Source: Ulvibacterium sp. (GTDB taxonomy: Bacteria; Bacteroidota; Bacteroidia; Flavobacteriales; Flavobacteriaceae). Taken from it: a stretch of DNA of 55,114 nt. Position 1 is the stretch's first letter. Every line of letters begins with the position of its first letter. The stretch covers positions 1 to 55,114 of the forward strand of contig NZ_JANQOO010000011.1 in the NCBI RefSeq assembly GCF_028285715.1. Reading direction: 5' to 3'. The translations under genes and the position numbers were made by a program. Shown here in pieces: positions 1 to 55,114 of the stretch. The notes under the pieces were generated by a model, which was given only the letters and a program-made list of their open reading frames with translations, was not told the DNA's origin and searched no databases.

Positions 1-100
1 ATCAAAGGCCTCGCTCCGCGTCTCCACAATATGTTAATGAACTTCATCAAAGCCCCGGGACTTACCCCCAAAGCGGCTGCAAATATAAACCGGTTTTTTA
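1..100 (-). promoter_or_regulatory. Probable rRNA operon promoter and leader (operon continues off the left edge)
   Basis: Read on the minus strand, an AT-rich stretch is followed by TATATTTG, an exact match to the Bacteroidetes -7 element TAnnTTTG (around 84-91). A GC-richer leader follows that contains GTTCATTAACATATTG. From memory, a near-identical string (GTTCATTGACATATTG, boxA-like) sits in flavobacterial 16S rRNA leaders. No 16S sequence is inside the window, so the call rests on the leader alone. It could instead be the leader of a tRNA cluster. Confidence 0.45.
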
Positions 101-459
101 AATTAAAAATGGTTTTTTTATTTTTTTTACAGCTTATTTTTTCAATCCTTTAGCTACCAATAAATTAGAATATTTTGCAGCCAAAAAAAGAATTTTGAAT
201 TTACTACTTTTAGTTTGTTTATCCAAATAATCCGCCTATTCCTTATACAATAGTTTTCAGCATTTAAACAACATTTCCAAGCACCACAAAAAACGATTCC
301 CAAGGGTTGACCACGACCCCCAAGGTAATCCATTAGGCCATTGGAAATACGGAAACCACGGCACAAGGCATAAAAAAGCAAACACCCAAAAACATGTCCA
401 TATATTGTTAGCCTGACCATAAGATATTATCTTTGCGGATCTATTGCCAAAAATTAGAT
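92..459. other. Gene-free region between the two divergent promoters
   Basis: About 370 bases separate the minus-strand leader from thrS. The stretch is AT-rich with several homopolymer runs. Its only long open frame (minus strand, 154-420) has no family resemblance. The recognisable content is the leftward promoter at the left end and the thrS promoter at the right end. Confidence 0.5.
405..435 (+). promoter_or_regulatory. Promoter of the thrS-infC-rpmI-rplT operon
   Basis: TTG at 405-407 and TATCTTTG at 428-435 match the Bacteroidetes -33 and -7 (TAnnTTTG) elements at normal spacing. Transcription would begin near 440. This rules out the in-frame TTG at 433 as a start and supports ATG 460 for thrS. 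Confidence 0.7.
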
Positions 460-2400
460 ATGATCAAGATCACGCTACCGGACGGAGGTATAAAGGAATA
501 TGCCAATGGGAGTACCCCCATGGACGTTGCAAAGAGTATAAGCGAAGGACTGGCCCGAAATGTTATTTCCGCAAAATTCAATAATACCATTGTTGAAACA
601 ACCACACCATTGCAAGAGGACGGCTCTTTGGTTTTATATACTTGGAACAACCCGGAAGGAAAAAGAGCGTTTTGGCATTCCACATCACATATTGTCGCCC
701 AGGCCTTGGAAAATTTGTATCCCGGTATAAAATTGACCATTGGACCGGCCATTGAAAATGGATTTTATTATGATGTAGACTTTGGAGAACATACCATTTC
801 CGAAAAGGATTTCCCAATGATAGAAAAACGGGCCCTGGAAATTGCACGAGGTAAGCACGACTATAAAATGCGCCCCGTATCCAAGGCCGATGCATTGGCA
901 TTTTACAAATCACAAAACAATGCGTACAAAGTAGAGCTTATAGAAAATCTGGAGGATGGAACCATAACGTTCTGTGACCATGATACGTTTACGGACCTCT
1001 GCCGTGGAGGGCATATCCCCAATACAGGCATCGTAAAGGCCATAAAGATTCTAAGTGTTGCAGGAGCTTATTGGCGCGGTGATGAAAACAACCCCCAACT
1101 TACCCGGGTATATGGTATATCCTTTCCCAAACAAAAGGAATTGACCGAATACCTGGAACTTTTGGAGGAGGCCAAAAAAAGGGATCACAGGAAGCTAGGC
1201 AAGGAACTAGGACTATTTACTTTTTCCAAAAAGGTAGGTCCAGGATTACCACTATGGCTTCCAAAAGGAACGGCCCTACGTGAGCGATTGGAAGACTTTC
1301 TTAAAAAGGCACAAAAAAAAGCCGGATATGAAATGGTGTCGACCCCCCATATCGGTCAAAAGGAGCTTTATGTAACCTCTGGTCATTATGCCAAATATGG
1401 AAAGGACAGCTTTCAACCGATTCACACGCCAAAGGAAGATGAGGAGTTTTTGTTGAAACCCATGAACTGCCCGCACCATTGTGAAATATACAATTACGCG
1501 CCTCATAGTTACCGGGATCTACCCATACGCTATGCAGAATTCGGTACCGTCTACAGGTACGAACAGAGCGGTGAGTTACACGGACTTACCAGAGTTCGTG
1601 GATTTACACAAGACGACGCGCATATTTTTTGTACTCCCGACCAACTAGATCAAGAGTTCAAAAATGTAATCGATTTGTCCCTTTATGTTCTGGAATCCTT
1701 AGGCTTTGATGATTTTACCGCCCAAGTATCCATACGGGATTTAGATACGCCGGAAAAATACATTGGTTCGGTGGAAAACTGGGAAAGAGCGGAAAAGGCG
1801 ATAATAAATGCGGCAGAGGCAAAAGGGTTGGATTTTGTAATAGAAAAAGGCGAAGCTGCTTTTTACGGTCCAAAATTGGATTTTATGATCAAGGATGCCC
1901 TGGGAAGAAGCTGGCAGTTAGGTACAATTCAAGTGGATTACAATCTGCCGGAGCGTTTTGAACTTACTTATAAGGGAAGTGACAACGAAGAACACAGGCC
2001 CGTTATGATTCATAGAGCTCCCTTTGGAAGCATGGAACGTTTTATAGCCCTCTTGCTGGAACATACTGGCGGAAACTTCCCCTTATGGTTAACACCCGAA
2101 CAGGCTATTGTGCTTCCTGTTAGTGAGAAACATGAAAAATATGCCGAAAAAGTTTTAAATTCCTTGGAAAATAACGAAATTCGCGCGCTCATTGATAATA
2201 GGAACGAAACTGTAGGGAAAAAGATACGTGAAGCAGAAATGAACAAAATTCCATTTATGCTTATCGTAGGCGATAGTGAGGAGAGGGATGAGACCATATC
2301 GGTCAGAAAACATGGAGGGGACGATTTGGGAACCATCCAAATCAGTGATTTTGCCCACTTGGTAACTAAAGAAATAAATAGTACCTTAAAGTCGTTTTAG
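460..2400 (+). CDS. thrS: Threonyl-tRNA synthetase
   Basis: This class II aminoacyl-tRNA synthetase charges tRNA-Thr in the cytoplasm. The 646-residue product has the full family layout: an N-terminal TGS domain (about 1-65), the editing/SAD domain beginning around the HSTSHI motif, the class II catalytic core, and a C-terminal anticodon-binding domain (about 545-640). The zinc ligand Cys337 lies in MNCPHHC. The motif 2 region [12 protein letters not shown] is intact, and the metal-binding histidine of the IHRAP segment is present. ATG 460 is chosen because the promoter -7 element at 428-435 overlaps the upstream in-frame TTG. infC follows after 32 bases, so the two are cotranscribed. Length is normal for the family. 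Confidence 0.98.
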
Positions 2401-2432
2401 TAAATTTTACGTTTAATCAAAAAGTACAAGTC

Positions 2433-2987
2433 ATAGCAATACGAAAGAGATTTAGGCCCCAACCTAGAAGGGAGAATAAAAACCCCCATAGAATCAATGA
2501 AAAAATTTTAGCCCCCGAGGTACGATTGGTAGGCGACAACGTGGACATTGGAATTTATCCTATCCGAAAGGCACTGGACAAAGCCGAGGAAATGGGGCTT
2601 GATTTAGTGGAAATATCGCCAAAGGCAGAGCCTCCCGTTTGCAAAATAATGGAATACAAAAAGTTCCTGTATGAGCAGAAGAAACGCGAGAAGGCCATGA
2701 AGGCCAAAGCCTCAAAGGTTATTGTAAAGGAAATACGGTTCGGTCCCAATACGGACGACCACGATTACGAGTTTAAAAAGAAACATGCGGAGAAGTTTTT
2801 AAAGGATGGGGCAAAATTAAAGGCCTATGTTTTCTTTAAGGGACGATCAATTGTATACAAGGACAAAGGCGAAATATTATTGTTGAAACTAGCTTCGGAG
2901 CTGGAGGAAGTAGGCAAGGTTGAGCAAATGCCCCGATTGGAAGGGAAGCGAATGACCATGTTCATCGCTCCCAAAACGAAGAAATAA
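2433..2987 (+). CDS. infC: Translation initiation factor IF-3, with an apparent ATA start codon
   Basis: IF-3 binds the 30S subunit, prevents premature 50S joining and proofreads the start codon-initiator tRNA pair. The frame carries the full N-domain, linker and C-domain. Its N-terminus reads [13 protein letters not shown] and is preceded directly by ATA at 2433. Flavobacterial IF-3 proteins typically begin [14 protein letters not shown], so the ATA sits exactly where Met is expected. No in-frame ATG, GTG or TTG lies between the thrS stop and the TTG at 2526, and starting at 2526 would delete about 31 conserved residues including HRINE. E. coli infC likewise uses a rare start (AUU) through which IF-3 represses its own translation. 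The product is 184 residues and lies in the thrS-infC-rpmI-rplT operon. The ATA assignment is inference from alignment. Confidence 0.93.
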
Positions 2988-3148
2988 AAAATAACTGCCG
3001 TTTTTTGCGGTATTGAACGGATACTGAATCAAGCCCTTGGGGGCTTGTTCAGCATAAACAAGTGAGATTATTGTTAACAGCCTTTTTACCACACTCGGAA
3101 AGGCAAAATTAAATCAACGAGAGTGCATTTAAATTAAATAGGAAGAAG
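2988..3148 (+). promoter_or_regulatory. Structured leader ahead of rpmI-rplT, candidate ribosomal-protein autoregulatory RNA
   Basis: The 161-base gap between infC and rpmI contains a strong hairpin at 3024-3052: CTGAA and CAAGCCC pair with GGGCTTG and TTCAG around a TTGG loop, with one bulged T. A second stem, GCCTTT/AAAGGC, lies at 3080-3104. Neither is followed by a T run, so they are not simple terminators. In other phyla L20 represses rpmI-rplT by binding such a leader. That role here is inference. Confidence 0.45.
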
Positions 3149-3346
3149 ATGCCTAAAATGAAAACAAAGTCCAGTGCCAAAAAGCGGTTTAAGCTGACCG
3201 GTACGGGAAAGATTAAAAGAAAGCATGCTTTTAAGAGTCATATTTTGACCAAAAAATCCAAAAAGCGAAAGCTTGCCCTAACACATTCTACATTGGTACA
3301 CGATTCGGATGTGAGTAATATCAAAGAACAATTGCGTTTAAAATAA
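3149..3346 (+). CDS. rpmI: 50S ribosomal protein L35
   Basis: This is a 65-residue, very basic protein with the standard L35 N-terminus [15 protein letters not shown] and the GTGKIKRK motif. L35 is a structural protein of the large ribosomal subunit. It lies between infC and rplT in the usual operon order and is the usual length. The gap to rplT (151 bases) is longer than common for this pair and contains only weak dyads. Confidence 0.97.
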
Positions 3347-3497
3347 TCCGCAATTAGAGGTAAATTAATATTAACCCTGGAGCCAGGCAATACAAAGAGT
3401 TTTAAGTTATAGTTCATAGATGCTGGGATAAAAAGTAATTCAACATTTAGAACATTACATGTAATTTTAGACCGCCTGCTACAAAAAATTAAAAATT

Positions 3498-3842
3498 ATG
3501 CCAAGATCAGTAAATTCAGTTGCTTCCAGAGCCCGAAGAAAAAAGGTGATGAAGCAGGCCAAAGGATACTTTGGACGACGTAAAAACGTTTGGACTGTCG
3601 CTAAGAATGCGGTGGAAAAAGCCATGCTTTACGCTTATAGGGACCGCAGAAACAAAAAAAGAAATTTTCGCTCCCTGTGGATTACCCGTATCAATGCGGG
3701 TGCACGCCTACATGGAATGTCCTACTCCCAGTTCATGGGCAAGGTAAAGGCAAATAATATTGAGCTAAACCGAAAAGTGTTGGCCGATTTGGCCATGAAC
3801 CACCCCGAAGCTTTTAAAGCCATAGTGGACAAGGTAAAATAG
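3498..3842 (+). CDS. rplT: 50S ribosomal protein L20
   Basis: L20 binds 23S rRNA early in 50S assembly and represses its own operon in several bacteria. The 114-residue product starts [16 protein letters not shown] and keeps the family core [20 protein letters not shown] and the [10 protein letters not shown] segment. It is the last gene of the operon; a clear hairpin terminator follows 24 bases after the stop codon. Confidence 0.98.
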
Positions 3843-3865
3843 TCTAAACAAAATATCTCACTTTA

Positions 3866-3891
3866 AAAACCGGTCTGTTAAGACCGGTTTT
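3866..3891. terminator. Bidirectional intrinsic terminator after rplT
   Basis: AAAACCGGTCT pairs perfectly with AGACCGGTTTT around the loop GTTA, with T runs on both strands. It serves the rplT operon on the plus strand and the convergent gene at 3893 on the minus strand. Confidence 0.9.
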
Positions 3892-3892
3892 T

Positions 3893-4315
3893 TTATGTCC
3901 CCATTAGCGTAATCACCAAGCTTCTTCCCGAGGCACGGTCGCGATGTTCACAAAGATAGATGCCTTGCCAAATGCCTAAGTTCAACCTTCCATCGGTAAC
4001 GGGTATTTGTACCGAGGACCCCATTAAGGATGCTTTTATATGGGCGGGCATATCATCAGGCCCCTCATAGGTATGGATATAATAGGGCATATCTTCCGGT
4101 ACCATGACATTCATGTGACTTTCAAAATCCGTTCGGACCGTGGGATCGGCATTTTCATTTATCGTCAAACTTGCCGAGGTATGTTTTATAAAAACCTGTA
4201 GGGTACCAATTTTTATATCCTTGAGCTGTGGTACCGCATGCAACACCCTGGCCGTAATTAAGTGGAATCCTCTTGGGAATGCCGGTAGCCGTACTTCTTT
4301 CTGGTAAGACTTCAT
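3893..4315 (-). CDS. YjbQ family protein (UPF0047)
   Basis: This small soluble protein has the UPF0047/YjbQ signature: KHTSASLTINENAD, a nearby V..D, and a C-terminal GIWQGIYLCEHRD segment. Family members show weak thiamine-phosphate synthase activity in vitro, but their cellular role is unclear. The in-frame Met at 4315 (MKSYQKEVRL) gives 140 residues, the usual family length; the ATG further upstream would add 16 residues with no family match. The gene is a single transcription unit convergent with rplT. Confidence 0.88.
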   Translation of the reverse strand: MKSYQKEVRLPAFPRGFHLITARVLHAVPQLKDIKIGTLQVFIKHTSASLTINENADPTVRTDFESHMNVMVPEDMPYYIHTYEGPDDMPAHIKASLMGSSVQIPVTDGRLNLGIWQGIYLCEHRDRASGRSLVITLMGT

Positions 4316-4381
4316 AAATTCGCGAATATCAATTAAATGTAAAACTTTATGGTCACAAAGCATAATGTGAATCCTTTGGAA

Positions 4382-4389
4382 TACCTTTG
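4382..4389 (+). promoter_or_regulatory. -7 element of the HAD phosphatase gene
   Basis: TACCTTTG matches TAnnTTTG exactly, 21 bases before ATG 4411. It overlaps the alternative TTG start at 4387, which excludes that start. No clear -33 TTG is visible. Confidence 0.5.
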
Positions 4390-4410
4390 CGGCTTTACTA
4401 TATAAGACTT

Positions 4411-5208
4411 ATGGATTTTTCACAGATTAAGATGGTGGTTACCGATATGGATGGCACCTTGCTAAACTCCAATCATGAGGTCAGTGATTACTTTTTTGAC
4501 CTTTTCAAGGAATTGCGAAAAAGGGACATCGTATTTGTAGCGGCAAGCGGGAGACAATACAACAGCATTGTGGATAAATTGGATATCATTAAGGATGATA
4601 TTGTTGTAATTGCGGAAAATGGTGGCTTTGCCATGCAAAACGGAACCGAATTGGTATCCACTCCCTTACAGCAAGATGCCAAAAATGAAGTGCTCGGTAT
4701 TCTGGAAAACGTTAAAGATATTCATCCTGTCCTTTGCGGTAAACAAAATGCCTACTTATTGGGAGATTCACGGGAGTTTGAAAGCAAGCTCAGTGAATAC
4801 TACACGGCCTACGAAGTATTGGAAGACCTAAAATCATTTACAGGCGAGGTCATGAAAATAGCCATTTATCACTCCGTGAGTTCCGAAGAATACATTTATC
4901 CGTCCGTAAAACATTTGGAAACCTATTTGAAGGTAAAGGTATCCGGAGAGAATTGGGTGGACGTGTCCGATCAAAATGCCCATAAAGGGTATGCCCTTCA
5001 AAAGGTACAGGAACAATATGCGGTAAGCCCGGACCAGACCATCGTATTTGGGGATTACAACAATGATCTTGAAATGTTGGCCCTGGCGGATTATAGTTTT
5101 GCTATGGCCAATGCGCATCCCAATGTCAAAAAAGCTGCGAATTATATGACGGCAAGCAATGACGATTTTGGAGTGGAAAAGGTGTTGGAAAAACTTTTGG
5201 ATGCCTAG
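4411..5208 (+). CDS. Cof-type HAD-superfamily sugar-phosphate phosphatase
   Basis: This is a cytoplasmic Mg-dependent phosphatase of the Cof/YbiV type (HAD subclass IIB). Motif I is DMDGTLL with the nucleophilic Asp near residue 11, motif II is the Ser in VAASGR, and motif IV is GDYNNDLEML with its metal-binding acidic residues. A type C2 cap lies between motifs II and III. Family members hydrolyse sugar phosphates, FMN or PLP; the substrate cannot be read from sequence. The start is ATG 4411 because a -7 element overlaps the upstream TTG. The 3' end overlaps the convergent gene at 5205 by four bases. Confidence 0.9.
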   Translation: MDFSQIKMVVTDMDGTLLNSNHEVSDYFFDLFKELRKRDIVFVAASGRQYNSIVDKLDIIKDDIVVIAENGGFAMQNGTELVSTPLQQDAKNEVLGILENVKDIHPVLCGKQNAYLLGDSREFESKLSEYYTAYEVLEDLKSFTGEVMKIAIYHSVSSEEYIYPSVKHLETYLKVKVSGENWVDVSDQNAHKGYALQKVQEQYAVSPDQTIVFGDYNNDLEMLALADYSFAMANAHPNVKKAANYMTASNDDFGVEKVLEKLLDA

Positions 5209-6467
5209 GTTTTCTGCTTTTTCTTTCTCGCGGCCGGGAACAATACATTATTCAAAATAAGGCGATATCCCGGTGAGTTAGGATGTAGCTCCAATTCGGT
5301 CTTGGGATCTCCCACACGGTGCTGATAGTCCTCAGGATCATGCCCTCCGTAAAATGTAAAAAAGCCTTTACCCTTTATTCCATGGATATACCGGGCTTCC
5401 CCGTTTATCTTATTCTCACCCAATACCAAGACTGTTGACTTTACTTCTTTTCTGGTAAATGCCGTGGTTTGCCCCATGAATCCCTTTACCAATGCTGTAT
5501 GGTTCTGGCAGAGCATTGTAGGTACGGGATCCCATTTTGCCGAGAAATCCATCAGGGAAAAATAATCGGATTCCTTGGGAACGTTGCCCCGCTTATTGGT
5601 CATATCTATTGATGAAAATTCATAGCGCAAAGGGTTACGTTCCAAAGTAAAATCCTTAAACGCAAAGGTTTTGCCAAAATCCAGTTTGCTCTGATAATTG
5701 GCATCGGAGGGGTCGCCATCGAACATGGGTTCACAAATATCGGTCTCATCGGCCGCAAGGGCAATATCAAAACTGTCCGTCGCGGAACACATGGCAAACA
5801 TAAAACCTCCACCAATTACATATCTCCTAATTTTAAGGGCCACCGCCCTCTTCGCCTCTGAAACTTTAGAAAACCCCAGTTTAGATGCCAACGATTCCGC
5901 TTCCTTTTTTTGTTCAATATACCAGGGTGCAGCCCGATATGCCCCGTAAAATTTACCGTATTGCCCGGTAAAATCCTCATGGTGCAGATGGAGCCAATCA
6001 TATAGGGCCAGTTTATCGCCCAAGACTTCTTCATCGTAAACGGTCACATAAGGAATTTCCGCATAGGTAAGCACCATGGTAACCGCATCATCCCATGGTT
6101 GGTTTCCCTTTGGGGAATACACCGCAATTTTAGGTGCCTTTTCGAGTATAACCGCCTCCTGATTTTGGGAAGGACTACTTATGTCATCTAAAATAGCCTG
6201 GGCCTGGCCATCGGAAAGAATCTCAAAAGATACTCCCCGAATCTGACATTCCTTACGTATGCTTTCCCCATCGGGCAGAAGAAAGGATCCCCCCCTATAA
6301 TTCAAAAGCCATTGTACTTTTTGCTGTTTGGTAAGGACCCAATAGGTTATTCCATATGCCTTTAAGTGGTTTTTTTGACCTTCGGCATCCATAGGAATGA
6401 GAATGGACGAGGCTGAAATTTGAAAAGATGCAAGAATGAAAACAAGGAAAAATAGAATCCTATGCAT
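5205..6467 (-). CDS. Secreted conserved protein of Bacteroidota (often labelled asparagine synthetase B)
   Basis: The 420-residue protein has an N-terminal signal peptide (hydrophobic 3-20) and is probably periplasmic. From memory, homologues in Flavobacteriaceae carry the label asparagine synthetase B. I see neither the N-terminal Cys of a glutaminase domain nor the SGGxDS ATP-pyrophosphatase loop, so the label is doubtful. Visible segments are IAVYSPKGNQPWDD, LHLHHEDFTGQYG, GGGFMFAMCSATDS and FTFYGGHDPEDYQH. The glycine-rich stretch before CSATDS and the late GGHDPE segment recall ThuA or class I amidotransferase-like folds. The gene is monocistronic and its stop overlaps that of the HAD gene. 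Function is unknown. Confidence 0.65.
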   Translation of the reverse strand: MHRILFFLVFILASFQISASSILIPMDAEGQKNHLKAYGITYWVLTKQQKVQWLLNYRGGSFLLPDGESIRKECQIRGVSFEILSDGQAQAILDDISSPSQNQEAVILEKAPKIAVYSPKGNQPWDDAVTMVLTYAEIPYVTVYDEEVLGDKLALYDWLHLHHEDFTGQYGKFYGAYRAAPWYIEQKKEAESLASKLGFSKVSEAKRAVALKIRRYVIGGGFMFAMCSATDSFDIALAADETDICEPMFDGDPSDANYQSKLDFGKTFAFKDFTLERNPLRYEFSSIDMTNKRGNVPKESDYFSLMDFSAKWDPVPTMLCQNHTALVKGFMGQTTAFTRKEVKSTVLVLGENKINGEARYIHGIKGKGFFTFYGGHDPEDYQHRVGDPKTELELHPNSPGYRLILNNVLFPAARKKKQKT

Positions 6468-6585
6468 AAAAAAGGATGTTAGATTCCTATCAAAGTTAAG
6501 CGAAAAATTAGGGATTTCCCCGAAGTAATACGTTAATCATTCCTGAAAAGACTTCTTGAATAGGTCCTGGGACCGTAATTTTTGT

Positions 6586-8136
6586 TTAAAACGGAACATC
6601 ATTATCCTCCTCCGGATCGAGGGTATCGTTCATGGAACTTCCAAACGCTTCATTGGCATCGGGTAGATTTTTGGTCAAAAATGGATTTTCCTCGTCCGCG
6701 TTCATTTTGGATTGGAACTCAAAGGGCGAATCAAAATCGTCCAAGTTATCAAACTTACCTAACTGTCCGATGAACTTTAAGCGAATGTTGTCCAATCCAC
6801 CGTTTCGGTGCTTGGCCACGATAAATTCGGCCTGACCCTGTGTAGGGGTACGTTCCTCGTCATCCCATTCATCAATTTTGTAGTATTCCGGCCTGTAGAT
6901 GAACGATACGATATCCGCATCCTGCTCTATGGCCCCGGATTCCCTTAAATCGGAAAGTATAGGTCTTTTGCTACCTCCCCGAGTCTCAACAGCCCTGGAG
7001 AGCTGTGATAGAGCAATGACAGGCACGTCCAATTCTTTGGCCAGGGCTTTTAAATTTCTGGAAATGGTAGAAATCTCTTGCTCCCGGTTTCCTCCTTTTT
7101 GGCTTCCGCCAGCTGTCATTAATTGGAGGTAATCGATAATAATCAGCTTTATCTTATGCTGTGACGATAACCTTCTCGCCTTGGCCCTTAAGTCGAAAAT
7201 AGAAAGTGAAGGGGTATCATCAATAAACAATGGGGCTTTTTCCAAGGCTTTGACCTTTACGTTCAATTGCTCCCATTCATGTTTTTCCAGCCTTCCGGTC
7301 CGTAATTTTTCCGAGGACAATCCGGTCTCAGAAGATATTAATCTTGTAATCAATTGTACGGAAGACATTTCCAAGGAAAAGAAGGCCACGGGGACATCTG
7401 CATTAACGGCAATATTACGGGCCATGGAAAGTACCAGGGCCGTTTTACCCATACCCGGTCTGGCGGCAATGATTACCAAATCACTGGGTTGCCACCCGGA
7501 GGTCAGTTTGTCTACCTTGTCAAAACCTGAAGGAATACCACTTAATCCTTCCTTATTGGCAATCTCCTCAATTCGTTTTTTGGCTTGTATGACCAAATTT
7601 TGTGCGGTTTCCGCAGAACGTTTTAGGTTGCCTTGGGTAACATCGTACAACTTGGATTCCGCGTTGTCCAAGAGGTCAAATACATCCGTGCCGTCATCAT
7701 AGGCCTCCTCAATAATTTCATTGGATATTTTGATTAGACTGCGTTGAATATACTTTTGAAGGATAATTCTTGCATGGAATTCAATATGGGCGGAAGAGGC
7801 CACCTTTTGGGTCAATTTTATAAGGTAAAAATCCCCTCCAATGGACTCTAACCTTCCATCTTTTCGTAATTGCGTGGAAACGGTTAATAAATCCACAGGT
7901 TCGGAGGTTTCGAACAATTTAAAGATGGCTTCGTAAATGAACCTGTGGGCGTCCTTATAAAAAACCTCAGGATGTAGGATATCGATTACTTCATCCACAC
8001 CTTTTTTATCAATCATCATAGCACCAAGAACAACTTCCTCTAAATCAACTGATTGAGGCGGTATTTTACCCCGTTCCAAATTGATTATGGTAGATTTGTC
8101 TATTTTACGTCCGATGATCGGATTCGGTTTTTCCAT
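6586..8136 (-). CDS. dnaB: Replicative DNA helicase DnaB
   Basis: DnaB is the hexameric helicase that unwinds DNA at the replication fork. The 516-residue product has the N-terminal primase-interaction domain (about 25-130), a linker, and the RecA-like ATPase domain with Walker A RPGMGKT (about 226-232) and Walker B LIIIDYLQL (about 330). The arginine-finger region follows near SQLSRAVE. There is an acidic C-terminal tail (DPEEDNDVPF). No intein interrupts the ATPase domain. It is separated from the upstream accA by a terminator, so it is probably transcribed alone. Confidence 0.98.
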   Translation of the reverse strand: MEKPNPIIGRKIDKSTIINLERGKIPPQSVDLEEVVLGAMMIDKKGVDEVIDILHPEVFYKDAHRFIYEAIFKLFETSEPVDLLTVSTQLRKDGRLESIGGDFYLIKLTQKVASSAHIEFHARIILQKYIQRSLIKISNEIIEEAYDDGTDVFDLLDNAESKLYDVTQGNLKRSAETAQNLVIQAKKRIEEIANKEGLSGIPSGFDKVDKLTSGWQPSDLVIIAARPGMGKTALVLSMARNIAVNADVPVAFFSLEMSSVQLITRLISSETGLSSEKLRTGRLEKHEWEQLNVKVKALEKAPLFIDDTPSLSIFDLRAKARRLSSQHKIKLIIIDYLQLMTAGGSQKGGNREQEISTISRNLKALAKELDVPVIALSQLSRAVETRGGSKRPILSDLRESGAIEQDADIVSFIYRPEYYKIDEWDDEERTPTQGQAEFIVAKHRNGGLDNIRLKFIGQLGKFDNLDDFDSPFEFQSKMNADEENPFLTKNLPDANEAFGSSMNDTLDPEEDNDVPF

Positions 8137-8250
8137 GGATACGAAAATATAGAATTAACCTTAAGTTAACTTTACAAATGGAGAAACGATATTCACCATT
8201 GGTTAACATTTATCGTGTTTATAAGTTACGAAAAACTGTTGATAAGAAAT

Positions 8251-8280
8251 AAAAAACGGAGATAGGAATCTCCGTTTTTT
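8251..8280. terminator. Intrinsic terminator downstream of accA
   Basis: AAAAAACGGAGAT and its complement ATCTCCGTTTTTT form a hairpin with a short AGGA-type loop and T runs in both directions. It ends the minus-strand accA transcript upstream of dnaB. Confidence 0.88.
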
Positions 8281-8303
8281 ATTGAGCATTATAAATCAGC
8301 GTA

Positions 8304-9257
8304 TCAGCCATTGAAGACACCCATATTCGCGTATTTTTCCATGCGTAGTTTTACCAAGTCCTTTGGTGATAACTTTTCCAATTCCTGATAATGGGATGCG
8401 ATTTTATTTTTTACGATTTCAAAGGCCTTATCCCGATTGCTATGCGCGCCTCCAGCAGGCTCCCTTACGATTTCATCTATGAGTTTTAGCTTTTTCATAT
8501 CTGTGGCGGTAAGCTTTAGGGCTTCTGCGGCCTGCTCCTTATATTCCCAACTTCTCCAAAGAATGGAGGAACAGGATTCCGGGGATATGACCGAATACCA
8601 GGTATTCTCCAGCATTAAGACCTTGTCCCCTACTCCAATGCCCAACGCACCTCCCGAGGCACCTTCGCCTATGATTACCACAATGATCGGAACTTTAAGT
8701 CGGGTCATTTCCAGAATATTCCGGGCTATGGCTTCCCCTTGTCCCCGTTGCTCCGCCTCAATACCAGGGTATGCCCCGGGTGTGTCTATAAAACAAACTA
8801 CCGGGATGCCGAATTTTTCCGCGGATTTCATCAATCGAAGTGCCTTCCGATATCCTTCCGGGTTGGCCATACCAAAATTTCGATATTGCCGGGTCTTTGT
8901 GTTGTAACCTTTCTGTTGGCCAATGAACATAAAACTTTGATCTCCGATCTTTCCCAGACCACCTATCATGGCCTTGTCATCCTTTACAGTACGATCTCCG
9001 TGTAATTCCAGAAAGGTATCCCCGCAAATAGCCCGGATGTAATCCAAGGTATAGGGTCTATTGGGGTGTCTGGATAATTGTACCCGCTGCCAAGCGGTAA
9101 GGTTCTTGTAGATATCCCTACGGGTCTCATTCAGCTTTTTTTCAATTTGCTTGCAGGTTTCACTGACATCAACATCGCTCTCCTCCCCAATTACCAGGCA
9201 CTTGTCCAACTGTTCTTCAAGTTCCTTGATCGGAAGTTCAAAATCCAAATACTCCAT
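8304..9257 (-). CDS. accA: Acetyl-CoA carboxylase carboxyltransferase subunit alpha
   Basis: AccA forms, with AccD, the carboxyltransferase that moves CO2 from biotin to acetyl-CoA, the first committed step of fatty-acid synthesis. The 317-residue protein shows the family start ([16 protein letters not shown]), the [21 protein letters not shown] segment, the oxyanion-region motif IDTPGAYPG and [15 protein letters not shown]. Length matches the family. A -7 element lies 23 bases upstream of the ATG. It is a single-gene unit, with accD elsewhere as is usual in this phylum. Confidence 0.97.
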
Positions 9258-9279
9258 GATTTTAGTTTAGTTTGAGAGG

Positions 9280-9287
9280 CAAATATA
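9280..9287 (-). promoter_or_regulatory. -7 element of accA
   Basis: TATATTTG (read on the minus strand) matches TAnnTTTG exactly, 23 bases before the accA ATG. No convincing -33 TTG is visible. Confidence 0.55.
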
Positions 9288-9355
9288 AAGTTTTATGGGC
9301 TATAGTTTTGAAATAGATCCATTTTTGAACAGCACTAAAAAAATTGCACCAATGG

Positions 9356-10429
9356 TTATCTTTTGGCCTTTTGCAACAAATAAACCGCCAAAATCCCAAA
9401 AAGTAGATTAGGGATGATTACGGCCAAAATGGGTGAAAATCCAGATTGCTCGGCCAGGGTACCGAATACCCTATCAAAAAAAATGTAGATGAAAGCCACA
9501 CCAATACCAAAAGCTAGGTTAACCCCCATACCTCCCCTCCGCTTTACCGAAGAAACGGCCACAGCTATAAGGGTAAGGATAAAAGCGCTAATGGGCATGG
9601 CCCATCGTTTGTATTTTACCAGAATGTAGGAATTGATGTTCGAGGCCCCCTTTCTTCTTTGATCATCGATAAATTTATTCAACTCTGCCAAGTTCTTGGT
9701 CTCGGCGATGTAGGATACCGGAGTCAAATCATCGATCTTAAAGGTAAAAAGGGTGTCCAATCTTCGTTTTGATTCTATGATGGCTGTATCTCCTTTTATT
9801 GTCCTTTTTTTATAGGAGGTCAACCGATATAAACTATCTATCCACCTTATATTGGCGGAGGAGATTTTAAAATCCAATTGATCATTATCATCAAATCTTT
9901 CAAAGGTAAAATTGTAGCCAATTTTTCGCGCCGGATCAAAACTACTTACATAGATAAAATCATTTTCATTCAATTGATTAAATATATTGCTCGTTACCCT
10001 ATCCTTTTTCCCCTTTTTTAGGTATTTGAATTTGAACTCGTTAAACCCTTGACTGGCATTGGGTACCAGAAACATTCCCATGGTCAACATTACAAAAGCT
10101 ATAATACTGGCCCCGATCAAATAGGGTCGTAGAAATCTTCCATAGGATACTCCCGAGCTTAAAATGGCCACTATTTCCGTATTGCTGGCCAACTTGGAAG
10201 TAAAGAAGATGATGGAAAGAAATAGGAAAATGGGAAAAAGGAGATTGCCAATATAAATCGTGAAATTGAGATAGTAGATCAAAATCTCGTTCAGCGGAGC
10301 CTCATTGTCTATCATCTTGCCGATTTGTTCCGCCAAATTCGCCATAATGCCAATAGGGATAAACAATAAGAGCATCACTGCAAAAGTGACCAAATACCGT
10401 TTGAGTATGTATCTGTCAATTATCGTCAC
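9356..10429 (-). CDS. lptG: LptF/LptG-family (YjgP/YjgQ) permease
   Basis: This is an inner-membrane permease of the LptF/LptG family, part of the LptB2FG transporter that extracts LPS and drives it to the outer membrane. The 357-residue product has three N-terminal membrane helices, a periplasmic beta-jellyroll-like domain (about 130-265) and three C-terminal helices. A GTG at 10429 gives VTIIDRYILKRY, the normal family start. It lies one base after the tgt stop, so the genes are translationally coupled. The longer open frame would run through tgt. Choosing LptG rather than LptF is a guess. Confidence 0.85.
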   Translation of the reverse strand: MTIIDRYILKRYLVTFAVMLLLFIPIGIMANLAEQIGKMIDNEAPLNEILIYYLNFTIYIGNLLFPIFLFLSIIFFTSKLASNTEIVAILSSGVSYGRFLRPYLIGASIIAFVMLTMGMFLVPNASQGFNEFKFKYLKKGKKDRVTSNIFNQLNENDFIYVSSFDPARKIGYNFTFERFDDNDQLDFKISSANIRWIDSLYRLTSYKKRTIKGDTAIIESKRRLDTLFTFKIDDLTPVSYIAETKNLAELNKFIDDQRRKGASNINSYILVKYKRWAMPISAFILTLIAVAVSSVKRRGGMGVNLAFGIGVAFIYIFFDRVFGTLAEQSGFSPILAVIIPNLLFGILAVYLLQKAKR

Positions 10430-10430
10430 C

Positions 10431-11561
10431 CTATAATCTTTTATCCATTTGTTGCACCATTTTGGTCTTCCATTCCATAAAATTTCCTTCCAAAATATGC
10501 CTTCTCGCCTCACGTACCAACCATAAATAAAATCCCAAGTTATGAATGGTCGCGATTTGCTTGCCCAAATACTCGTTGGCCGCAAACAAATGCCGTAGAT
10601 AGGCCTTTGAATATTCCAAATCTACAAATGTAATTCCCATCTCATCTATAGGGGAAAAATCATCCTCCCATTTTTTGTTCTTGATATTGATAGTGCCCTG
10701 TGCCGTAAAAAGCATCCCATTCCTGGCATTTCGGGTGGGCATAACACAATCAAACATATCAACACCCAAAGCTATATTCTCCAAAATGTTTATGGGGGTA
10801 CCTACGCCCATAAGATATCGAGGCTTATCCTCAGGAAGAATATCGCAGACTATCCCGGCCATTTCATACATCTCCTCGGCAGGTTCCCCGACCGAAAGTC
10901 CACCGATGGCATTGCCCGGGGCATTGACATTGGCTATATATTCAGCGGATTGCCTACGCAGATCTTTATAGGTGGAGCCTTGTACGATAGGAAAAAAAGC
11001 TTGCTCAAAACCGTATTCCAAGGGAATTTTTTCCAAATGTGCCATACAGCGGTCCAACCATCTATGGGTCATTTTCATGGAACGTTTGGCATATCCGTAT
11101 TCACAAGGGTATGGCGTACATTCATCAAAGGCCATGATAATATCCGCACCTATGGTCCGTTGGATTTCCATGACGTTTTCCGGTGTAAAAAAATGTAGGG
11201 ATCCATCTATATGGGACTTGAACTTTACGCCTTCCTCATTTATCTTCCTATTGGCCGCAAGTGAATAGACCTGGTACCCCCCACTATCCGTAAGAATATT
11301 TCTATCCCATCCCATAAACTTATGAAGTCCCCCGGCTTCCTTTAAAATATGGGTCTTGGGCCGTAAAAAAAGATGATAGGTATTTCCAAGTATAATATCT
11401 GGATCTATATCCTGTCTTAATTCCCTTTGGTGCACTCCCTTTACCGAAGCGACAGTACCCACCGGCATAAAAATCGGGGTCTCAATGGCCCCGTGGAATG
11501 TGGTTATCGTACCGGCCCTAGCCTTACTTTGGGAATCGGTATCATGTAAAGTAAACTCCAA
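10431..11561 (-). CDS. tgt: tRNA-guanine transglycosylase, apparently lacking the zinc cysteines
   Basis: Tgt exchanges guanine 34 for the queuosine precursor preQ1 in tRNAs for Asp, Asn, His and Tyr. The 376-residue protein has the catalytic Asp92 (LTDSGGYQV), GGLSVGE, and the nucleophile Asp271 followed by the tRNA-recognition loop PTRNARNG. In well-studied bacterial Tgt a CxCxxC motif plus a downstream His bind structural zinc. Here that position reads GITFVD (309-314) with no Cys, while the His (340, TIHNLG) remains. The first codon is TTG (11561); an upstream in-frame stop excludes a longer form. The gene is in an operon with the LptG-like permease. Confidence 0.95.
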   Translation of the reverse strand: MEFTLHDTDSQSKARAGTITTFHGAIETPIFMPVGTVASVKGVHQRELRQDIDPDIILGNTYHLFLRPKTHILKEAGGLHKFMGWDRNILTDSGGYQVYSLAANRKINEEGVKFKSHIDGSLHFFTPENVMEIQRTIGADIIMAFDECTPYPCEYGYAKRSMKMTHRWLDRCMAHLEKIPLEYGFEQAFFPIVQGSTYKDLRRQSAEYIANVNAPGNAIGGLSVGEPAEEMYEMAGIVCDILPEDKPRYLMGVGTPINILENIALGVDMFDCVMPTRNARNGMLFTAQGTINIKNKKWEDDFSPIDEMGITFVDLEYSKAYLRHLFAANEYLGKQIATIHNLGFYLWLVREARRHILEGNFMEWKTKMVQQMDKRL

Positions 11562-11579
11562 AATTCACCTTTAAAGTGG

Positions 11580-11587
11580 CAAATATA
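11580..11587 (-). promoter_or_regulatory. -7 element of the tgt operon
   Basis: TATATTTG on the minus strand matches TAnnTTTG exactly, 19 bases before the TTG start of tgt. Confidence 0.6.
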
Positions 11588-11671
11588 GTCAACTGCCTTG
11601 CATAATGTCCTTAACAAAAAAATAAAGTTCTCTTGGATTGGTGCTGGTTGATAAAATATTATAAGTACCGT

Positions 11672-11702
11672 TTGGATACCCAGAAGATAGCCCCTACTTT
11701 TG
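11672..11702 (+). promoter_or_regulatory. Promoter of the transketolase genes
   Basis: TTG at 11672-11674 and TACTTTTG at 11695-11702 match the Bacteroidetes -33 and TAnnTTTG elements with 20 bases between. The ATG at 11723 lies 20 bases downstream. Confidence 0.7.
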
Positions 11703-11722
11703 AAATCATTAAAAACAAAACT

Positions 11723-12568
11723 ATGCCAAACATAGAAGCTTTACAGGATATCGTTGGCCAGACCCGTAGGGATATCCTTCGGATGGTACATAAAGTTAAT
11801 TCCGGGCATCCCGGTGGTTCCTTGGGGTGTACCGAATTTTTTGTGGCCCTATACCATGAAATCATGGAACTCAAGGATGGGTTTGACATGGATGGTGCGG
11901 ACGAAGATCTTTTCTTTTTATCCAACGGGCATATTTCACCGGTTTTTTACAGCGTTCTTGCCCGCAAAGGCTATTTTCCCATAGAAGAATTGAATACGTT
12001 CCGTTTGATAGATTCCCGTTTGCAAGGGCATCCCACTACCCATGAAGGACTTCCTGGCGTACGCGTGGCTTCGGGATCTCTGGGACAGGGGATGTCGGTA
12101 GCCATTGGCGCTGCCCTGGCCAAAAAATTGAACAAGGACGATCATCTGGTCTATAGTCTACATGGTGACGGCGAATTACAGGAAGGCCAAAACTGGGAGG
12201 CCATTATGTACGCTGCAGGAAACAAAGTAGACAATTTGATCGCTACGGTAGACCGTAACGGACAGCAGATCGATGGGCCCACGGCAGAAGTTCTCCCCTT
12301 GGGCAATCTCACCGAAAAGTTCACTTCCTTTGGTTGGGATGTGCTGGAAATAAAAAACGGCAACAATTTGGAGGAAGTTATTGCCGGACTACAGGAAGCC
12401 AAAAGCAGGACCGGAAAAGGAAAACCTGTTGGTATCATAATGCATACGATAATGGGCCACGGGGTCGATTTTATGATGCACACCCACGCCTGGCACGGAA
12501 AGGCACCCAATGATGATCAATTGGAAACGGCATTGGCGCAAAACCCGGAGACGTTGGGCGATTATTAA
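11723..12568 (+). CDS. Transketolase, N-terminal (thiamine-diphosphate binding) subunit
   Basis: Transketolase moves two-carbon units between sugar phosphates in the pentose-phosphate pathway. This 281-residue subunit carries the pyrophosphate-binding half: VNSGHPGGSLG, VASGSLGQG and the TPP motif GDGELQEGQNWEA. ATG 11723 (MPNIEALQD) is used because the promoter -7 element lies upstream of it and inside the longer frame. The catalytic partner domain is a separate gene 57 bases downstream. Split transketolases of this kind are common in Bacteroidota and archaea. A probable intrinsic terminator overlaps the stop codon. Confidence 0.94.
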   Translation: MPNIEALQDIVGQTRRDILRMVHKVNSGHPGGSLGCTEFFVALYHEIMELKDGFDMDGADEDLFFLSNGHISPVFYSVLARKGYFPIEELNTFRLIDSRLQGHPTTHEGLPGVRVASGSLGQGMSVAIGAALAKKLNKDDHLVYSLHGDGELQEGQNWEAIMYAAGNKVDNLIATVDRNGQQIDGPTAEVLPLGNLTEKFTSFGWDVLEIKNGNNLEEVIAGLQEAKSRTGKGKPVGIIMHTIMGHGVDFMMHTHAWHGKAPNDDQLETALAQNPETLGDY

Positions 12569-12601
12569 AGGGGAATCCCTAGTATTAAAATTCCCTTTTT
12601 T
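12567..12601 (+). terminator. Terminator-like hairpin between the two transketolase genes
   Basis: AAAGGGGAAT (12567-12576) pairs with ATTCCCTTTT (12590-12599) with one G-T pair and a 13-base loop. A T run reaches 12601. It overlaps the stop codon of the N-terminal subunit gene and could reduce readthrough into the second gene. Confidence 0.5.
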
Positions 12602-12625
12602 CGGGAACCACAAAACCAAAATTAG

Positions 12626-13579
12626 ATGAAAAAATACATAGACCAAGGTAAAAACGACACGAGAAGTGGTTATGGTGCAGGAATGACCGAGTTGGGAAGG
12701 AGCAATCCCAATGTAGTGGCCCTATGCGCCGATTTGGTCGGGTCGTTAAAAATAGATACGTTTATTGCAGAGAACCCGGAACGCTTCTTTCAAATTGGCA
12801 TTGCCGAGGCCAATATGATGGGGATAGCAGCCGGACTCACCATTGGCGGTAAAATACCTTTTGCCAGCACCTTCGCCAACTTTGCCACGGGTAGGGTTTA
12901 TGATCAAATACGGCAATCCATTGCCTATTCTGGCAAAAACGTAAAAATCTGTGCCTCACATGCCGGGATTACCTTGGGCGAAGATGGAGCCACCCACCAA
13001 ATATTGGAAGACATCGGTTTGATGAAAATGCTTCCTGGGATGACCGTTATAAATCCTTGTGATTATAACCAGACCAAAGCGGCTACAATAGCCATAGCCG
13101 AGCACAAGGGTCCCGTTTATTTGAGGTTTGGTCGACCCAAGGTGGCCAATTTTACCCCGGCCGACCAAAAGTTTGAAATTGGTAAGGCCCTGCTGTTAAA
13201 CGAGGGAACGGATGTCACAATTCTGGCCACCGGTCATTTGGTATGGCAAGCTTTAATTGCTGCTGAAAGCTTGGAAAATCAGGGTATCTCCGCCGAGGTC
13301 ATCAATATCCACACCATAAAACCCTTGGACGAGGAAGCCGTGTTAAAATCTGTTAAAAAAACAGGCTGTGTGGTTTCAGCGGAGGAACATAATTACTTGG
13401 GTGGCCTTGGTGAGAGCATTGCGCGAACCCTTGCTATGCACTATCCTGCGCCACAGGAATTCGTTGCCACAAAGGATACTTTTGGTGAAAGTGGCACTCC
13501 GGACCAACTCATGGACAAATATGGACTAAACAATAAAGCCATTGAGGACGCCGTTTTGAAAGTGTTGAAAAGAAAGTAA
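12626..13579 (+). CDS. Transketolase, C-terminal (pyrimidine-binding) subunit
   Basis: This 317-residue protein supplies the other half of the transketolase active site. It has the pyrimidine-binding domain (RSGYGAGMTELG, FQIGIAEANMMGIAAGL with the catalytic Glu) and the C-terminal transketolase domain (about 190-310, ATGHLVWQAL). It follows the N-terminal subunit gene in the same direction and must pair with it. The 57-base gap contains a terminator-like hairpin, so expression of the two halves may be tuned. Confidence 0.94.
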   Translation: MKKYIDQGKNDTRSGYGAGMTELGRSNPNVVALCADLVGSLKIDTFIAENPERFFQIGIAEANMMGIAAGLTIGGKIPFASTFANFATGRVYDQIRQSIAYSGKNVKICASHAGITLGEDGATHQILEDIGLMKMLPGMTVINPCDYNQTKAATIAIAEHKGPVYLRFGRPKVANFTPADQKFEIGKALLLNEGTDVTILATGHLVWQALIAAESLENQGISAEVINIHTIKPLDEEAVLKSVKKTGCVVSAEEHNYLGGLGESIARTLAMHYPAPQEFVATKDTFGESGTPDQLMDKYGLNNKAIEDAVLKVLKRK

Positions 13580-13625
13580 CAGTGGTATCGTTTTTGATAT
13601 CACTTGGATATTAAAAACGAACACT

Positions 13626-14216
13626 ATGAAACATCTACTTCTTTGCGCAACCTGTCTATTTTTTGGCACGGTTGCATTTGCACAAAAAGGTTCCGGTCTG
13701 GGTATAAAGGCTGGATTAAACTACAATGCCAACGGAGATTATTTTGAATCCGTTGGAGATGCCGCCCGCAATCCGGATAGAAACGTAGGATACCACATTG
13801 GGCTTTTCGGTAAGTTGGAAATCAGCCGACTCTATTTGAGACCGGAATTGGTCTACACCAAAACAAAGTCAGACTACGACGGTAATGACTTTGATATGAG
13901 CAAGCTGGATGTACCTGTACTCCTTGGGGCTAAAATTATAGGACCATTGCATGTTTTTGCGGGCCCCTCTTTTCAATATATCCTGAACACGGAATTCGAC
14001 GGCATCGATATCGATGATGTGGAAAACGATTTTACAGTGGGACTCAATATCGGTGCCGGTGTAAATTTGGGAAAACTAGGTGTTGATATAAGATATGAGA
14101 GAGGATTTAGCAATAATGAAGCCGAATTCGTCAATACCAATATCACATCAGTGGGCCCCAGTAGAATAGATACCCGTCCCGACCAGCTTATCGTAAGTCT
14201 CTCTTTAAAACTATAA
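13626..14216 (+). CDS. Small outer-membrane beta-barrel protein (PorT-like)
   Basis: The 196-residue precursor has a signal peptide (1-19, ending TVAFAQ). Its alternating aromatic and glycine pattern and a terminal strand ending in LSLKL indicate a small eight-stranded outer-membrane barrel of the OmpW/PorT-like group. It begins LGIKAGLNYNANGD, typical of such proteins in Bacteroidota. It follows the transketolase genes after 46 bases and is closed by a strong terminator. No specific substrate can be assigned. Confidence 0.8.
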   Translation: MKHLLLCATCLFFGTVAFAQKGSGLGIKAGLNYNANGDYFESVGDAARNPDRNVGYHIGLFGKLEISRLYLRPELVYTKTKSDYDGNDFDMSKLDVPVLLGAKIIGPLHVFAGPSFQYILNTEFDGIDIDDVENDFTVGLNIGAGVNLGKLGVDIRYERGFSNNEAEFVNTNITSVGPSRIDTRPDQLIVSLSLKL

Positions 14217-14232
14217 CAACGAAAATATCATC

Positions 14233-14270
14233 AAAAAAGGCCCGCAAATTCGAATTTGCGGGCCTTTTTT
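14233..14270. terminator. Strong bidirectional terminator
   Basis: AAAAAAGGCCCGCAAATTC pairs with its exact complement GAATTTGCGGGCCTTTTTT, giving a 19-bp dyad with T runs on both strands between convergent genes. Confidence 0.92.
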
Positions 14271-14299
14271 CACTTCCCTTGAGAGAGCAGTGATTTGGA

Positions 14300-15253
14300 C
14301 TAATTATCATTGTCCAAATGGTCCCATATCCCATCACCATCCGTATCGCGAAAGGTCACATTCCCTTCCTCATCAATATCGATTTCTTCACGGGTAGGTA
14401 TACCATCCGCATCATCATCCGTATCGTTATGGTTCGCCAAGAATACACCTAAGGGCTCGGTATCCTCATCCGTGTTATCATTGTTCAAGTCGCCATCCCC
14501 ATTTAAATCTTCCAAAATCGAGGGGATACCATCCCCGTCAAAGTCGGTATCAGGCTCAAAGGACAACAAATCAATTTTAAAAATCAAAGGTTCATAGGAA
14601 GGAATACCCGAACCTAGCGGGGGTCTGTCAAAATAACCCAAGCCCGAAGGGATAAAAAGTATGCCGATACCATAATCCTCAAAACTAACTGTACCATCCC
14701 CATTATCAAAAGGCCCCTCCCCTGCATTAAAATTTTCAACGCCCATGGCATACCCAGGAATGAGGTTCCCGGAGAGGTATTGATTTACGGGGGAATTGGC
14801 GGCATCAAAGGCATCCCCGTTTAATAAGGAACCTTCGTATTGAAGTACCGTATTGTCCGCAAATGTGGGGCTTCCACCCACACCATCCCTAACCACCACG
14901 TAATATAGGGTATGCTCAATTTCTTCCCCATCGTCCAATCCAAAATTTGAGGATTCTACAATAGCACTTTCTGTTTGCACATCTTCCCACAACGGTCTTT
15001 TGTCGGCGTTGTCCCCCGCAATGGTATCGATCCGTACGATCATATCAAAACCGGGATCGATCGGTTCCTCAAAATCTTCGTAGTTGTAAAAATGGGACTT
15101 TAGAAATTCCTGCAACTCCTCATCATCCTCGGCGGCCACTTCGCTTAAAAGCCTGGGTGGCACCAGTTCCGCCTCCGGCCCATTGTCGTCGTTCTTGCAA
15201 GACCCCAGAAGAATCAGCATTAACAATGGAACTACAAGTAGAATTCTTTTCAT
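14300..15253 (-). CDS. FKBP-like lipoprotein with calcium-binding (thrombospondin type 3-like) repeats
   Basis: The 317-residue precursor starts MKRILLVVPLLML and has a lipobox ending LLGSC, so it is a lipoprotein. Residues about 110-230 resemble the FKBP-type peptidyl-prolyl isomerase fold seen in flavobacterial gliding-motility lipoproteins (VQYEG-like LQYEGSLLNGDAFD, then IPGYAMGVENF and GILFIPSGLGY). The C-terminal 80 residues carry Asp-rich repeats (DTDFDGDGIPS, DTDDDADGIPT, DTDGDGIWD) of the calcium-binding type. ATG 15253 is chosen for the signal sequence; the longer frame has no family support. It probably folds or stabilises exported proteins. Confidence 0.82.
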   Translation of the reverse strand: MKRILLVVPLLMLILLGSCKNDDNGPEAELVPPRLLSEVAAEDDEELQEFLKSHFYNYEDFEEPIDPGFDMIVRIDTIAGDNADKRPLWEDVQTESAIVESSNFGLDDGEEIEHTLYYVVVRDGVGGSPTFADNTVLQYEGSLLNGDAFDAANSPVNQYLSGNLIPGYAMGVENFNAGEGPFDNGDGTVSFEDYGIGILFIPSGLGYFDRPPLGSGIPSYEPLIFKIDLLSFEPDTDFDGDGIPSILEDLNGDGDLNNDNTDEDTEPLGVFLANHNDTDDDADGIPTREEIDIDEEGNVTFRDTDGDGIWDHLDNDN

Positions 15254-15285
15254 TAGGCAATCTTTAAGGGCGGCAAGATACAATT

Positions 15286-15305
15286 TTCCCGTATTTTTGC
15301 GGGAA
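15286..15305 (+). promoter_or_regulatory. Promoter of the S4-domain gene, framed by an inverted repeat
   Basis: The -7 element TATTTTTG (15292-15299) is flanked exactly by TTCCCG and CGGGAA, a perfect 6-bp inverted repeat. The ATG lies 33 bases downstream. The dyad could be an operator or could reflect chance. Confidence 0.5.
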
Positions 15306-15331
15306 TCGTTAACAAACAATTTTGAAGGTAG

Positions 15332-15733
15332 ATGCGTATCGATAAGTTCCTTTGGAGTACCCGTTATTTTAAAACGCGGAACTTGGCATCCAATGCTTGT
15401 AAAAAGGGTCAGGTGAAGGTCAATGGTCATTCGGCAAAGCCTTCCAAAGAAGTGTACCCTACAGATAGCGTTACAGTGCGAAAAAATCAAATCGATTATC
15501 AGTTGCACGTACTGGAACTTCCCCCTTCCAGGGTCGGGGCAAAATTAGTAGATATGTATCGAAAGGATACCACGCCGAAAGAAGCCTTTGTGCATAATGA
15601 ACTGTTACAGTATTCCAAGGACTATTATCGCAAGAAAGGAACGGGTAGGCCTACAAAAAAAGATCGAAGGGAAATTGAGGATTATTTGGATGCCCCCTCC
15701 CCTTTCGACGAAAATGATGAAGATGAGAATTAA
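15332..15733 (+). CDS. hslR: S4-domain RNA-binding protein (Hsp15-like)
   Basis: This 133-residue basic protein opens with an S4 RNA-binding domain (MRIDKFLWSTRYFKTRNLA, then KKGQVKVNGHSAKPS). It ends in a charged tail. E. coli Hsp15 (HslR) binds stalled 50S subunits carrying nascent chains; the same role is inferred here. It is divergent from the FKBP-like lipoprotein gene with a short shared promoter region. The acidic C-terminus (FDENDEDEN) is not part of the S4 fold. Confidence 0.88.
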   Translation: MRIDKFLWSTRYFKTRNLASNACKKGQVKVNGHSAKPSKEVYPTDSVTVRKNQIDYQLHVLELPPSRVGAKLVDMYRKDTTPKEAFVHNELLQYSKDYYRKKGTGRPTKKDRREIEDYLDAPSPFDENDEDEN

Positions 15734-15757
15734 GATTCCAGGTACGTACGGTTTTTT

Positions 15758-15765
15758 TATCTTTG
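15758..15765 (+). promoter_or_regulatory. -7 element of the phosphoribosyltransferase gene
   Basis: TATCTTTG matches TAnnTTTG exactly, 18 bases before ATG 15784, and it overlaps the longer frame's TTG start at 15763. Confidence 0.55.
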
Positions 15766-15783
15766 AATCATAAGCTAGTTTTT

Positions 15784-16281
15784 ATGCAAAACAATATCCT
15801 TTCCCATCTTCAAATACAACATAAAATACGGCGAATTGCCTTCCAAATCTATGAGGCCAATGTAGACGAACAGGAAATCATAGTAGCTGGTATTGAAGGT
15901 GGTGGACTCGATTTTGCCAAAAAAATCCAGACCGTCCTAAAAAAGATAACCTCGGCAGAGATACTTTTGTGTAAGGTGCAGATGGATAAGAGTGACCCCT
16001 TAAAAAGTGGAGTTACCACTTCCATCCCGGAAGAAGAGTACACACAAAAATCCGTGGTTTTGGTAGATGACGTTTTGAACTCTGGGACTACCTTGATCTA
16101 TGGAGTACAACACTTTCTCAAAACCCCGTTAAAACAGTTGAAAACAGCGGTCTTGGTAAATCGCAACCATAAAAAATACCCTGTAAAGGCCGATTATAAG
16201 GGTATTTCGCTTTCCACATCCTTGCAGGAACACGTCCATGTTAAATTTGAAAGGCAAAATGACCGGGTTTATCTAGACTAG
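15784..16281 (+). CDS. PyrR-like phosphoribosyltransferase
   Basis: This 165-residue cytoplasmic enzyme is of the type I phosphoribosyltransferase fold. The PRPP-binding motif VVLVDDVLNSGTT (about 92-104) is intact, and the early IVAGIEGGG loop fits the PyrR/Hpt group. PyrR proteins regulate pyrimidine genes and have uracil phosphoribosyltransferase activity. No pyrimidine gene is adjacent, so substrate and role are open. ATG 15784 follows the -7 element. The 3' end overlaps the convergent aroK by nine bases. Confidence 0.83.
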   Translation: MQNNILSHLQIQHKIRRIAFQIYEANVDEQEIIVAGIEGGGLDFAKKIQTVLKKITSAEILLCKVQMDKSDPLKSGVTTSIPEEEYTQKSVVLVDDVLNSGTTLIYGVQHFLKTPLKQLKTAVLVNRNHKKYPVKADYKGISLSTSLQEHVHVKFERQNDRVYLD

Positions 16282-16788
16282 AAAGGTCCGGATTTCTTGA
16301 GCAATCTCTTGGGTATCCTTACCGTCACATACAATCGTTTGCCAAGCTTTTTCATAAAAAAAACCTCTTTCGAACAAGTGCTTGCCGATAAATTCGAGCA
16401 AATCCGAATCCGGGATATTTTTGATCAAAGGGCGCTCGGACTTTTGAGTGGCCAATCGTCTTACCAACTCGCCTATGGATACCTTGAGATAAAAGACATT
16501 TTTCGTTCCCCTTAGTATGATTTCCATGTTGTTCCCATAGCACGGGGCGCCACCCCCGGTGGAGAGTACAAAATTGTGTTCTTTTTGCAGTATTTGCCGT
16601 AGATACTCATTTTCCTTTTTGCGAAAGTAAATCTCTCCCTTTTTCTTGAACAATTCCGGTATGGTAACCCCTTCCGATTGCTCGATATAGCTATCCAAAT
16701 CCAAAAAATCCAACCCCAGTCCATCGGCCAATATTTTGCCAATGGTGGACTTGCCGCTACCCATATAGCCTACTAAAACTATTTTCAT
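16273..16788 (-). CDS. aroK: Shikimate kinase
   Basis: This enzyme phosphorylates shikimate at O3 in the pathway to chorismate and aromatic amino acids. The 171-residue protein has the P-loop GYMGSGKST (7-15), the shikimate-binding FLDLDSYIE (Asp pair near 30-34), the STGGGAPC loop (about 76-83) and the lid segment with RPLI. Length is normal. It is the last gene before the tRNA and overlaps the convergent phosphoribosyltransferase stop. Confidence 0.96.
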   Translation of the reverse strand: MKIVLVGYMGSGKSTIGKILADGLGLDFLDLDSYIEQSEGVTIPELFKKKGEIYFRKKENEYLRQILQKEHNFVLSTGGGAPCYGNNMEIILRGTKNVFYLKVSIGELVRRLATQKSERPLIKNIPDSDLLEFIGKHLFERGFFYEKAWQTIVCDGKDTQEIAQEIRTFLV

Positions 16789-16863
16789 TTGGACTGTTAT
16801 TTATTAAAAATGAAAGATTTGCTTATAAGGGCAAAGAAAAGATAAATTTCTGCCAAAATCGAC

Positions 16864-16893
16864 TTGTTAAATAAATTAATGATCTTATATTTG
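16864..16893 (+). promoter_or_regulatory. Promoter of tRNA-Lys
   Basis: TTG at 16864-16866 and TATATTTG at 16886-16893 match the Bacteroidetes -33 and TAnnTTTG elements with 19 bases between, about 65 bases before the mature tRNA. Confidence 0.75.
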
Positions 16894-16957
16894 CACCCGC
16901 CTACACGGTACCTCTGGTATTGCTTTGGCGGGCATGCCCACCAAACGAACAAATTAT

Positions 16958-17030
16958 GACCTGGTAGCTCAGTTGGTAGAGCATCTCCCTTTTAAGGAGA
17001 GGGTCCTGGGTTCGAGCCCCAGCCAGGTCA
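16958..17030 (+). tRNA. tRNA-Lys (anticodon UUU)
   Basis: The sequence folds as a full cloverleaf. The acceptor stem is GACCTGG/CCAGGTC with discriminator A, the D-stem is GCTC/GAGC, the anticodon stem is TCTCC/GGAGA with loop CTTTTAA, and the T-stem is CTGGG/CCCAG with TTCGAGC. The anticodon TTT is at 16991-16993, specifying lysine. CCA is not encoded (the next bases are CGC), so the CCA-adding enzyme is required. Confidence 0.97.
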
Positions 17031-17043
17031 CGCAGTGACATGT

Positions 17044-17070
17044 AAACCCGACCAAAAAGTCGGGTTTTTT
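17044..17070 (+). terminator. Terminator of tRNA-Lys
   Basis: AAACCCGAC pairs with GTCGGGTTT around CAAAAA, followed by TTT, 13 bases beyond the tRNA 3' end. Confidence 0.88.
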
Positions 17071-17087
17071 ATGCAATAAAACCGGGG

Positions 17088-17103
17088 CGGGACGCTTGTC
17101 CCG
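17088..17103. repeat. REP-like hairpin
   Basis: CGGGAC and GTCCCG form a perfect 6-bp stem with a GCTT loop, followed by GAGCGAAGATGAGGGA. I recall the pattern of a GTCCCG hairpin followed by AGCGAAG as recurring near tRNA genes in flavobacterial genomes. Only one copy is in this window, so repetition cannot be shown here. Confidence 0.4.
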
Positions 17104-17118
17104 AGCGAAGATGAGGGA

Positions 17119-17135
17119 AGCCCTGGCCAGGTCAC
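17119..17135 (+). repeat. Degenerate copy of the tRNA-Lys 3' end
   Basis: AGCCCTGGCCAGGTCAC matches 15 of 17 bases of the tRNA-Lys T-stem/acceptor 3' end and the next base (AGCCCCAGCCAGGTCAC, 17015-17031), about 104 bases downstream. It could be a tandem scar, an att-like remnant or part of a tRNA-linked repeat. From here to 17291 only weak dyads are seen. Confidence 0.5.
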
Positions 17136-17291
17136 AATCAAGCGCAAAACCCTGCCTATTTGGGCAAGATTTTTTGTTTTAGAAGACGTCGGTTTGTTTG
17201 TGTTTTAAAAAAGCAGGGGCACGAGCCTAGCGAAGTTTACCCCAACCCGATTGCGGAAAACATCCTGGGAATATCCAAAAGAGGTTTAAGC

Positions 17292-20135
17292 TTATACTGG
17301 ATTCCTCAAGTAGGCAATTAAATTGGCCATGGACTTCTCGTCTATAATACGTTCATATCCTTCCGGCATTATGGACTGCTCTATATGTGACCTTTTTTTA
17401 ATGTTTTCCTTGAGTATGGAATGCTCCTTTCCGTCGGATTGTTTTATGGTAATGCTGGTAATCGTTTCCGCAGAGACCATTCCGGAATATACTTTCCCGC
17501 TTTTGGTAGTAATGACCTGTAATTTCAGTTCCCAGGACACCATTCTACTTGGGTCTAAAATACTGGTAAGCAATATCTCGTCAGAGCGACTCCCGATATT
17601 GGTCAGGTCTGGCCCAAGATTGCCCCCTTTGCCATTTATGGAATGGCACAAGGTGCAATTGGTGTTGAAAACAGCGGCACCTGATTCAAGGTCCACAGCA
17701 AGGTTTTTGATTGCGGATTCATATCTTTTTACCAAGGCATCACGATCCGCATTCACGGAACCGGACAAAAGTGTTTCCGCCTTCTCGCTCACATCGGCAA
17801 CATCATGATATAATAGCGCGTATCTTAGTTCTTCTGAAATTTCCGAGACCTGTACCGTTTCCTCTTGAATGGCATTTAAAAGACTATGGCTGGCTGCCGT
17901 AGAATTCCGTGCACTGACGATAAGCGCCTTCCGGGCCTTGGGATCCAATGTCTGTATGTTTTCGAATAGCCGTTTCGTATATTTTGGATCCTTTAGGTTG
18001 CTGAACATTTGGATGGCTACAATCTGCAAATCCAGGTTTTGGGTATTTATCAAAATATCCATTACTTCTTGATAGGTGTTTTCGGAGGATGTATATCGAA
18101 GAAGTTCTGTACCGAGAAGGGCAATTGGGCTTTCCGGGATTTGCCTCAAATTTTCGACAGCGTATGCGAAGATCTTGTCGTCTAGTTTCGGCGTGGGTTT
18201 ACTCAATTCTTCCATGGCGGTCATATATCCAACGACCAAGGCCCATCCACTACAATCCGTTTTTGATGTTTTGTTGATTACCGTACGTACCCAACGGTTT
18301 ATATTCTTGTCCTCCGAATAGGCCATCAGATCGCCAATTTGCCTAAAGAAATTCAGTTTTTCATCACAATTTTTGGATCCGGCATGTACGGCAAGCATCT
18401 CCTGGGCAAATCGTAGCGGCCACTGCGCCACACTACTTAAAATGGCTGTTTGGGTCCATTTATCCGCATATTGGGTAGCACTGCTTATCAATCCATCTTG
18501 AACATATCGGTCCTTAGAGTCCCCAAGGGCAAGAATAGCTTTGAATCTTAGGTCTCCGTCCCTGCTGTTAGCCAGTGAAATCATCTTTTCTAGGATTTCG
18601 TCGGATATGGATGCATGCTTTTTGGCCAACTCTATCCCTTGAAGTACCACCTCGTTGTTTTTGTCCCCCAGGGCCTGTACGATATGTTTGGTGGTTAGGA
18701 GCCCTAATCCGTCCAGTGTCCAGTAGGCATGAACCCTGGCATAGGCAGATGTAGCATCGAGCATTTTTTCAAGCTCGCCTGCTGCCTCCTTTTTTTGACC
18801 CTCTACCAGTAACTGCTGTGCCATATCCCTACGCCAACCGGCACCGCTCTCAAGTTGACCGACCAAAGTAGAAATATCCACCTCATTAAAATTGGGTCTC
18901 ATTTCTTCCGGTTCAAGTGGGTTAGCTTTTCGGGCAATTCTCCAAATACGGCCGTGGTTCTGTCCCTGGTTCCAATCAATACCTTCCTCTTTCTCATCGT
19001 AGGCCCATTCCGGATGTTCTACAAATCTGCGGTAAAAATCAACCAAATAAAGTGCCCCATCCGGGCCATTGGAAAAGTTGACGGGATGGAACCAGTCATC
19101 GGTAGACGTCAAAAATTCGGCATCCTTCTCCATATCCGTTGCCCTAAAGACAGCCCCATCCTTTTCCATATGTCTTCGGATTACCGCTGCCTGTACAGAC
19201 TCGCCCGCGAAGAGACTTCCTTCATATGCGGGACCAAGAAGATTTCCGCGGTACGCCTCCAAACCGGATAAGGAAGTGAAATAACCTATGGGGTCTCTAT
19301 TAAAACGCATGGCGTTGGTAAGCAAGGTCCATACCCTTCTATCGTGTTCATCCTTGTAAGTATCAAAGATGGCATCCTTGGTCAGGGCCGGGTTGCGCGA
19401 TAAATGGGGTTGTTCCAACATCACTTGCCGAGCAAACCGATTGTTGACGGAAATGAACCGATTTCCCCAGTTGTCCATAGCCAATCCAAATTGACTAAGT
19501 CCACTGATCGCTTTAATTTGTGTGTTGCGGGGATTAATCTTAAAATCCCTACTTGCAATGGAAACTTGAGTTGTATCGTCACTAAATCTTAGTGTGCCGC
19601 CCGCTCGGCCATTGGCACCATAAATCCAATTATCACGGCCCCATTGTAGGGAATTCGCCCTAAATTGTTGGTTTCCCGGCTCGAAGCCTGTAATGAACAC
19701 TTCTTTTTTATCGGCCACACCATCTCCATCCGAATCGTAGAGGTAAAGTATATCGGGTGCATCGGCCACTAGGAGTCCACCTTTATAATACATGGCGCTT
19801 GCCGGAAAGTTGAGATTGTCCGCAAAAATACTTTCCAAGGTGTAATGGCCATCACCGTCAGGATCCGTCAGCTTTTTAACTTTCCCATGGTTTTCTGTGA
19901 TTGGATATCCGGTCATTTCAACCACATATAAACTTCCATCGGGCGCCCAGGCCATGTCCACCGGACTGATGATATCCGGTTCACTGGCGATAAGGGATAT
20001 TTCCAGTTCGGGGTCTGCAAACCTAAAGGTGGCCTGCTCCGCCATTGGATGACGGGCATCGTATTCCGCTGGGCCACAGGCAGCCATTAAGAGCAAGATT
20101 AGAAAAAGTAATGCAGTAATTGGTCTAGTTTTCAT
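17292..20135 (-). CDS. PVC-type membrane-bound dehydrogenase lipoprotein with HEAT repeats and cytochrome c domain
   Basis: The 947-residue product has a lipobox ending LMAAC. An N-terminal six-bladed propeller resembling soluble glucose/sorbosone dehydrogenases follows (about 40-400; DMAWAPDGSLYVVEMTGYP, then FSNGPDGALYLVDFYR). HEAT-like helical repeats run from about 430 to 800, and the C-terminal cytochrome c domain has CTLCH near residue 822 and a likely Met ligand in SIMPEGYE. Such proteins are abundant in Planctomycetes and Bacteroidota and are thought to oxidise sugars at the cell surface; the substrate is unknown. The start at 20135 is chosen for the lipoprotein signal. It stands alone between tRNA-Lys and a 600-base gap. 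Confidence 0.86.
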   Translation of the reverse strand: MKTRPITALLFLILLLMAACGPAEYDARHPMAEQATFRFADPELEISLIASEPDIISPVDMAWAPDGSLYVVEMTGYPITENHGKVKKLTDPDGDGHYTLESIFADNLNFPASAMYYKGGLLVADAPDILYLYDSDGDGVADKKEVFITGFEPGNQQFRANSLQWGRDNWIYGANGRAGGTLRFSDDTTQVSIASRDFKINPRNTQIKAISGLSQFGLAMDNWGNRFISVNNRFARQVMLEQPHLSRNPALTKDAIFDTYKDEHDRRVWTLLTNAMRFNRDPIGYFTSLSGLEAYRGNLLGPAYEGSLFAGESVQAAVIRRHMEKDGAVFRATDMEKDAEFLTSTDDWFHPVNFSNGPDGALYLVDFYRRFVEHPEWAYDEKEEGIDWNQGQNHGRIWRIARKANPLEPEEMRPNFNEVDISTLVGQLESGAGWRRDMAQQLLVEGQKKEAAGELEKMLDATSAYARVHAYWTLDGLGLLTTKHIVQALGDKNNEVVLQGIELAKKHASISDEILEKMISLANSRDGDLRFKAILALGDSKDRYVQDGLISSATQYADKWTQTAILSSVAQWPLRFAQEMLAVHAGSKNCDEKLNFFRQIGDLMAYSEDKNINRWVRTVINKTSKTDCSGWALVVGYMTAMEELSKPTPKLDDKIFAYAVENLRQIPESPIALLGTELLRYTSSENTYQEVMDILINTQNLDLQIVAIQMFSNLKDPKYTKRLFENIQTLDPKARKALIVSARNSTAASHSLLNAIQEETVQVSEISEELRYALLYHDVADVSEKAETLLSGSVNADRDALVKRYESAIKNLAVDLESGAAVFNTNCTLCHSINGKGGNLGPDLTNIGSRSDEILLTSILDPSRMVSWELKLQVITTKSGKVYSGMVSAETITSITIKQSDGKEHSILKENIKKRSHIEQSIMPEGYERIIDEKSMANLIAYLRNPV

Positions 20136-20735
20136 CTCAAACGCTTCTTTCAATTTCTCCCGATACATGTTTGGGTTGTTGGTATGTAGGACTTGGCTTT
20201 TAAAAATAGTAAGCCGATGTTTTGACTCCATGTACAAGTTACGGAAAACGGCCGATGCAAGGAACAAAGGGTGGCTTATTTAAAAACGCTCTAAAATGGA
20301 TATCCCGCTTATTTACGCTGTGTTCTTTGAAGATATGCGGAAAACATTCTCTGACGGACCCTATGTGGTTTTGAGGCTTATTTGATATGCTCTTCTCAAC
20401 TTGGTTCGAAACCAGGAAATCCATGTTATTCCTTCGGCTTGGGTTACTAGGCCAGGAATTGAACAGTTTCCATCAACTATTTGAATTCTTTCAATGTGTG
20501 AATTGCTAATTAACTCTTTGTATTTTAGAAGCTTACATGTTCAAACCATTAGGGGAAATTATGACGGGGATAAATGGGCATTTGTCCAGTTATTTCAGAT
20601 TCAAATAAGAAACATCACAAGGATTTTGCTATGAACTCCTGGAATAAAATGGTTGTTTCCCCACCAACCGAGTTATCCTAAATTGCCGTACAGTTTTTGT
20701 AAACTAGGTAATTTACAACTAAGTCCGAGTAACTG
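20136..20735. other. 600-base gene-poor region
   Basis: No open frame here resembles a known protein. The minus-strand upstream region of the dehydrogenase has no exact TAnnTTTG box, and I see no hairpin terminator or repeat worth naming. It may hold remnants or a small RNA that cannot be recognised by eye. Confidence 0.4.
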
Positions 20736-21926
20736 TTATGGGGTATCGTCCATTTTTTGGACCTGTTGCACCAAGTTAAGAAGTTGTTTTGCTCCTATCC
20801 GCCGCAATTGCTTGGAGGCATCTTCCAATAGTACTCTTGCCCTTTTCCTATCCGCAGTGAAAAGCATTTTAGCTTCAACTAATTTGGCTAAAATCCTAGC
20901 TTCAACGGAAATGTATTCACTTCTTGGGTTTTCAAAGACTGCCAGTTGTTTTTTGGCTTCATCATAATCGTTTGTTTCATAACTGTAGGTAGCCAAAAAT
21001 GCACGCCCTAGCATTTCATAGAACACTTCGCTGGTCTCTAGAAATGTAATAGCCTTTTTAAGGAGTTTTAGTGCCTCTGCCTTATCGCCTTTTTGCCATA
21101 GGTATCTGGAATAATATACATCAAAGACATATTTGTCCCTGTCTTGGTTTTGTTCGGCCCATTTCAAGGCTTCCACGTAATATGGAGCGGCCTCTTCAAG
21201 TTTGTTTTGATGCAGTAAGGTTTCCCCAAAATTGGTATTCGCCTCTACAATAGCGTGCCTATCATTGTCCTCTTTGGCCCGTTTAGCGGATAATTTTCCA
21301 AAGTAGGCCGACTTTTCCAAATCGTTCTTTAACCGATATTGCCAAGTGAGGTTCATCAAGGTGTACCATCTTCCTTTATTATTTTCTGTTTTGGCGTAAT
21401 GATTATTCGCAAATTGCATCAAGGTAATGGCGCTGTCCAAAGCAATACTCCCGGAAACGGTGGTGTCATAGCCGTAGTTGTTGTATGCAGATGCCTTGGC
21501 GCCCTCATCCTCCAACTGATTTACCACATAGAGCTGGCGTTCCTGATGTTCCAGAATTTTAAAAAAGTCCTTATCCAGGGCAAAGTAGGCCCAGCTTAAA
21601 GTATTGTTAATCTTGTATTCCATTGCATAGTTTTCCTTGAGCAGACAAAGTTTTTTCCCCTTTTCTCCATAGGGTATTGCATGTTCAAAATCACCGGATA
21701 AAGCGGAAGCCCTAGCCATGATGTATAGAGACTCCACAATTCCCAATGTGTCCTTGTTTTTCTCAAAAATGGTTTTGGCCAGCCGGGCCTTATCAATGGC
21801 CTGCGGATATTCTTCTGCATCCAATGATACGGAAGCCTCATCTTTTAATTTGTAGGCTTCGCCCATTTTATTCTGTGCACAGGAAAACAACGTTTCGAAG
21901 CAAAGGAAAATCAATAGTCTTTTCAT
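20736..21926 (-). CDS. Tetratricopeptide-repeat lipoprotein
   Basis: The 396-residue precursor has a short signal and a Cys at residue 16 (LFSC), suggesting a lipoprotein. The remainder is helical with TPR-like units from about 30 to 390 (LGIVESLYIMARASALSGDFEHAI, YNNYGYD, HAIVEANTNFGETLLHQNKLEEAAPYY). TPR arrays mediate protein binding. There is no kinase or DNA-binding domain attached. The next gene upstream on the same strand is an AraC-type membrane regulator 138 bases away; a functional link is possible but not shown. Confidence 0.75.
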   Translation of the reverse strand: MKRLLIFLCFETLFSCAQNKMGEAYKLKDEASVSLDAEEYPQAIDKARLAKTIFEKNKDTLGIVESLYIMARASALSGDFEHAIPYGEKGKKLCLLKENYAMEYKINNTLSWAYFALDKDFFKILEHQERQLYVVNQLEDEGAKASAYNNYGYDTTVSGSIALDSAITLMQFANNHYAKTENNKGRWYTLMNLTWQYRLKNDLEKSAYFGKLSAKRAKEDNDRHAIVEANTNFGETLLHQNKLEEAAPYYVEALKWAEQNQDRDKYVFDVYYSRYLWQKGDKAEALKLLKKAITFLETSEVFYEMLGRAFLATYSYETNDYDEAKKQLAVFENPRSEYISVEARILAKLVEAKMLFTADRKRARVLLEDASKQLRRIGAKQLLNLVQQVQKMDDTP

Positions 21927-22064
21927 GACGGATATCTTTTTGAAGGTTTTTTAGGCTAAGGGTACAGGAGGCCGCTTTGTTTGAATAGGCAATATCAAAT
22001 TAAATGGACGAAAACCTGGAAAAGAATTGCCCAAATGTTTCCACTTTTGCGAATGTGGAAGAAG

Positions 22065-23060
22065 TTACCGCTTGAATTTAGCAGGTGTAACGCCCTTTAA
22101 CTTTTTAAACGTCTTATAAAAGGCCGAAACGGTATTGTATCCACTTTCCCTAGCTATACCCTCCATGGATAGATGTTCCGAAGCCTTGGACCGAATTAGT
22201 TGGGCCGCATGTTCTATGCGATACTGATTCAGGACTTCCGGGAAACTTTTTCTGAAGTAAGCATTTATGGACCGGGAGACCATATATTCGGGTTCTGATA
22301 GGATATCGCTTATTTTTTTGATGTTCAGTTTTGAATCTTTGAACAACAGCTTTTCCGTAAACAGTTGCTCAATGCTCTTGCCCATATCCTCAAGATGGCC
22401 CAGTAGCTCCTTGTTCAACTCTTTCTTGGGTTCCATAAAAAGATTTCGCTTCTTTCCGGCCCAGAGGCTTAAACCGTAGATTACGATGGAAGCCGCCACC
22501 GTAACGGATAGGTAGGTACCGAAACTTTCAACCAGCAACTGTGCAAAAAAGGTCGACCATATCAAGAATGTTGCACCCACCAGTAATTGTAACCAACGCG
22601 CTTCCGTAGCGCCGTATTTGTTTCGACTTTTTATCAATTGAAGCAGTGATACCAAAAGATAGCCGAGCATATGGGCTACTGAAATACAATACGCCAAATA
22701 CATTTGGGGTTCACTCAAAACAGGTATCGCCGGAACCAACAATAAGGCCCAAGCATAGTGTCCTATATGTTTCTTTTTGAATTTGAATCTCAAGTTTTTG
22801 TAGGCTTGCAGATAGAGCCACAATGAGGGGCCAATCGCGGATAGGCCTACTAGGCCTATTGCGGGAACAGCAAAGGGGCTATTGGGGACTAGAATTACGA
22901 TAACGGATTTTAGAATACGTACAATGAGGGCCGAGAGCAACAGTGCCAGAAAGAAATTACTCGGACTTTTAGTAACAGGCGTCCAAAAATAGTGTGCCAG
23001 AAATAGACTATGGCCCAGGGCCAAAGCACTAAAAATAGCCATCACCGATGTTGAATCCAT
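22065..23060 (-). CDS. Membrane-anchored AraC-family transcriptional regulator
   Basis: The 331-residue protein has about six or seven N-terminal hydrophobic helices (residues 5-205) and a C-terminal AraC helix-turn-helix domain (about 240-331; MEGIARESGYNTVSAFYKTFKKLKG has the classical second-helix pattern). This architecture is common in Flavobacteriaceae and presumably couples a membrane signal to DNA binding. A -7 element lies 18 bases upstream of the ATG. It follows the amino-sugar genes on the same strand and may sense a related compound. Confidence 0.88.
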   Translation of the reverse strand: MDSTSVMAIFSALALGHSLFLAHYFWTPVTKSPSNFFLALLLSALIVRILKSVIVILVPNSPFAVPAIGLVGLSAIGPSLWLYLQAYKNLRFKFKKKHIGHYAWALLLVPAIPVLSEPQMYLAYCISVAHMLGYLLVSLLQLIKSRNKYGATEARWLQLLVGATFLIWSTFFAQLLVESFGTYLSVTVAASIVIYGLSLWAGKKRNLFMEPKKELNKELLGHLEDMGKSIEQLFTEKLLFKDSKLNIKKISDILSEPEYMVSRSINAYFRKSFPEVLNQYRIEHAAQLIRSKASEHLSMEGIARESGYNTVSAFYKTFKKLKGVTPAKFKR

Positions 23061-23077
23061 ACCAGAAAACTTTCAAT

Positions 23078-23085
23078 CAAAAATA
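23078..23085 (-). promoter_or_regulatory. -7 element of the membrane AraC regulator gene
   Basis: TATTTTTG on the minus strand matches TAnnTTTG exactly, giving a leader of roughly 15 bases before the ATG at 23060. Confidence 0.5.
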
Positions 23086-23160
23086 TAGATTTATTTTCCC
23101 CGAGGGAAGGTGAAAACAACGGGATATTATCTAAAAGCAATTACTTCAAGTGGTATTAAG

Positions 23161-24360
23161 TTAAATCTTAAGCCGGATATTTCTTTTTTCCAATAGCCTT
23201 ACCAGTAGTATAATCACCAGGGAAAAAAGAAGCGATTTTACAATACCCATGAAACCGTCCGATAGGAATTTCGGCCATTGAAAACCGACCAGTACTATGG
23301 TGGGATAGATAAAATAAGGCATGAGGTAGCAAGTCAACGTACTGGTACCGGCCGCTTTAATGGGATCTGCCCATTTGGCATACCCCCACCGATCCACCAA
23401 AATGTAGAGTAAAACATAGGACAGCAAGCTTATCCCAATACAAATGACCGTCCAGGAAGGTGTGGCCAAAATTTTTGATATAGGGAAGGCAGGCCGAATC
23501 CAGAATCCAAAGAGAACAAAAAGACCGCTGGCCAGGGCCACAATACTTAAGAATTGCGGTAATTTCCCTCCCCCTGACTTGAACTTCAAATAAAAGACGG
23601 TACACAACAGGCCAGCCATAACCAACACATGATTGGATGCACTAATGACCAGTTTAAAGCTAGGAAGGGATTCAAAATAGTTATTTTCCTGTATGTTCAT
23701 AAACAGTAGCAAGAGAAAAATTGGCACCCAGTAGATAACCCTTTTTCGGATAACCAAGTAGAGTAACCCGTTCAGCAAATAAGCCCATCCGATCAAGCCT
23801 AAAATCCCCCACCATCGCGGTTGCATCCAATGTATATCCTCCAATGCCCCACCCCTGTAAATCCAGGCTAAATACAACAGAATCAACAGGCCCAAAGCCT
23901 GTAATCCCCAAACCAACCCCTTTCGCAGATTGAACAATTTCCTGTAGTCTAGCCAAATCAAAAAGATAGCGGTGGCCATAAGAATTTGCCATATGTTTTT
24001 ATCCAATCCAGTGGCTTCCTCATTGATTACCCCATAATTGACCATATAAAAACCCATGACCAGAAGGGCGATCGTTCTCACAAGAATATGACCCAGGACG
24101 GCGGTGTTGGTTTCCTTCCTATTAAACCGTACATCAATGGCCAACGGAATGGACAGCCCTACAATAAACAAAAAAAGTGGAAAAATTACATCCGAAAATC
24201 CCATGCCGTCCTCCTCCGCCAAAGTGTGCTCCAACCATTTTGGAACTCCGGTAAGCGACCAAAGATCGTTGACAAAAATCATCAAGAACATGGTAAGGGC
24301 GCGTAGCACGTCTATGGTCCTGATGCGAAGATTCGGTGATGCCGTGCCGGTGTTTTTCAT
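23161..24360 (-). CDS. NagX-like transmembrane acyltransferase (DUF5009/HGSNAT family)
   Basis: The 399-residue integral membrane protein has about ten to twelve hydrophobic segments. The N-terminus RTIDVLRALTMFLMIFVNDLW and FPLFLFIVGLSIPLA fit the family of human heparan-alpha-glucosaminide N-acetyltransferase and bacterial NagX. The human enzyme acetylates terminal glucosamine using cytosolic acetyl-CoA across the membrane. NagX occurs in bacterial GlcNAc-utilisation clusters. Here it is the last gene of the amino-sugar operon, 46 bases after the GH9-deacetylase gene, which supports a role in glucosamine handling. Confidence 0.85.
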   Translation of the reverse strand: MKNTGTASPNLRIRTIDVLRALTMFLMIFVNDLWSLTGVPKWLEHTLAEEDGMGFSDVIFPLFLFIVGLSIPLAIDVRFNRKETNTAVLGHILVRTIALLVMGFYMVNYGVINEEATGLDKNIWQILMATAIFLIWLDYRKLFNLRKGLVWGLQALGLLILLYLAWIYRGGALEDIHWMQPRWWGILGLIGWAYLLNGLLYLVIRKRVIYWVPIFLLLLFMNIQENNYFESLPSFKLVISASNHVLVMAGLLCTVFYLKFKSGGGKLPQFLSIVALASGLFVLFGFWIRPAFPISKILATPSWTVICIGISLLSYVLLYILVDRWGYAKWADPIKAAGTSTLTCYLMPYFIYPTIVLVGFQWPKFLSDGFMGIVKSLLFSLVIILLVRLLEKRNIRLKI

Positions 24361-24406
24361 TTCTCTTTTTTTGTTGCGCTACCCTTTTTAGGATCGGGCC
24401 AATACT

Positions 24407-26911
24407 CTAGTTTTTTAAGCTCAAAAGGTTTTCCAAGGTGTCGAATTTATAACCACGTTCTTTGAGGGTCGTTATCAGCTCATCCAATCTGGAATAGAAC
24501 TTATCGGTGCGATCGTCCTCCGTACCGATATGCGAGAGCAACATAAACCCGTTTAATCCCTCTTTTTCCTCAAAGGTTAAAATAGATTGCATAATACGAT
24601 CCGTACTTCGGTAATTATCCATTTTAGGGGTAGTGTAGTCCGCATGTGAAAGTGTCCCCGGAGTATAATTGATAACGGCAATTTCCATTTGATCGGCCCA
24701 CTGGGTAATGATTTCATCGTTCCACTCATAGGGGGGCAAGAAATACGGCGCCTCCTTGATGCCGTATTTTTCCATTTCCTTGTAATTGGCCTTCAAATCG
24801 GCTTTAAATTCTTCCTGGCTTACCAGTCGCTTCTTTTCCTCCCAGTCGTTATACAGTAGATGCTTATCAGAATGCGCCCCAAGATAGTGCCCCTGATCTT
24901 TTGCTTTTTCAATAAGGGGAGCAAAATTCTTGTTTCTATAAAAGTTTCCGGTAAAGAAGAACGAGGCTTTAATGCCATGCTTTTCGAGGACCTCAAGAAT
25001 TTCCTCCCCTCCATCGGCATATTCATCACCGGAGAACATCAAATTTATTTTTCTTTCCGACTTATCCCCTCGAATAATCGCCCCGCTTTGATCATAGGTA
25101 TACTGCTTTTTCAGGTGACCTCCTATGATACTTGCATTTTCCAGGGACGAAAGATAATAGACCAAACAGGCTGTACCATCCATAGTGGGTTCGTTGGTGG
25201 AAAAACTACCCACATCATCCTGATAAACTACCAAATCCGATTGAAATTCGGCATACTCATCCTCATCATGAAGTTCAACCCCAATGAGGCTGTTGGCAAT
25301 GGAACCATAAACCGGTCCATCGATCAGGCCCCCATAGGTTTGATATCCCTCTAAATGATTCAAGGAAGAATGGGGATCTATGGGGTAATCTCCGTCCCTG
25401 GGAAGCCCAACGACCATAGAGGTACCCCAAATATTACAGCCAAAAAGCCAATCGCGTAAGGCCGCTTCCATTTCCAGATACGTGTCATCTCCGGTCAACT
25501 GATGATATAATTTGCATTGGGTAACGGCTGCGGTCACCAAATTATTGGAGCACCATACAAAGGGAACACCAATATAGAAGGGGTTGTCCTTCCCTCGTTC
25601 ATGCAGTAAACGAAGCCCCATGTCATAATACGAAGCTACGGTCTCCTTTTCCTGTGATTTTAAGGCCGTCGCCAATTCGTTGTGACCAGCATTCAAGAAT
25701 GGATAATACTGATAGTGCACTACCGTATCACGTCCTATCCAGGGTGTAATCTTTTCTTCGGATGCATAATGCAAGGCCTTTTTCTTATAGTTTTCGTCTT
25801 GGGTCAGCTTGTACAGACTGCTTGCCGCCAGTTCCATATCATCCATCCAGTTGTCCTCTTCATAAAAATAGGGTGCACTGCCCGGTGCGGTCTGGCTAAC
25901 CCCCGGATTTTTTTCACCAAAATCATAAGCATCCTTAGCACGCTTCGGCAGGTCATCCGTATATCCCGGGTAAAAATCATTCAAGACCGAGGCACCCAAG
26001 GCAAAGGCCGAAGCATACTTACCGGCCGTGGATGCTACACCGGTAGAACGGTTTTTATATTGTAATACGCCTTGTTTTTGGCCACTGGCCAAGTATACGG
26101 GTCGCCCCTTTCGTTTCGGATTATACACCACGGAATCCTCATTGGGCAATCGGAAACCGACATGATCCCGATCATCTGCAATTTGATTGTAAAACTCTGT
26201 GGGAGACGGGTTCATCTTTTTAAGCCAATCCATCCCCCATTTGGCCTCATCAATAATATCCGGAATGCCGTTGGGCCCCGGCAAGCCATTGGCCCTATGG
26301 GCATCGCCAAAAGCTTCTGGATTGTCCCGGTACGATAGCAGCAATTGGAAAACGGCGTTGGCGGAGGTAGCCGTATATTGCAGATAATCCGTGGCATCAT
26401 GCCATCCTCCGGTCACATCAATTCGTTCTCCCTCCCTTTTGGGGTTATACAGGATGTATCCGTCATCCAAATGACAAGAGTCGGTCAAAAACGGGTTGTA
26501 TCCGCAACGCTGCTGACGCATGTATTCCAATAGGAAATCCGCAGAATGGTCATAGACATCCGCATTGATCCGAAATATCGGGGATTGCGTACCATTTACT
26601 TTAAGATAGTAGGTGCCCGGTGTTTGGTATTCACTAAAATTTAAGCGGTAAGCGCTTTCAAAGGGTCCGTAGGCACCTTTGGACACCGGTGTGGTTGATA
26701 CAAATACCTCTTTGTCCGTCTCGGCATCGTGCAGCGAGAACGAATTGACCGAAGTAGCCTCCTTTGCCGCGAAAACCGCCACTTTAATACTTTCCGGTAA
26801 ATATCCCAATTGATTTATCCGAACGACGGCCACTCCCGATTTTTCGGTAGTGCGGTTCTGAACACAGGATATGATCAGGATTACGCCAAGGAGGACAACA
26901 TACTTTTTCAT
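24407..26911 (-). CDS. GH9 glycoside hydrolase fused to a NodB-type polysaccharide deacetylase, lipoprotein
   Basis: The 834-residue lipoprotein (lipobox IISC, Cys16) has an Ig-like CelD_N domain (about 28-117), a GH9 (alpha/alpha)6 domain (about 120-590) and a C-terminal NodB/CE4-like domain (about 620-830). The GH9 base region is GGWHDATDY (Asp172, Asp175) and the likely acid is Glu574 in TNEPTMDGTA. The deacetylase keeps Asp629 (SGDEY), His680 and His684 (HSDKH) and His794 (LSHIG). Some GH9 enzymes are exo-beta-glucosaminidases; with a deacetylase attached, the protein could deacetylate and then cleave terminal residues of chito-oligosaccharides. It sits in an operon with amino-sugar genes. 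A cellulase role is the alternative. Confidence 0.88.
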   Translation of the reverse strand: MKKYVVLLGVILIISCVQNRTTEKSGVAVVRINQLGYLPESIKVAVFAAKEATSVNSFSLHDAETDKEVFVSTTPVSKGAYGPFESAYRLNFSEYQTPGTYYLKVNGTQSPIFRINADVYDHSADFLLEYMRQQRCGYNPFLTDSCHLDDGYILYNPKREGERIDVTGGWHDATDYLQYTATSANAVFQLLLSYRDNPEAFGDAHRANGLPGPNGIPDIIDEAKWGMDWLKKMNPSPTEFYNQIADDRDHVGFRLPNEDSVVYNPKRKGRPVYLASGQKQGVLQYKNRSTGVASTAGKYASAFALGASVLNDFYPGYTDDLPKRAKDAYDFGEKNPGVSQTAPGSAPYFYEEDNWMDDMELAASSLYKLTQDENYKKKALHYASEEKITPWIGRDTVVHYQYYPFLNAGHNELATALKSQEKETVASYYDMGLRLLHERGKDNPFYIGVPFVWCSNNLVTAAVTQCKLYHQLTGDDTYLEMEAALRDWLFGCNIWGTSMVVGLPRDGDYPIDPHSSLNHLEGYQTYGGLIDGPVYGSIANSLIGVELHDEDEYAEFQSDLVVYQDDVGSFSTNEPTMDGTACLVYYLSSLENASIIGGHLKKQYTYDQSGAIIRGDKSERKINLMFSGDEYADGGEEILEVLEKHGIKASFFFTGNFYRNKNFAPLIEKAKDQGHYLGAHSDKHLLYNDWEEKKRLVSQEEFKADLKANYKEMEKYGIKEAPYFLPPYEWNDEIITQWADQMEIAVINYTPGTLSHADYTTPKMDNYRSTDRIMQSILTFEEKEGLNGFMLLSHIGTEDDRTDKFYSRLDELITTLKERGYKFDTLENLLSLKN

Positions 26912-26997
26912 AATGAGTTGAAATTTAGAGATGCGGTTTTTAATGGTATGAGCTATGATCTTATGCTTGAATGATTTAATGCATTTTGTACGTTATA

Positions 26998-27759
26998 CTA
27001 AACAGAGGCAACTCTTCTTTTGTACTCCTTTAGGGCATCTGCCAATCGTTGTTTTGAGGTGGAATCGCCCGGGATGTTGTGAGACGGGTGAATGTGCAAT
27101 GTAACACCCCTTTCCGCCAATATTTCGGCTACTGTGGTCACGGTCATCCATACGGTGGTGACAAAGGCCATGGTGGAAACCGGTCCAATTTTATCGATAT
27201 GATTCTTTAGGTGCACCGTTGCATCCTCAGAGGGTGCACAAGAATCCACTACCAAATCCGCCAATTCGAACAAGGTCTTTCCACAGGAATGTTTTGTGGT
27301 CTTTCCCTGGGCCTCCGCCGCGGAGCCGAAGACGATTACTTTCATTCCTTTTTCCTTGGCCTCCAGAGCAATATCGATATTTACGGCGTTAACACCGGTA
27401 TGTGAAAACAGCCACATGGTATCCTCTTCGTCAAAATTATGGCCCTTCATAATTTCCCGTCCATAGCCTTCCACCCTTTCCAGGAAAATAAACTGGTCCA
27501 CCCCCATTTGTCCCGTAATGTTGGTAAAGAATGTCAATGGCAGTTCAACAATAGGGTGAAACCCGACGAAACCACCAATCCTAGGGTACATTTCCTCGAT
27601 GGGGAGGGTGGCATGGCCACATCCGAAGGTATGTACCCATTTTCCTTTTTCTATGGAATCGGCCATAATAGTGGCAGCCTTTTTAATGTTTTCCATTTGG
27701 GTACTTTCTATTTTATCCATTACGTTTCTGGCATTATCCAGCCATTGTTTTGCTAACAT
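26998..27759 (-). CDS. SIS-domain sugar isomerase-like protein (UPF0309 type)
   Basis: This 253-residue cytoplasmic protein has one SIS (phosphosugar-binding) domain. An N-terminal helix pair precedes KWVHTFGCGHATLPIEEMYPRIGG, and LFSHTGVNAVNIDIALEAKEKG forms the second Rossmann crossover. The C-terminal GVTLHIHPSHNIPGD is typical of the UPF0309 group. SIS proteins isomerise or etherify amino-sugar phosphates (GlmS, NagB-like, MurQ). It starts 11 bases after the MFS stop, so it is in the operon. It could act on glucosamine 6-phosphate or on an ether; the exact reaction is unknown. Confidence 0.82.
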   Translation of the reverse strand: MLAKQWLDNARNVMDKIESTQMENIKKAATIMADSIEKGKWVHTFGCGHATLPIEEMYPRIGGFVGFHPIVELPLTFFTNITGQMGVDQFIFLERVEGYGREIMKGHNFDEEDTMWLFSHTGVNAVNIDIALEAKEKGMKVIVFGSAAEAQGKTTKHSCGKTLFELADLVVDSCAPSEDATVHLKNHIDKIGPVSTMAFVTTVWMTVTTVAEILAERGVTLHIHPSHNIPGDSTSKQRLADALKEYKRRVASV

Positions 27760-27770
27760 AAATTTGAATT

Positions 27771-28940
27771 TTAACTTATTTTGGAATTATATTTCTTGTT
27801 CGTGATATACAGTAAGACGAGCACCATAAATACAGAGGTCAGAATAAGATAGGGGAACACTCCAGTACCTTGATATTGTGAAATTTGGCCCATCAAATAA
27901 TTGGTTAGGACGTTTCCGATAAGGGCAATAGTAATCACAATGCTGAAGGCCGTACCTGAAAGGTGGGTATATAGCTGGCCGATATAGCCCAGAATAACAG
28001 GGAATCCTGCTGCCAAGCCTACCCCCATGGCCACCATTCCGGCTATAAATAGGGCATATGAAGCTCCATATTGTAGTATTAGGCCCCCTATAAAGACAAT
28101 GACAAAACCTACGACCATTACCTTTAAAGGAGGGAACATGCGGAGAATTTTACCCAGCGCGATTCGGGTAATTGTAATGGCCCCAACGAACGAGGACAAT
28201 ATAAATAGTGCGTTGGAGGACTTCATTTCCTTTATGGTTTCCAGATAGGTGGTAGTCCAGTTATTGGTCAATCCCTCGATGCCACTCTGAAAAAAAAGGA
28301 TAAAGCCGAATAATAGCAATACGGGATCTTTTGCCATTTTCAACCCTTCCTTGATAGGGAGTCCCTTAGTTTCGGCCGATTTTGGAAAACGAATCATCAA
28401 AAAGAAAATGAGCGGCAGGGTAATAAGGGCACCTAGCAGGGCGAAAATGGTCTCAAAGGAATACAGCCCTTTCCATATACCCAAAACAACAGGGGTCCCC
28501 AAGGCCCCGATCCCAAAAAAAACACCCAAAAGGCTAAGATTTGCGCTATGGTTCTCTTCGCTAATCTCCGAAACAATGGCATTGGTGGTACCGTTCAGTA
28601 CTCCCCCACCCAGACCGATACAGAAAACGGATGCCTGCAAGAAAATCATGCTTTTGGCGAACACAATACCTTCAAGTCCCAGCAAGGTGAGAATACTACC
28701 TGCGATTAAGATTTTTTTGTAGGACAACCAATCAATCAACGGTCCAAAGATCAGGGAGCCCACCAAAATACCCAAGGGCAGCAGGGTAGTCAAAAAACCG
28801 GTTTGGGCTTCGTTCAATACAAACTTCCCGGTAACTTCAGGTAGAATGGATCCCAGGGATATCATCACCACTCCAAAAAGCAACATCCCAATGCAGGCTG
28901 CGGTAAATACGTAACTTTTGTGATACCCCTTATTCGTCAT
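27771..28940 (-). CDS. MFS sugar permease (FucP/NagP-like)
   Basis: The 389-residue inner-membrane protein has twelve predicted helices in two halves and the MFS loop GPLIDWLSYKK after helix 2. The layout resembles FucP/NagP-type permeases of Bacteroidota, which import fucose, GlcNAc or similar sugars with protons. It overlaps the ROK kinase gene by 11 bases and is followed closely by the SIS gene, so import and phosphorylation are coordinated. Substrate, probably glucosamine or GlcNAc, is inferred from context. Confidence 0.85.
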   Translation of the reverse strand: MTNKGYHKSYVFTAACIGMLLFGVVMISLGSILPEVTGKFVLNEAQTGFLTTLLPLGILVGSLIFGPLIDWLSYKKILIAGSILTLLGLEGIVFAKSMIFLQASVFCIGLGGGVLNGTTNAIVSEISEENHSANLSLLGVFFGIGALGTPVVLGIWKGLYSFETIFALLGALITLPLIFFLMIRFPKSAETKGLPIKEGLKMAKDPVLLLFGFILFFQSGIEGLTNNWTTTYLETIKEMKSSNALFILSSFVGAITITRIALGKILRMFPPLKVMVVGFVIVFIGGLILQYGASYALFIAGMVAMGVGLAAGFPVILGYIGQLYTHLSGTAFSIVITIALIGNVLTNYLMGQISQYQGTGVFPYLILTSVFMVLVLLYITNKKYNSKIS

Positions 28941-29916
28941 GCACTTGGTCGTTTAGGGTAGTAAGGGCCAAGTATCCAGCACCGATTAAACCTGCGTCAC
29001 CCCCTAGGGCCGAAGTTTCCAATTGGATTTCTTGAATGGAAAGGGGTTGTGCCCACTGCTTTGCCTCCTCTACTATGCGGTCCAAAAATTGGTCGGCAGG
29101 TCCAAAGACCCCGCCACCAAAAATTACCTTTCTGGGATTGAATATGCTCACCAAGTTGGCCAATGCCATCCCCCAATACCCAATAACTTTTTCGATTACC
29201 TCAACAGCCACTAGATCTTGTTTTTCATACGCATCGAAAACGTGATGTGCGGTAATCTGGTCCGTTGGAATGGCATCCAAAAGACTGGTTGACGTTCGTT
29301 TTTTTTCCAATAGTTCTACGGCACTCCGTGCGATACCGTCACCGGATGCATAGTGCTCCAAGTTACCCCAGGCATCATACTTTTTATCGTAAGGGGGTTC
29401 CAACGCCATCCAGCCAATGGCTCCTGCAATACCTCCACTACCATTGATAATTCTCCCACCTGATAGTATTCCGGCACCTATACCCGTGCCTACCGCGATA
29501 AAAATTGCATCGGCACAATCTTTGGCGCAACCTTTCCAGACCTCTCCCAGGATGTAGCAAGATCGGTCGCTCTCCAAAACGATATTTATGGATTGATCGC
29601 CCAGGTACTTCTTAAGCGCATCCTGAAGAGGAATATGGTTCCAATCCGGAATGTTGGGGGCCCACACGGTTTTCTTGATAGCATCGTAGATGCCGGGGAC
29701 ACAGGCCCCAATAGCGACTACCTTGTAAGCCCTACCTTTTGCATAATCCATCAGCGATTGGATCATGGTACCGATTAAGGCAATGACCTCTCCCCCTTCT
29801 CTTTCGGCCAAGGGCTGCACTTCCTTATGCAATAGGTCCCCATGATGATGAAACAAGGCGGCCGAAATCTTCGTTCCACCAATATCAATACCGATTACCG
29901 TAGGTGTTCTTTTCAT
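28930..29916 (-). CDS. ROK-family sugar kinase without the usual zinc-binding cysteines
   Basis: This 328-residue cytoplasmic kinase has the N-terminal phosphate loop GIDIGGTKISAALF, the central VGTGIGAGILSGGRIINGSGGIAGAIG, and the C-terminal FGGGVFGP. It probably phosphorylates GlcNAc or glucosamine. Classical ROK kinases have GH.....CxCGxxGCxE for zinc; here the segment reads GAIGWMALEP followed by a GNLEHYASG stretch, with no His or Cys at the zinc positions, although the Glu is kept. It is the first gene of the five-gene amino-sugar operon. Upstream lies a region with repeats described separately. Confidence 0.9.
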   Translation of the reverse strand: MKRTPTVIGIDIGGTKISAALFHHHGDLLHKEVQPLAEREGGEVIALIGTMIQSLMDYAKGRAYKVVAIGACVPGIYDAIKKTVWAPNIPDWNHIPLQDALKKYLGDQSINIVLESDRSCYILGEVWKGCAKDCADAIFIAVGTGIGAGILSGGRIINGSGGIAGAIGWMALEPPYDKKYDAWGNLEHYASGDGIARSAVELLEKKRTSTSLLDAIPTDQITAHHVFDAYEKQDLVAVEVIEKVIGYWGMALANLVSIFNPRKVIFGGGVFGPADQFLDRIVEEAKQWAQPLSIQEIQLETSALGGDAGLIGAGYLALTTLNDQVHDE

Positions 29917-29941
29917 GAAATTGCAACGAATTCGATATAAA

Positions 29942-29961
29942 TATATTCAATAATGAATATA
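29942..29961. promoter_or_regulatory. Inverted repeat upstream of the ROK gene
   Basis: TATATTCA and TGAATATA are perfect 8-bp arms around ATAA, 26 bases upstream of the ROK ATG. It lies in the expected untranslated leader and could be an operator. Confidence 0.4.
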
Positions 29962-29963
29962 AA

Positions 29964-29992
29964 ATGCAAAATATATTTATAAACATGCAAAA
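29964..29992. promoter_or_regulatory. Direct repeats ATGCAAAA in the amino-sugar operon promoter
   Basis: ATGCAAAA occurs at 29964-29971 and 29985-29992, 21 bases apart (two helical turns). On the minus strand they overlap the presumed -7 and -33 regions. The same octamer, as its complement TTTTGCAT, is at 30850-30857 ahead of the deoR-type gene. A DeoR-type operator is inferred. Confidence 0.5.
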
Positions 29993-30008
29993 AAACGGCA
30001 TATATAAG

Positions 30009-30025
30009 ATAGGTAAGTTACCTAT
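30009..30025. promoter_or_regulatory. Perfect 17-base inverted repeat
   Basis: ATAGGTAA and TTACCTAT flank a single G. It lies between the regulator stop and the operon promoter. It has no adjacent T run, so an operator is more likely than a terminator. Confidence 0.35.
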
Positions 30026-30070
30026 TACCATTGGGGCAGCAACCATGGCGTAGAAAGAAATACGATTTGA

Positions 30071-30820
30071 TCAGCTTAATTGAATCCCCGCTTCGGCAAA
30101 TTCGACCAACTTGTCGTCCGTTGGATCCAATTCCGTAATCAGCAATCCAATTTCAGAAGGTTTGCAAATGGTATAGGGCTGTCGCCGACCCAATTTACTT
30201 GACGTAGCTAAGGAGATGACCCTATCGGATGCGGTTATAATGGCTCTCTTGATTAGGGAAACTTCATACGAACCTTCGGTTATTCCCTCAAGAGGTCCTA
30301 TGCTCCCCGTACCCAGAAAGCATAAATCCACATGAATATTGGAGAATTTGTTCACGACTTCATTTCCTAAACTCACCATGGATTTTTTCTCGATTTTCCC
30401 ACCCAAAAAAATAATCTCGATTCCCGGATGTTCCGTTAGTTCCATGGCTATAGGCAAACAATAGGTAAAGACCGTGGCCTTTAAATCCTTTGGAATACTC
30501 CGGGCAAAAGCGAGATTGGTGGTGCCATCACTTATTATGATCGTCATTCCATTTTGCAATAGGCCCGAGGCCTTTTTGGCAATACGATTTTTTTCCTCCT
30601 GATGTTTTACGACGTTGTCGTTGTAGTAATATAATTTTTGAATGGAGGAAATTGCGCCGCCATGCACTTTGGAAAGCAGTCCTTTTTGCGCCATTTCATT
30701 AAGGTCCCTGCGAATCGTATCCTCAGATACCAAGAGTTTTTCGGCCAATTGTAGGGTAGCCACCTTACCTTCCAACTGGAGTTTTTCGAGAATTACCTCC
30801 TGTCTTTTGTCTTTCTGCAT
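30071..30820 (-). CDS. DeoR-family transcriptional regulator
   Basis: This 249-residue protein has an N-terminal winged helix (about 1-57) with the family signature LLVSEDTIRRDLNEMAQKG and a C-terminal sugar-phosphate-sensing domain of the ribose-5-phosphate-isomerase-like fold (about 75-235; IISDGTTNLAFARSIP, IEIIFLGGKIE, FLGTGSI). DeoR repressors respond to phosphorylated sugars. It lies 154 bases upstream of the amino-sugar operon on the same strand and probably controls it. ATG 30820 (MQKDKRQEVI) gives the family start. Repeats of a TTTTGCAT-like motif lie upstream of this gene too. Confidence 0.9.
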   Translation of the reverse strand: MQKDKRQEVILEKLQLEGKVATLQLAEKLLVSEDTIRRDLNEMAQKGLLSKVHGGAISSIQKLYYYNDNVVKHQEEKNRIAKKASGLLQNGMTIIISDGTTNLAFARSIPKDLKATVFTYCLPIAMELTEHPGIEIIFLGGKIEKKSMVSLGNEVVNKFSNIHVDLCFLGTGSIGPLEGITEGSYEVSLIKRAIITASDRVISLATSSKLGRRQPYTICKPSEIGLLITELDPTDDKLVEFAEAGIQLS

Positions 30821-31117
30821 GTATACGAAGTAAGGCTTCAAATGTACGATTTTGCATGAAAATGTAGAAAACATGCAGAAAAATTGGGAAATAGTGCAAA
30901 AAAGACGTACACAAACAAGATGCATTCAACTTGAAGTGCGCCTGTTCAAAGTGGCCCGGATAATTGAATTGTTCATTTGCGGTTTCTATGGATAGTTCGC
31001 CTGGCTTCATCAAAAAGTCTCGTAATCCCCTGTGTTTTAGATTGAATTTCATCGAATGTTGCCATGTTTGAACAATATGGATTTTGCTTTAGGCGTTTTC
31101 CAGTCAAAATCCAGATC
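30821..31117. promoter_or_regulatory. Divergent intergenic region with candidate DeoR boxes
   Basis: The region separates the deoR-type gene from the lipoprotein at 31118. It has TTTTGCAT at 30850-30857, ATGCAGAA at 30873-30880 and GTGCAAAA at 30894-30901. The first is identical to, and the others are one mismatch from, the octamer repeated ahead of the ROK gene. No exact TAnnTTTG box was found for either gene. Confidence 0.45.
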
Positions 31118-31891
31118 ATGAGAACCGTATTTATCCTATGCTTTATCATTGTATTTGCCTTCCCATCCTGTAGCAATGATGCAACGACTTTGGAGGAGCG
31201 ACTGGCCGAAGACAATATGATACAAGAAGATGGACAGGAGCCCGAACAACCTGGAAGTGACTGTCCCAGTTCAGTTGGATTCGTTTTTGAGGAAAAAGAC
31301 GGCATCATATCCATTGAATTTGAGGACAACAGTTTCCCAGAAGGTTGGGTTTTGAAAAATGATGCAAATGATGTTTCCGGTGACGGCTATATGCAATGGG
31401 AGGGCGACCCCAGTATGGGCAATCCTGGTAATGGCATGATAAGCTTTCCTGTTAGGATAAGCGATACCGGTACCTATCGCTTCACATGGAATTCCTCATA
31501 TAGAAAAGGAGACAATGGAACGGAACACAATGATTCCTGGTTGCGTTTTCCGGATGCCCAGGACTTTTTTGGAATGAAAGATGGTGGCAGCAGGGTTTAT
31601 CCCGATGGTTCCGGGAAGGAACCTAACCCCAATGGAGCTTCCAAGGATGGTTGGTTCAAGGTATACCGGAGCGGGGATGACAACGCTTTCAAATGGCAAG
31701 CCCGGACTTCGGACCACGATGCCCATGATATTTACGTAACTTTCGAAACACCTGGTGTGTATCTCATGGAAATCGCCGCCCGTTCGGATTTTCATGCCAT
31801 AGACCGGATATTGCTGCATAAAGAAAGTATTTCCGAAAACGAGGCACTGTCCCAAGCGGATAACTTTAGTATAAAGGAAACCTGCAACTAG
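31118..31891 (+). CDS. Lipoprotein with a carbohydrate-binding-module-like domain
   Basis: The 257-residue precursor (ATG 31118) has a signal ending FAFPSC, indicating a lipoprotein. The mature part begins with an acidic linker. A beta-rich domain of about 190 residues then follows, with the pattern GIISIEFEDNSFPEGW, GTYRFTWNSSYRKGDN, NDSWLRFPD and a late FHAIDRILLHKE. This resembles CBM6/35-type or GH115 C-terminal jelly-rolls, with the terminal Asp-Arg-Ile segment typical of them. It is divergent from the deoR-type regulator and could bind a surface glycan. No catalytic residues are recognised. Confidence 0.65.
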   Translation: MRTVFILCFIIVFAFPSCSNDATTLEERLAEDNMIQEDGQEPEQPGSDCPSSVGFVFEEKDGIISIEFEDNSFPEGWVLKNDANDVSGDGYMQWEGDPSMGNPGNGMISFPVRISDTGTYRFTWNSSYRKGDNGTEHNDSWLRFPDAQDFFGMKDGGSRVYPDGSGKEPNPNGASKDGWFKVYRSGDDNAFKWQARTSDHDAHDIYVTFETPGVYLMEIAARSDFHAIDRILLHKESISENEALSQADNFSIKETCN

Positions 31892-32022
31892 GACGTTTGC
31901 ACCTCATCGGCAACCTACCGCAAAAAGGGCTTTTGTTCTTACATTTTCCCTTGCAATCCCGTACCCATTTTAACGCAAGCTGTTGGGGCTTCCAAAATGG
32001 AAATACCACCATGGCACTCTTT

Positions 32023-33030
32023 TCAGTTTTTTAATTCCTTCGAAAATTGAATGATCTCTTTACAAATCATATCTGCATTTTCCTTTTGAATAAAAATGGT
32101 AAAATGACCTCCATCCATAAAGAATACTTTGCCATTTTTAGAAAAAGAGGCCATTTCTTCTTGCATCTTTCGCCGATTGGTTCTCATCTTTTCCGGGTCC
32201 CTGCCCATTTTCCGAAGCGCTTTTTCGTTGAGATGTGTCCCGGCAAAAATCCGAATTGGTAAGCTATCCGTTACCATTATTTTTTTGGACATTTCTTCCA
32301 ATGCTATATGCCACTCTTCTTCTTTTATATAACCCCAAAGATATTTTCCGTTCAAAAAGTAATCTTGATAACGATCGGTAATTTCCTTGGGCAGACCTGG
32401 CGCAGGCATGATCGTATTCCCGAAAATTGTCACATATAAATCCAAAACGCCTAAATCCCCTAAAACAGCTCCAATGTAATATATTGAGTTTAACCAACTA
32501 GGAGAAGGCGGCCAGGGCAATCGTTCACGTTCATCTGGATGCCCAGAGTCCAACAAAACCAAACCGGCCACTTCGTTTGGATAGCGTTGTCCAAATACTC
32601 GGATATAATGGCCTCCATGGGAATGGCCGGCGAGAATATAAGGTGGTGATTCCCCTGTCTTTTCCAATAAGGTGTGTAATTCATCTGCAATGGTCTCGGG
32701 ATCTCTCGGGCCATCACTAAGTTCGCTATAGCCAATACCGGCCCTATCATATCGAACCACACGCAGACTATCCTTCAGTCCTTCACTCAACCAATGATAG
32801 TATTCGCTATGCCCACCTGCCCCTGCCTCAATAACCAAAGTGGGTTTCTCGTTTTTTTCCCCGGTACTATGGACATGTAATTTAAAACCTCCAATATCAA
32901 CCAGTTTTCCAGGGGGTACAGGTTTGTCCCTGAACAGTCGAAAGCCCAATCCTACCAAAATAAGTAATAGTAGTAATGAAGTAATCGACAAGCCAATCCA
33001 CTTTAATATCTTCAAGACCATCCGTAACAT
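32023..33030 (-). CDS. Membrane-anchored alpha/beta hydrolase
   Basis: The 335-residue product has an N-terminal membrane anchor (about 8-30) and an alpha/beta-hydrolase domain. The nucleophile elbow is GHSHGG, the oxyanion region is IEAGAGGHSEYY, the acidic residue is probably in LVLLDSGHPDERE, and the catalytic His is likely in MDGGHFTIF. The substrate could be an ester or peptide; proline-iminopeptidase-like members exist. A -7 element at 33056-33063 leaves almost no leader for the ATG at 33054, so ATG 33030 (MLRMVLK) is preferred. It is divergent from the LytS/LytTR genes. Confidence 0.85.
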   Translation of the reverse strand: MLRMVLKILKWIGLSITSLLLLLILVGLGFRLFRDKPVPPGKLVDIGGFKLHVHSTGEKNEKPTLVIEAGAGGHSEYYHWLSEGLKDSLRVVRYDRAGIGYSELSDGPRDPETIADELHTLLEKTGESPPYILAGHSHGGHYIRVFGQRYPNEVAGLVLLDSGHPDERERLPWPPSPSWLNSIYYIGAVLGDLGVLDLYVTIFGNTIMPAPGLPKEITDRYQDYFLNGKYLWGYIKEEEWHIALEEMSKKIMVTDSLPIRIFAGTHLNEKALRKMGRDPEKMRTNRRKMQEEMASFSKNGKVFFMDGGHFTIFIQKENADMICKEIIQFSKELKN

Positions 33031-33055
33031 AATATGGTTTTTAGTTAATTCCATC

Positions 33056-33063
33056 CAAACCTA
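33056..33063 (-). promoter_or_regulatory. -7 element of the alpha/beta hydrolase gene
   Basis: TAGGTTTG on the minus strand matches TAnnTTTG exactly. It lies two bases from the longer ATG, which supports use of ATG 33030. Confidence 0.5.
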
Positions 33064-33163
33064 GATTCACTTGAAAACATCATGAAATTATTTTGATGAA
33101 CCCACCAAAAAACGATACACTTATCGGTAAATCGCAGACCTATACGATTCGATCAAAAAAACA

Positions 33164-33193
33164 TAGTGTTCGACACAAAATGTGTGGTGTTGG
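33164..33193 (+). promoter_or_regulatory. Candidate LytTR-type direct repeat ahead of the lytS/lytTR genes
   Basis: TAGTGTTCG (33164-33172) and TGGTGTTGG (33185-33193) share 7 of 9 bases and start 21 bases apart. That is the usual arrangement of LytTR-domain sites. They end about 34 bases before the -7 element, where an activator would bind. Confidence 0.45.
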
Positions 33194-33226
33194 TCAAAGA
33201 GATTATAAGGCGCGTATCAATAATGC

Positions 33227-33234
33227 TAAGTTTG
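33227..33234 (+). promoter_or_regulatory. -7 element of the lytS/lytTR operon, implying a leaderless mRNA
   Basis: TAAGTTTG matches TAnnTTTG exactly and ends only four bases before ATG 33239, so the transcript would begin at or very near the start codon. Confidence 0.55.
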
Positions 33235-33238
33235 CACC

Positions 33239-34189
33239 ATGAAGGGTTTTATTCAAAAAAATCATAAGGCTTTGATCAAAGGGGGAATCCTTGTTATTTT
33301 CCTAGCCGTAATGTTTGTTATACCCCATTATACCGGCATTTGGGATAGTCCCATTACCGTTCCGTTGTTGATCCTATTCTGGTTGGGTGTGGCTTACCTC
33401 ATTTTGCCTGAATTTTTTAAAAAATATCGGGTCGTCATTCTTTCCGTATACCTATCGGTTATTGCCTATCATTTTTTCTTTTTTACTACGGCACCTGATC
33501 ACGTACAGGATTATCGCTTGAATTTGATAAATTTTATGCTCCTTCCCATTCCTGTATTTGTGGCTTTGTGGGGATATGAACAGTGGCGCTGGTTAAAAAT
33601 GCTAAAAGCAGATAAGGCAAGGGCAGAATTGGCGTTACTCACCAGTCAGATCAATCCTCACTTTTTCTTCAATACGTTGAATAATCTTTATGGCTTGGTC
33701 GTGGAAAAATCCGAACAAGCCCCGGAAGTCGTTTTAAAACTGTCCGACATGATGCGGTACACTATTTATCAGGGAAAAGAAGATTCGGTGTTACTAAAGG
33801 ACGAAATCAATTATCTCGAAAATTACATTGAACTACATAAAATCCGTTATCAAAAAAAAGTTGAAATTCGATTTGACCATGATACTAAGGAAGGCGTAAA
33901 AGTCGCCCCGTTGCTTTTTATTATTTTACTGGAAAATGCGTTGAAGCACGGGGTTGAACCATTGACGGAAAACGCCTATGTTCATTTGAATCTAAAAACG
34001 CAAGGCAGTCAGATATTTTTTACCATTGCCAATAATTATGAACCCAACACCCCTAACGAAAACGCAGGTATAGGGCTGGATAATTTGAAGAAACGCCTAG
34101 CGCATATCTATCCGAATCGACATGAATTGAAGATTGAAAATAGAGATGCTACATATAAAGCCCACTTGAACCTATTTCCAAACCCATAA
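33239..34189 (+). CDS. LytS-type sensor histidine kinase
   Basis: The 316-residue inner-membrane protein has four N-terminal helices (about 13-112), then a His_kinase domain with the phosphoacceptor His141 in NPHFFFNTLNNL and an ATPase domain (about 215-312) with ENALKHGVEP (N box) and GIGLDNLKKRL (G box). There is no recognised extracellular sensor domain, so the signal is probably sensed in the membrane. It is followed after eight bases by its LytTR response regulator, the usual pair. Confidence 0.94.
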   Translation: MKGFIQKNHKALIKGGILVIFLAVMFVIPHYTGIWDSPITVPLLILFWLGVAYLILPEFFKKYRVVILSVYLSVIAYHFFFFTTAPDHVQDYRLNLINFMLLPIPVFVALWGYEQWRWLKMLKADKARAELALLTSQINPHFFFNTLNNLYGLVVEKSEQAPEVVLKLSDMMRYTIYQGKEDSVLLKDEINYLENYIELHKIRYQKKVEIRFDHDTKEGVKVAPLLFIILLENALKHGVEPLTENAYVHLNLKTQGSQIFFTIANNYEPNTPNENAGIGLDNLKKRLAHIYPNRHELKIENRDATYKAHLNLFPNP

Positions 34190-34197
34190 CCGCAGGC

Positions 34198-34902
34198 ATG
34201 ATAACCTATTGTATTATTGACGACGAACCCATAGCACATCGTATCATTGAAGGCTATTGTGCGGAATTGCCCTACTTAAAAAAAATCGGTAATGCTTATA
34301 ACCCTATGGAAGCTTCTGTAATTGTCACCCGGGAAAAAATAGATTTGATTTTTTTAGATCTTAATATGCCCAAAATGACCGGCTTCGAGTGGCTAAAAAC
34401 ATTACCAAAGCCTCCCAAGATCATCGTGACAACGGCACATAAGGAATATGCTTTAGAGGGTTACGAATTGGATATATTGGACTATCTGCTCAAGCCTTTT
34501 TCTTTTCCGCGTTTCCTAAAGGCGGTCAATAAGGTGCATGCCTACGAACAAGCAAGCTCAGTAAAATCTGCAGGAAACCTTAGCTTGGAGAACAGTCGTT
34601 TTTTCTTGAAAGGGGATAAAACATACCATCAAATTCGCACCGATGACATTCTATTCATTGAGGCCTATGGCAATTATACAAAGGTCTTTTTAACCGAGGA
34701 AATGATAGTTAGCCATGAAAAAATATCAGCCTTTGAGGATTTACTGCCCAAAGAAAACTTTTTACGGATTCATAAATCCTTTATGGTCGCCACCAACAAA
34801 ATTGAACGTATCCAAGGCAATCAAATCTTTCTAAACGAACATAAAATTCCTATTGGTCAGACTTATAAGAGTAGGATAAATCATTTATTGGGAGGAAACT
34901 AA
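34198..34902 (+). CDS. LytTR-domain response regulator
   Basis: The 234-residue protein has an N-terminal receiver domain with the acidic pair DDE (8-10), phosphoacceptor Asp54 in IFLDLNMPKMTG and the Lys of YLLKPF. A C-terminal LytTR DNA-binding domain follows (about 135-234; IEAYGNYTKVFL, FLRIHKSFMVATNKI). It is cotranscribed with the LytS kinase. Candidate direct repeats upstream of the operon suggest autoregulation. The target genes may include the divergent hydrolase. Confidence 0.94.
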   Translation: MITYCIIDDEPIAHRIIEGYCAELPYLKKIGNAYNPMEASVIVTREKIDLIFLDLNMPKMTGFEWLKTLPKPPKIIVTTAHKEYALEGYELDILDYLLKPFSFPRFLKAVNKVHAYEQASSVKSAGNLSLENSRFFLKGDKTYHQIRTDDILFIEAYGNYTKVFLTEEMIVSHEKISAFEDLLPKENFLRIHKSFMVATNKIERIQGNQIFLNEHKIPIGQTYKSRINHLLGGN

Positions 34903-35136
34903 TTTTTTAGGTCTATTTAAACTATGAAGTTTATTTAGAAAATTGTATTCACTAAATTCATACGATAAAAATATTTCGATATAGACAGGTTCTTTTCTTT
35001 TATGGTAGAGAAAACGGACGGAAGCCACCTTGGAGCATACGGAATACATAATACTATTTGACAGGTTTCGTAATCCAACTAAAGCACCAGGGTTACAAAA
35101 ATTCAGTTAAATGATGAATCGCATTCAGGAAAATAC

Positions 35137-35961
35137 ATGATCAATCTTATGAGGTACAGAAAATATTGCTGGATACTAATTTTTATATCGGTTTTGGCGA
35201 TGCATTCGCAAGAAGTCAAGCAAAAGGCAAGTATTGGGTTTTTGGGAACCTTCCATTTTGCAGGCACTTCGGATCTTATGAGCCTCCAACCCGGCGATAT
35301 TATGGGCCAACAAAGACAAAAAGAAATTGATTCCGTCATTGCATACTTGGCCCAATATAAACCTACTAAAATTGTTCTGGAATTTCCCTTTGGGAATTAT
35401 GAACTGGATTCTATTTACGGACAATATTTGAAAGGAAAACACAAGCTTACGATCAACGAACGTCAGCAGCTAGGTTTTAAGCTGGCAGCCTATTTGGGAC
35501 ACAAGCACATATATATGGCGGACCACCCTATGGACCTTCCCTTTGGGGACCTTCAGAACTATCTTGTTGAGATTGACCAAGCTGATTTTTTTCCCAATTT
35601 TCTTTCCAAAATGAAAACCGAGGTAATCGATGTCCTTCAAGAGAAATATGACGCTTCTACGATATCGCAATTTCTTGTCTTCATGAATCAGGAGAAATAC
35701 GACCGACTTAATACAGGGTTTTATTTACAACATCTAAACCAAATAGGAACAGATAAAAAGCCGGTCGGGGTCGACCTCAACTCAAAATGGTGGGAGCGGA
35801 ATATGCATATTATGCGGAATATTGACAAACTGACGGAAGAGGGAGATAGAATATTGATCCTATTCGGCCAAGGACATACGGCACTGCTTAAAGATTTTTA
35901 TGCTTCCAGAACCGATGTTGTCCTTCACAACGTTTTGCAATATTTGGACCAAAACCCGTAA
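35137..35961 (+). CDS. DUF5694-like exported protein
   Basis: The 274-residue precursor has an N-terminal signal (about 8-24, ending in AMHSQ). It shows GFLGTFHFAGTSD near the mature start, KIVLEFPFGNYE, a middle KHIYMADHP and ILILFGQGHTALLKDF near the end. The GTxHF, E and GxGH pattern recalls TraB/ChaN-like (EreA-type) folds, and I believe the family is labelled DUF5694. The conserved His and Glu residues suggest a hydrolase or metal-binding site. An in-frame Met at 35149 is an equally good start. It stands alone after the LytTR gene. Confidence 0.65.
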   Translation: MINLMRYRKYCWILIFISVLAMHSQEVKQKASIGFLGTFHFAGTSDLMSLQPGDIMGQQRQKEIDSVIAYLAQYKPTKIVLEFPFGNYELDSIYGQYLKGKHKLTINERQQLGFKLAAYLGHKHIYMADHPMDLPFGDLQNYLVEIDQADFFPNFLSKMKTEVIDVLQEKYDASTISQFLVFMNQEKYDRLNTGFYLQHLNQIGTDKKPVGVDLNSKWWERNMHIMRNIDKLTEEGDRILILFGQGHTALLKDFYASRTDVVLHNVLQYLDQNP

Positions 35962-36026
35962 TACAAAAAATGGGTATAAAGTGCCCATAATTTCGTAATT
36001 TGTACTGACCGTAAGAACACTTTAAA

Positions 36027-36416
36027 ATGGCCAGAAAAAATCGTAAGGACAAAAACTTGACAGTCTTTCTCCTGGCCCTTTCGGTAGTCGTTTTAATAGC
36101 ATGCTCAAATTCAGATGATGAATCCGGAAATCCTGACCCGGATGAAACGCTTCTATCCCAATGTCTTGAGAACGGTGGATTAGGTAATATATCAGAAAAT
36201 CATGGCCATTCGCTGACCATACCCAAGGAAGACATACTTGCTGCCGAAGAAAAAACATATGACATTCAGGGGTTTTCTGATCATACGCATACAATTACCT
36301 TAACTGTACAAGATTTCACCGCTTTGAAGGATGTGAATCCTTCTAGAGCAGTTGATATATACACTTCAACAGAAAACGATCACAGGCATTCCGTTATCAT
36401 TGTCTGTGCTCCATAA
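36027..36416 (+). CDS. Small lipoprotein with three HxH motifs
   Basis: The 129-residue precursor has a signal ending LIAC (Cys26), so it is a lipoprotein, followed by an acidic linker. The mature domain has three similar histidine motifs: HGHS (59-62), HTHT (86-89) and HRHS (119-122), each beginning a beta-strand-like stretch. Cys46 and Cys127 could form a disulphide. The repeated HxH arrangement suggests a metal site (zinc or copper), but I do not recognise the family. It is a single gene between the DUF5694-like gene and the convergent slipin operon. Confidence 0.7.
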   Translation: MARKNRKDKNLTVFLLALSVVVLIACSNSDDESGNPDPDETLLSQCLENGGLGNISENHGHSLTIPKEDILAAEEKTYDIQGFSDHTHTITLTVQDFTALKDVNPSRAVDIYTSTENDHRHSVIIVCAP

Positions 36417-36507
36417 TACTCCATTGAAACTGGTAGCTATCCAACATAAACTCCATTTTCTGAAGAACATGGCGATAAATGGCCCAAAATACCGAATTAT
36501 GAAGTAA

Positions 36508-37401
36508 TCATCCCTTGGCCGAAAATTCTTCCTCGTTCCCTTTTGACAGGGACACCAATCCGCCCACGGCCCCTAGGTTCATGGAATCCAATGCCGAGCT
36601 TGGTACAATGACCATGGATCCCTTTTCTTTTAAACCCTCGAACAACATATTCATTCCCCTAAGGTGCAAGGCAACGGGATTCTTTTTGTAGCGTTCACTG
36701 GCCTCTGAAAATTTATGGGCGATTTCGGTTTCGGCCGTTCCGAGAATTACTCGTGCCCTACGCTCACGCTCCGCCTGGGCCTCCTTGCTCATGGCGTCCG
36801 CCAAAACCTGAGGGATTATTATATCCTTTATCCCAACCGTTTGGCAAGTAATGCCCCAGGGATTGGTGTTGTGGTCCAAAACCTTCTGTAAATCATCAGC
36901 TATCTTTTCCCTTTCTTGCAGTATGTCCGCTAACTCATGCTTCCCGATGATATCCCGTAATCCGGTCTGTGCTATGTAGAAAATGGCCCGTTCATATTCC
37001 TGTACCTCAAGGGCCGCCTTTTCAACATCCCAGACCGTCCAATAGACCACGGCATCCACATTTACGGGAACCGTATCCTTCGTCAAGGTCTGTTCGGCCT
37101 TAAAATCGGTGACCCGGACGCGCTGGTCAATATACTTATCTATTTGATCGATGATGGGAATAATGAAAAATAGGCCAGGTCCCCTAAGGCCCCGGAATTT
37201 TCCCATCCGCAAAACCACCGCTTTTTCCCACTGATCGGCTATATGTATAGATCTTGCGACCAACAAACTGGCCAACAATAGAAGTGCCAACTGTTGGGAG
37301 TTAACGAGGTCAAAGTAATACAGTGCTATACAAATACTTGATGTGGCTATCATTACGGTCCCGGAAATGGGGTTCCAAAACTTTTTGGTAATCGCTTTCA
37401 T
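36508..37401 (-). CDS. Slipin-family (SPFH/band 7) membrane protein
   Basis: The 297-residue protein has two N-terminal hydrophobic segments (about 12-47) and an SPFH domain (about 50-215; DQWEKAVVLRMGKFRGLRGPGLFFIIPIID). A coiled-coil and the conserved C-terminal LRGMNMLFEGLKEKGSMVIVPSSA follow. Slipins assemble membrane microdomains and often act with NfeD proteases. No NfeD gene is adjacent; instead a small GntR regulator precedes it by one base, forming a two-gene operon. Confidence 0.92.
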   Translation of the reverse strand: MKAITKKFWNPISGTVMIATSSICIALYYFDLVNSQQLALLLLASLLVARSIHIADQWEKAVVLRMGKFRGLRGPGLFFIIPIIDQIDKYIDQRVRVTDFKAEQTLTKDTVPVNVDAVVYWTVWDVEKAALEVQEYERAIFYIAQTGLRDIIGKHELADILQEREKIADDLQKVLDHNTNPWGITCQTVGIKDIIIPQVLADAMSKEAQAERERRARVILGTAETEIAHKFSEASERYKKNPVALHLRGMNMLFEGLKEKGSMVIVPSSALDSMNLGAVGGLVSLSKGNEEEFSAKG

Positions 37402-37402
37402 A

Positions 37403-37771
37403 TTATTTTTGATTTTGTAGTTGATCGATTATCTCGTCTATGGTAAACCCATAGCTATAGGCAATGGAAGAAAACTCGTTGCATATTTCACCCAGTTTTT
37501 GTGCCCTTTCCTTCTCTGATATCCTAATCTTGTTTTCGTTGATAAAAGTGCCTGTACCCTGATGGGTTTCCAGTATATTTTGAATCTCCAGCTCCCTATA
37601 GGCTTTGGCCACTGTATTTAAATTAACCTTTAAATCTACGGCCAAGGACCGAACTGTAGGGAGTTGCTCGCCTGTTTTTAAGTTTCCGGAAGCAATACCA
37701 AATTTAATCTGGTCAATGATTTGCCTATAAAATGGAATTCCGGTCTTGGGGTCCAATCTAAACTTGATCAT
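37403..37771 (-). CDS. GntR-family regulator of the YtrA subfamily
   Basis: This 122-residue protein has an N-terminal winged helix with the GntR signature GEQLPTVRSLAVDLKVNLNTVAKAYRELE and a short C-terminal helical part, as in YtrA-type repressors. That subfamily lacks a large effector domain and usually controls transporter or membrane-protein genes in its own operon. The partner here is the slipin gene, whose ATG lies one base after this stop codon. A perfect 8-bp-arm palindrome lies in the promoter. Confidence 0.93.
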   Translation of the reverse strand: MIKFRLDPKTGIPFYRQIIDQIKFGIASGNLKTGEQLPTVRSLAVDLKVNLNTVAKAYRELEIQNILETHQGTGTFINENKIRISEKERAQKLGEICNEFSSIAYSYGFTIDEIIDQLQNQK

Positions 37772-38103
37772 TATACTATAAAACTATTGTACTATACATA
37801 TAGTACAAACATACAAAAAAAATTTAACTCCCCGCGGACAAAAAGCGTAAATACTTCATTGGCCATAGGAAACTAAGACCGTAAATTCATTTACACGTTG
37901 AAACAAACTCAAAAAGAATAGTTTTCCTTACATCATGCACTTATCTTGCAATACAGCGTATAGAATGTGATAAAATACCTATGGAAACGAAGTAAGTTTA
38001 CCTCTGCAAGTTAAGCTACCTTTTTTAGCCGCTCTAATTTAGGTATGTAGTATTTGCCAACTCTCGTATGATTTTCCGTAGGCCCCAAATGGGACGCTAC
38101 ATA
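37772..38103. other. Intergenic region between the GntR operon and the sulfatase gene
   Basis: The right part of the GntR promoter, with its operator, occupies the first 40 bases. The remaining stretch to the sulfatase stop at 38104 has no plausible gene, repeat or strong hairpin. Confidence 0.45.
37789..37806. promoter_or_regulatory. Operator palindrome of the GntR-slipin operon
   Basis: GTACTATA and TATAGTAC form perfect 8-bp arms around CA. On the minus strand the palindrome falls between a TTTG at 37807-37810 (-33-like) and TAGTTTTA (-7-like, one mismatch), the usual place for a repressor site. YtrA-type operators have GT/AC-ended palindromes of this kind. Confidence 0.7.
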
Positions 38104-39513
38104 TTACCTTTTATACGCCCCCGAGTATTCAGGTCTGCCACCATGTTCTTTTACGAACAGCCCGTATTTTGGATCGTCCTTCCAGAAATGGGGTATCGGA
38201 TGATTTTCATCTACCTCCTTTTCCGGGTAATCCAGTCCCGCAACACTGCGATTAACTGAATCATACCAGCCCATAAACGCTCTTTTCAGGGTTTCCATCT
38301 TTTTCGGGTTCAACGTGGAAACATCTGTAGCTTCCGTTTTGTCCTTTTCTAGATTGAACAACTGAAAGGTCTGTTCCTGAATGCTGGTGGCTACCAGTTT
38401 AAATTGGTTGTCGATTAGGGCACCTTGACCCCTGAAAATAAATGGAATCGGCTTTTTCCGGATCTTCGCCCCGCGATTTTCGAGCAAGGGCTTCAGACTT
38501 TCACCGTCCGTAGGGTTTAGCATCGTTTTTGGGGGCAGGTCCAACATATCCACGATGGTCGGAAAAATATCCATGGTAGAGGCCGGATACGTACTGATCT
38601 TGGGAGCAATCCTTCCCTCCCATTCGATAATACATGGTACACGGATACCGCCCTCCCAAAGCGTTCCCTTGTTGCCGCGCAAACCACCGACCGTTTGCGG
38701 TGTTATACGTGGCAATCCCCCATTATCACTACAGTACCAAACCATTGTATTTTCCGCAATCTGTAGCTGTCGCAATTTTTTTCGCAGTTTGCCTAGGCTA
38801 CGGTCAAAGGCGACCAATTCCCCATAGTGATTTTTGCTTCGGGAATCTAAATGTTCAAACCCTTTCATGTCCTCTTCCCGGGCCACAAAGGGATCGTGTG
38901 GGGAGCCGTCCCAGATTACGGTGAAGGATGGCCTATTCTCGGCCACCGCCTTTTCGATAAACTTTAAGGCCTCGTCCACAATGATTTCCGATGATGTCCC
39001 CCGGAATTCCTCAAATACGCCACTCCTGCTCATTATCGGGTCTATGTCGAAGAAATTGGAAACAGTTATCCAGGAGTCGAATCCAAATGCGCCGGGCGAA
39101 TGGGTATCCTCCTTAAAAACGGGAACTCCCGGACCACGCAAACCGTTTAAGTGCCACTTCCCAAAATGTCCGGTAGCATAGCCAACCTCCTTTAGGGCTT
39201 GTGACAGTACCTTTTCCTGTCTTCGCAATGCATAACCATGTTCTGGCACTCCGGCACGGACACAGGATCTCCCCGTTAATACACTGGCCCGCGTGGGCGA
39301 ACAAACGGGTGCTCCAGCGTAAAAACGATCGAGACGTAGCCCATTTTTGGCCATTTTGTCTAAGTTGGGCGTTTTCAGCAACGGATGTCCATAATATCCG
39401 GTCTGTCCCCACCCCTGATCGTCGGTCATAATCAATATGATGTTTGGACGTTCCTGTGCCGACGCTGCAAAGGAAAAAATGCATCCAAGTAAAATCGCTA
39501 TGCGTTTAGTCAT
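38104..39513 (-). CDS. Formylglycine-dependent sulfatase (S1 family)
   Basis: The 469-residue precursor has a signal peptide (1-20, FAASAQ). The catalytic signature CSPTRASVLTG has Cys71, which is oxidised to formylglycine. The metal-binding Asp31-Asp32 pair is in IMTDDQGWG, and a further metal site is near SDNGG. Such enzymes remove sulfate from algal polysaccharides or glycosaminoglycans. The target glycan cannot be told. It has no glycoside hydrolase next to it; a formylglycine-generating enzyme must be encoded elsewhere. Confidence 0.95.
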   Translation of the reverse strand: MTKRIAILLGCIFSFAASAQERPNIILIMTDDQGWGQTGYYGHPLLKTPNLDKMAKNGLRLDRFYAGAPVCSPTRASVLTGRSCVRAGVPEHGYALRRQEKVLSQALKEVGYATGHFGKWHLNGLRGPGVPVFKEDTHSPGAFGFDSWITVSNFFDIDPIMSRSGVFEEFRGTSSEIIVDEALKFIEKAVAENRPSFTVIWDGSPHDPFVAREEDMKGFEHLDSRSKNHYGELVAFDRSLGKLRKKLRQLQIAENTMVWYCSDNGGLPRITPQTVGGLRGNKGTLWEGGIRVPCIIEWEGRIAPKISTYPASTMDIFPTIVDMLDLPPKTMLNPTDGESLKPLLENRGAKIRKKPIPFIFRGQGALIDNQFKLVATSIQEQTFQLFNLEKDKTEATDVSTLNPKKMETLKRAFMGWYDSVNRSVAGLDYPEKEVDENHPIPHFWKDDPKYGLFVKEHGGRPEYSGAYKR

Positions 39514-39752
39514 GGTAAAATCTTAGCTAATTTAAATGGTAAAGACTATTTTATGGACTTTTCCGACTAATTAACCCGTACCTATTTTCATGAGGTATAC
39601 AGGTTTCCTTAAAAAGTTTCTGAAACATTTCGGATATATCTCCGCTGAGTTTCGACTCTTTTATACACCAAAAAACACCACCTCCTAAAATTACTAAGAA
39701 AATGAAGGCCTCAAGACGATTTCGCCATGAAGTTGGTATTCGAAGAGCACTT

Positions 39753-40652
39753 TTAGGGCTGCTCTTTTTCACGAAGATTCCCAAGAAGGTGAAGGGACAA
39801 TCCTTTTGGGTCCAAAACAACGGATTGAAATCGCATTTCATGAATCAATCCCTCCGAGGTCGGCAGATATCCCAAACGATGTACAAAGGGAATTGAGACC
39901 CCATCTACTTCCCTAAAATCATCAAAGACAACAAATCCTACAGCGCTGGGATCTACAACCCGTACTGTGTATTGCACAATTTCCAGCAATTTGGTCTTCT
40001 GGTTTATCCAATACACATACTGATCAAACCTAGGGTTGACCTTGGGGGTTTCCCAGGTCCCAAAAACCAAATGATAGGGTTGGCCCTGATGCACGGTGTC
40101 CTTTACATAGGCTACTAAGGGAACCTTTTTTGTCCAATAGGGTAACTGGATAAAATATTCCTTTCCGACCAAGGCCGGAACCATATTTGAATCTTCTACA
40201 CGGTTCATCTCCCCGTTGATTATCTTGTAGGGCATAGCATGGTCAATACCCCATATTTCACCCTTGGAGGGGCCATTAAGCAATTGGGCACGGGAATGCC
40301 CCAACTTAAAAGAAAGAAAATCGTGTTGCAAAGCTTGCTTTAAATATGGCCAGTTATTGTACCTACGCAAAGGTTCCGGTGCCACGGACCAATCATCGAT
40401 ATAAGTGGCGGAAATAGTGCTCGAATTCCCCGCTACCCATCCATGTGCATCAAAACATTCATTCAAAAGCTGCCTTCCTCTTTTGTTCCTATCCCGGATT
40501 TCCAAAGTAGCATCGCCTACCCAATCCCTAATTTCCCTTGGTCTAATATCTACAGGGTCAGGGACGGACTGTGCAGGGGCATTGATCAAAATGCACGTTG
40601 CCAATACCCAGAAAAATACTAGCCCCTTATGCGTTTGAATCTTATTTTTCAT
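39753..40652 (-). CDS. Exported protein of unknown function, possibly LolA-like fold
   Basis: The 299-residue precursor has a signal peptide ending near NAPAQS. The mature protein begins with a helix (RGRQLLNECFDAHGW) and then shows mostly beta strands with aromatic residues (FLSFKLGHSRAQLL, YHLVFGTWETPKVNP, YVYWINQKTKLLEIVQYTVR, GVSIPFVHRLGY). The pattern of a helix followed by a half-barrel recalls LolA/LppX-like proteins that carry lipids, which would place it in the periplasm. I do not recognise the family. It follows a small membrane-protein gene by 34 bases. Confidence 0.65.
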   Translation of the reverse strand: MKNKIQTHKGLVFFWVLATCILINAPAQSVPDPVDIRPREIRDWVGDATLEIRDRNKRGRQLLNECFDAHGWVAGNSSTISATYIDDWSVAPEPLRRYNNWPYLKQALQHDFLSFKLGHSRAQLLNGPSKGEIWGIDHAMPYKIINGEMNRVEDSNMVPALVGKEYFIQLPYWTKKVPLVAYVKDTVHQGQPYHLVFGTWETPKVNPRFDQYVYWINQKTKLLEIVQYTVRVVDPSAVGFVVFDDFREVDGVSIPFVHRLGYLPTSEGLIHEMRFQSVVLDPKGLSLHLLGNLREKEQP

Positions 40653-40686
40653 GGGATGACTTCGCTAAGTACCATTTTTGAATTTT

Positions 40687-41091
40687 CTACCGGGTAATCG
40701 TTTTTAGCGATTTTCTATACCTGATCATTCCAATGGTTTGAAAAATGGCAAATAGGGCAACCATGACATTCGTCGCCAAAATCAATAGCTTACCACTTGT
40801 GCTGATCTCGGAGACTAGGGCGAAAAGATTGTAAAATCCAAGCGAAACATATAAAATGTCCAGAACAATTATTATCCAAACCAGAATAGTCGACACCTTT
40901 TTTCTATGGGCCGTGATTAAAACCACGATAGCAAATACAGCTAATTGAATTGAAAAAGCCATGGGTTGTCCATTGGCCATTTCATTGACGGCCTTAACCG
41001 AATGGCCCAATACCAATGTGAGTATGGCCGATGCTAACGAGAAAATACCATTTCCTTTAAGAGCGGTGCGCAATAGGGTCAATCCTTCCAT
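40687..41091 (-). CDS. Small four-helix membrane protein of unknown function
   Basis: The 134-residue protein has four hydrophobic segments (about 15-30, 47-60, 66-83 and 100-122) and a basic C-terminus (RYRKSLKTITR). Such DUF-type proteins are frequent in this phylum but have no assigned role. It is divergent from the AraC regulator at 41235 and probably cotranscribed with the following exported protein gene. Confidence 0.6.
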   Translation of the reverse strand: MEGLTLLRTALKGNGIFSLASAILTLVLGHSVKAVNEMANGQPMAFSIQLAVFAIVVLITAHRKKVSTILVWIIIVLDILYVSLGFYNLFALVSEISTSGKLLILATNVMVALFAIFQTIGMIRYRKSLKTITR

Positions 41092-41202
41092 AAGATTTTA
41101 ATTTATGGAGCAAGATTATGTCAAATGCATAAGTTTATGGTATCCATAGATTGAGCGTGACCCATTTTATGGGCCCACCTTAAGCAATGTATACGAAGAC
41201 GT

Positions 41203-41210
41203 TACATTTG
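41203..41210 (+). promoter_or_regulatory. -7 element of the second membrane AraC regulator gene
   Basis: TACATTTG matches TAnnTTTG exactly. It lies downstream of the ATG at 41187, so the transcript would start at ATG 41235 with about a 20-base leader. Confidence 0.5.
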
Positions 41211-41234
41211 TATTTTGAAGATGTATTTTTGAGT

Positions 41235-42386
41235 ATGGGGCACCCAACCGATATCACTTTTGACGCCTGGTCGGCGCTTCTCCTTTTTGGGCTTTTACAG
41301 GGCTTGTTTCTCAGTATTTTGCTTGCAACCGGGGTTTCCAAGAAAAAATCCAAATACTTCTTGGTATCACTTATCGTCATTCTCTCGCTAAACTTGCTCA
41401 ACTACTTGGTCATTAACTCCACCCTGTACACCATGATTCCCCATTTTACCCACTTGAGCCTCCCTTTCCTTTTTCTAATAGGGCCTCTGTTCCTGTATTA
41501 TATAAAATCTATCTTAAGTGCTCGTTTTATATTGAAGCTCTCCGATTTATTACATACCCTGCCCTTTCTACTGGCAGTTATATACATGCTCCCATTTTTT
41601 ATACTCACGGGTGACGGAAAAATTACCTTAATTCAAAATCAAATCCGCTCCGATGGTCAAGCTTTTGATATGGGAACCCAAGTATTTACCGTAGCGCAGA
41701 TTCTACAGTGCTTAATTTATGGAATTGTGACATTGCAATTGCTCTCCAAAAAATTCAGTAAAGACTTGGATAAGGCTTATAAAACCAAATTAATGTGGCT
41801 CAAGAGATTCGTTATAGGATTTCTAGTCTTTTGGATGATAGATTTTTTGGCCCTGCTCTGGTACTTTCAAAAAGGATTTATAGATATTAGGGCATATTAT
41901 CTCACCATGTTTTGTTGCGCCCTAGCCATTCATACCTTGGTGGTCCTAGCCATTAAGAACAACAAGGCCTTTACCGAGGTTTTCCTGGATACGGCCAGGG
42001 AAAAATACCAAAGCTCAAGTCTTTTGGAATCCGATTTAAAGAGACATCTTTCGGAAATCCTGGTTTACATGGAGAATGAAAAGCCTTATTTAGATCATGA
42101 CCTTTCCCTTTCCCAACTTTCCAAAAAACTCAACCGGCCCAAGTATTTGGTATCCCAAGTATTGAACGTTGCATTGGGAAAGAGCTTTTATGAGTTCCTC
42201 AACGAATATCGTTTTAAGGAGGTCAAATCTCGATTGGCTAATCCGGAATATCGCCATCTTACCATATTGGCGATAGCCTATGATTCCGGTTTCAGCAATA
42301 AAAACACTTTCAATAAGGTGTTTAAAAAGCTCTCGGGCACTACACCTTCTGAATTTCTAAAATCCACTTCAGCGGAAAACAGTTAA
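41235..42386 (+). CDS. Membrane-anchored AraC-family transcriptional regulator
   Basis: The 383-residue protein has seven N-terminal helices (about 12-235), then an AraC DNA-binding domain (about 285-380; SQLSKKLNRPKYLVSQVLNV is the first helix-turn-helix and LAIAYDSGFSNKNTFNKVFKKLSG the second). This seven-helix plus AraC layout matches the regulator at 22065. ATG 41235 is used because a -7 element lies between the two possible starts. It is divergent from the small membrane-protein gene, a possible target. Confidence 0.88.
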   Translation: MGHPTDITFDAWSALLLFGLLQGLFLSILLATGVSKKKSKYFLVSLIVILSLNLLNYLVINSTLYTMIPHFTHLSLPFLFLIGPLFLYYIKSILSARFILKLSDLLHTLPFLLAVIYMLPFFILTGDGKITLIQNQIRSDGQAFDMGTQVFTVAQILQCLIYGIVTLQLLSKKFSKDLDKAYKTKLMWLKRFVIGFLVFWMIDFLALLWYFQKGFIDIRAYYLTMFCCALAIHTLVVLAIKNNKAFTEVFLDTAREKYQSSSLLESDLKRHLSEILVYMENEKPYLDHDLSLSQLSKKLNRPKYLVSQVLNVALGKSFYEFLNEYRFKEVKSRLANPEYRHLTILAIAYDSGFSNKNTFNKVFKKLSGTTPSEFLKSTSAENS

Positions 42387-42457
42387 CCGAATATGGGTTA
42401 ACTTTAGGATGTGGTAGTTTAGGGGATTTTTTTTGATTCGATTACCGATAGTTCCTA

Positions 42458-43039
42458 CTAGATTTTCGCCTTTATGGTTACGGTCACATCAACCCGGATG
42501 GCCACCTTAAAGTCCACAGGGTTTCTTGAAATCCTTCCAAAATATTGAAATATAATGGTACCATTTGGGCTACCCAAAAGAGCTTTCTCAATTGTACTAA
42601 AATCATCTCGATGGGTAAACTGGATATTTCTTTGATCGGCATCCGCAATGGCTATACCATTTTCCAAAAAAGAGTTCAGCGCGGCCAAATTGCCCGTGAC
42701 AATCGAAAAACCGGCCTGAACGACCACTGCTTCCTCGTTACCTTCAAAATCTTTGTAGGTATATCGGATCTCATTGATCTTTATTTTCGTTATTTCGGCA
42801 TTATCATCCTCAATTAAGGATGCTATGTCCGGATCCGAAGTTATCCGATACACGCCAGCATCGGTTGCCACATCAATGTCATCATCTATGGACGCAACCG
42901 GAGATTTTTCCACGACTTCCAGTTCTCCATCAAATGTTATGGACTCTTCAAATTCCTGTTCCACCAATTCCTCCAACGCATCACAATTGGTCAAGGGAAC
43001 CAGTATTAGAAGTAGTATATACGATTTTATTTTTTTCAT
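42458..43039 (-). CDS. Lipoprotein of unknown function
   Basis: The 193-residue precursor has a lipobox ending LTNC (Cys19). The acidic mature protein alternates short beta strands (FDGELEVVEKS, ITKIKINEIRYTYK, VVVQAGFSIVTGN) and ends in a strand VAIRVDVTVTIKAKI. I do not recognise the family. It starts 15 bases after the stop of the gene at 43055 and is cotranscribed with it. Confidence 0.65.
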   Translation of the reverse strand: MKKIKSYILLLILVPLTNCDALEELVEQEFEESITFDGELEVVEKSPVASIDDDIDVATDAGVYRITSDPDIASLIEDDNAEITKIKINEIRYTYKDFEGNEEAVVVQAGFSIVTGNLAALNSFLENGIAIADADQRNIQFTHRDDFSTIEKALLGSPNGTIIFQYFGRISRNPVDFKVAIRVDVTVTIKAKI

Positions 43040-43054
43040 TCCTGCTCTCTTTAA

Positions 43055-43657
43055 TCAATTACAGTTTCCCGATCCGGACCAGCTTGCCTTTCTTGTACTT
43101 CCATTCTCCGTCCAAAAGCCGGTAAATGAACTGGCCGATGTAAATTTAAATTCTACCTTTCCTGATCGCGAACTGTTTGTCCTGCCCCAGGTTCCCCTAT
43201 ATACCCACGCACCTCCTTCCTGAAACAGCTTACCGGAAATGGTATTGGTACTTTTTCCATAATAGCCCTTACCCCAGTGAATGCTGCCGTAAGAGGAAGA
43301 CCAAGCACAAGAAAGATCGGGTCTGGGAACTTCGCAAGGTGTGCATTTGTAGATTCCGTCCGGCTCATCATCATAATACCTACCATATCTTCTTTGAAGG
43401 GCAGTGGCCTCTCGCCAGGTAATATTGGTGGATATGGCGCCCATAGTGCCGTATCCCAAATTGGCGACAATGTTCGGGTCCGTGGTAAGGGCTACCGTAT
43501 AGGTCACCCAACAGGGATCCATACAGTTGGACAACCTATCCCCCACCCCGGATGCATAAATGCCCCAAATGGGTGCATTTGGGTCTTGGGAAAAACAGAT
43601 ACTACTACTAAATAGACTGGCGAGGGTAATGAAAATCGATAGTTTTTTAAAAATCAT
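43055..43657 (-). CDS. Secreted cysteine-containing protein of unknown function
   Basis: The 200-residue precursor (ATG 43657) has a signal ending CFSQ. It has Cys pairs at CMDPC and CTPC, further Cys in LSC and the penultimate position, so disulphides are likely after export. The C-terminal third has the pattern GTWGRTNSSRSG, SFTGFWTENGS and SWSGSGNC, a beta-hairpin style motif (F.G.W...G...WSG) found in varied secreted proteins. Its family is not recognised. It is first in a two-gene unit and divergent from the secreted protein at 43783. Confidence 0.65.
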   Translation of the reverse strand: MIFKKLSIFITLASLFSSSICFSQDPNAPIWGIYASGVGDRLSNCMDPCWVTYTVALTTDPNIVANLGYGTMGAISTNITWREATALQRRYGRYYDDEPDGIYKCTPCEVPRPDLSCAWSSSYGSIHWGKGYYGKSTNTISGKLFQEGGAWVYRGTWGRTNSSRSGKVEFKFTSASSFTGFWTENGSTRKASWSGSGNCN

Positions 43658-43708
43658 GGGTATTGGTTTTGTTTTCGGGTCCAAACTATACACTCCCCAA
43701 TCCAAATA

Positions 43709-43730
43709 AAATACCTAATGCTAGGTATTT
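43709..43730. promoter_or_regulatory. Perfect 9-bp inverted repeat between divergent secreted-protein genes
   Basis: AAATACCTA and TAGGTATTT flank ATGC. The inner part, TACC...GGTA in a 7-2-7 layout, is like sites of NarL/LuxR-type regulators. It ends at the -33 TTTG of the plus-strand promoter. Confidence 0.55.
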
Positions 43731-43750
43731 GTTCCATATCAAAAGGGAGG

Positions 43751-43758
43751 TAGGTTTG
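43751..43758 (+). promoter_or_regulatory. -7 element of the gene at 43783
   Basis: TAGGTTTG matches TAnnTTTG exactly; a TTTG at 43728-43731 lies at the right distance for the -33 element. Confidence 0.65.
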
Positions 43759-43782
43759 ATCTAACCTTAAAAACCAACAATC

Positions 43783-44616
43783 ATGAGAAAAACTTTAGTA
43801 ATTCTTTTATGGCCCATTTTTTCCGTTGGGCAATCCATTGGGTTTATTGATGTAGTACATGAGAAAAAAAATGAACCCTATATCGAAGTAAGTGCCAATA
43901 AAAATGGCGGGACCGCGGTTTTTAATCGAACGTATCGTTCAGGTTGTATAGGATCTTACGAAATTAGATGGACATTTTCAAAAGATTTAAGTTTGCTCCA
44001 ACCTGGTGAGACCTTTGGAGTTACCCTTCAATGTGCAAGTTGCCGCACTCCCTGCGGTTATAAATGGGGTATAGCCGACGTTTTGGGATCCAACAACGTG
44101 CTGAAGATACCGAGCTATCCGGAGTACACCTATAATGGCAATATCACTCTCACAAGTAGATCCGGTGGTAGTTCCGGGGTTTTCGACTGGCAGCCCAGCC
44201 AGCTCTCAAATACATATAACTTTACCTATCAGCCCAAGAAGCCAGCAAAATTAACCGCAATTGCATTCTCCATTGCCGGACATCGCATCTACTATGTTTT
44301 TGGTGAAGCTAAAAGGCCTACTTCAAATAGCATAAACTGCCATAGCCTCCTTGGTCTGGGCAAACTGGTTAACAGTCTGGAGCTTGGTGCCTATGAGGGC
44401 TACCCCTGGGATTGGATGGATAAGACCATAGACTATGCCCTAAATCACATAGCGGCCTCAAATTGCCTTGGTAACACCTATCTTAAAAATCTAAAATCAA
44501 GAATGTACCAGGCGGGTGATACCCGTGTTTTTTATTCAGAAATACAGTCCTATTCACGAAAGCTTGAATCGGAGGTGGCATCCTCATGTGCGGCCTGTTC
44601 TAGCTGCACCCGATAA
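43783..44616 (+). CDS. Secreted cysteine-rich protein of unknown function
   Basis: The 277-residue precursor has a signal peptide (1-17, ending SVGQ). The N-terminal half (about 20-190) is a beta-rich domain with CASCRTPCG, and the C-terminal part is helical (SLLGLGKLVNSLELGAYEGYPWDWMDKTIDYALNHI) and ends CAACSSC. The six clustered C-terminal and central cysteines suggest disulphides. I do not recognise the family. It is divergent from the other Cys-containing secreted gene over a shared inverted repeat, and precedes a histidine-kinase operon after 105 bases. Confidence 0.65.
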   Translation: MRKTLVILLWPIFSVGQSIGFIDVVHEKKNEPYIEVSANKNGGTAVFNRTYRSGCIGSYEIRWTFSKDLSLLQPGETFGVTLQCASCRTPCGYKWGIADVLGSNNVLKIPSYPEYTYNGNITLTSRSGGSSGVFDWQPSQLSNTYNFTYQPKKPAKLTAIAFSIAGHRIYYVFGEAKRPTSNSINCHSLLGLGKLVNSLELGAYEGYPWDWMDKTIDYALNHIAASNCLGNTYLKNLKSRMYQAGDTRVFYSEIQSYSRKLESEVASSCAACSSCTR

Positions 44617-44721
44617 AGGACACCTTTGCCGCATCAACTGTAACTAAAAAAGGGGTTGAAATATTCGACCGGTCAAAAAATAGGATAGCTTGTAAAGCAA
44701 AAATTTGATAACTTTAAAGTA

Positions 44722-46653
44722 ATGACCACCAAGCAACTGTACATCATTACCGTTCTTCTATGCCTATTTATGCCGATTCAGGTTTTTGGTCAGAAAGCCC
44801 AGATAGACAGCCTCTTAGCCATTTTGCAGCAGTCCGATTCTAAAAAGGAAAAAGCCAAATTGCAAATACTTCTATCGAAAATGTTTGAACGTACGGACAT
44901 TACGGAAAGCAAAAAGTTTGCAGAAAAAACATTACTTTTTGACAACGACTCCTTAAAAAGTGAGGCGCATAACCAGTTGGGCAGGGCCTACTTCTATCAA
45001 AATCAGTTGGATTCCGCGTCCTATCATTTCATGGAGTCCGTTCATCTGCTCAATGGACTGGACTACCAAGACCAGGCCGCGTCGGTTAAAATTAGCCTTG
45101 GCGCCGTACATCTTAGAAAAGGGGACTATAAAAACGCAGTGGCCACCTTGATTCAAAGTGCGCAGTATTTTGAAAAGAAAGGCGACAGCGTAAATATGGC
45201 CAAATGTTATAGCAACGTATCCTCTGCATTTGGTGAACTGGGGGACTCCAAAAAGGCCATCGCCTATGGTGAGCGCGCACTGGCCATCTTTACCCAAAAA
45301 AATATGCTTCCTTTCAAGGCCGTTACATTACCAAACCTTGCCGGTGAATTTTTAAAATTAGGGGATACCCTAAAGGCCAAATCCTATTTTTTACAAGCGG
45401 AAGCCCTGGCAAAGGAACGTAACGATCTATTCTCTCTGGCCAGAATTTACAACAACCTGGGCAATATGTACCTAGAAACCGATTACCCCCAGTCCGAAAA
45501 CTATTTAACGAGGGCGCTTAGCCTTCGGAAGGAGACCAAGAGCAATGACGGAATCGGGACTTTGTACAACAATCTGGGCTATCTACAACTAAAAAAAGGA
45601 AATGCACAAAAAGCCATCCCTTATTTGGAAACCGCTCTACAGTATGGCAAAGGGTCCAACGCAAGTACTACATACAACAACTTGGCAGATGCCCATCGAC
45701 AATTAAGGGATTACAAGACTGCTCTGTTCTTTGAAGAAAAGAAAAACGCCCTAAACGACAGTATTCTGAAGGTAGAAAATCAAAAGGCCATTGCCGAGAT
45801 CTCGACCAAATACGAAACTGAAAAAAAGGAAAAAGAAATCCTAAACCTACAGCATAGCAATCTACAGACCAACATTAAAAGAAGGCAAAGTAGAAACCTG
45901 ATGTATGCGGCCTTTGCCCTGCTGTTCATCGGTGGTGTCCTAACCTATGCCTATGTGAAAAACATAAGAAAAAGAAGAATCATTGCCGAGCAATTGCAGG
46001 AATTGGAAAGTCAAAAAGTTGAAAAACTACTCAAGGAGCAAGAATTGATAGGAATCGATGCCATGATCGAGGGGCAGGAAAAAGAACGGCAGCGTATAGC
46101 CGAAGACCTGCACGACAGCCTAGGCGGAAAACTTTCGGCCCTAAAGTTATTCGTTGAGGATATCAAAAAAAACGATCAGGCCTTGTATGATAAAATAAAG
46201 GCCGTTTTGGACGAATCCTATAACGATGTGCGTCATATTTCGCATCAAAGGAATGCATCGGCCATGATAGAAAAGGGGCTTATCCCCGCGGTCAATCGGG
46301 TGGCCGACCGATTGAAATCAACGGAAAGACTTCAAGTTGAGGTTACCAATATCGATTTTAAAAAGAAGATTCAGAACTTCATCGAACTACAACTTTTTAG
46401 GATTATTCAGGAGCTGCTCACCAATACCATAAAACATGCCAAGGCCAAAAACGTAAACATCCAATTTTCAGAAGAGGATAACACCCTTAATGTGGTATAT
46501 GAGGATGACGGCATAGGTTTCGATACCCAAAAAACGGATTCTGGCGTCGGTCTGAAAAACATGGGAAACCGAATACAAAAAATTGGTGGCGCACTTACTA
46601 TCGATTCAAAACCCGGTAACGGCACCACTATCATCTTAAATGTCCCGATATGA
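44722..46653 (+). CDS. TPR-containing sensor histidine kinase (NarL-type)
   Basis: The 643-residue protein has a signal-anchor (1-23), a periplasmic array of about seven TPR-like repeats (about 50-345; for example AHNQLGRAYFYQNQLDSA, YNNLGNMYLETDYPQ), a transmembrane helix (about 393-412), a HisKA_3 dimerisation domain with His464 in AEDLHDSLGG, and a HATPase domain (about 545-643; GVGLKNMGNRI). TPR kinases of this form are common in Bacteroidota; what the TPRs bind is unknown. Its stop overlaps the ATG of the response regulator by four bases. Confidence 0.94.
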   Translation: MTTKQLYIITVLLCLFMPIQVFGQKAQIDSLLAILQQSDSKKEKAKLQILLSKMFERTDITESKKFAEKTLLFDNDSLKSEAHNQLGRAYFYQNQLDSASYHFMESVHLLNGLDYQDQAASVKISLGAVHLRKGDYKNAVATLIQSAQYFEKKGDSVNMAKCYSNVSSAFGELGDSKKAIAYGERALAIFTQKNMLPFKAVTLPNLAGEFLKLGDTLKAKSYFLQAEALAKERNDLFSLARIYNNLGNMYLETDYPQSENYLTRALSLRKETKSNDGIGTLYNNLGYLQLKKGNAQKAIPYLETALQYGKGSNASTTYNNLADAHRQLRDYKTALFFEEKKNALNDSILKVENQKAIAEISTKYETEKKEKEILNLQHSNLQTNIKRRQSRNLMYAAFALLFIGGVLTYAYVKNIRKRRIIAEQLQELESQKVEKLLKEQELIGIDAMIEGQEKERQRIAEDLHDSLGGKLSALKLFVEDIKKNDQALYDKIKAVLDESYNDVRHISHQRNASAMIEKGLIPAVNRVADRLKSTERLQVEVTNIDFKKKIQNFIELQLFRIIQELLTNTIKHAKAKNVNIQFSEEDNTLNVVYEDDGIGFDTQKTDSGVGLKNMGNRIQKIGGALTIDSKPGNGTTIILNVPI

Positions 46654-47282
46654 GCGTGAAGGTAATTCTGGTGGACGATCACAAATTGTTCTTGAATGGG
46701 CTGGAATCCATTTTAAAGAACGAACTGGGTATCGATGTCATCGGCACAGCGACCAACGGCCTCGAATTACTGGAGCTTATGGAAAGTCTTGACCCGAAAA
46801 TTATCCTTACCGATATCCGAATGCCGGTTATGGATGGTATTGCCATTGCCAAACTCTTCCAAAAAAAATACCCAAGGATATCGATTATAGCCTTAAGTAT
46901 GTACGACCAAGAAGATGATGTTGTTGAAATGCTGGATGCCGGAGCCAAGGGCTACCTTATAAAGAATGCCGAGAAGGAGGAACTGTTGGAAGCTATACAT
47001 GCCGTTTCCAGGGGGATGCATTATTTTAGTCCGAAGTTCAAGGGAATCCATGAGAAGTGGACGGCCCTAGAAAGGCAAAACAAGGACTTGAAGCTTACCC
47101 GAAGGGAGCGACAAATATTAACCCTTCTTTCCGAGGGAAAAACCAGTCAGCAAATGGCCCAAGAATTAAACCTAAGCCGATTCACCGTGGACACCCACAG
47201 AAAGAATATCCATAAAAAACTGGGGATAAAAAGCAATCTGATCCTGGCCAAAGAAGCGAACAGATATCTAGGTAATGGTTAG
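46650..47282 (+). CDS. LuxR/NarL-family response regulator
   Basis: This 210-residue protein has a receiver domain (acidic pair near 9-10, phosphoacceptor Asp55 in ILTDIRMPVMDG, Lys in GYLIKNA) and a C-terminal LuxR helix-turn-helix (about 150-208; LTRRERQILTLLSEGKTSQQMA). It is translationally coupled to the kinase through an ATGA overlap. A NarL-like inverted repeat lies about 3 kb upstream, between two divergent secreted-protein genes, making those candidate targets. Confidence 0.95.
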   Translation: MSVKVILVDDHKLFLNGLESILKNELGIDVIGTATNGLELLELMESLDPKIILTDIRMPVMDGIAIAKLFQKKYPRISIIALSMYDQEDDVVEMLDAGAKGYLIKNAEKEELLEAIHAVSRGMHYFSPKFKGIHEKWTALERQNKDLKLTRRERQILTLLSEGKTSQQMAQELNLSRFTVDTHRKNIHKKLGIKSNLILAKEANRYLGNG

Positions 47283-47315
47283 CAGCAAGGTAAATAGGCT
47301 TTTCCACCCATTTTT

Positions 47316-47332
47316 GCCCTAAAAAGTAGGGC
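47316..47332. other. Short hairpin between convergent genes
   Basis: GCCCTA and TAGGGC form a perfect 6-bp stem around AAAAG. T residues lie on the wrong side for an intrinsic terminator on either strand. Its role is unclear; it sits between the convergent response-regulator and GH26-like genes. Confidence 0.35.
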
Positions 47333-47348
47333 GAAGATATTAAAATCC

Positions 47349-48479
47349 TTAATTGCCCATATACAGATTATCATATAAATCCTGGGAGGATTTGATATAC
47401 TTGGGCTGGGCAGTAACCGCCTTCCATCGCTTACTTATGGAATCACTTAAGTGAAGGCGGGCATCAATTCTTTTAAACGTTGGATTTTCATACCACATAG
47501 GGTGCGAATCCCAGTGACAATTGATATAGTGTACCGCTTTTACTACATCCGGATTATCATCAATAGTCTTAAAAAAAGGGATAAACCATTTTTGCCAAGC
47601 CTCTTCGGCCTGCTGGGGATTATCCAATTGTGTTTCCAGGGTGTTTCCCGTAGTCTTGGCATCAACATCCGAAATGGTTGGTGAGGCTTCCGCTATAAAA
47701 ACGGGTTTTCCTTTTTTCCTTGCGAAAGGAATCATTTTTTGGTCCGCCCACCGATTGAAAAATGAAAAGCCCAACCAGTCCACATAGTCATCCCCCGGGT
47801 ACCATGATTCCAAATCACCGGCATTGGGAGACATGAAACCTGTGGATTGCCATACGTATGCCGTGTTGGTAACGCCCTTTGCCCTGCACCTATCTACAAT
47901 TCTTTTGTAGGCCTTTATGGTACTTTCCTTATCATAATGGTTCCATGGTTCGCCATCAAATTCATAGGCTATACGCAAAAAAACCGGTCGTTTCCCAAGG
48001 GATAAAAGAAAATCGGCCAATCGGTCAATGTACGCATCGTGCGTGCCATCGGCAACCTTCTCTTCATGATTCACGAACTGTAGTCCAATGGCCAAGGCCA
48101 TGTTCGCATAATCTGGGTCGTTCAATTGCAATGTAGCATTGTAATCGTTATCCCCCCAATCATGGGTTTCATATAGGCCATCCAGCCCTTCCATAACGCG
48201 GCCAAAAGAATTTTCACCGGGGTTAATATTGGTATAAGTGGTCCAACCGGCCGGCCTATCAAAATGATCCAAATAACCATCGCTATATTCATCCAAACCG
48301 CCAACGGCTTCAAGCTCTTGCCCCACAAAGAGCAGTACCTCACCATCCTTGGGTTCAAATTTGGCCCGCTTTCGGACCTGTTTTTTTTCAGTTTCCAATG
48401 GCATAGCATCCATCTTCCTTTGTTGCTTTTCGCCACATGCCAGTAGTAGGGTCAAGCAACCTATAATTCCTATTTTCAT
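47349..48479 (-). CDS. GH26-like glycoside hydrolase lipoprotein, possible beta-1,3-xylanase
   Basis: The 376-residue precursor has a lipobox ending LLAC (Cys15). The catalytic domain (about 46-350) has FLRIAYEFDGEPWN with the likely acid/base Glu173 and VFIAEASP with the likely nucleophile Glu264, placed as in GH26 TIM barrels; YVWQSTGF and FSFFNRW lie between them. It lacks the HEMNG motif of GH26 mannanases. GH26 also includes beta-1,3-xylanases. With a GH43 xylosidase-like enzyme and a sugar porter in the same operon, a xylan substrate is plausible. It follows the GH43 gene by five bases. Confidence 0.75.
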   Translation of the reverse strand: MKIGIIGCLTLLLACGEKQQRKMDAMPLETEKKQVRKRAKFEPKDGEVLLFVGQELEAVGGLDEYSDGYLDHFDRPAGWTTYTNINPGENSFGRVMEGLDGLYETHDWGDNDYNATLQLNDPDYANMALAIGLQFVNHEEKVADGTHDAYIDRLADFLLSLGKRPVFLRIAYEFDGEPWNHYDKESTIKAYKRIVDRCRAKGVTNTAYVWQSTGFMSPNAGDLESWYPGDDYVDWLGFSFFNRWADQKMIPFARKKGKPVFIAEASPTISDVDAKTTGNTLETQLDNPQQAEEAWQKWFIPFFKTIDDNPDVVKAVHYINCHWDSHPMWYENPTFKRIDARLHLSDSISKRWKAVTAQPKYIKSSQDLYDNLYMGN

Positions 48480-48484
48480 TTTCT

Positions 48485-50077
48485 TTAGTTGATTTCTTTA
48501 TACTCGAACCACTCAAAATCGGCATGATGGGTATTCCTGGCAAGGTCTTGACAACAAATACCGACAAAGCTTCCCGTAAAGGCAGGACGATACCGATTGC
48601 TACCCTCCCTTACATAGTCGTCCGACAAGATACTCGCATCCAGTTCAACGCCTAATTTTTCAAATTTGTCTTCCCCAAGTCCGAAAAAAAACTGCAGCTT
48701 ATCCCGATCCATTTCGCCGCGTAACACAATCGATTCCTGATTTGTGACATCCACCAATTCCTCTTGAAAGCTCATTTTGAAATTATCCGAAGTAATAACA
48801 CACAAGTACTTCCGGGTTCCCTCATAATTGGAGGTAATACAGGCATAATGGTAATGACCGGTATTGTAATAGAATACCAGACCGGCCATATGTAGCATAT
48901 GATCGGGATGAAAATCAATAGAAGTCGTTACACGAACATGAAAATCCTGGATTCTTCTTGCGAGTAGACTTTGTTGATGCAAGGAAGTTAAAGATTCCTT
49001 GCCATACAATCTTAAAAACCCTCTTCTGTCCATAAGGCTACACCAACTTTCGGCAATCGGTATACGTAGGGATTGAAAATCCATAGGGATTTCCTTTTGA
49101 TCAAAACTGATTCTTATGGAAGTTGTTTCGTGAAGGAATTGGGGTAAATCGGGACAAGAGATTTCCAAACGGGGCACTCGACTTCCTCCCTTTAAATAAG
49201 GCCAGCCTTCTTTCCAAATGACTTCTTCAATAGCTGTCTCCCGTCCCAAAATGCAATTGCCATGAGTCGTCAAAGGTCGCCCTACCAAAAAAACGGTAAA
49301 CCAGTCGCCGTTTTGGGTCTGTACCAAATCCCCATGTCCACACTTCTGTAGCGGGTGGTTCTTCTTAGCGGCTGCGGATACAAAGGGATTTTCAGGGTGA
49401 AATTCATATGGACCAAAAATATCACTACTACGCCCAATGCTCATGGCATGACCATACTCCGTACCTCCTTCTGCCAATATAAGATAGTAATATCCATCTT
49501 TCCAGTACAGATGGGGGCCCTCGGAAAGACCCAAAGCCGTGCCCTCCGTAAGGTAATGCACTTCACCTATCAGCTTTTGGCCCACCGGGTCATATTCCTG
49601 CATTTCTATCCCTCCAAAAAATTTACCGCCACGATGATCGACCAACATGCTGAGGAACCACTTTTTTCCATCGGTATCGTGAAAGAGAGAACCGTCAAAA
49701 CCGCGCGAAGACAAATAAATCGGTTCGCTCCAGTCGCCGGTAACGTCCTTTGTCGTTACCAGATAATTGGGAGTATCCTTCCAAATACTATCAAAAGACC
49801 GTACATTGGAGTACACCAGATAAAAAGTACCTTTATCATAGGAGAGACATGGTGCCCATACCCCACAGGAATCCGGGTTACCCCGCATATCCAACTGAGA
49901 AAGACGATTCAACGGTCGGGCAATCAGCTTCCAGTTTTTGAGGTCCCTGGAATGATGGATCTGCACGCCTGGAAACCATTCAAAGGTAGATGTGGCAATA
50001 TAATAGTCCTCGCCTACCCTACAAATGGAGGGATCTGGGTTGAATCCCCGTAATATCGGATTTTGTATATAATTCAT
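48485..50077 (-). CDS. GH43 beta-xylosidase-like glycoside hydrolase (cytoplasmic)
   Basis: The 530-residue protein has no signal peptide and should be cytoplasmic. The five-bladed propeller (about 5-310) carries the GH43 triad: Asp15 in GFNPDPSICR, Asp128 in RGFDGSLFHD and Glu186 in SEGPHLYW. The C-terminal beta-sandwich (about 325-530; DUF1349-like) completes the xylosidase/arabinofuranosidase architecture. It would act on imported short xylo-oligosaccharides. It overlaps the porter gene by four bases (ATGA) and precedes the GH26-like gene, so all three are one operon. Confidence 0.92.
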   Translation of the reverse strand: MNYIQNPILRGFNPDPSICRVGEDYYIATSTFEWFPGVQIHHSRDLKNWKLIARPLNRLSQLDMRGNPDSCGVWAPCLSYDKGTFYLVYSNVRSFDSIWKDTPNYLVTTKDVTGDWSEPIYLSSRGFDGSLFHDTDGKKWFLSMLVDHRGGKFFGGIEMQEYDPVGQKLIGEVHYLTEGTALGLSEGPHLYWKDGYYYLILAEGGTEYGHAMSIGRSSDIFGPYEFHPENPFVSAAAKKNHPLQKCGHGDLVQTQNGDWFTVFLVGRPLTTHGNCILGRETAIEEVIWKEGWPYLKGGSRVPRLEISCPDLPQFLHETTSIRISFDQKEIPMDFQSLRIPIAESWCSLMDRRGFLRLYGKESLTSLHQQSLLARRIQDFHVRVTTSIDFHPDHMLHMAGLVFYYNTGHYHYACITSNYEGTRKYLCVITSDNFKMSFQEELVDVTNQESIVLRGEMDRDKLQFFFGLGEDKFEKLGVELDASILSDDYVREGSNRYRPAFTGSFVGICCQDLARNTHHADFEWFEYKEIN

Positions 50078-51612
50078 CGTCCTATCAATTCCTTTTCCAG
50101 CTGTTCCAAAGACTTTCCCTTGGTTTCCGGCAATATTCTAAATAGCACAAAGAATCCGATAACGGCTATCATACCAAAAATGAAAAAGCTTAGGGCATTG
50201 CCTAAGTTGGATAGTTCCCAAGGAAACACTTGCTGCACCAACCAACTGGCAAAACTATTTACGAAACCAATTACCCCTATGGCCAAACCTCTGTATTTGT
50301 TAGGGTACATTTCCGACAGCAGGACCCACATTACGGGACCTAGGGAAAAAGCGAAACAGGCAATAAATCCCAAAATTCCTATCAAGATCAAGGTAGCATT
50401 CATTTCAGTAGCCGCTTCAATCAAGGTGCCTTCATTTTTTGCATAAACCTGAGTTCCCAAAGCCGATTTCATGGCATTTTTGAAATCGACATCGTTTTCG
50501 AATTTTTTGTCGGCAAATTGGGCCAAAGCATCTTTATCAATATTTTCGAGCTGCGCAATTTCCGTGGATTTCAGTTCGTAGGTGGCGTTGTTGAATCCAT
50601 AAGCACATAGAAGCATACTAATCGCAATACCTGCCATACCAAAAAGTAATAAGGGCCTTCTTCCAAGCCTATCGATCAAAAACATGGCAACAATAGTGAA
50701 AACCACTGTGGTAAAACTGAGAAAAACTCCTGAAGTAAAGGCCGCATCCGTACCAATACCCGTTTGCTTAAAGATGGATGTGGCATAAAAGTATATCGCA
50801 TTTATACCGGTAAATTGCTGCAGAATTCCTATGGTAAGACCCACCAAAAAGATAAAGCGCAAGGTGGGCTTTACCAATTCCCCAATGGATACCTTTACCG
50901 TGCTTTTTTGATCACGAATGCTCTTTTCAATCGAATTGATCTCTTCCTTGGCATTTTCATCCCCGTGCAACTGCCTTAAAACCCGGTTGGCATCCGCGAC
51001 CTTGCCTCGCATATACAACCAACGTGGACTCCTGGGGACAAAGAACATAAATAAAAAATAGAGCAGGGCCGGCACCAACTCAACACCTAACATCCATCGC
51101 CAAACCGTGCCTTCCGTAAGAAACGAATCCCCCGAACTGTAAACTTTATTGAAGTAATAATTACTTAAAAATGCGGCAAAAAAACCGAGAACGATATTCA
51201 ATTGCTGAATGGAAACCAACTTTCCACGGTTTTCTGCATTAGAAATCTCGGCAATATAGGTGGGTGCCAATATCAGGGCGGCCCCAAAGGCCAAACCACC
51301 TATCATACGTGCAATATACAGCATTTCATAGGATAGTGCATAAGCGGAAAAAAGTGCCGAAACGGCATATAAAAAGGCTACTATGATCAATATCTTTTTT
51401 CTCCCGACCCTATCACTTAACCGGCCGGAGATCAGCATGGCAATCATTGCGGAAAAAGAAGGCGAACTTACCGCCCAACCGGTCTGGGCATCGTTTAAAT
51501 CAAATTCGGGACCGGCATAGGACATGACGCCCGAGATAATACCGGCATCAAAGCCAAATAAAAATCCTCCTAGGGAGACGACAAAGGCTATAAACAAGGT
51601 TCTTTTGGTCAT
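50074..51612 (-). CDS. Sugar porter (MFS, XylE-like)
   Basis: The 512-residue inner-membrane protein has twelve helices and sugar-porter signatures: GFDAGIISGVMSY in helix 1, GRLSDRVGRKK in loop 2-3, PESPRWL-like PRSPRWLYMRGK before the central loop, and PETKGKSLEQLE at the C-terminus. It resembles the D-xylose/proton symporter XylE. A hydrophilic insert of about 70 residues lies between helices 9 and 10 (ELKSTEIAQLENIDKDALA onward), larger than in E. coli XylE. It is the first gene of the xylan-type operon. Confidence 0.93.
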   Translation of the reverse strand: MTKRTLFIAFVVSLGGFLFGFDAGIISGVMSYAGPEFDLNDAQTGWAVSSPSFSAMIAMLISGRLSDRVGRKKILIIVAFLYAVSALFSAYALSYEMLYIARMIGGLAFGAALILAPTYIAEISNAENRGKLVSIQQLNIVLGFFAAFLSNYYFNKVYSSGDSFLTEGTVWRWMLGVELVPALLYFLFMFFVPRSPRWLYMRGKVADANRVLRQLHGDENAKEEINSIEKSIRDQKSTVKVSIGELVKPTLRFIFLVGLTIGILQQFTGINAIYFYATSIFKQTGIGTDAAFTSGVFLSFTTVVFTIVAMFLIDRLGRRPLLLFGMAGIAISMLLCAYGFNNATYELKSTEIAQLENIDKDALAQFADKKFENDVDFKNAMKSALGTQVYAKNEGTLIEAATEMNATLILIGILGFIACFAFSLGPVMWVLLSEMYPNKYRGLAIGVIGFVNSFASWLVQQVFPWELSNLGNALSFFIFGMIAVIGFFVLFRILPETKGKSLEQLEKELIGR

Positions 51613-51692
51613 ATGTTGGAATGTTTAGGAATGAATCACATTACATGGGTCAAAATTTGAGAGTGTATACTTGGTTTTCTTCAGTGCATATA

Positions 51693-52748
51693 TTAGAATT
51701 GTGTATCGTGCTTAACGGGGAATTGGTCCGGAATTTTTTCGTCCGGCTCTCCCAAGTTCTGTCGTAGGTCAATTTCAATACCTCTGGCAATTGTTGAAAT
51801 GGGGACATCGTTTGCGGTTCCTTCAAATGGATTCTCACCCGTTCGCCCAATTCTTTCCATCGTATGGAATATCCAGGCTACGATGATATAGAAAGGGATG
51901 GACAACCAAGCGAACAAATCACTTACCAAGGGATGGGCATTCAAAAAACCATTGCCAATCTCAATGAATTGTGGTACCATGGCCAAAGGAAGGAGTAAAA
52001 TAAAAATCCACATAAAAAAATGATTTAGGGTAGCGAATTGTCTAGGATACGGAAAATTTTTGATACGTTCACTTTTACCCTGAAGTGTAAACAATTCCTG
52101 AAGTATGGCCTCGAGTTCCAAAAAGGAGAACTCCCATAGTACTCCTTGCTCCTTGAGCTTTCTTAAGTGATGGGACTGCAAGTACAATAAAGCAGTCTGC
52201 TTGTTGTTCTTATCCATTACATAAGCCAGATCCCTTTCTGAAATATAAGGCTTTAAATCATCTACCAGATCGCAATCCAGCTCGGGTGGCCGCACGTTCC
52301 ATTCTTGATTGGTCCTGTGGCCTATACTGGTTTCCCACGGTCTGGGCATACGCATGGCATGCCGCAAGGCGTTCATCCAAGCGATATGGCGATATGTCAG
52401 AACCTTTATTTCACGGTGTAGCTCATTTTCGGCCAAGGGAGATGGGGCGTTTTCGTTCGATACCATGTCCTGCACGAACATACCAAAGGTTCTCGAGGTG
52501 TTGACAATGCCTCCCCAAATTTTGCGTGCCTCCCAAATTCTTCCGTAAGCCGAATTATTCTGAAATCCAATAACGAAGGCCACGGCCGTACCGATCAGGG
52601 CCAAAGGGGTCCAGGGAATCTTTATCCAGCCCAAATCAAAAAAGTAATATATGGCCACCCAAACCACTATTATCAGAAGAAAAAGAAGAGTTTCAAATCG
52701 GGTCCATAGTGCCATTTCAAGGGCGGTATATTTCTTTTTAATATGCAT
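51693..52748 (-). CDS. Bestrophin-family anion channel
   Basis: The 351-residue membrane protein belongs to the bestrophin/UPF0187 family of pentameric anion channels. Recognisable segments are the first helix region (WTRFETLLFLLIIVVW), FQNNSAYGRIWEARKIWGG in the neck region, YRHIAWMNALRHAMR, and the later PLAMVP and FYIIVAWIFHTMERIGRTGENPFEG. ATG 52748 (MHIKKKYTALEMA) gives the family start. The sugar porter follows 80 bases downstream on the same strand; the two probably have separate roles. Confidence 0.9.
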   Translation of the reverse strand: MHIKKKYTALEMALWTRFETLLFLLIIVVWVAIYYFFDLGWIKIPWTPLALIGTAVAFVIGFQNNSAYGRIWEARKIWGGIVNTSRTFGMFVQDMVSNENAPSPLAENELHREIKVLTYRHIAWMNALRHAMRMPRPWETSIGHRTNQEWNVRPPELDCDLVDDLKPYISERDLAYVMDKNNKQTALLYLQSHHLRKLKEQGVLWEFSFLELEAILQELFTLQGKSERIKNFPYPRQFATLNHFFMWIFILLLPLAMVPQFIEIGNGFLNAHPLVSDLFAWLSIPFYIIVAWIFHTMERIGRTGENPFEGTANDVPISTIARGIEIDLRQNLGEPDEKIPDQFPVKHDTQF

Positions 52749-53191
52749 GACTGATAGTATTAGAAGTTCATTGAATCTATGTATTTGTTTGGCTATTCCC
52801 GTAGCAATCCGTTTTGCCAGCAAATCCAACAACGTAAATCTTCGAATCTCCAAAAGGGATAGTTGTGCAATGTATGAATATTTGGGGGTATCCGGATAAA
52901 TTAAAGCTGTCCCATTGAAAAACCGAGAAGTAATAAGGTCTTGGTAATCCCAATATTTATAGGGTTTAGGTTTACTTCAAACGGTGAAAATAGTATCTCC
53001 AAAAACCCTTTTATAAAAACCAAAATTTGAACTCTACCCAGTTCCGTGATCAAAAAAAACTGGATTATTTCGTATCTTGGCCTTACTTGGATTTGGAACC
53101 AGCGATTCTGTGTTAAAAGTAATTTCAAATGCGCAAAATCGTTTTTTTATTCATAACATTAGGGGTTGATGTGAATTAGGTTTTTGAATTA

Positions 53192-53719
53192 ATGTATATG
53201 GATCATCAGTGGCTGGTTAGGGTAGAGAAGCTGTTTAAAAGGCATTATCAAGAGCTTTGTTTAATTGCCTATAGCTTTGTTTCCGATCTTGATGAAGCCG
53301 AGGATATTGTACAGGATGTATTTATTTCCCTACTAAGACGGCAAGATCATAACATACTAAATATGGAAGGGTATGTGAAAAAATCGGTCAGAAATGCCAG
53401 CCTCAATAAAATTAGGCAATCAAAAAAGCTGGAGCCTATCTCCGAGAAAGTACTGAAACTCCCCCAATATGAAAGTCCGCAACGGATTGACCATGATGAG
53501 GAAATCAAGATTGCCATAGAAAACCTACCTCTGCAATGCAAGAGGGTATTTGAGCTCTGTGCCCTGGAAGGTAAAAAGTATAGTACCGCGGCCGAAACCC
53601 TGAACATCTCCGTAAACACGGTTAAATCGCACATGAAAAAGGCCTACAAAATCCTTCGCGTGGAGCTACAGGACACACAATTGTTTCTGTTATTGTTGTT
53701 AATTTCGCATTTACGGTAG
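53192..53719 (+). CDS. ECF sigma factor (FecI/SusC-locus type)
   Basis: The 175-residue protein has sigma region 2 (about 13-80; FKRHYQELCLIAYSFVSDLDEAEDIVQDVF) and region 4 (about 112-163; LPLQCKRVFELCALEGKKYSTAAETLNISVNTVKSHM). Bacteroidota use such factors with an adjacent FecR-type anti-sigma to switch on SusC/SusD uptake loci when a substrate is sensed. FecR is encoded 83 bases downstream. A hydrophobic tail (TQLFLLLLLISHLR) is common in this subgroup. Confidence 0.95.
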   Translation: MYMDHQWLVRVEKLFKRHYQELCLIAYSFVSDLDEAEDIVQDVFISLLRRQDHNILNMEGYVKKSVRNASLNKIRQSKKLEPISEKVLKLPQYESPQRIDHDEEIKIAIENLPLQCKRVFELCALEGKKYSTAAETLNISVNTVKSHMKKAYKILRVELQDTQLFLLLLLISHLR

Positions 53720-53802
53720 CCTTTTTTTAACTTTTTTCAATTTTAACATCACCCTTTTTACGTTTTTCCGTGTCTTTATAGTATAGGCTATGAAAACCAT
53801 CT

Positions 53803-54969
53803 ATGGAAATAACTAAACTAATTGTAAAAAAACTGACCACAAACCTTTCGGAGACCGAAGCTAAAGAATTTGATTCCTGGTTGCACGCGTCTCATGAAAA
53901 TAAGGAAATCTTTGACCGGATATCTTCAATTCAGAAATCAGGTAAGGACATCAGCGAATTGGAAAATTTGGACGAAGTCACTGCCTGGGACAAAATACTT
54001 CAAAAAGTGGGGCCCGATAAAGTGTCACAAAAAAGGACACTTTGGACAAGAGCGGTTCTTAGATATGCGGCTATTTTTGTTGGTCTGCTCGGTTTGGCTT
54101 TCTGGTATTTGCACAACTCTGTCCAAACGCCTGAAAATATGTTATCACAACCCGATAAAAACGCAATTACATTACAACTGGAAAATGGGGAGGTAAAAGT
54201 CTTATCTGAAGATGGGTCTTCCCAAATTAAGGATAAGGAGGGAAACTTGGTGGTTACCAAAAAGGGATCCAACTTGGCGTATTCCAACTCGGCAACCATA
54301 GAAAAGCTGGTTTACAATACCTTAACCGTACCCTATGCCAAACGATTTGGCATTCAGCTTTCCGATGGGACCCGGGTACATCTCAATTCAGGCTCTTCCA
54401 TAAAGTATCCTGTTAAATTCATGGAAGGAGCGGACAGAGAGGTATTTTTGACCGGTGAGGCCTTTTTTGAAGTAACCGAGGATGCCGAGCGTCCTTTTAG
54501 GGTTAGTAGTAATGATTTGGTGGTAACCGTACTGGGCACCACCTTTAACGTAAAAGCGTATCCTGAGGACAGGGAAATAAACACGGTACTGGTCTCGGGA
54601 TCTGTAGGTCTTTCCAATGCGGACAATCCGACTACGGACCCCACACTATTGGAGCCCGGTCACATGGCTACTTGGGACAAGTCCAACAATACCATGGCCA
54701 TGGAAGCTGTGGATACGGAGATTCACACTTCTTGGATCCATGGGAGATTGGTGCTAAAACGCACGCCCTTTGCCCAAATAATTCCCAAACTACAACGGCA
54801 CTATAATATTTCCATTACAAATAATTATCCAACCTTAAACGATAAGGTGTTTACGGCCAGCTATGATATTGAGACCATAGGGGAAGTCATGGCGTCGCTC
54901 AGCGAGATTATTCCCTTCTATTTTGAAGTAGATGGAAATGAAGTTATAATAAACAAACCCGAAAATTAG
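53803..54969 (+). CDS. FecR-family anti-sigma factor
   Basis: The 388-residue protein has a cytoplasmic N-terminal part (about 1-80), one membrane helix (about 89-106), a FecR domain (about 180-275; VPYAKRFGIQLSDGTRVHLNSGSSIKYP, FFEVTEDAERPFRV, VLGTTFNVKAY) and a C-terminal DUF4974/STN-like domain (about 315-386). It relays signals from a TonB-dependent receptor to the adjacent sigma factor. The receptor gene appears to start 128 bases downstream. The 83-base region ahead contains CGTGTCTTTATAG, a string I associate with such loci, as a possible control site. Confidence 0.95.
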   Translation: MEITKLIVKKLTTNLSETEAKEFDSWLHASHENKEIFDRISSIQKSGKDISELENLDEVTAWDKILQKVGPDKVSQKRTLWTRAVLRYAAIFVGLLGLAFWYLHNSVQTPENMLSQPDKNAITLQLENGEVKVLSEDGSSQIKDKEGNLVVTKKGSNLAYSNSATIEKLVYNTLTVPYAKRFGIQLSDGTRVHLNSGSSIKYPVKFMEGADREVFLTGEAFFEVTEDAERPFRVSSNDLVVTVLGTTFNVKAYPEDREINTVLVSGSVGLSNADNPTTDPTLLEPGHMATWDKSNNTMAMEAVDTEIHTSWIHGRLVLKRTPFAQIIPKLQRHYNISITNNYPTLNDKVFTASYDIETIGEVMASLSEIIPFYFEVDGNEVIINKPEN

Positions 54970-55021
54970 ACTAACATAAAAAAACAACAGCCAATGAAAT
55001 AGATGTGAAGAAAATAAAAAA

Positions 55022-55080
55022 ATCGGGAAATGCTGGTACCATTCCCCGATAGATTAGTAATCAACTGATACGAGTTAACT
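55022..55080 (+). promoter_or_regulatory. Conserved-looking leader of a SusC-type gene
   Basis: ATCGGGAAAT and ATTCCCCGAT form a stem with one mismatch across 55022-55050. Then ATCAACTGATACGAGTTAAC (55060-55079) follows. I recall nearly the same hairpin plus ATCAACTGATA...GTTAACTAAAATC ahead of many flavobacterial SusC genes. No T run follows the hairpin. Confidence 0.5.
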
Positions 55081-55096
55081 AAAATCCTTTAAAAAT

Positions 55097-55114
55097 ATGG
55101 AAAAATTAAAAGGA
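55097..55114 (+). CDS. Start of a probable SusC-type TonB-dependent receptor (cut by the window edge)
   Basis: ATG at 55097 begins MEKLKG and runs off the window. Only six codons are visible, so the product cannot be read. Position after an ECF sigma/FecR pair, and the leader resembling those of SusC genes, suggest a SusC/RagA-family TonB-dependent outer-membrane receptor, presumably followed by SusD and glycan-degrading enzymes. Confidence 0.5.

Follow-up and report, generated by a model that had tools for sequence, protein, structure and literature searches.

A GH9 hydrolase fused to a CE4-like domain, and its possible role in amino-sugar salvage in Bacteroidota

A fusion of two carbohydrate-active domains

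Glycoside hydrolases of family 9 (GH9) are mainly endoglucanases (PMC6096475), and genes of this family are therefore easily annotated as cellulases in Bacteroidota genomes. The window analyzed here, a 55,114-nt stretch of DNA from Ulvibacterium sp., raises the question of what a GH9 domain might do when it shares one polypeptide with a NodB-type domain of carbohydrate esterase family 4 (CE4). A first-pass annotation had proposed a two-step processor of chito-oligosaccharides, in which the deacetylase would expose a glucosamine end for removal by the GH9 domain. The features of the protein are as follows.

24407..26911, minus strand: fusion protein, 834 aa, with signal peptide and lipobox, CelD_N, GH9 and CE4/NodB-like domains
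26864..26875, minus strand: lipobox IISC, aa 13-16; Cys16 is the likely lipidated residue, judged from sequence
26585..26827, minus strand: CelD_N Ig-like domain, aa 29-109 (PF02927, 5e-22)
25151..26551, minus strand: GH9 catalytic domain, aa 121-587 (Pfam PF00759 Glyco_hydro_9, 3.5e-70)
24413..25078, minus strand: CE4/NodB-like domain, aa 612-833, with a rearranged motif 1 (PF01522)
25013..25036, minus strand: FSGDEYAD, aa 626-633, at the place of LTFDDGP in orthodox CE4 enzymes
24860..24874, minus strand: HSDKH, aa 680-684, motif 2 with the expected metal ligands (HSxxH in 87/87)

The proposed fusion in one chain was borne out. The protein occupies a single open frame, and Pfam recognizes both the GH9 unit (237.9 bits against a cut-off of 27.7) and the NodB unit (Polysacc_deac_1, aa 616-744, 6e-14; 52.5 bits against 23.1). 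AlphaFold2 modeled the whole chain with a mean pLDDT of 90.3 and a pTM of 0.90. Relatives were collected from 113 non-identical loci, of which 80 named ones are the best 80 of 565 confirmed and hence biased to close kin, while the 29 drawn from a phylum sample are the least biased. Because a second genome holds a full-length copy that is 73% identical, and because the fusion is present in 67 of the 113 loci, it is not an assembly artefact. Nineteen further loci carry a separate deacetylase gene of the same subfamily. The GH9-CE4 fusion is a genuine, widespread family and not an oddity.

The protein had also been called a lipoprotein, which agrees with the lipobox of the window protein. As a family trait this anchoring was rejected, as a simple pattern search finds a lipobox in only 19/113 relatives. 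Among 8 matches to a viral fold library at E <= 0.001, none covers the fusion protein well, and searches for promoter and terminator patterns returned only chance-level matches.

The CE4/NodB-like domain

Motif definitions for CE4 followed PMC10967932 and were applied to 87 of 92 NodB-type proteins, the 5 short ones (<190 aa) being dropped. The NodB fold is present (Bc1960, TMt 0.81-0.82), and the domains of relatives are 38-73% identical to that of the window. The key residues had been described as intact in the two catalytic units alike. This is true of the GH9 unit, but the deacetylase has lost the motif-1 Asp pair and the motif-3 Arg. In place of the tandem Asp stand Thr or Ser (83/87 proteins) and Gly or Ala (81/87). 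Position 629, whose Asp had been proposed as a target for mutation, varies among the 87 proteins (H 39, D 37, A 5, G 3, gap 3), and position 725 of motif 3, Leu in the window, is L 41, I 8 and M 5 among 54 fusions. His680, the other proposed target, lies within the invariant HSxxH. Also retained are the motif-3 Pro (Pro726, 86/87), the motif-5 His794 (86/87, 1 gap), Glu729 (87/87), Arg801 (86/87) and Asp758 at the motif-4 position (86/87), the last of these outside its usual DW context. Arg801 might stand in for the lost motif-3 Arg. Some CE4-type enzymes, namely Agd3 and NodB2, source this Arg from another place, as described in PMC10967932.

The CE4 domain may be inactive, because motif 1 is altered and because, by fold, the domain comes closest to a CE4 pseudoenzyme. 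It could then be dead, or could serve as a targeting module that binds acetylated glycans, leaving GH9 alone to cleave a glycan that already bears glucosamine. We consider this alternative doubtful, even though neither the Asp pair nor the motif-3 Arg survives and position 629 is Ala or Gly in 8/87 proteins. Conservation of HSxxH, the motif-5 His, Glu729, Asp758 and Arg801 at only 38-73% domain identity counts against a dead domain, which would not need it, and the relocated Arg of Agd3 and NodB2 argues in the same direction. A dead or binding-only domain is compatible with either a peptidoglycan or a chitin substrate.

Among CE4 proteins, the NodB unit lies closest to those of the peptidoglycan type. 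Its profile-nearest solved relatives are 2j13 (71.6 bits) and PdaA (60 bits); peptidoglycan GlcNAc deacetylases and a predicted xylanase/chitin deacetylase follow at about 50 bits, and fungal-type chitin deacetylases reach 24-31 bits. By fold, the pseudoenzyme is followed by Bc1960 and PdaA, and chito-oligosaccharide deacetylases have the lowest TM-scores among the 50 matches listed. PdaA is specific for MurNAc. Compared with PdaA and Bc1960-type enzymes, the NodB unit keeps HSxxH and the motif-5 His but lacks the motif-1 Asp pair and the motif-3 Arg, and it is fused to GH9.

The GH9 domain

The GH9 unit has an (alpha/alpha)6 fold, and its closest solved structures are bacterial endoglucanases (3x17, J30, CelD and BoGH9A) at 20-25% identity, with 3x17 matched by Foldseek at TMt 0.79 and BoGH9A represented by 6dht. 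The catalytic Asp172 and Asp175 are found in 113/113 relatives and Glu574 in 110/113, the remaining 3 being gaps, and the domain would be expected to hydrolyze beta-glycosides by inversion. The clade nevertheless differs from endoglucanases. The PHHR-type Arg, kept in J30, 3x17 and L016, is Ser516 in the window and Ala or Ser in 108/113 clade members. A clade-specific alpha3-alpha4 loop carries an invariant DDRDH (246-250), and the whole stretch has a median of 59 residues in the clade versus 36-43 in five references.

A possible exo-glucosaminidase had been suggested. The GH9 exo-glucosaminidases of Vibrionaceae (PBPRA0520, VC0615 and VP2484) share with the window protein the GH9 fold, an N-terminal beta-sandwich, the catalytic Asp/Asp/Glu, an amino-sugar setting and a PHHR stretch without Arg (Gly in VC0615). 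However, they have no fused CE4 domain, and identity is only 15-16%. Their signature, an extended alpha9-alpha10 loop, is missing from the window protein, which has 14 residues (441-454) between the helices modeled by AlphaFold2. According to PMC6096475, the loop of VC0615 spans 39 residues (404-442) and blocks the -2 subsite. The alpha1-alpha2 loop, which in the Vibrio type is extended and reaches into the site, has 46 residues (134-179, model) versus 51 in VC0615 and 44 in Tf-Cel9A. Profile A1 gives 64 bits for 6gdt versus 186 for 3x17. The tree was rooted on VC0615, whose very long branch makes its placement unsure.

Operon and genome context

The fusion gene lies in an operon with the order DeoR, ROK kinase, MFS, NagS/MurQ-like SIS, fusion and NagX-like acetyltransferase. 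Its neighbors are as follows.

30071..30925, minus strand: DeoR-type regulator, which opens the run, with a 154 bp gap to the ROK gene
28930..29916, minus strand: ROK sugar kinase (among solved structures, best matched by glucokinase 2qm1)
27771..28940, minus strand: MFS transporter (PF07690)
26998..27759, minus strand: SIS protein (UPF0309/PRK02947), a distant relative of the NagS GlcNAc-6P dehydratase
23161..24360, minus strand: NagX/HGSNAT-like membrane acetyltransferase, 46 bp downstream of the fusion (PF07786 3.6e-8, NagX model 3.8e-8)

NagS is a GlcNAc-6P enzyme according to PMC12680351. For NagX, PMC9007349 proposes periplasmic glucosamine acetylation from mutant fitness data. The NagX-like protein of the window keeps the catalytic-His motif and scores 32.8 bits with the NagX model, far under its cut-off of 480. 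This operon content fits a release of glucosamine followed by its re-acetylation. The two-step idea thus gains support from the NagX-like gene directly next to the fusion and the NagS-related SIS gene, but it does not have an orthodox deacetylase active site behind it.

Searches with their own profiles found no MurQ, NamZ, GHL10 or AnmK gene in the window. Elsewhere in the genome, a separate run holds MurQ, NagB-PIGL, GHL10, MFS, GH3 and AnmK, and there is one NamZ match. No GH18, the chitinase family that the search covered, was found in this genome, which is 99.98% complete. Four GH20 matches make the contrast once drawn with the GH20 hexosaminidase route a weak one.

Neighbors of related loci

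Neighbor labels rest on profiles built from Pfam-checked seed genes; Pfam itself was not run on every gene. MurQ, NamZ or GHL10 occurs in the fetched stretch of 21/113 loci (14/113 in the same-strand run) and in 0/20 other GH9 loci. Individually, MurQ is near 15/113, where a single copy placed at random in every 4 Mb would give 0.48, GHL10 near 15/113 and NamZ near 10/113. The neighborhood is not confined to one lineage, since its distribution over the tree takes 12 changes to explain. In the clade of the window (7 rows, FastTree support 100), four Gelidibacter copies adjoin NamZ, GH3, MurQ and SSF. A NagX/HGSNAT-like gene accompanies 15/113 loci (11 in the same-strand run) and 0/20 other GH9 loci. 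Further murein-type neighbors, each of 113, are D-lactate-oxidase-like (7), BadF kinase (6), Amidase_2 (5), AnmK (3), SpoIID (3) and Amidase_3 (2). Apart from SusCD and regulators, the neighbors that recur are genes for amino sugars and murein; the 98 further run neighbors without an assignment include no family that occurs more than 4 times.

The second GH9 group was rejected as a neutral control, as 18/20 control loci form one group with a different conserved locus. These loci carry MR_MLE (10/20) and NlpC/P60 (6/20), and a connection to murein may therefore extend beyond the fusion clade. Across genomes and within families, MurQ is present in 38/38 genomes with this GH9 versus 83/99 (exact stratified P 1.7e-4). 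Phylogenetic profiling of NamZ was uninformative, this gene being found in 376/392 genomes.

Cell walls or chitin

Our leading explanation, which we hold tentatively at slightly short of even chances, is that the fusion is a periplasm-facing lipoprotein that helps to recover amino sugars, with peptidoglycan fragments as their most likely source, and is the hydrolytic step of its operon. From the architecture, conserved residues, operon, family-wide neighbors and nearest relatives, we infer a substrate, an exo mode of action, a deacetylase activity and an order of steps. The CE4-like domain would bind glycan ends containing GlcNAc or MurNAc and probably remove the N-acetyl group at a metal-dependent, non-standard site. 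The GH9 domain would then release glucosamine, or a related end sugar, through inversion. The adjacent NagX-like protein could re-acetylate periplasmic glucosamine with cytoplasmic acetyl-CoA as donor, and the MFS, ROK and NagS-like SIS proteins would carry out import, phosphorylation and processing.

Chitin is the less likely source because the genome lacks GH18, the CE4 kinship is of the peptidoglycan type, and related loci carry MurQ, NamZ or GHL10; bacterial cell walls are more likely to supply the amino sugars. Several observations speak against this preference. MurQ, NamZ and GHL10 are all absent from the fetched stretch in 92/113 loci, as from the window operon, and only 3/29 phylum-sample loci (L112, L118 and L120) have any of them. 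The GH9 fold is nearest to endoglucanases, and the CE4 unit has its altered motif 1 and pseudoenzyme match. A YdjC-like deacetylase lies in L028, and true GH18 genes occur near the family in 6/113 loci, by a profile with two domain-only seeds, made without T9SS sorting tails, that left 6 proteins. They include the L124 run, together with window-type ROK-MFS-SIS genes, the vicinity of window-type L041, and three Gelidibacter runs.

The GH18 genes of L124 and L041 would suit a chito-oligosaccharide processor. In this reading, NodB deacetylates the non-reducing GlcNAc and GH9 removes the exposed glucosamine as an exo-glucosaminidase, on the model of the chitin pathway of Vibrio. GH9 exo-glucosaminidases are known (PMC6096475), and NagX is frequent in chitin operons (PMC9007349). 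L113 combines a NagX-like gene with an amidohydrolase, for which a NagA-like reading is suggested. Crude co-occurrence of GH18 with this GH9 is strong (33/41 versus 128/351), and within families it is 30/38 versus 57/99 (stratified P 0.034). We nonetheless judge this substrate rather unlikely, given the short alpha9-alpha10 loop, the low fold scores of such deacetylases, the missing Asp pair, the lack of GH18 in this genome, and the greater frequency of MurQ and GHL10 than of GH18 near the family.

Within peptidoglycan, a PdaA-like NodB unit might act on MurNAc, so that GH9 would cut at de-N-acetylated muramic acid and not at glucosamine. PdaA is one of the top matches by profile as well as by fold, and the MurNAc genes NamZ and MurQ are frequent neighbors, but the modest PdaA score and the NagX-like neighbors, which indicate a glucosamine product, make this improbable. 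An endoglucanase acting on beta-glucan or xyloglucan with an acetyl-esterase-like helper domain would suit the nearest GH9 structures and the short alpha9-alpha10 loop, but it is the least probable reading by virtue of the replaced PHHR Arg, the DDRDH stretch and the amino-sugar and murein neighbors.

Wider implications and known systems

If the clade does act on cell-wall amino sugars, many cellulase annotations would be wrong, peptidoglycan salvage would gain a new enzyme, and the CE4 fold would gain a subfamily with a differently built metal site. More speculatively, and with odds clearly against it, there may be a widespread shunt for cell-wall sugars that deacetylates at the reorganized CE4 site, cuts by GH9 release of glucosamine, and restores GlcNAc through NagX-type proteins. 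Such a shunt would be independent of NagZ and would make this the first GH9 clade dedicated to peptidoglycan, as far as our literature searches show; among the papers that they listed from open-licence PMC, none links GH9 to peptidoglycan or describes a GH9-CE4 fusion. The fusion offers a single protein in which both steps can be tested.

Part of this gene content recalls the MurNAc operon of Tannerella forsythia (lytB, ampG, ybbC, murT-murK-murQ). Three related loci (L013, L067 and L083) share with it MurQ, a BadF-type kinase, which we take to be equivalent to MurK, an MFS permease and GHL10, and two of them (L067 and L083) also have SpoIID, presumably equivalent to LytB. Neither a GH9 nor a deacetylase is among the Tannerella operon genes named in the available text of PMC7670621 and PMC5388701. 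The NagX route of Shewanella and others (PMC9007349) resembles the window operon in that the gene for a transmembrane acetyltransferase adjoins those for a sugar transporter and a kinase; in the window operon, it is the GH9-CE4 fusion that would supply the glucosamine.

The fusion and its operon

The first-pass annotation had placed a GH9 hydrolase and a NodB deacetylase in one chain, and Pfam bears this out with three domains, all above cut-off, in a single open frame:

24407-26911 (-), GH9-deacetylase fusion, 834 aa open frame
aa 29-109 of the fusion, CelD_N domain
aa 121-587 of the fusion, GH9 domain
aa 616-744 of the fusion, Polysacc_deac_1 domain

The AlphaFold2 model, for which the input alignment comprised 45 fusions, has a mean pLDDT of 90.3 and a pTM of 0.90. 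The gene lies in a same-strand run that encodes, in order, a DeoR regulator, a ROK kinase, an MFS transporter, a SIS protein, the fusion and a NagX/HGSNAT-like membrane protein, with gaps of 154, -11, 11, 86 and 46 bp. The window also encodes, at 17292-20267 (-), a 991-aa PVC-type haem-binding protein with DUF7133, cytochrome c and HEAT repeats.

The SIS protein scores 92 bits with 3cvj and 85 bits with NagS SCO4393. NagS is a GlcNAc-6P dehydratase and MurQ relative; as PMC12680351 places its orthologues in Streptomycetaceae alone, the window's SIS protein is a distant relative. In an alignment it keeps the NagS residues His53, Arg64, Glu94, Ser119 and Asn228, and Ser54, Ser91 and Ser121 are changed (the last to Thr). 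The His motif of the NagX-like protein is kept in 13/13 proteins longer than 300 aa, the window's included.

A GH9 clade with an altered CE4 partner

Only the best 80 of 565 confirmed relatives from the genome scan were kept, so this 80-locus sample leans to close kin. Adding the window's locus, its first relatives and phylum-sample loci gave 117, or 113 after four with identical GH9 were dropped, near-identical ones staying in. Asp172 and Asp175 are invariant across these (113/113), as is Glu574 apart from three gaps (110/113). The proposal that both catalytic units keep their key residues thus holds for the GH9; it fails for the deacetylase, whose motif-1 Asp pair is replaced.

By fold, the structures closest to the GH9 unit are endoglucanases (3x17, TMt 0.79), and the exo-glucosaminidase PBPRA0520 ranks lower (TMt 0.71). 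In exo-glucosaminidase GH9s, as described in PMC6096475, extended loops close the -2 subsite, among them alpha9-alpha10 with 39 residues in VC0615. Because only 14 residues separate the corresponding modelled helices of the fusion, it lacks this signature. Nor is the clade a plain cellulase. The Arg of the PHHR stretch, which binds substrate in cellulases and is present in J30, 3x17 and the GH9 of locus L016, is Ala or Ser in 108/113 clade members, whereas VC0615 has Gly. The alpha3-alpha4 stretch, with an invariant DDRDH, has a clade median of 59 residues versus 36-43 in five references.

Deacetylase residues were counted in 87 of 92 NodB-type proteins (five under 190 aa were excluded), with orthodox CE4 motifs as defined in PMC10967932. 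Motif 2 and Glu729 are kept in 87/87, and the motif-3 Pro, the motif-5 His and Arg801 in 86/87 each. The two positions of the motif-1 Asp pair hold Thr or Ser (83/87) and Gly or Ala (81/87), and the motif-3 Arg position holds Leu, Ile or Met in 54/54 fusions. At position 629, whose Asp had previously been taken for a key residue, the 87 proteins have His 39, Asp 37, Ala 5, Gly 3 and gap 3. The best solved match by profile is 2j13 (71.6 bits), then PdaA (60 bits), followed at about 50 bits by peptidoglycan GlcNAc deacetylases and a predicted xylanase/chitin deacetylase; fungal-type chitin deacetylases reach only 24-31 bits. Closest by fold are a CE4 pseudoenzyme, Bc1960, BA0150 and PdaA. Among the 50 fold matches listed, TM-scores are lowest for the Vibrio chito-oligosaccharide deacetylases (TMq 0.57-0.61, TMt 0.36-0.38), values on which the greater length of these proteins bears. 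Motifs, profile and fold together make the unit a variant subfamily of CE4 whose metal-site core is kept, and a putative enzyme.

Fused and separate forms

Among 60 relatives' genomes, one other holds a full-length copy (73%), and two, of another family, carry neighbouring separate genes for both units. At our cut-off of >440 bits, the clade is present in 41/392 genomes of the phylum; some matches, in G109, G120, G179, G239, G304, G397 and G412, contain one or two in-frame stops, perhaps from gene boundaries or decay. The units are fused at 67/113 loci and unfused at 46/113. At 19/46 unfused loci the fetched stretch contains a deacetylase of this subfamily as a gene of its own, at 18 of them within 400 bp; 4/19 are short frames (<180 aa) that may be broken or mis-called. 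The tree requires 17 changes of state, and thus repeated joining and parting, as expected of two co-working units. The subfamily also occurs without GH9 in the fetched stretch at L100, L101, L102, L104, L105 and L106, and in some of these genomes the phylum search of 392 found no GH9 of the clade.

Murein genes near the clade

Neighbours were labelled with profiles we built from Pfam-checked genes, over stretches of at least 12 kb at 94/113 loci (mean 17.2 kb).

Loci with each neighbour type near the clade (of 113) and near other GH9 genes (control, of 20)
MurQ: 15; 0
GHL10: 15; 0
NagX-like: 15; 0
SSF: 14; 0
GH3: 11; 1
NamZ: 10; 0
ROK: 8; 0
D-lactate-oxidase-like: 7
BadF: 6
window-type MFS: 6
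GH18: 6; 0
SIS: 5
MR_MLE: control 10
NlpC: control 6

The control is no random baseline, because most of it comes from a second GH9 group that has a conserved locus of its own. That group (L138-L155; 18 tree rows, 510-580 aa, about 30% identical to the window's GH9, without NodB) has an epimerase-like MR_MLE protein and NlpC/P60 in many copies, with M16 peptidases in L144, and is perhaps another murein-linked GH9.

NamZ is an exo-muramidase, beyond what its Pfam name says; GHL10 includes E. coli DigH, and BadF-type kinases include MurK. At least one of MurQ, NamZ and GHL10 occurs at 21/113 loci (14 within the same run), and all three are missing from the fetched stretch at 92/113. They occur at 18/84 loci from the window, first relatives and best matches versus 3/29 from the phylum sample, and the trait requires 12 changes on the tree. 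MurQ is near the clade at 15 loci versus 0.48 expected by chance, the rows being related. Among 98 unassigned same-run neighbours, the most frequent family has at most four occurrences. MurQ frees D-lactate, which fits the recurring ~940-aa FAD oxidase/Fe-S/CCG (D-lactate-oxidase-like) protein of L013, L014, L049, L055, L063, L069 and L084. In L091, L093 and L112, SusCD runs that include the GH9 gene encode a DUF4623 protein immediately before GHL10.

In the FastTree tree (SH-like support), the window groups with L020 (support 97), and the next set, of seven rows (support 100), also takes in L022 and four genes from Gelidibacter; NamZ, GH3, MurQ and SSF lie in the runs of these four (Pfam check on L012). 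At L020 and L022 the NagX-like gene is present, and MurQ, NamZ and GHL10 are missing. Among the 113 loci, MurQ and the window-type SIS (five loci) never share a locus. Since each gene set brings a transporter and a SIS protein, and some also a kinase, the two may be alternatives.

The window genome (99.98% complete) has four GH20 matches, two GHL10, one NamZ match and MurQ at C19:445950. A separate run (L166, C19:437500-457000; our profiles) holds MurQ, DeoR, a NagB-PIGL fusion, GHL10, MFS, GH3 and AnmK; the genome's second GH9 gene is some 16 kb away from it. With this run and NamZ, the organism can handle murein sugars; the fusion gene lies outside the run.

Murein or chitin

Both domains and the amino-sugar setting were already known. 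Among the papers listed in searches of open-licence PMC literature, none described a conserved pairing of GH9 with CE4 in a murein context or the altered CE4 motif 1 found in it. From the observed architecture, residues and neighbours, we infer substrate and activities as follows. Most likely, the deacetylase-type unit would prepare a glycan end in the periplasm, the GH9 would then free glucosamine, the NagX-like protein (its role as in PMC9007349) would turn it back to GlcNAc, and this would be imported and phosphorylated.

Chitin may be the sugar source instead of murein, because GH18 occurs at related loci and in clade-bearing genomes. GH18 with a good domain score lies in the L124 run and close to L041, two loci that share the window's operon type. 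It also occurs in three runs from Gelidibacter and in the vicinity of L038; the window genome has none. Crudely, GH18 is found in 33/41 clade-bearing genomes versus 128/351 others, and in 30/38 versus 57/99 (P 0.034) when stratified by family. For murein, the stratified MurQ counts are 38/38 versus 83/99 (P 1.7e-4), mainly from one family (f31, 8/8 versus 7/18). Both stratified tests drop three positives in families without negatives, and relatedness among the genomes of one family remains. In Flagellimonas alvinocaridis, a gene for a YdjC-like (ChbG-type) protein separates the SIS gene from the fusion (L028:9261-9908).
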